Shown here: piece by piece, positions 1 through 18,433 of the stretch | Numbering within the stretch: position 1 is the stretch's first letter | How the letters are laid out: the number at the start of each line of letters is the position of its first letter | Origin: Boseongicola sp. SB0675_bin_26 | Lineage (GTDB): Bacteria; Pseudomonadota; Alphaproteobacteria; Rhodobacterales; Rhodobacteraceae | Length of the DNA: 18,433 nucleotides | NCBI GenBank assembly: GCA_009843725.1 | Contig: VYCX01000160.1 | Location: 4,763-23,195 of the forward strand | Direction: 5' to 3' | Translations under genes and position numbers: made by a program | The notes under the pieces: generated by a model | The model's input: only the letters and a program-made list of their open reading frames with translations | Databases searched by the model: none | What the model was told of the DNA's origin: nothing

Positions 1-695
1 AAGGACTTTGCCGGCGCCGTGGTTGCGTATCCGTCAGCGCAGGCATTTTCATGCGGGAATCTGCCCTGCCATATGTTGCAAGGGAAGAAGCGGGAATCGT
101 CAGGTTCCGCGTTGCCCCACGGAAACGTCGCATCGCCCAGCCCGCCTCGCGCCGCGTGTTCCCATTCGATTTCGGTGGGGAGGCGCCCGCCCGCCCATGC
201 CGCGTAGGCTCGCGCATCGTTCCAGGACACATGAACCGCGGGATGATCGGGATGCCAGGCGTCTTCCGAGCCGGGGCCGTTGATCAACCGCCATGAAGCG
301 CCATCGATCCTGCGCCACCATTCATGACCAAGCACGGCCCGTGCCTCGGTGACGGATTCCGCAACGCTTTTGTGGAAAACGAAGGACCAACCAAACCGTT
401 CGGCCTCGGTCTCAAACCCGGATTCCTCGACAAAGGCCGCAAACATCTCGTTCGTGACAGCAGTTTCCATCACGCGAAACCCGGACACGCGCTTGCGTCG
501 TGCCGGACCTTCCTCGTCGACCGGAATCAATGGCCGGTCAGTTCCAAGAAGTGCGTCACCACCCGGAATTGCGCGGCAAGCGTGCATGGCATGCCGGTCA
601 ATCCCGTGTTTCGGGGTCGCGGCGTGCCATTCGCCACTCCGGCCATCTCGCGCTGGCGTACAGCAGCTCTCCTTGTTCAATTCGCCCCGCCGCAT
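1..695 (-). CDS. Formylglycine-generating enzyme (FGE/SUMF1-family) protein, C-terminus cut by window edge
   Basis: The reverse strand reads open from an ATG at 695 to the window edge (231 codons), so the C-terminal part is missing. Seen: an N-terminal SCCTPAR motif, IPGGDALLGTD at about residues 46–56, DEEGPARR, ETAVTNEMFAAFVEESGF, VHVSWNDARAYAAWAGGRLPTEIEWE, and CNIWQGRFPHENACADGY near the edge. These are the ordered hallmarks of the FGE-sulfatase family. Characterised members oxidise a cysteine of sulfatases to formylglycine, while many bacterial relatives have other or unknown roles. The active-site cysteine pair of true FGEs lies in the missing C-terminal part, so catalytic competence cannot be judged. 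No sulfatase is visible nearby. A TTG at 680, just before the CC motif, is an alternative start; neither start has a strong SD. It lies 70 nt downstream of the PhnD-like gene on the same strand and may be co-transcribed. Confidence 0.88.
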   Translation of the reverse strand, partial: MRRGELNKESCCTPARDGRSGEWHAATPKHGIDRHAMHACRAIPGGDALLGTDRPLIPVDEEGPARRKRVSGFRVMETAVTNEMFAAFVEESGFETEAERFGWSFVFHKSVAESVTEARAVLGHEWWRRIDGASWRLINGPGSEDAWHPDHPAVHVSWNDARAYAAWAGGRLPTEIEWEHAARGGLGDATFPWGNAEPDDSRFFPCNIWQGRFPHENACADGYATTAPAKS

Positions 696-765
696 TTCAA
701 TTGCGCCCGATGCAGAATGTGCCTCAACCCCGGACCCCTGACCACGAAAAAGTCGGCTCCGCACA

Positions 766-1527
766 TCAGGACGGGTGCCTGCGGCTCGAGGTGAACGACA
801 GCGCAGCCGGCATTGGCAATTCAAGGTAGTCTTCCGCTCGTACCCGGGCGAGATCCTTGAGACAGAGCAAGCTCTTGTCGACGTCCTCCAGATTCTGGAT
901 CGCGTTGCGAAGCGTGTCGAAGACCTTGCGCGCGTCCTGTGCGTTGGCGGTGATGTAAGGCAGGGCTGGCGTCGGAGGCGTGTGATCAAGAACTTTAAGA
1001 ACAGCTTCCAATCCGTCAAATTTACTGATGTATTTCCAAGACACGGCATCAATGGCGGCAATTTCGGCAACGCCATTTGCGACCGCATGGGCGCTCGCGG
1101 CGTGAGAGCCGGTGATGACCGGCTTGGAAAAGCGGAAGCCGTTGTCCCTGGCCTTGGCGTCGAGGGCAGCCCATCCCGACTGGGAAAGCGGATCATTGAC
1201 CGCAGGACGCGCCTCGGCGAACTCGAGCAGCGTCGTCCGGGTGTCATCCGCTCGCGCAATGATGGTGCTGAAGTAGCGACCTTCCGGGCACGGAAGGTCA
1301 TGCACCGGGGTGCCGACCAGCTGCACGGTTCCGTGCAGTCGTGCCCTGTAGGGCAGACCGCATGTCTGGGAAAGCAGGAGTTCGGAATGTTTCCAATGGT
1401 GCCACGGATTCCCGCCGCGTGTCAGGTCAGCCGGCGCGCCCGGCCAGCCATCCCGAAAGTTCTCCCAGAGCCGGTTGTGCGCACTTTCGGTCTCCGGCCG
1501 GTCATACATCGGCAGGCTGGCGATCAT
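766..1527 (-). CDS. PhnD-like phosphate/phosphonate substrate-binding family protein, no signal peptide
   Basis: A 253-aa protein with the fold signature of PhnD-type periplasmic binding proteins (PF12974-like). It has MIASLPMYDRP at the N-terminus, RYFSTIIARADD at about residue 85, AVNDPLSQSG at about 109–118, and TGSHAASAHAVANGVAEIAAIDAVSWK at about 138–164. Family members normally deliver phosphonate or phosphite to an ABC transporter, but this copy begins directly with the first strand of the domain and has no signal peptide or lipobox. No permease or ATPase genes are adjacent. It is therefore probably cytosolic with an unknown ligand; such orphan copies occur in Alphaproteobacteria. Its ATG overlaps the TGA of the TerB-like gene by four bases (ATGA at 1524–1527), pointing to translational coupling. 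Family assignment is firm, function is open. Confidence 0.85.
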   Translation of the reverse strand: MIASLPMYDRPETESAHNRLWENFRDGWPGAPADLTRGGNPWHHWKHSELLLSQTCGLPYRARLHGTVQLVGTPVHDLPCPEGRYFSTIIARADDTRTTLLEFAEARPAVNDPLSQSGWAALDAKARDNGFRFSKPVITGSHAASAHAVANGVAEIAAIDAVSWKYISKFDGLEAVLKVLDHTPPTPALPYITANAQDARKVFDTLRNAIQNLEDVDKSLLCLKDLARVRAEDYLELPMPAALSFTSSRRHPS

Positions 1528-1964
1528 CCCTTCTTCGCGGCACGCTGGCGGGCGAGGGCGCTGTCGCGGTCATTGATCCCAAGCATGGGGGCAACGAGGC
1601 GCATCAATGCATCTTCCTCATGGTCTCGTGAACCGTCCGCGAGAGCGATCTCCCAAAGAGACTCCATGATCTGTTCGCGATCCTCGTGCGGCACTGCCGC
1701 CTTGATGGCGCGGGTGAAACGCACCGTGTCCGGGGCCTCCGATTCGAGCGTCTCGGCATCCCTGCGGATGCCCGCGACTTCGAAGGGCGTCAGGTCAAAT
1801 TGTCGAGCCAGCACCTTGTTGATGTGCGACTTCTCGGATTCGTCGTAACTCCCGTCTGCACGTGCGACTCGGACAAGCAGCGCCGCCAGCGCCAGCCGGG
1901 AATCGTCACCGGACAGCTTGTCAGGTTCAGGTGCCGTCATGCGGCGGAGAAGGTCACCAAACAT
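1524..1964 (-). CDS. TerB-like (COG4103-type) protein
   Basis: A 146-aa soluble, helical, acidic protein. Two internally similar motifs, ARADGSYDESE at about residues 34–44 and ALADGSRDHEED at about 106–117, match the paired Asp/Glu metal-site repeats of the TerB domain. Despite the name 'tellurite resistance', stand-alone members of this group in Alphaproteobacteria have no established role, and no other ter genes (terC, terD, terZ) are present here. The start at 1964 is preceded by GGTGGGAAA, an acceptable purine-rich ribosome site. The gene begins 60 nt after pyrG and ends inside the start codon of the PhnD-like gene, so the three probably share a transcript. Confidence 0.85.
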   Translation of the reverse strand: MFGDLLRRMTAPEPDKLSGDDSRLALAALLVRVARADGSYDESEKSHINKVLARQFDLTPFEVAGIRRDAETLESEAPDTVRFTRAIKAAVPHEDREQIMESLWEIALADGSRDHEEDALMRLVAPMLGINDRDSALARQRAAKKG

Positions 1965-2024
1965 TTTCCCACCATATACCTCGCCATCATAGGTTGCGAG
2001 AGGCGCGGGGCCGGCGCGTGTCCG

Positions 2025-3668
2025 TTACACAAGCCTGCTTGTTTCCACGGCGGCTCGGATGAAGTCCGCGAACAGCGGATGCGGCTCGAACGGCTTGGAC
2101 TTCAGTTCCGGGTGAAACTGCACGCAGACGAACCACGGGTGATCGGCGATCTCGACGGTCTCGGGCAACCGTCCGTCAGGACTCATTCCAGAGAAACCGA
2201 GGCCCGTCTCTTCGAGCCTGTCTCGAAATCTTGTATCGATTTCGTAGCGGTGCCGGTGACGCTCCTCGATCGTCGTGTTTCCGTAGATTTCCGCGACTCG
2301 CGAACCTTCCTGGAGAAGCGCCGTGTAGGCGCCCAGGCGCATCGTGCCGCCCTTGTCGTCGCTGATCTTGCGCCTTGATACGTGGTTGCCCTGAACCCAC
2401 TCCTTCAGGTGATAGACGACAGGCTCGAATCGCTTCTTGCCGGCTTCGTGGTCGAATTCCTCGGATCCCGCCTTGGCAATGCCGGCAAGATTGCGCGCCG
2501 CCTCGATGACCGCCATCTGCATTCCCAGGCAAATGCCGAAATATGGAACCTTCTTCTCTCGCGCGTACCGGGTCGCCCGAATCATGCCTTCGGTTCCGCG
2601 TTCCCCGAAGCCTCCGGGGACAAGGATCGCATGAAAGCCTTCGAGATGGGCGGCTGGCTCCTCGCTTTCAAACACTTCCGAATCGATCCAGCTTGCGTTC
2701 ACGCGCGTGCGGTTGGCCATGCCGCCATGGGTCAGCGCCTCGGCGATGGACTTGTAGGCGTCTTCGAGCGTCGTGTACTTCCCGACGATCGCGACCTTGA
2801 CTTCACCTTCCGCGTTGTCGAGCCGATCCTTCACGTCATGCCAGCGATCCAGTTTGGGCGTGGGTGCCGGCGCGATTCGGAATGCATCGAGGACCGCTTG
2901 GTCCAGGCCGAACTCGTGATAGGCAAGCGGCGCCTCGTAGATCGACGCGAGGTCGTAGGCGGGTATCACGGCTTCGGGGCGGACATTGCAGAAGAGGGCG
3001 ATCTTTGCACGTTCCTTTTCCGGAATTTCCATTTTCGAGCGGCAGACAAGAACATCGGGCTGAAGCCCGATCGCACGGAGCTCCTTGACGCTGTGCTGCG
3101 TGGGCTTGGTCTTCAACTCGCCTGTCGCGGCGATGTAAGGCAGCAAGGTCAGGTGCATGAAGATGCATTCATCGCGATCCCTGTCCTGCGCGAACTGGCG
3201 AATCGCCTCGAAGAAGGGCAGCCCCTCGATGTCGCCGACGGTGCCGCCGATCTCGCAAAGCATGAAATCCGTCTCGTCATCCCCGATGCTGATGAAGTCC
3301 TTGATCTCGTCTGTGACGTGCGGAATCACCTGAATGGTCTTTCCGAGGTAGTCGCCGCGCCGTTCCTTCTCCAGGACGTTTGAATAGATGCGGCCGGAGG
3401 AGACGGAATCAGTGCCACGGGCGTGAACGCCGGTGAAGCGCTCGTAGTGGCCGAGATCAAGGTCCGTCTCGGCGCCGTCGTCGGTGACGAAGACCTCGCC
3501 GTGCTCGAACGGACTCATCGTTCCGGGATCGACGTTCAGGTAGGGGTCGAGTTTTCTCAGTCGAACCGTGTATCCGCGTGCCTGAAGCAGCGCACCCAGC
3601 GCAGCGGACGCAAGTCCCTTTCCAAGCGACGACACAACGCCACCGGTGACAAAGACGAACCTCGCCAT
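2025..3668 (-). CDS. pyrG: CTP synthase (glutamine-hydrolysing)
   Basis: A 547-aa cytosolic enzyme that aminates UTP to CTP using ATP and glutamine, the last step of de novo pyrimidine nucleotide synthesis. The synthetase domain opens with [18 protein letters not shown], containing the P-loop, and includes [26 protein letters not shown] (about 40–65) and the [12 protein letters not shown] segment (about 138–149). The C-terminal class I glutaminase domain (about 290–547) has PGGFGERG (351–358), the nucleophile in FGICLGM (Cys380), and the catalytic His519/Glu521 in QFHPEL. Length matches the family. The start at 3668 is chosen because the conserved [10 protein letters not shown] begins there and GGGGAG lies 11 nt upstream; a GTG or ATG 20–22 codons earlier would add a non-conserved tail. 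The SD lies in one arm of an inverted repeat (see the leader feature). Confidence 0.98.
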
Positions 3669-3679
3669 ATTGTCGGATA

Positions 3680-3738
3680 CTCCCCGTGACCGCTCCTGGC
3701 CGCCCGATTCGTCCTTCGAATTGCGCGGCATCACGGGG
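3680..3738 (-). promoter_or_regulatory. Inverted repeat in pyrG leader overlapping its SD
   Basis: On the transcribed (minus) strand CCCCGTGA (3738–3731) is perfectly complementary to TCACGGGG (3689–3682). The second arm runs straight into AG to form the GGGGAG ribosome site of pyrG. Between the arms a smaller hairpin, ATTCG / CGAAT with a 5-nt loop (3709–3723), can also form. If folded in RNA, the outer stem would hide the first part of the SD. This is seen in the sequence; a regulatory role is inference. Confidence 0.4.
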
Positions 3739-3746
3739 CTACACCG

Positions 3747-4031
3747 TTAATGGATTTGCGGCGGCTTGCCAAGTGGGTCACCCGCAATATCTTGAGAAAA
3801 TTTCACCAGATGGTCGAGGTCTTGTGGAATTTCGCCCCGACTGCGCCAGCCAAGGCTGCTTCGCCAAGACGGGGAGTCACGCGATTCCAGGATGTTGGGC
3901 ACCTTCTTGATCGTCGAGACGTCGAGATTCCGCAGGCCGGACCGCAGATGCCATTGCAATGCGCCGGTCGGGCGGCGGTACGCTGGGTCGACCGCCGTTC
4001 CGCCCGTTGAATGGCCGTGTTCCGCTACCAA
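3747..4031 (-). CDS. Doubtful small hypothetical ORF between secG and pyrG
   Basis: An open frame of 94 codons on the same strand as its neighbours. The first third (MVAEHGHSTGGTAVDPAYRR) looks non-coding; the rest is hydrophilic and ends GDPLGKPPQIH. Codon third positions in the middle are mostly G/C, as in neighbouring genes. No domain, signal peptide or membrane segment is visible, and I do not recognise a family. A shorter real product starting further downstream is possible but would need a non-ATG start. Treat as a candidate only. Confidence 0.2.
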   Translation of the reverse strand: MVAEHGHSTGGTAVDPAYRRPTGALQWHLRSGLRNLDVSTIKKVPNILESRDSPSWRSSLGWRSRGEIPQDLDHLVKFSQDIAGDPLGKPPQIH

Positions 4032-4048
4032 GGAGTCTGCGGGGTTCG

Positions 4049-4423
4049 CTACTCGTCCGCGCGGGGCAGGAGGTTGCCGCCGGAGCTGCCATCGCCAACG
4101 GGTGGCAGCAGCGAATCGGCATCCGGGACCTCGCTCGGTTCAACGCCCGACTCAGGCGTTGCAATGCCAAGACGGTCCAGCACGGAGCCGCTTGCCGAGT
4201 TCTGAGCGGCGATGATCGTCAGCGTAAGCGAGGTGATTATGAACGCAATTGCGAAAGCCCAGGTCACCTTGCCGAGCGCCGTCGCCGCGCCGCGCGATGT
4301 CACAAGCCCGCCGCCACCTCCGCCACCCAGGCCAAGACCGCCGCCTTCCGAGCGCTGCAGGAGCACGACGCCGATGAGGCAGAGAGCGAGAATCAGGTGA
4401 ACGATGAGAACGACGTTGTCCAT
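4049..4423 (-). CDS. secG: Preprotein translocase subunit SecG
   Basis: A 124-aa inner-membrane protein that assists the SecYEG translocon. MDNVVLIVHLILALCLIGVV is the first transmembrane helix, followed by the conserved LLQRSEGGGLGLGGG loop, the glycine run, LVTSRGAATALGKVTW, and a second helix AFAIAFIITSLTLTIIAA (about 55–72). The C-terminal tail of about 50 residues is Pro/Ser/Gly-rich and acidic, as commonly seen in alphaproteobacterial SecG. The ATG at 4423 is selected because it begins exactly at helix 1; upstream in-frame extension gives a basic, non-conserved leader. The SD is weak. It lies 77 nt downstream of the DMT transporter and may have its own promoter. Confidence 0.95.
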   Translation of the reverse strand: MDNVVLIVHLILALCLIGVVLLQRSEGGGLGLGGGGGGGLVTSRGAATALGKVTWAFAIAFIITSLTLTIIAAQNSASGSVLDRLGIATPESGVEPSEVPDADSLLPPVGDGSSGGNLLPRADE

Positions 4424-4454
4424 GGCGAATGCGGCCCTGCTTGCGAGTGTGCGG

Positions 4455-4483
4455 TATCTATGCGAGCCAATGTCTCTTCGCAA
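4455..4483 (-). promoter_or_regulatory. Possible promoter for secG
   Basis: On the minus strand TTGCGA (4483–4478) and TAGATA (4460–4455) are separated by 17 nt, placing a transcript start near 4448, about 25 nt before the secG ATG. The match to the sigma70 consensus is moderate (4/6 and 3/6). It lies in the gap between the DMT transporter and secG. Confidence 0.3.
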
Positions 4484-4500
4484 CCCCGTGCGCCAGATGG

Positions 4501-5400
4501 TCAGTTTCCCAGTTCCACGATCACTGCGCCCGCGGCGATCAAGGTCATCAAGGCGAGTCGCCGGGGCCCCACCTTTTCTCCAAGCATCAGCCAGCCGAAG
4601 AGGGCGGCAAACACCACGGAGGTTTCCCTGAGCACCGCTGCCTCGCCGACCTTGTCAAGCCGCGTTGCCAGCATGATGCCGCCAAAGGAGAAGTAGGCCA
4701 CGAGCGCCCCGAGAATCCCCAGGCGCAGCACCGGCGTGAATGGCCGTGGCAACCGCCCGTGACGCCACAAGAGGCACCCGACCGGAAAGGCAACCGAGTC
4801 GATCAGGAAGAACCACGCCAGGAACGTGAACGGGTTTGCTGTGGCTCGGATGACGTAGGCATCCCAGGTCGTGTAGAGCGCAACGATGCCACCAGTCATC
4901 AACGCAAGGCCGAGCGCGAGCGGCAACCTTGACCGGTCGACCACGGTGTGACGAAGGTTATAGGCCGCAAGGCCAAGGATCCCCAGTGTGAGGCAGGCGA
5001 CGCCAAGCCATTGGACCGACGTGAAGTGTTCGTTGAACAGGATGCCTGCCCCAACGACCGTGAATGCCGGGCCCGATCCCCGAACGACCGGGTAGACCAC
5101 CGTGTAGGCACCGACAGAGTAGGCGCTTGCTTGAGCGATCTTGTAGCCGGTGTGCAGCACCCATGCGATGCCGAAGAGCGGCCAAAGTCCGGGCTCGGGC
5201 GTGGGAACGAGAAAGAGCGCGACCGGCAGTGCGATCAGGCCGTAACAGCCATCAATCGCAGCCCGGATTGTCCATGGATCGGAACGGGTCTTCTGAAGGG
5301 CTCCGAACAGGGCGTGAAGGAACGCGGCTTGCAATGCCAGAACGAGTGCTGCCGTTCGGCCGGCTTCCGTTCCCTCAATGGAGATCAGCCACTCGCTCAT
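4501..5400 (-). CDS. DMT-superfamily (EamA-type) membrane transporter
   Basis: A protein of about 299 aa with roughly ten hydrophobic helices arranged as two five-helix halves, the EamA layout. Seen: an N-terminal helix around AALVLALQAAFLHALFGALQK, the typical end-of-half motif GILFNEHFTSVQWLGVACLTLGILGL at about 121–147, and its counterpart GWLMLGEKVGPRRLALMTLIAAGAVIV near the C-terminus. Substrates of the family range over amino acids, nucleotides, sugars and drugs; none can be assigned here. The ATG at 5400 is used; a GTG four codons upstream (5412) is possible and has a purine patch about 9 nt before it. It begins about 55 nt after the ftsY stop, an ftsY–EamA pairing I recall from Rhodobacterales, where yciB is often also close by, as it is here on the other side of xseA/purD. 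Confidence 0.88.
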   Translation of the reverse strand: MSEWLISIEGTEAGRTAALVLALQAAFLHALFGALQKTRSDPWTIRAAIDGCYGLIALPVALFLVPTPEPGLWPLFGIAWVLHTGYKIAQASAYSVGAYTVVYPVVRGSGPAFTVVGAGILFNEHFTSVQWLGVACLTLGILGLAAYNLRHTVVDRSRLPLALGLALMTGGIVALYTTWDAYVIRATANPFTFLAWFFLIDSVAFPVGCLLWRHGRLPRPFTPVLRLGILGALVAYFSFGGIMLATRLDKVGEAAVLRETSVVFAALFGWLMLGEKVGPRRLALMTLIAAGAVIVELGN

Positions 5401-5455
5401 CGTTGCGGGCACAGTCGCATTTCCGCCGCCATGCGATCCTGCACATGCGAAGTCG

Positions 5456-6538
5456 TCAAGCTTCGATCCCGGTCAGGGCCGCGGCGAATTCCCGCGGATC
5501 GAAGGGCGCCAGGTCGTCGATCTGTTCGCCGACCCCGATCGCGTGAATCGGCAGGCCAAACCGGTCGGCCAGCGCGACCAGCACGCCGCCCTTCGCGGTG
5601 CCGTCAAGCTTCGTCATGACAAGACCGGAGACATCCGCAACATCGCGAAATGTCTCGACCTGGGACAGTGCGTTCTGTCCGGTCGTGGCATCAAGCACCA
5701 GGAGCGTGTTGTGCGGCGCCTCCGGATCCCGCTTCCTGATGACGCGAACGATCTTGGCAAGCTCCTCCATCAGGTCGTTCCGGTTCTGGAGCCGGCCCGC
5801 CGTGTCAATCATGAGAATGTCCGCCTGTTCCGATTCGGCTTGCGCCATGGCTTCAAACGCCAGGCTTGCCGGATCCGAACCATCCTGCGCAGTCAGAACG
5901 GGGACGCCGGCGCGCCGGCCCCAAATCTGCAGTTGCTCGACGGCCGCCGCCCGAAAGGTGTCGCACGCGGCGATCACCACGGACTTCTTGGCGTCACGGA
6001 ACTGGGAGGCGAGCTTGCCGATGGTCGTGGTCTTGCCCGAACCGTTGACGCCAGCCACCAGCACGACCTGTGGCCGCTTCGGGAAAATTGGCATCGGGCT
6101 TGCCACCGTCTCCATGATGCGGGCGATTTCGTCGGCCAGCAATTCCTTCAGCTCGGCCGTGGACAACTTCCGCCCGATTCGTCCTTCCGCGATGTTGGCT
6201 GCGACACGCACCGCCGTCTCGACGCCCATGTCTGACGCTATGAGCAATTCCTCGATTTGCTCGAGCATGTCGTCATCCAAGGCGCGCCGGGCCACCGGTC
6301 TTGAAGTGCCACGACCCGGCGTTCGATCCACGGATTCCGTGCCGTCCGTGCCTTGCTGGCCCCGTGATTCGATCTTCGGTGCCTGAGCTGTCGTGCCGGC
6401 GGATTCCGTTGGTGACGGTTTCTCCGCGACCGCGCTAGGAGGCCCGCCGCCGCCGTCCTCGACGATCGCGTCGAGACCTTCGTCAAGTTTCGAGGACGAC
6501 CTGAAGAGCCGTTCCTTCAGCTTTGAAAAAAACGCCAT
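5456..6538 (-). CDS. ftsY: Signal recognition particle receptor FtsY
   Basis: A 360-aa SRP-receptor GTPase that docks the SRP–ribosome complex at the inner membrane for co-translational insertion through SecYEG. It has an N-terminal amphipathic basic stretch MAFFSKLKERLF, then a short low-complexity acidic/Pro-rich A domain (about 15–85), the helical N domain (about 87–145), and the GTPase G domain. Motifs: G1 GVNGSGKT (163–170), DTFRAAAVEQL (193–203), G3 DTAGR (245–249), LDATTGQNA (282–290), G4 TKLDGTAKGG (309–318), and the closing GVGEQIDDLAPFDPREFA. The ATG at 6538 is preferred over a GTG two codons upstream because MAFF begins the conserved helix. Functionally it pairs with secG two genes downstream. 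Confidence 0.97.
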   Translation of the reverse strand: MAFFSKLKERLFRSSSKLDEGLDAIVEDGGGGPPSAVAEKPSPTESAGTTAQAPKIESRGQQGTDGTESVDRTPGRGTSRPVARRALDDDMLEQIEELLIASDMGVETAVRVAANIAEGRIGRKLSTAELKELLADEIARIMETVASPMPIFPKRPQVVLVAGVNGSGKTTTIGKLASQFRDAKKSVVIAACDTFRAAAVEQLQIWGRRAGVPVLTAQDGSDPASLAFEAMAQAESEQADILMIDTAGRLQNRNDLMEELAKIVRVIRKRDPEAPHNTLLVLDATTGQNALSQVETFRDVADVSGLVMTKLDGTAKGGVLVALADRFGLPIHAIGVGEQIDDLAPFDPREFAAALTGIEA

Positions 6539-6591
6539 GCCCACGACCTAATCCCGGAAGGTCCAATATGAAAGCTGGATCGTGACGATGG

Positions 6592-8139
6592 TCAGGATTG
6601 CCTGTTGCGATCTGTCCTTGCCCGGGTCGCTCCCAACTTCCTTGCATCGCCTTTCGTGCGCCCTACCGCAAGCCGGCCATCCTGGAACTCGATTTCCAGC
6701 GACCGTGCGCGGCGGGCCTCTTCCGCCTTCGTCAGCACGGACTTGCCGCTTCGAATGATCGCGTAGCCACGTGCCAGCGTCGCCTTGTAGCCAAGACTGG
6801 TCCGCGTCCGGTCCAGTGCATGAAGACGGCCGTCGAGCCTGGCCAGCCTAGCCTTGATCGCCGTCGCCATCCTCCTGCTGATCCGGTCAAGGTCTCTCCT
6901 TTCCTGCCGGATCTGCGCCTGAACCTGCCGGACACGGAGACGGGCGACCATTGCAGACAAGCGTTCGTTCTTGCGCTCGACGGCGTGCCCGAGGCCCTTT
7001 GCAAGGCTTTTCGTTCGATGGTCAAGCAACTGGCTTTCGCGGCCCAGCCTGGATCTGAAGAGCGTTGGCCGAAGGCCCGCCGCCGCGCCGCCGAGGTCGC
7101 CTCGCTTGCGGTCCACCAGATGGCGGAGCCCCTTTGGCAGGGATTCGCTTGCCCGGTCGAGCCGCTGGTTCGGGTCGGCGAGGAGGCCATCAGGTTGCGG
7201 CAAATGGCGTGCAAGCGCCGTGATCCGCTGGCGCAACATGTCAACGCTGCGTGCCATGCTGCGCGAGAGCCGTGCCTCTCTGCCGGCCAGGTCCGCGAGC
7301 AGATCCGAACGGACCGGCACCGAGATCTCCGCTGCTGCCGTCGGCGTGGGCGCACGGCGGTCGGCGGCAAGGTCAATGAGCGTGGTGTCGGTTTCGTGAC
7401 CGACGGCAGAGACCAGCGGGATTTCCGATGCCGCCGCCGCGCGTGCCACAACCTCTTCGTTGAAGCCCCAGAGATCCTCGATCGAACCGCCGCCGCGCGC
7501 GACGATCAAGAGGTCAGGGCGGGGCGGCGACCCGCAATGCGGCAGCGCATTGAATCCGGCAATGGCCCGCGACACTTCAGGCGCGCAGGCGTCACCCTGC
7601 ACGGCAACGGGCCAGATGACGACTTCCCTCGGGAACCGTTCGCGGAGCCTGTGCAGGATGTCCCGAATCACGACCCCGTGCGGCGACGTGATGACTCCTA
7701 TGACGTTCGGCAGATATGGCAGAGGCTTCTTGCGCGCCTCGTCGAACAGGCCCTCTGCCGCGAGCTTCTTCTTGCGCCTTTCAAGCATCGCCATCAGCGC
7801 GCCCTCGCCGGCCACGACGATTCGCTCGGCGTTCAGGCTGAATCTCGACTGGAACCCGGAGGCGGTCATCTTGCCTTCGGCAATCACCTCCATGCCCTCT
7901 TCGGGCATCATGGCGAGTGCTGGCACCTGGCTCTTCCATGTCATGCACGAGAGCACCGAGCGGTCGTCCTTGAGGTCGAAATAGAGATGTCCGGACCGTG
8001 CCAGCACGACCCGCCCGACTTCACCTCGCACGCGAACCCAGCCGAGTTCCGATTCAACGAGGCGCTTCACGCGGCCCGCAATCTCGCTCACGGTGAATTC
8101 GGGCGTGTTGTCGCCGGATACTGCCTCGAATAGCTCCAT
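6592..8139 (-). CDS. xseA: Exodeoxyribonuclease VII large subunit
   Basis: A 515-aa large subunit of exonuclease VII, which with XseB degrades single-stranded DNA from both ends. It has an N-terminal OB-fold (about 10–112) with NTPEFTVSEIAGRVKRLVE, VRVRGEV and GHLYFDLKDD. The catalytic domain has VIGVITSPHGVVIRD (about 146–160), VARGGGSIEDLWGFNE (213–228), and VSAVGHETDTTLIDLAADRRAPTPTAAAE (243–271). A long Arg-rich coiled-coil region follows, and the C-terminal segment has LGYKATLARGYAIIRSG. The open frame runs on far upstream across purD, but the family N-terminus fits the ATG at 8139, so the longer reading is rejected. The SD is weak. The small subunit gene xseB is not in the window. Divergent from purD with 78 nt between the starts. 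Confidence 0.96.
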   Translation of the reverse strand: MELFEAVSGDNTPEFTVSEIAGRVKRLVESELGWVRVRGEVGRVVLARSGHLYFDLKDDRSVLSCMTWKSQVPALAMMPEEGMEVIAEGKMTASGFQSRFSLNAERIVVAGEGALMAMLERRKKKLAAEGLFDEARKKPLPYLPNVIGVITSPHGVVIRDILHRLRERFPREVVIWPVAVQGDACAPEVSRAIAGFNALPHCGSPPRPDLLIVARGGGSIEDLWGFNEEVVARAAAASEIPLVSAVGHETDTTLIDLAADRRAPTPTAAAEISVPVRSDLLADLAGREARLSRSMARSVDMLRQRITALARHLPQPDGLLADPNQRLDRASESLPKGLRHLVDRKRGDLGGAAAGLRPTLFRSRLGRESQLLDHRTKSLAKGLGHAVERKNERLSAMVARLRVRQVQAQIRQERRDLDRISRRMATAIKARLARLDGRLHALDRTRTSLGYKATLARGYAIIRSGKSVLTKAEEARRARSLEIEFQDGRLAVGRTKGDARKLGATRARTDRNRQS

Positions 8140-8217
8140 GCCCGTGTCCGTGCGCGCCTTGTGCTTCCCTGGGCCGGACCCTAGAACGCCATCCGACAAA
8201 GGGGAAGCGGAGCGCCC
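8140..8217. promoter_or_regulatory. Divergent xseA/purD intergenic region with predicted purD promoter
   Basis: For purD, TTGTGC (8159–8164) and TAGAAC (8182–8187) are spaced by 17 nt, predicting a start near 8194 and a leader of about 24 nt. GGGGA (8201–8205) and GGAG (8209–8212) provide ribosome sites before the ATG at 8218. No convincing promoter for xseA was picked out on the other strand, although one must lie here or further upstream within purD. Confidence 0.4.
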
Positions 8218-9522
8218 ATGAATATTCTCATTCTTGGCGGCGGCGGACGGGAGCACGCGCTGGCCTGGGCCGTGATGCAGAACCCGAAATGCGACCGGCT
8301 TATCGTCGCGCCGGGCAATGCGGGGATCGCGGCGATTGCCGAATGCGCCTCGCTCGACATCGAGAACGGGGCGCAAATGGTGGAGTGCGCCGAGACGAAT
8401 TCGATAGATCTCGTGATCGTTGGGCCAGAGGCGCCCTTGGCGTCCGGGGTGGCCGACGACTTTCGCGCTGCTGGATTCAAGGTCTTCGGCCCGTCGCGGG
8501 AGGCGGCGCGACTGGAGGCCTCGAAGCGGTTCACCAAGGAAGTCTGTGACGCGGCCGGCGTTCCCACGGCGGCCTGGGCCCGATTCACGCAGGCAGCCCC
8601 GGCCAAGGCGTACATTCGCGAGCGGGGCGCACCGATCGTCGTGAAGGCGGACGGGTTGGCGGCCGGCAAGGGAGTCATTGTCGCCCTGAGCACGGCGGAA
8701 GCGGAAGCGGTCGTTGACGACATGCTCGGCGGCGCATTCGGCGCCGCGGGCGCCGAGGTGGTGATCGAGGAGTTCATGGAAGGCGAGGAGGCTTCGTTCT
8801 TCGTGCTTTGTGACGGGACGGATGCCTTGCCTGTTGGCACGGCACAGGATCACAAGCGGGTGGGCGAGGGCGACACGGGACCCAATACCGGCGGGATGGG
8901 TGCGTATTCGCCTGCGCCTGTGCTGAACGAATCCGTCGCTGCCCGCACGATGGAAGAGATCATCCGCCCGACACTTGCGGAGATGGTGCGGCGCGGCACG
9001 CCTTGTCAGGGCGTGCTGTACGCGGGCCTCATGATCGAGAACGGCGCTCCGCGGCTGGTCGAGTACAACGTGAGGTTCGGCGACCCGGAATGCCAGGTGC
9101 TGATGATGCGGCTCGGCGCGCAGGCCCTCGATCTCATGCAGGCCGCCGCGGAGGGCAGGCTTTCGGAAGCGCAGGTCAATTGGGCGGGAGACCATGCATT
9201 GACGGTCGTGGTGGCCGCCAAGGGCTATCCGGGTGACCATGAGAGGGGCAGTCCCATTGCCGGCCTTGACGGTCTCGTCGGCGATTCTCGCCAGATGGTG
9301 TTTCACGCCGGAACCTCGCGGACCGAGCACGGAATCGTCTCCGCCGGTGGCCGTGTCCTGAACGCCACCGCCCGTGGCGCCAGCTTGCAGGAGGCGCGGG
9401 ATGCGGCCTACGCGCTTGTCGACAGGATCGACTGGCCCGGCGGAATGTACCGACGCGACATCGGCTGGCGGGCATTGGGACGGGAGGCGCCGGGCGGCGT
9501 GGCGCAAGCGCCTCGGCCATGA
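8218..9522 (+). CDS. purD: Phosphoribosylamine–glycine ligase (GAR synthetase)
   Basis: A 434-aa cytosolic enzyme joining phosphoribosylamine and glycine with ATP, the second step of purine synthesis. The N-terminal Rossmann-like domain starts MNILILGGGGREHALAWA, with the APGNAGIA motif (31–38) and VGPEAPLASGVADDF (68–82). The ATP-grasp region has VVKADGLAAGKGVIVA (141–156), EEFMEGEEASFF (184–195), QDHKRVGEGDTGPNTGGMGAYSP (210–232) and VEYNVRFGDPECQ (about 281–293). The C-terminal part has the HAGTS motif. It is about 10–15 residues longer than usual through a Pro/Gly/Arg-rich tail after RDIGWRAL. The start is supported by a good SD. yciB follows after 92 nt. Confidence 0.97.
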   Translation: MNILILGGGGREHALAWAVMQNPKCDRLIVAPGNAGIAAIAECASLDIENGAQMVECAETNSIDLVIVGPEAPLASGVADDFRAAGFKVFGPSREAARLEASKRFTKEVCDAAGVPTAAWARFTQAAPAKAYIRERGAPIVVKADGLAAGKGVIVALSTAEAEAVVDDMLGGAFGAAGAEVVIEEFMEGEEASFFVLCDGTDALPVGTAQDHKRVGEGDTGPNTGGMGAYSPAPVLNESVAARTMEEIIRPTLAEMVRRGTPCQGVLYAGLMIENGAPRLVEYNVRFGDPECQVLMMRLGAQALDLMQAAAEGRLSEAQVNWAGDHALTVVVAAKGYPGDHERGSPIAGLDGLVGDSRQMVFHAGTSRTEHGIVSAGGRVLNATARGASLQEARDAAYALVDRIDWPGGMYRRDIGWRALGREAPGGVAQAPRP

Positions 9523-9614
9523 ATCCTGGGCGGGAGGTTTCTGTTTGCCTCCGGGGCGCGCCGTCGGGCAAGTTGGTGAAACCTTGGGCATGACCCGCGC
9601 AGCAGAGGGATGAG

Positions 9615-10226
9615 ATGAGCGAAACCAAGCCGAATCCGGCGGTCAAGCAGGTGCTCGAACTGGGCCCGCCGCTGCTGTTCTTTGTGGCCTATCTGTGGAT
9701 GCGCGATGACACCTACGCCTTCGGAGGCGCGGAGTATTCCGGGTTCATTGTGGCGGCCGGCCTGTTCGTGCCGATCCTGCTGGTCTCGATGGCGATCCTG
9801 TGGAAGCTGACAGGCCGCCTGAGCCGGATGCAGGTCTTCACCATCGTGATGGTGGTGATCTTCGGCGGCCTCACGGTCTGGCTGAACGACGAGCGCTTCT
9901 TCAAGGTCAAGACGACCCTGGTCTACGGGGTTCTTGCCGGCATTCTCGGGATCGGGCTCTTGCAAGGCAGGTCGTATCTTGCCTGGGCCATGGCAGAGTT
10001 CCTGCCCTTGACGGACGAGGGCTGGATGAAGCTCACCAGGCGACTGGCCGGCTTCTTTGCCGGACTGGCAATGGCCAACGAGATCGTTTGGCGAACGATG
10101 TCCACGGACGCCTGGGTCAAGATCGAGACGTTCGGGTTTCCGATCGCGCTGTTCCTGTTCATCTGGCTCCAGATGCTGACCCTGCGACACTACTTGGTCG
10201 AGGAAGACGCGGACGAGGCGGAGTAG
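9615..10226 (+). CDS. yciB: Inner membrane-spanning protein YciB / intracellular septation protein A (IspZ family)
   Basis: A 203-aa, very hydrophobic protein with about five transmembrane segments. Recognisable family positions are LELGPPLLFFVAYLW near the N-terminus, RMQVFTIVMVVIFGGLTVWLNDERFFKVKTT (about 72–102), GRSYLAWAM, LTDEGWMKLTRRLAGFFAGLAMANEIVWRT (about 133–162), and a final helix FPIALFLFIWLQML. The family is linked to cell-envelope maintenance and septation; its biochemical activity is not settled. The ATG at 9615 has GAGGGA just upstream (9605–9610). It is transcribed from the purD side and ends 87 nt from the convergent GST gene. Confidence 0.92.
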   Translation: MSETKPNPAVKQVLELGPPLLFFVAYLWMRDDTYAFGGAEYSGFIVAAGLFVPILLVSMAILWKLTGRLSRMQVFTIVMVVIFGGLTVWLNDERFFKVKTTLVYGVLAGILGIGLLQGRSYLAWAMAEFLPLTDEGWMKLTRRLAGFFAGLAMANEIVWRTMSTDAWVKIETFGFPIALFLFIWLQMLTLRHYLVEEDADEAE

Positions 10227-10313
10227 GCACGTCCGGGCGTGGTGCATGGACCTTCACGTGTGCCACCGAACAGGGATGATGGCGCCAAAACGTCGGCGCG
10301 GATCCCGAGGATG

Positions 10314-11027
10314 TCACCCCTTCTGCTCAAAGAGAATCCTGTCTGACGCCTCCTTTTCCTCGGACGACTGCTGACGGTTGCGCACCTCCTCCGCCACGGC
10401 CTTGCCCTTGATGACAGCAGGACGGCTTCCCACCTCGTCCAGCCAGCGCGCAAAGTGGGGCTTGTCGTCGATGGCCTGTTCCTGCCCTTCCCAGTTTTGC
10501 GCCCAAGGCCAGATGGCCATGTCGGCGATCGAGTAGTCACCGGCGACGAACTGGTTGTCCTGAAGCCTGGTGTTGAGCACGCTGTAGAGTCTCCCGACCT
10601 CGTTCCTGTAGCGATCCTGCGCATACGGAAGGACTTGGGGAGGTGTGCGTTCGGGCGCGTATTTGAGGAAATGATGCGCTTGGCCCGCCATCGGGCCGAC
10701 GCCGCCCATCTGCCACATCAGCCATTGGTCGATGACGATCCGGTCACGATCGGTTGATCCGTAGAACTTTCCCGTCTTGCGGCCGAGATATTGCAGGATG
10801 GCGCCGGATTCGAAGATCGAGATCGGGTGGCCATCAGGTCCGTCCGGATCGATGATGGCAGGCATGCGATTGTTGGGGGAGAGCTTGAGGAAATCCGGAT
10901 CGAACTGGTCGCCCTTGCCGATGTCAACGAGATGCAGCGTGTAGGGCAGGTCCATCTCTTCCAGGGCTATGGTGACTTTCCAGCCGTTCGGGGTCGGCCA
11001 GTAGTGGAGATCTATCGGGTCGGGCAT
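10314..11027 (-). CDS. Glutathione S-transferase, YfcG/YghU-like (Nu-class)
   Basis: A 237-aa cytosolic thioredoxin-fold protein. The N-terminal domain has IDLHYWPTPNGWKVTIALEE, where the TPNG/WK motif matches Nu-class GSTs that act as disulfide-bond oxidoreductases using glutathione. Then come SPNNRMPAIIDPD (about 51–63, with the cis-proline) and IFESGAILQYLGRKTGKFY (about 73–91, the glutathione-binding ES pair). The all-helical C-terminal domain contains QWLMWQMGGVGPMAGQAHHF and YSIADMAIWPWAQNW (about 165–179). The ATG at 11027 has a good SD, AAGGAA about 7 nt upstream (within 11031–11038). An upstream in-frame extension of 71 codons is rejected as non-conserved. It converges with yciB and has an unusually long non-coding region behind it. 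Confidence 0.92.
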   Translation of the reverse strand: MPDPIDLHYWPTPNGWKVTIALEEMDLPYTLHLVDIGKGDQFDPDFLKLSPNNRMPAIIDPDGPDGHPISIFESGAILQYLGRKTGKFYGSTDRDRIVIDQWLMWQMGGVGPMAGQAHHFLKYAPERTPPQVLPYAQDRYRNEVGRLYSVLNTRLQDNQFVAGDYSIADMAIWPWAQNWEGQEQAIDDKPHFARWLDEVGSRPAVIKGKAVAEEVRNRQQSSEEKEASDRILFEQKG

Positions 11028-11541
11028 GCCGTTTCCTTTTCTGGGCCGCTGGGCGTTTCGGCACAAGGTGGTGCATTTTGGGTGGAGATCAAGGGGGCCG
11101 GTTCCAACTCTCGTTTGCCGCAGCACGGGTTCCCCGATCACACGCGGGTCGACTGGCATCAGGCGCCGTCGTGGCACTGGGTGCGCCGACCGTGAACGCC
11201 TGTGTCCGGACCACTGCATCAGGTAGACCGCGAGCACCATTGCATTGGTTCATCACGGACCGACGTGAATCTTGATTCGCGTCGTGTCGTCCTTCTCGGA
11301 CAGGGTTGCAGCATTACGGGAATTCGTCGTCGGCTCGGATCACGTTCCTTGCGCTTGAGAGTCAGCGTCTCAGGACGGCAAAACGCATCCGGGCGGCGGG
11401 TCCTGACGGGCGTGCTTCCGGGACGCGTCCATTGGAGTGTCCTCGCCTTTGCCGTGGAAGGATTCCGCCTGCGCAGCCAGCGAATCGGCACCGGCCTCAC
11501 GCGGCGTGCAGTTCCAGCGTCCGCCGCACCCGATGACACCC
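11028..11541. other. Non-coding stretch between GST and the metZ promoter
   Basis: About 510 nt with no recognisable gene on either strand. Open frames here are short, Arg/Ser/Pro-rich shadows without ribosome sites. The first 15 nt hold the GST ribosome site. Structure seen: a 24-bp dyad at 11261–11284, a 7-bp hairpin CTTGAGA / TCTCAGG (11354–11374, one G·T pair), and the palindrome GGACGCGTCC at 11421–11430. No tRNA or known small-RNA family was recognised. Confidence 0.55.
11261..11284. repeat. 24-bp near-perfect dyad with two GANTC sites
   Basis: Arms CGACGTGAATC (11261–11271) and GATTCGCGTCG (11274–11284) are complementary at 10 of 11 positions, the exception being a T facing G, around a 2-bp centre TT. 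The 2-nt centre is too short for a good RNA hairpin, so a protein-binding operator is the more natural reading. The inner parts GAATC and GATTC are both GANTC, the target of the alphaproteobacterial CcrM methylase. Confidence 0.5.
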
Positions 11542-11570
11542 TTGACCCCGCTTCTGGGCGCTAGTACGCA
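11542..11570 (+). promoter_or_regulatory. Predicted sigma70-type promoter of metZ
   Basis: TTGACC (11542–11547) and TACGCA (11565–11570) are separated by exactly 17 nt. The predicted transcript start, about 11577, falls one or two bases before the first base of the riboswitch P1 stem at 11579, which is strong positional support despite a mediocre -10. Confidence 0.45.
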
Positions 11571-11577
11571 CTGCTGC

Positions 11578-11634
11578 ACGTGGCGATTTGTTCACCGGAT
11601 TGCGGGCCACGAAAAAGACTCCGCTAAAGAGGTC
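11578..11634 (+). ncRNA. SAM-II riboswitch upstream of metZ
   Basis: The layout matches the SAM-II (metA-motif) H-type pseudoknot of Alphaproteobacteria, which binds S-adenosylmethionine and lowers expression of methionine genes. P1 is CGTGGC (11579–11584) paired with GCCACG (11606–11611), six perfect pairs. Loop 1 has GATTTG (11585–11590). The P1 loop has ACC (11594–11596) and ATTGCGG (11599–11605). An A-rich linker (11612–11616) follows, then CCGCTAAAGAGGT (11621–11633) with the conserved GCTAAA. Pseudoknot pairs can form between GCGG (11602–11605) and CCGC (11621–11624) and between ACC and GGT (11631–11633). Position, directly before a methionine-synthesis gene, fits. It ends about 50 nt before the SD. 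Recognised by eye, not by a covariance search. Confidence 0.88.
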
Positions 11635-11683
11635 TGGGACGTTAACGCCCTTGACGCTCATGCAGTCCGGAACAGGATTGGAC

Positions 11684-11689
11684 AGGAGG
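11684..11689 (+). promoter_or_regulatory. Consensus SD (AGGAGG) that fixes the metZ start at an ATT codon
   Basis: AGGAGG lies 7 nt before ATT (11697–11699). The SD sits in the 7-nt loop of a small hairpin whose stem is GGAC (11680–11683) with GTCC (11691–11694). No other credible ribosome site is near any in-frame canonical start. Confidence 0.75.
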
Positions 11690-11696
11690 CGTCCCC

Positions 11697-12878
11697 ATTA
11701 CCGAAGATTGGAAAAAGCGCACGCAACTCGTGCATGCAGGAATCCGACGAAGCCAGTACGGGGAAGTCGCCGAACCGATTTTCCTCACTCAGGGCTTTGT
11801 CTACGAGAGTGCAGAACAGGCTGCCCAACGATTCGAGGAGGCCGGCGAGGACGAATTCATCTATTCGCGCTACGGGAACCCGACTGTGCGGATGTTCGAG
11901 GAGCGGATTGCCGCAATCGAAGGCGCCGAAGACGCGTTCGCCACGGCTTCGGGCATGGCGGCGGTCTATGCATCCCTGGCCTCGATGCTGAAGACGGGCG
12001 ATCATGTGGTCTCGGCGCGCGCATTGTTCGGATCATGCCTTTATATCCTGGAGGAGGTCCTTCAGCGATTCGGCATTGACGTCACCTTCGTGGACGGCAC
12101 CAGCCTGGACGCGTGGCGGGCGGCAGTGAGGCCGGATACCAAGGCCGTGTTTCTGGAAAGCATTTCCAATCCGACGCTTGAAGTGATCGACATCAAGGCG
12201 GTGGCCGCGATCGCACATGACGTGGGGGCAACGGTGATCGTTGACAACGTGTTCTCGACTCCCGTTCTGAGCCGAGTGCTGGAACTCGGGGCAGACGTCG
12301 TCGTCTACTCCGCGACCAAGCATATCGACGGTCAGGGACGGGTTCTGGGTGGTGTCGTTCTGGGAACAAGGGACTATGTCCGCAAGACGCTGGAACCTTT
12401 CCTGAAGCATACGGGCGGTGCCATGAGCCCGTTCACCGCATGGCTGCTGCTTAAGGGCATGGAGACGCTGGATCTTCGTGTCAAGGCGCAGGCGGAAAGC
12501 GCACTTAACGTGGCCAAAGCGTTCGAAGGTCACGCGCGACTCGAGAGAGTCATCTATCCGGGGCTGCCGTCTCATCCGCAGCACGAAACCGCGATGGCGC
12601 AAATGGAACAGGGCGGGACGGTCGCCACCTTCGTGCTCAAGGGGGGGCAGGAGGCTGCGTTCAGGTTCCTGAATGCGCTCCAGATATTCATCATCTCGAA
12701 CAACCTGGGGGATGCAAAGTCGATCGTGACGCATCCGACAACCACGACTCATCAACGACTGACCGACGAGCAGCGGGGCGAACTGGGCATTTTGCCGGGG
12801 CTCGTACGACTGTCCATGGGACTGGAAGATGTTGATGACCTGATTGGCGACATCCGGCAGGCACTCGAGGCCGCATGA
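11697..12878 (+). CDS. metZ: O-succinylhomoserine sulfhydrylase, apparent AUU start
   Basis: A 393-aa PLP enzyme of the Cys/Met-metabolism family that makes homocysteine from O-succinylhomoserine and sulfide. Seen (numbered from the ATT): the family N-terminus TEDWKKRTQLVHAG, RRSQYGEVAEPIFLTQGFVYES, YSRYGNPT (56–63), ATASGMAAV, VDN with the PLP-contacting Asp183, and SATKHIDGQGR with the PLP lysine Lys208. Near the end are NNLGDAKSIVTHPTTTTHQR and GLVRLSMGLED. In frame upstream of residue 2 there is no ATG, GTG, TTG or CTG before the stop at 11652–11654. The first canonical start inside is a GTG at 11730 in the middle of the conserved TQLVHAG, with no SD. The ATT at 11697 is where MetZ homologues begin and has a perfect SD. 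It is controlled by the SAM-II element. A glutamine amidotransferase follows after 76 nt. Confidence 0.93.
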   Translation: MTEDWKKRTQLVHAGIRRSQYGEVAEPIFLTQGFVYESAEQAAQRFEEAGEDEFIYSRYGNPTVRMFEERIAAIEGAEDAFATASGMAAVYASLASMLKTGDHVVSARALFGSCLYILEEVLQRFGIDVTFVDGTSLDAWRAAVRPDTKAVFLESISNPTLEVIDIKAVAAIAHDVGATVIVDNVFSTPVLSRVLELGADVVVYSATKHIDGQGRVLGGVVLGTRDYVRKTLEPFLKHTGGAMSPFTAWLLLKGMETLDLRVKAQAESALNVAKAFEGHARLERVIYPGLPSHPQHETAMAQMEQGGTVATFVLKGGQEAAFRFLNALQIFIISNNLGDAKSIVTHPTTTTHQRLTDEQRGELGILPGLVRLSMGLEDVDDLIGDIRQALEAA

Positions 12879-12954
12879 TGCTGAGCCTGGCCAAGCGTGG
12901 ATTGCCGACCTGCATGCCCGTCGGACCAAGCCTGCGGAATTGGCCCGGGGCGCA

Positions 12955-13797
12955 ATGACGTCGAAACCGGTTCTCATCCTTCAACTGCGCCCGGAGGACG
13001 AGGCGTCGGATGGCGAATTCCGCGCATTCATCGAGAAGGGTCGCCTTGATGAAGCGGAGGTTCGCCGTCACAGGATGGAGGCGGGTCCGTTGCCGGAGGG
13101 ATTCTCGCTCGAAGACTATTCGGCCGTCATTGTCGGTGGCGGCCCTGGCTGCGTGAGCGACGATCCGGTTGCGCGCGATCCGGTCGAGGCGCGGGCGGAA
13201 GCGGAGCTTCTGGCATTGATGCCCGAGATCCTTGCGCGGGACATGCCCTTCCTCGGGTGCTGCTACGGAATCGGACTGCTGGCGCACCATCTTGGAGCGC
13301 CGGTTTCGAAGGAACGGTATTCGGAGCAGGTTTCGGTCGTGCCATGCGACTTGACCGAGGCGGGACAGGCGGATCCGTTGCTGGCCGGGCTGCCACTCAG
13401 GTTCAACGCTCTGGTTGGTCACAAGGAAGCGGTTCAGGAACTGCCCCACGGCGCGGTGCATCTGATGTTCTCGGAGACCTGCCCCTTCCAGATGATCCGG
13501 GCCGGCGAGAACGTCTATGCCACGCAGTTTCATCCGGAAGCGGACGGGCAGGTCTTTGCGGACCGTATCCGAATCTACCGCGAATTCGGATATTTCCCGC
13601 CCGAAGAGGCCGCAGCTCTGACGGAAGCATGCCTGGCTGCGCAAGTGACGGAGCCTGAGCGCATCCTGAAGCGATTCGTGGCGCGTTACGCGACGACGGG
13701 ACGGTCGTGCAGGACACATGGAGACGGGAACGCGGCAGGATTGCCTGCGAGCCATGGCCAGACGCCCGCTGCAGGCGGCAGGGCGGGCGCAAAATAG
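12955..13797 (+). CDS. Class I glutamine amidotransferase domain protein (GMP synthase-like)
   Basis: A 280-aa stand-alone class I glutaminase. VLILQLRPEDEASDGEF begins the domain. The oxyanion segment VGGGPGCVSDD is at 60–70, the nucleophile elbow LGCCYGIG makes Cys103 the catalytic cysteine (G-x-C-x-G), and YATQFHPEAD gives His193 and Glu195, so the triad is complete. Such proteins (GuaA N-domain-like, COG0518) may act on unknown amide acceptors or hydrolyse gamma-glutamyl compounds; the partner here is unknown. The domain and its usual ending, around RILKRFVARY, finish near residue 245. The remaining 35 residues are Gly/Ala/Ser-rich and look like a recent read-through extension. The ATG at 12955 is chosen by conservation and has only a GGGG-type ribosome site. 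Its closeness to metZ suggests co-transcription. Confidence 0.87.
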   Translation: MTSKPVLILQLRPEDEASDGEFRAFIEKGRLDEAEVRRHRMEAGPLPEGFSLEDYSAVIVGGGPGCVSDDPVARDPVEARAEAELLALMPEILARDMPFLGCCYGIGLLAHHLGAPVSKERYSEQVSVVPCDLTEAGQADPLLAGLPLRFNALVGHKEAVQELPHGAVHLMFSETCPFQMIRAGENVYATQFHPEADGQVFADRIRIYREFGYFPPEEAAALTEACLAAQVTEPERILKRFVARYATTGRSCRTHGDGNAAGLPASHGQTPAAGGRAGAK

Positions 13798-14146
13798 GCA
13801 CCCGCACTCTTCGAACCAGGCGCTCGACCGATTGAGCAAGCTGAAATCCGCTGCAGCCTGTTCCGGTCGATGCCCTGATTCATTCGGACCTGACGCTTCA
13901 TGTCTTGAGGCGCCACCCGATGTTCAAGGCCGCCCGGCCCCCCACAGACGCGTGGCGTGCGGCGCGTGATCCGGCACGTCTGACACCCTGGATTCCGGAT
14001 GCCTACGGACAGCGCGCCAGCTTGAGCCGCATCATGCAAGGCTCGTTGGCTGCCGGCCGGCACGCTGGTCGCGGCGGCTGTCGCGCAGCGCTGCGAGTGC
14101 CGCTCCGCGGTTGACTTGAGCCGGTCCCGGGGCCAAGGCTCGCGGC
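13798..14146. other. 349-nt gap before trkH, no gene recognised
   Basis: No RNA gene or convincing ORF. The trkH-proximal part holds two perfect 12-bp palindromes, TGCCGGCCGGCA (14051–14062) and CGCAGCGCTGCG (14084–14095), 21 nt apart. A TTGACT at 14111–14116 lacks a matching -10. AAGG at 14135–14138 is the probable trkH ribosome site. Confidence 0.5.
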
Positions 14147-15595
14147 ATGGTTGATTTCAGGCCCATCGGATACGTCATCGGCCTTCTTGTCGCCGCACTT
14201 GGCGTCTCCATGCTGATACCGATGTTCGTTGACCTTGCTCAGGACAATGACCACGCGGGAGCGTTTCTGGAAGTCGCCCTGATCACCCTTCTGATCGGCG
14301 GATTGACGGCGTTGGCGTCGTCCAATTCGGTGGCGGGCGGCATGAACCTGCAGCAGATCTTCCTGCTGACAACGGGTGTTTGGGTCGTTCTTCCGTTCTT
14401 CGGAGCGTTGCCGTTCATGTGGGGCGACCTCGGAGCGGGATTCACGGACGCGTATTTCGAGGCGATGTCCGGACTGACAACGACCGGCTCGACGGTGCTT
14501 AGCGGGCTGGAGACGCTGCCTTCGGGGCTGCTTGTGTGGCGATCCATGCTGCAATGGTTCGGCGGCATCGGGATCATAGTCGTTGCCATGGCCTTCCTCC
14601 CCGAACTGCGGGTCGGAGGCATGCAGATCTTCCGCTCCGAGGGATTCGACACGGACGGCAAGGTTTTGCCGCGGGCTGCCGAAATCGCGTCCCGCATCTC
14701 GATCATCTATCTGGTTCTGACATTTGCGTGCGCAGTGGCCTACCTGGTTGCCGGAATGCCTCTCTTTGAAGCCGCCAACCACGCGATGACCACCATCGCG
14801 ACCGGCGGGTTTTCGACCCGTGACCAGTCGTTCGGCAGCTTTCGCGGGGCGCCGGAATATGTCGCCGTGGTATTCATGATATTGGCCAGCCTGCCATTCG
14901 TGCGCTACGTGCAGATTCTGGCCGGTTCGTCGAAGCCGCTGCTGCGCGACAGCCAGGTGCGGGCGTTTCTGGCGGCATTGCTCACAATTGCCGCCCTGGT
15001 CGCAGTTCACAGGCTGCTGGCGCAGGGCACGGCGGCGCATTTCGCCCTGCGCGAGTCTCTGTTCAACATCACGTCGATCATGACCGGCACGGGCTATGCA
15101 AGCACGAACTACCAGCTTTGGGGAGCGTTCCCGGTTACGGTCTTCTTCCTTGTCGGCCTGATTGGCGGCTGCGCGGGATCGACCAGTTGTTCGGTCAAGG
15201 TGTTCAGGTACCAGATTCTGCTAAAGGCCGTTGCGAACCAGATCCGACGCATCCAGAGTCCGCACGGAGTCTACCAGCTCAAGTATGCCGGGCGGCGACT
15301 GAGCGAGGACGTGCTTTCGTCGGTCATGGTTTTCCTGACGATGTTTCTTGTCACGCTCGGCGTCGTGTCCGTGCTTCTTTCGGCGACGGGGCTTGATCTC
15401 GTCACGTCCGTCAGCGGCGCAGCCACGGCAATTGCCAACGTGGGTCCGGGCCTCGGCACCATGATTGGGCCGGACGGAAATTTTGCCGGGCTGAGCGTTG
15501 CCGCGAAGTGGATCCTGCTATCGGCGATGCTTGTAGGCCGGCTCGAACTTCTGGTGGTGTTCGTGCTGTTCACGTCACGGTTCTGGCGCGCCTGA
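14147..15595 (+). CDS. trkH: Trk-type potassium uptake protein, TrkH family
   Basis: A 482-aa inner-membrane potassium channel/transporter subunit with roughly ten or more hydrophobic helices. The four pore loops of the family are all visible: MSGLTTTGSTVL (TTTGST 111–116), TTIATGGFSTRD (218–224), IMTGTGYAST (313–319) and ANVGPGLGTM (431–437). Other marks are the LQWFGGIGIIV segment (135–144), GGCAGSTSCSVKVFR (340–354), and the C-terminal SAMLVGRLELLVVFVLFTSRFWR. TrkH normally works with the cytosolic NAD-binding regulator TrkA, which is not in this window. The start at 14147 is followed by the first helix (IGYVIGLLVAALGVSM) and has AAGG 9 nt upstream. Confidence 0.96.
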   Translation: MVDFRPIGYVIGLLVAALGVSMLIPMFVDLAQDNDHAGAFLEVALITLLIGGLTALASSNSVAGGMNLQQIFLLTTGVWVVLPFFGALPFMWGDLGAGFTDAYFEAMSGLTTTGSTVLSGLETLPSGLLVWRSMLQWFGGIGIIVVAMAFLPELRVGGMQIFRSEGFDTDGKVLPRAAEIASRISIIYLVLTFACAVAYLVAGMPLFEAANHAMTTIATGGFSTRDQSFGSFRGAPEYVAVVFMILASLPFVRYVQILAGSSKPLLRDSQVRAFLAALLTIAALVAVHRLLAQGTAAHFALRESLFNITSIMTGTGYASTNYQLWGAFPVTVFFLVGLIGGCAGSTSCSVKVFRYQILLKAVANQIRRIQSPHGVYQLKYAGRRLSEDVLSSVMVFLTMFLVTLGVVSVLLSATGLDLVTSVSGAATAIANVGPGLGTMIGPDGNFAGLSVAAKWILLSAMLVGRLELLVVFVLFTSRFWRA

Positions 15596-15637
15596 GATTG
15601 CAGGATTCGTGTTCTCGCGACACCGTCCGGCCATTGA

Positions 15638-15666
15638 TTGACCGTTCCCGCGACCTTGCCTATTGA
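15638..15666 (+). promoter_or_regulatory. Predicted promoter of glyQ
   Basis: TTGACC (15638–15643) and TATTGA (15661–15666) are spaced by 17 nt, giving a start near 15673 and a 25-nt leader before the ATG at 15698. The same TTGACC hexamer occurs as the proposed -35 of metZ. This also argues that the TTG at 15638 is promoter sequence and not a start codon. Confidence 0.45.
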
Positions 15667-15697
15667 GTGCGCAGACGTTTCCCGTCAGGAGCAACCC

Positions 15698-16621
15698 ATG
15701 AGCGCAGACACGCGCCCGAAGAGTTTCCAGGAGATCATCCTTCGGCTTCAGGGCTATTGGGCCGGGAAGGGCTGCGCGTTGCTTCAGCCTTACGATCTGG
15801 AAGTGGGGGCAGGCACCTTCCATCCGGCCACACTGTTGCGCGCGCTGGGTCGGCGGAAGTGGTCAGCGGCCTACGTGCAGGCCTCGCGGCGCCCAACGGA
15901 TGGCCGCTACGGGGAGAATCCGCATCGCCTTCAGCACTACTACCAGTTCCAGGTGATCATAAAGCCTTCACCTCCCGATCTGCAGGAGCTCTACATCGGG
16001 TCGCTGGACGCGATCGGAATGGACATGGATCTGCACGACATCAGGTTTGTCGAGGATGACTGGGAGAGCCCGACCCTTGGGGCATGGGGACTTGGCTGGG
16101 AGGTCTGGTGCGACGGCATGGAAGTAAGCCAGTTCACGTATTTCCAGCAGGTCGGCGGACATGACTGCCACCCGGTTTCGGGCGAGCTGACCTACGGTCT
16201 CGAGCGCCTGGCCATGCACGTGCTTGGCATCGACCACGTGATGGAGATGCCTTTCAATGATCCGCAGTCCAGGATTGCACTGTCCTACGGAGACGTCTTC
16301 CGGCAGACAGAAGAGGAATATGCCCGCTGGAATTTCGACGTGGCGGACACCGGCATGCTCTTCAGGCACTTCGAGGATGCAGAGGCAGAGTGTCGCCGAA
16401 TCCTCGAGGTGGAAGAGCTGGATCAAAGAACGGGAAAGCGGATCGTGATGGTGCATCCCGCCTATGACCAGTGCATCAAGGCTTCGCACTTGTTCAACCT
16501 TCTCGATGCCCGGGGCGTGATCTCAGTCACCGAGCGCCAGGCCTATATCGGGCGGGTGCGGTCGCTGGCGAAGGCCTGTGCCGACGCGTTCGTGACAACC
16601 GAGGCGGCAGCGGGCGCGTGA
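15698..16621 (+). CDS. glyQ: Glycyl-tRNA synthetase alpha subunit
   Basis: A 307-aa catalytic subunit of the bacterial alpha2beta2 glycyl-tRNA synthetase (class II). Family signatures in order: [42 protein letters not shown] (10–51), [28 protein letters not shown] (60–87), then [22 protein letters not shown] (about 133–154) and [12 protein letters not shown]. The ATG at 15698 has AGGAG 6 nt upstream (15687–15691). Earlier in-frame starts lie inside the predicted promoter and are rejected. It forms a cluster with the DUF6446 gene and glyS on the same strand. Confidence 0.98.
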
Positions 16622-16646
16622 TCGTGACGATGCTCCGCGAAGAATG

Positions 16647-16671
16647 GTCCCGTCGGCAATTCCGGCGGGAC
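16647..16671 (+). repeat. Strong GC-rich hairpin between glyQ and the DUF6446 gene
   Basis: GTCCCGTCGG (16647–16656) pairs with CCGGCGGGAC (16662–16671) over ten positions (one G·T) around the 5-nt loop CAATT. No T-run follows on either strand, so it is not a standard intrinsic terminator. A transcript-stabilising, processing or Rho-assisted site, or a partial attenuator, is possible. Downstream, GAGACA occurs three times before the next start (16696, 16715, 16731). Confidence 0.55.
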
Positions 16672-16745
16672 GCCTGGGGAGAGAGCCTGCCTCTGGAGAC
16701 ATGCATGCCGTGCGGAGACAGGCATTGCCCGAGACAGGACGTGGC

Positions 16746-17279
16746 ATGAGCGGGAAAGCGATCGCCTGTGTTCTCGTGATTTGCTCCGCGCTTGCCGGCG
16801 GCGGCTTGTACTACCTGCAGGTGTACGGGTTCTACGATGAGATTCCGCCAAGCGGAGTGTCCGACGTGATGTTGACTGCGCTTCGTTCCGGAACGCCAGA
16901 GCCAATGATCCATGAAGAATTTCAAGCAATTGACGCGGAAAGCTCACCCTTGCGCTACCGCGCCTGCTTCACGACGCATCTGAGCCTTGCAACACTCACC
17001 GAAACCTATGTTGTCCATGACGAACCGGTGCCCAACGTGGCGCCCGGATGGTTCGGGTGCTTTGACGCGTCGAAGATCGGTGCGGCGCTGGAAAGCGGGT
17101 CCGCGATCGCGTTTCTGGGGACCGGGAACATCGCTTACGGGTTTGACCGGGTTGTGGCCGTCTCCGGAGATGGGCATGGCTACGTATGGCACCAGTTGAA
17201 CCGCTGTGGAGAAAGACATTTCAACGGGGAATCCTTGCCGGAAAATTGCCCGCCACCACCGCCGAGTGATAGCCGATGA
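16746..17279 (+). CDS. DUF6446 family protein, membrane-anchored
   Basis: A 177-aa protein with one N-terminal hydrophobic segment (about residues 5–24, preceded by MSGKAI) and then LYYLQVYGFYDEIP, characteristic of a small family of unknown function found between glyQ and glyS in Rhodobacterales. The rest (about 30–177) is predicted periplasmic and holds four cysteines (RACFTTHL, WFGCFDAS, LNRCGERH, ENCPPPPP), so disulfides are likely. It ends in a short proline run. The ATG at 16746 has AGGA 6 nt upstream (16736–16739). Its place inside the gly cluster suggests shared transcription, not a role in aminoacylation. Function unknown. Confidence 0.85.
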   Translation: MSGKAIACVLVICSALAGGGLYYLQVYGFYDEIPPSGVSDVMLTALRSGTPEPMIHEEFQAIDAESSPLRYRACFTTHLSLATLTETYVVHDEPVPNVAPGWFGCFDASKIGAALESGSAIAFLGTGNIAYGFDRVVAVSGDGHGYVWHQLNRCGERHFNGESLPENCPPPPPSDSR

Positions 17280-17345
17280 CCCGGAAAGCGCTGATCCACT
17301 TGCAGTCTTCCCGCCCTGTGCACGGCCGATGCAAGGAACTGATCC

Positions 17346-18433
17346 ATGCCTGATCTGCTGATCGAACTCCTGTCCGAGGAAATTCCTGCGCGCATGCAGG
17401 CGGCTGCGGCTGAGGACCTGAAGCGTCTCGTGACGGACGGCCTTGCCGAGGCCGGATTGTCCCATGACGACGCTGCATCCTTTGTCACGCCGCGACGGTT
17501 GATCTTGACGGTATCGGGCTTGCCGAAGGTGAGCCCGGCAACGCGCGAGGAGCGAAAGGGTCCGAGCGTCAACGCTCCGGAGCAGGCGCTTGATGGATTC
17601 TTGCGCTCGACCGGGCTCTCGAAAGATGAGCTTGAGGCGCGGGATGGCAGGAAAGGACAGGTGTGGTTCGCGGTGATCGAGCGTGAAGGACGCCCGGCTG
17701 ACGAGATCGTGGCCGAGGCTCTGGACGTGGTCATCCGCCACTTTCCATGGCCCAAGTCCATGCGCTGGGGTTCCGGAAGCCTCAGATGGGTGCGGCCGCT
17801 GCACTCGATCATCTGTCTGTTGACCGACGCGGACGAGATCCAGGTCGTTGACCTTGAAGTCGATTGCATACGTGCCGGCAACCAGACGGCGGGCCATCGT
17901 TTCATGGCGCCCGAGCTGATCAGCGTCACGTCCCCCGCCGACTACCTTGCGAAGATGAATGAGGCCAAGGTCGTTGTCTCCGCCAAGGAGCGCAAAGAGA
18001 TCATCATGCGCGAAGCAGCCCGGCTGGCGGAGGAACGGGGCCTTGAAATGGTGGAAGACACAGGCCTTATGGCAGAGGTTGCGGGTCTCGTCGAATGGCC
18101 AGTGGTCCTGCTGGGCGAGATCGGGGAGGAGTTCCTGGATCTGCCGCACGAAGTGCTTCAGACCTCGATGAGGGTGCATCAGAAGTTCTTCAGCGTAAGG
18201 GACGGCTCAGGCCGGATCAGTCATTTCATTGCGGTGGCGGACCGGGAGACGGCGGACGAGGGCGCGACGATCATGGCCGGGAACCAAAAGGTTCTTCGCG
18301 CTCGCCTTTCGGATGCCAAGTTCTTCTGGGAAAATGATCTGCGCGTGGCCAAGGATGGCATGAAGGCGTGGACCGACATGCTCGGCAAGGTCACGTTCCA
18401 CAACAGGCTTGGAAGCCAGGCGGAGCGAATCGA
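17346..18433 (+). CDS. glyS: Glycyl-tRNA synthetase beta subunit, N-terminal half
   Basis: An open frame from the ATG at 17346 to the right edge, 362 codons of an expected 690–750, so the HD-like and anticodon-binding C-terminal parts are missing. The N-terminus MPDLLIELLSEEIPARMQ is diagnostic. Further marks are FVTPRRLILTVSGLP (about 46–60), ERKGPSVNAPEQALDGFLRS, FPWPKSMRWGSGSLRWVRPLH (about 134–154), TAGHRFMAP, GEIGEEFLDLPHEVLQTSMRVHQKFFSV (about 257–284), ADRETADEGATIMAGNQKVLRARLSDAKFFWENDL. AAGGA sits 8 nt before the ATG. It provides the tRNA-recognition subunit that works with GlyQ upstream. Confidence 0.97.
   Translation, partial: MPDLLIELLSEEIPARMQAAAAEDLKRLVTDGLAEAGLSHDDAASFVTPRRLILTVSGLPKVSPATREERKGPSVNAPEQALDGFLRSTGLSKDELEARDGRKGQVWFAVIEREGRPADEIVAEALDVVIRHFPWPKSMRWGSGSLRWVRPLHSIICLLTDADEIQVVDLEVDCIRAGNQTAGHRFMAPELISVTSPADYLAKMNEAKVVVSAKERKEIIMREAARLAEERGLEMVEDTGLMAEVAGLVEWPVVLLGEIGEEFLDLPHEVLQTSMRVHQKFFSVRDGSGRISHFIAVADRETADEGATIMAGNQKVLRARLSDAKFFWENDLRVAKDGMKAWTDMLGKVTFHNRLGSQAERI

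Follow-up and report, generated by a model that had tools for sequence, protein, structure and literature searches.

Start region of metZ

Where does translation begin in a gene whose reading frame offers no canonical start codon at the expected position? This question is raised by metZ in the stretch of Boseongicola sp. SB0675_bin_26 DNA analyzed here (18,433 nucleotides; hereafter, the window). If read from an ATT at 11697-11699, the gene (11697..12878, forward strand) encodes an O-succinylhomoserine sulfhydrylase of 393 aa, which matches TIGR01325 at 557 bits, above the curated cut-off of 510.05, and has solved relatives in 3ndn and 9iqh. The reading frame is closed upstream by a TGA at 11652-11654, and from there to the ATT at 11697 the window contains no in-frame ATG, GTG, TTG, or CTG. 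The next in-frame canonical codon 3' of the ATT is a GTG at 11730..11732, which would be codon 12. A Shine-Dalgarno sequence (SD), AGGAGG, lies on the forward strand at 11684-11689 and is separated from the ATT by the 7-nt spacer CGTCCCC (11690-11696), while the codons that follow the ATT, ACCGAAGATTGGAAAAAGCGCACG, are translated as TEDWKKRT. A preliminary description of this DNA had proposed an AUU start from these features, and every coordinate it gave for the SD, the spacer, the ATT, the in-frame stop, and the absence of canonical codons is correct in the window sequence.

The window contains the arrangement AGGAGG-N7-ATT once. In dinucleotide shuffles it appeared 0.11 times on average, and at least one copy was present in 21 of 200 shuffles, so the motif alone is not very improbable. 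The evidence for an AUU start is instead the coincidence of this motif with the homologous start position, together with its conservation, and not the rarity of the motif. On this comparative evidence, metZ very probably starts at AUU 11697, which is by far the best reading of the locus.

Conservation within the genus

Our collection holds eight genomes of the genus. We found metZ in seven of them, and the eighth (G002, 65% complete) gave none. The preliminary description had suggested aligning metZ starts from the closest genomes as a check; in this alignment, ATT stands at the homologous start in all seven genes. A TGA lies six codons upstream of the ATT in all six relatives (L007-L012). In five of these, the codons between TGA and ATT are ACA GGA GGC GTN, then CCC or CAA, meaning that no canonical start is possible before the GTG at codon 12. 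Counting the window, six of the seven genes have no canonical codon preceding the ATT. The exception is L012, where an in-frame ATG lies five codons upstream of the ATT and overlaps the SD (GAATGGGAGGCGTCCCAATT; start region ATGGGAGGCGTCCCAATT). The SD itself is AGGAGG with 7-nt spacing in the other six genes and GGGAGG in L012. With ATT in seven of seven congeneric genes and no earlier start codon in six, the comparison gives the proposed AUU start good support.

The ATT has stayed constant while its surroundings have changed. The spacer varies across the genus (CGTCCCC, CGTTCCC, CGTCCAA, and CGTCCCA), and the seven metZ genes diverge by 2.4-12% in DNA, with L009 and L011 as the closest pair. 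Only 75 of the 188 four-fold sites shared by the seven genes are invariant, and none of the 14 Ile codons common to all of them is ATT throughout. A genus-wide ATT amid such variable silent sites suggests selection on this codon without proving it. Residues R8 and T9 of MetZ are also invariant within the genus.

Start regions outside the genus

To place the ATT in a wider context, we compared start regions from 80 loci in named records, 49 loci, and 60 further start regions. The start census had 196 rows, from which nine duplicates and two truncated loci (L068 and L081) were dropped, and the outgroup comprised 178 distinct regions. The nearest named relatives of the window metZ are Rhodobacteraceae. 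A canonical codon lies between -20 and +8 codons from the aligned start in every one of the 178 outgroup regions: ATG in 176, TTG in one, and GTG in one. The preliminary description had stated that homologues begin M-T-(E/D)-W-K, but this is not uniform, as residue 1 is Met in 115 of the 178 rows and W5 is present in 142, with many of the other proteins starting a few codons away. R8 (167 rows) and T9 (176 rows) are more widely shared.

Several of the nearest outgroups (L036, L037, L148, and L151-L153) read AAAGGAGGCGTCCCC-ATG. This indicates that the SD and spacer are ancestral and that the ATT arose by one base change, G to T. The ancestral state of the start was thus likely AGGAGGCGTCCCC-ATG, one base away from the present ATT, judging from these aligned regions. 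The single outgroup TTG start belongs to L162, whose leader has a terminator-like stem with just a short T-tract.

Alternative explanations for the start

The alternative that survives best concerns how the ATT arose. Initiation in the lineage may first have moved five codons upstream, to an ATG (ATGGGAGGCGTCCCNATT; seen in L012 and, by inference, in the database protein P0011), after which the old ATG drifted to ATT and most species later lost the upstream ATG. L012 does carry such an ATG, and P0011, which forms one clade with the genus in the MetZ protein tree (support 100/99) as its sister, begins MGGVPITEEWKK and has its annotated start (MGGVPI) at -5 codons, like the ATG of L012. However, the nesting of L012 inside the genus (forks of 80-86%) means that this history needs several losses or two gains of the upstream ATG. 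We consider it possible but unlikely, and as it concerns origin, it leaves the AUU start in place in the other six genus members. In L012 and P0011, this upstream position may be in use as an alternative start, or it may be left over from an earlier state. When we searched for P0011-type genomes in sets of 389 and 390 genomes, the genus itself alone matched.

A second alternative is that translation begins at GTG 11730, making MetZ 11 residues shorter in the genus (382 aa), as in most near database entries. This GTG is a canonical codon and is found at codon 12 in all seven genomes. Moreover, among the best 120 of 7,734 database protein matches, 10 of the 11 listed at 92-95% identity (P0001-P0010 and P0012) start there. 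Yet gene finders generally accept only ATG, GTG, and TTG as starts (PMC5472188), and since they generally ignore ATT, these database starts carry little weight. The one entry among these 11 with the 393-aa form, P0004 (NCBI, Boseongicola sp.), begins MTEDWK at the ATT, so a start at the AUU position has already been annotated in at least one entry. The preliminary description had placed GTG 11730 within conserved sequence lacking an SD, and both points hold: codon 12 is Val in 169 of the 178 outgroup rows (GTG in 87 of those), and no SD precedes the GTG in the window. Furthermore, 9 of the 32 conserved Val codons in metZ are GTG across all seven genomes. The GTG at codon 12 needs no special reason, then. 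Starting there would also discard the conserved R8 and T9 and leave idle a strong SD 7 nt before a conserved ATT. Alignments to the two solved MetZ relatives that match best and to neighboring methionine gamma-lyases begin at query residue 7-9. A start at GTG 11730 is accordingly disfavored as improbable; this codon most likely encodes an internal Val, which would make the database starts a gene-finder artefact.

A third alternative places initiation at an ATG in another frame (11660), with a programmed +1 shift entering the metZ frame near 11696 by way of the tandem AGG-AGG. AGG-AGG codons and internal SDs are known to promote frameshifts, this ATG is present in all seven genus leaders, and its frame is open to 12079 in the window. 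Nevertheless, it has no preceding SD, and the candidate slip site varies by species (CCC C, TCC C, CCA A, and CCC A). The ATG also occupies the place of the terminator loop of relatives, and ATG-started outgroups have it at that place too (GGCGCTCATGCGG in L153 and L155), for which reason it is probably inherited from that loop, and we rejected the frameshift as very improbable. Finally, although the source assembly is fragmented (574 contigs), a misread or misassembled ATG is scarcely credible and was ruled out: seven separate genome records, with metZ genes 2.4-12% apart in DNA, all have the ATT.

The metZ leader and its missing terminator

We next consider AUU 11697 as the start and turn to the leader in front of it. 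A SAM-II (SAM_alpha) riboswitch aptamer occupies 11570..11648 on the forward strand (Rfam RF00521, 58.1 bits against a gathering score of 36), and RF00521 also matches the leaders of L007-L012 at 58.0-59.1 bits. A promoter scan found no sigma-70-like promoter before the aptamer. SAM_alpha has been reported to precede such a gene in Rhodobacterales, where it is named metY (PMC4239095), and many SAM-II leaders are described as carrying terminators (PMC1273637, PMC9373788). An aptamer with an intrinsic terminator is nearly universal in the metZ leaders of the family (L036-L172 and L200-L259).

In outgroup leaders, an intrinsic terminator usually stands between the aptamer and the SD, immediately in front of the latter, as in L037 (GCCCCCGGCGCTCCGCGGTGGGGGCTTTTTATTTGGAAAGGAGGCGTCCCC-ATG). 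Such a terminator is present in 149 of the 166 aptamer-bearing outgroup leaders, 146 by pattern and three by eye (L046, L099, and L101); a further 12 outgroups without an aptamer match by pattern were excluded from the 166. Leaders missed by the pattern were checked by eye, and its matches were viewed singly for an initial set of 123 distinct leaders. In the genus, neither the pattern nor side-by-side inspection of the leaders revealed a terminator in any of the seven. The aptamer is kept in the window, but the G-rich arm and T-tract of the terminator are replaced by GCCCTTGACGCTCATGCAGTCCGGAACAGGATTGGACAGGAGG.

What is left appears to be a relic of the family terminator at 11647..11683 (forward strand), in which leader comparison shows an altered left arm and the loss of the G-rich right arm and T-tract. 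The relic holds GACGCUC at 11653-11659, the out-of-frame ATG 11660, and a hairpin (CAGTCC 11663-11668/GGATTG 11675-11680), and we detected no terminator-like site on the forward strand within it. Could the loss of the terminator have been enough to bring about the AUU? Seventeen outgroups without a terminator by pattern have kept ATG (e.g., L047, L057, L132, L133, L200, L216, and L236). Terminator loss therefore does not force an AUU start, and we rejected it as a sufficient cause.

The comparison also bears on how the terminator may be controlled in relatives. Near the end of the aptamer core, the 3' strand GAGGUC (11629..11634, forward strand) is able to pair with GACGCUC 11653-11659 and would correspond to the antiterminator strand of relatives, where its partner is the inner arm of the terminator. 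For the 102 of 117 distinct leaders that could be cut, the GAGGUC:GRCGCUC duplex had a mean energy of -6.66 with a leader's own strands, -5.76 with swapped strands, and -4.89 with shuffled strands. The leader's own pairing was better than the swapped one in 73 of 102 cases and better than the shuffled one in 89. One leader class, AGAGTCAGG (16 leaders), gives no support for this pairing. Together, we place moderate confidence in the predicted antiterminator pairing in relatives.

Predicted pairing of the SD and proposed mechanism

In the genus, the GACGCUC of the terminator remnant can also pair with GAGGCGUC at 11686-11693, covering the SD, which is thus predicted to be partly paired. This hairpin is the predicted short fold of the window, L007, L008, L009, and L011, with a shifted form in L010. 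It is absent from the predicted short fold of L012, which folds differently. The z-scores of the short SD folds were -0.1 to -2.0, and an extended window segment of 81 nt scored -0.07. When the aptamer was locked as if bound to SAM, predicted SD accessibility was clearly lower in only two of the seven genus sequences and higher in L012. SAM-dependent switching of metZ translation is therefore possible but weakly supported by these folds. Separately, GGGACG at the 3' end of the aptamer (11636-11641) is complementary to CGTCCC in the spacer between SD and start (11690-11695). Both strands also occur in several near outgroups (L036, L037, L148, and L151), where they would form an outer helix in the read-through RNA, around the terminator and reaching the SD region.

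We propose that the AGGAGG 7 nt upstream would set AUU 11697 in the ribosomal P site, where initiator tRNA would insert (f)Met. The AUU would be expected to lower initiation several-fold through discrimination by IF3, and such a weak start may keep MetZ low now that the leader cannot terminate transcription at high SAM. If the retained aptamer still works, its target would have to be translation or RNA stability, and the GACGCUC:GAGGCGUC hairpin over the SD is one possible route. The comparison itself shows where the start lies, that it is conserved, that the nearest genera have ATG at this place, and that the lineage lacks the riboswitch terminator.

In the preliminary description, the AUU would give a SAM-regulated gene a second brake, on translation. 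The SAM-II aptamer it implied is present, but the terminator platform that usually accompanies it is absent from all seven genus leaders. Because of this absence, the AUU may take the place of a brake instead of adding another. We consider the AUU probably an expression-lowering brake and perhaps a substitute for termination, and we lean towards the account as a whole, an AUU start with a braking role, with some confidence. A more far-reaching version would be a regulatory swap, in which riboswitch-controlled termination of metZ was replaced by a translation-level regime: the aptamer was kept, GACGCUC now pairs with the SD, AUG became AUU, and metZ came to respond to IF3 and to the availability of formylated initiator Met-tRNA. 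We regard this version as doubtful. If it were true, formylated initiator Met-tRNA would act on metZ as the end product of the gene's own pathway.

Given the likely ATG ancestor, the one-base change, and the absence of the terminator, this lineage offers a natural experiment on whether weak starts evolve to replace lost transcriptional control. The ATG/ATT pair, differing by a single base, is readily testable in reporters.

Other non-canonical starts in the genus

If IF3 discriminates between start codons in this genus, a weak start would be expected in infC. In line with this, infC begins ATC-ACC-ATC with no canonical start in front at all seven readable loci (L139-L145), preceded by AAGGGA at five loci and AAAGGA at two; the eighth infC locus, L146, is a fragment at a contig edge. 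The lack of a canonical start suggests that IF3 autoregulation via a weak start has probably been kept in the genus.

We also looked for further cases in G006 by comparing 107 kb with other genus contigs. Seventeen of 54 ORFs aligned upstream of their first canonical codon, and we read these as conserved non-coding DNA. metZ was not among the 17 because the genome of L012 has the upstream ATG. An SD-plus-start criterion removed 32 of 50 G006 ORFs, metZ among them, and must be too strict given that so many ORFs fall outside it.

Comparison with known systems

Experimental characterization extends to few non-canonical start codons (PMC5472188). Such starts tend to escape gene finders, as with the 10 of 11 nearest listed database MetZ proteins cut at the GTG. 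Among titles and abstract openings of the open-access literature, we found no AUU start described for metZ or for a riboswitch-controlled gene, which is not proof of absence. The closest precedent for the leader is Sinorhizobium meliloti, in which SAM-II leaders precede metZ and metA, the metZ platform having a predicted terminator and that of metA being predicted to act on translation (PMC9373788). The S. meliloti metZ thus shares the SAM-II leader but, as that paper's available text describes it, keeps the terminator, whereas metZ of this genus has no terminator and an AUU start.

For the start itself, known relatives include the AUU, AUC, and AUA starts of infC in Escherichia coli, Streptomyces, and Staphylococcus aureus, which are described as limiting translation through IF3 (PMC5472188, PMC13009471). 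infC and metZ share a near-cognate AUN start, the infC of this genus having ATC. However, the infC start autoregulates the discriminating factor, while MetZ, a biosynthetic enzyme, cannot close such a loop. Enzyme genes with weak starts have also been reported. pncA/BBE22 of Borrelia burgdorferi has an AUU start and is truncated in databases (PMC13398362); it resembles metZ as an AUU-started metabolic enzyme with a shortened database form, but the case is from one species, and the accessible part of the report mentions no regulatory leader. In S. aureus, the AUU of cvfC1 and the AUA of ccpN and citZ gave ~10% of the expression of an AUG reporter in poor medium (PMC13009471). These genes share with metZ an AUU or AUA start and an extended SD, and citZ is an enzyme gene. 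In cvfC1 and ccpN, the rare start is conserved and stands behind a strong SD. By contrast, they belong to a Firmicute, no SAM riboswitch is mentioned in the portion of the text available, and the citZ case is confined to strains of one laboratory lineage.

In Streptomyces, sigR starts at GTC in 32 of 34 cases and GTT in two, behind the strong SD AGGAGGTG, and a canonical start overproduces the protein (PMC5472188). Like metZ, sigR combines a genus-conserved non-canonical start with a strong AGGAGG-type SD. Unlike metZ, it encodes a regulatory protein, uses GTC, and has no riboswitch mentioned in the available sections of that paper. A conserved non-canonical start is therefore of a known kind, represented by infC, sigR, and ccpN, and metZ joins it; what is new beyond the preliminary description is that the riboswitch terminator is absent in the lineage with the AUU.
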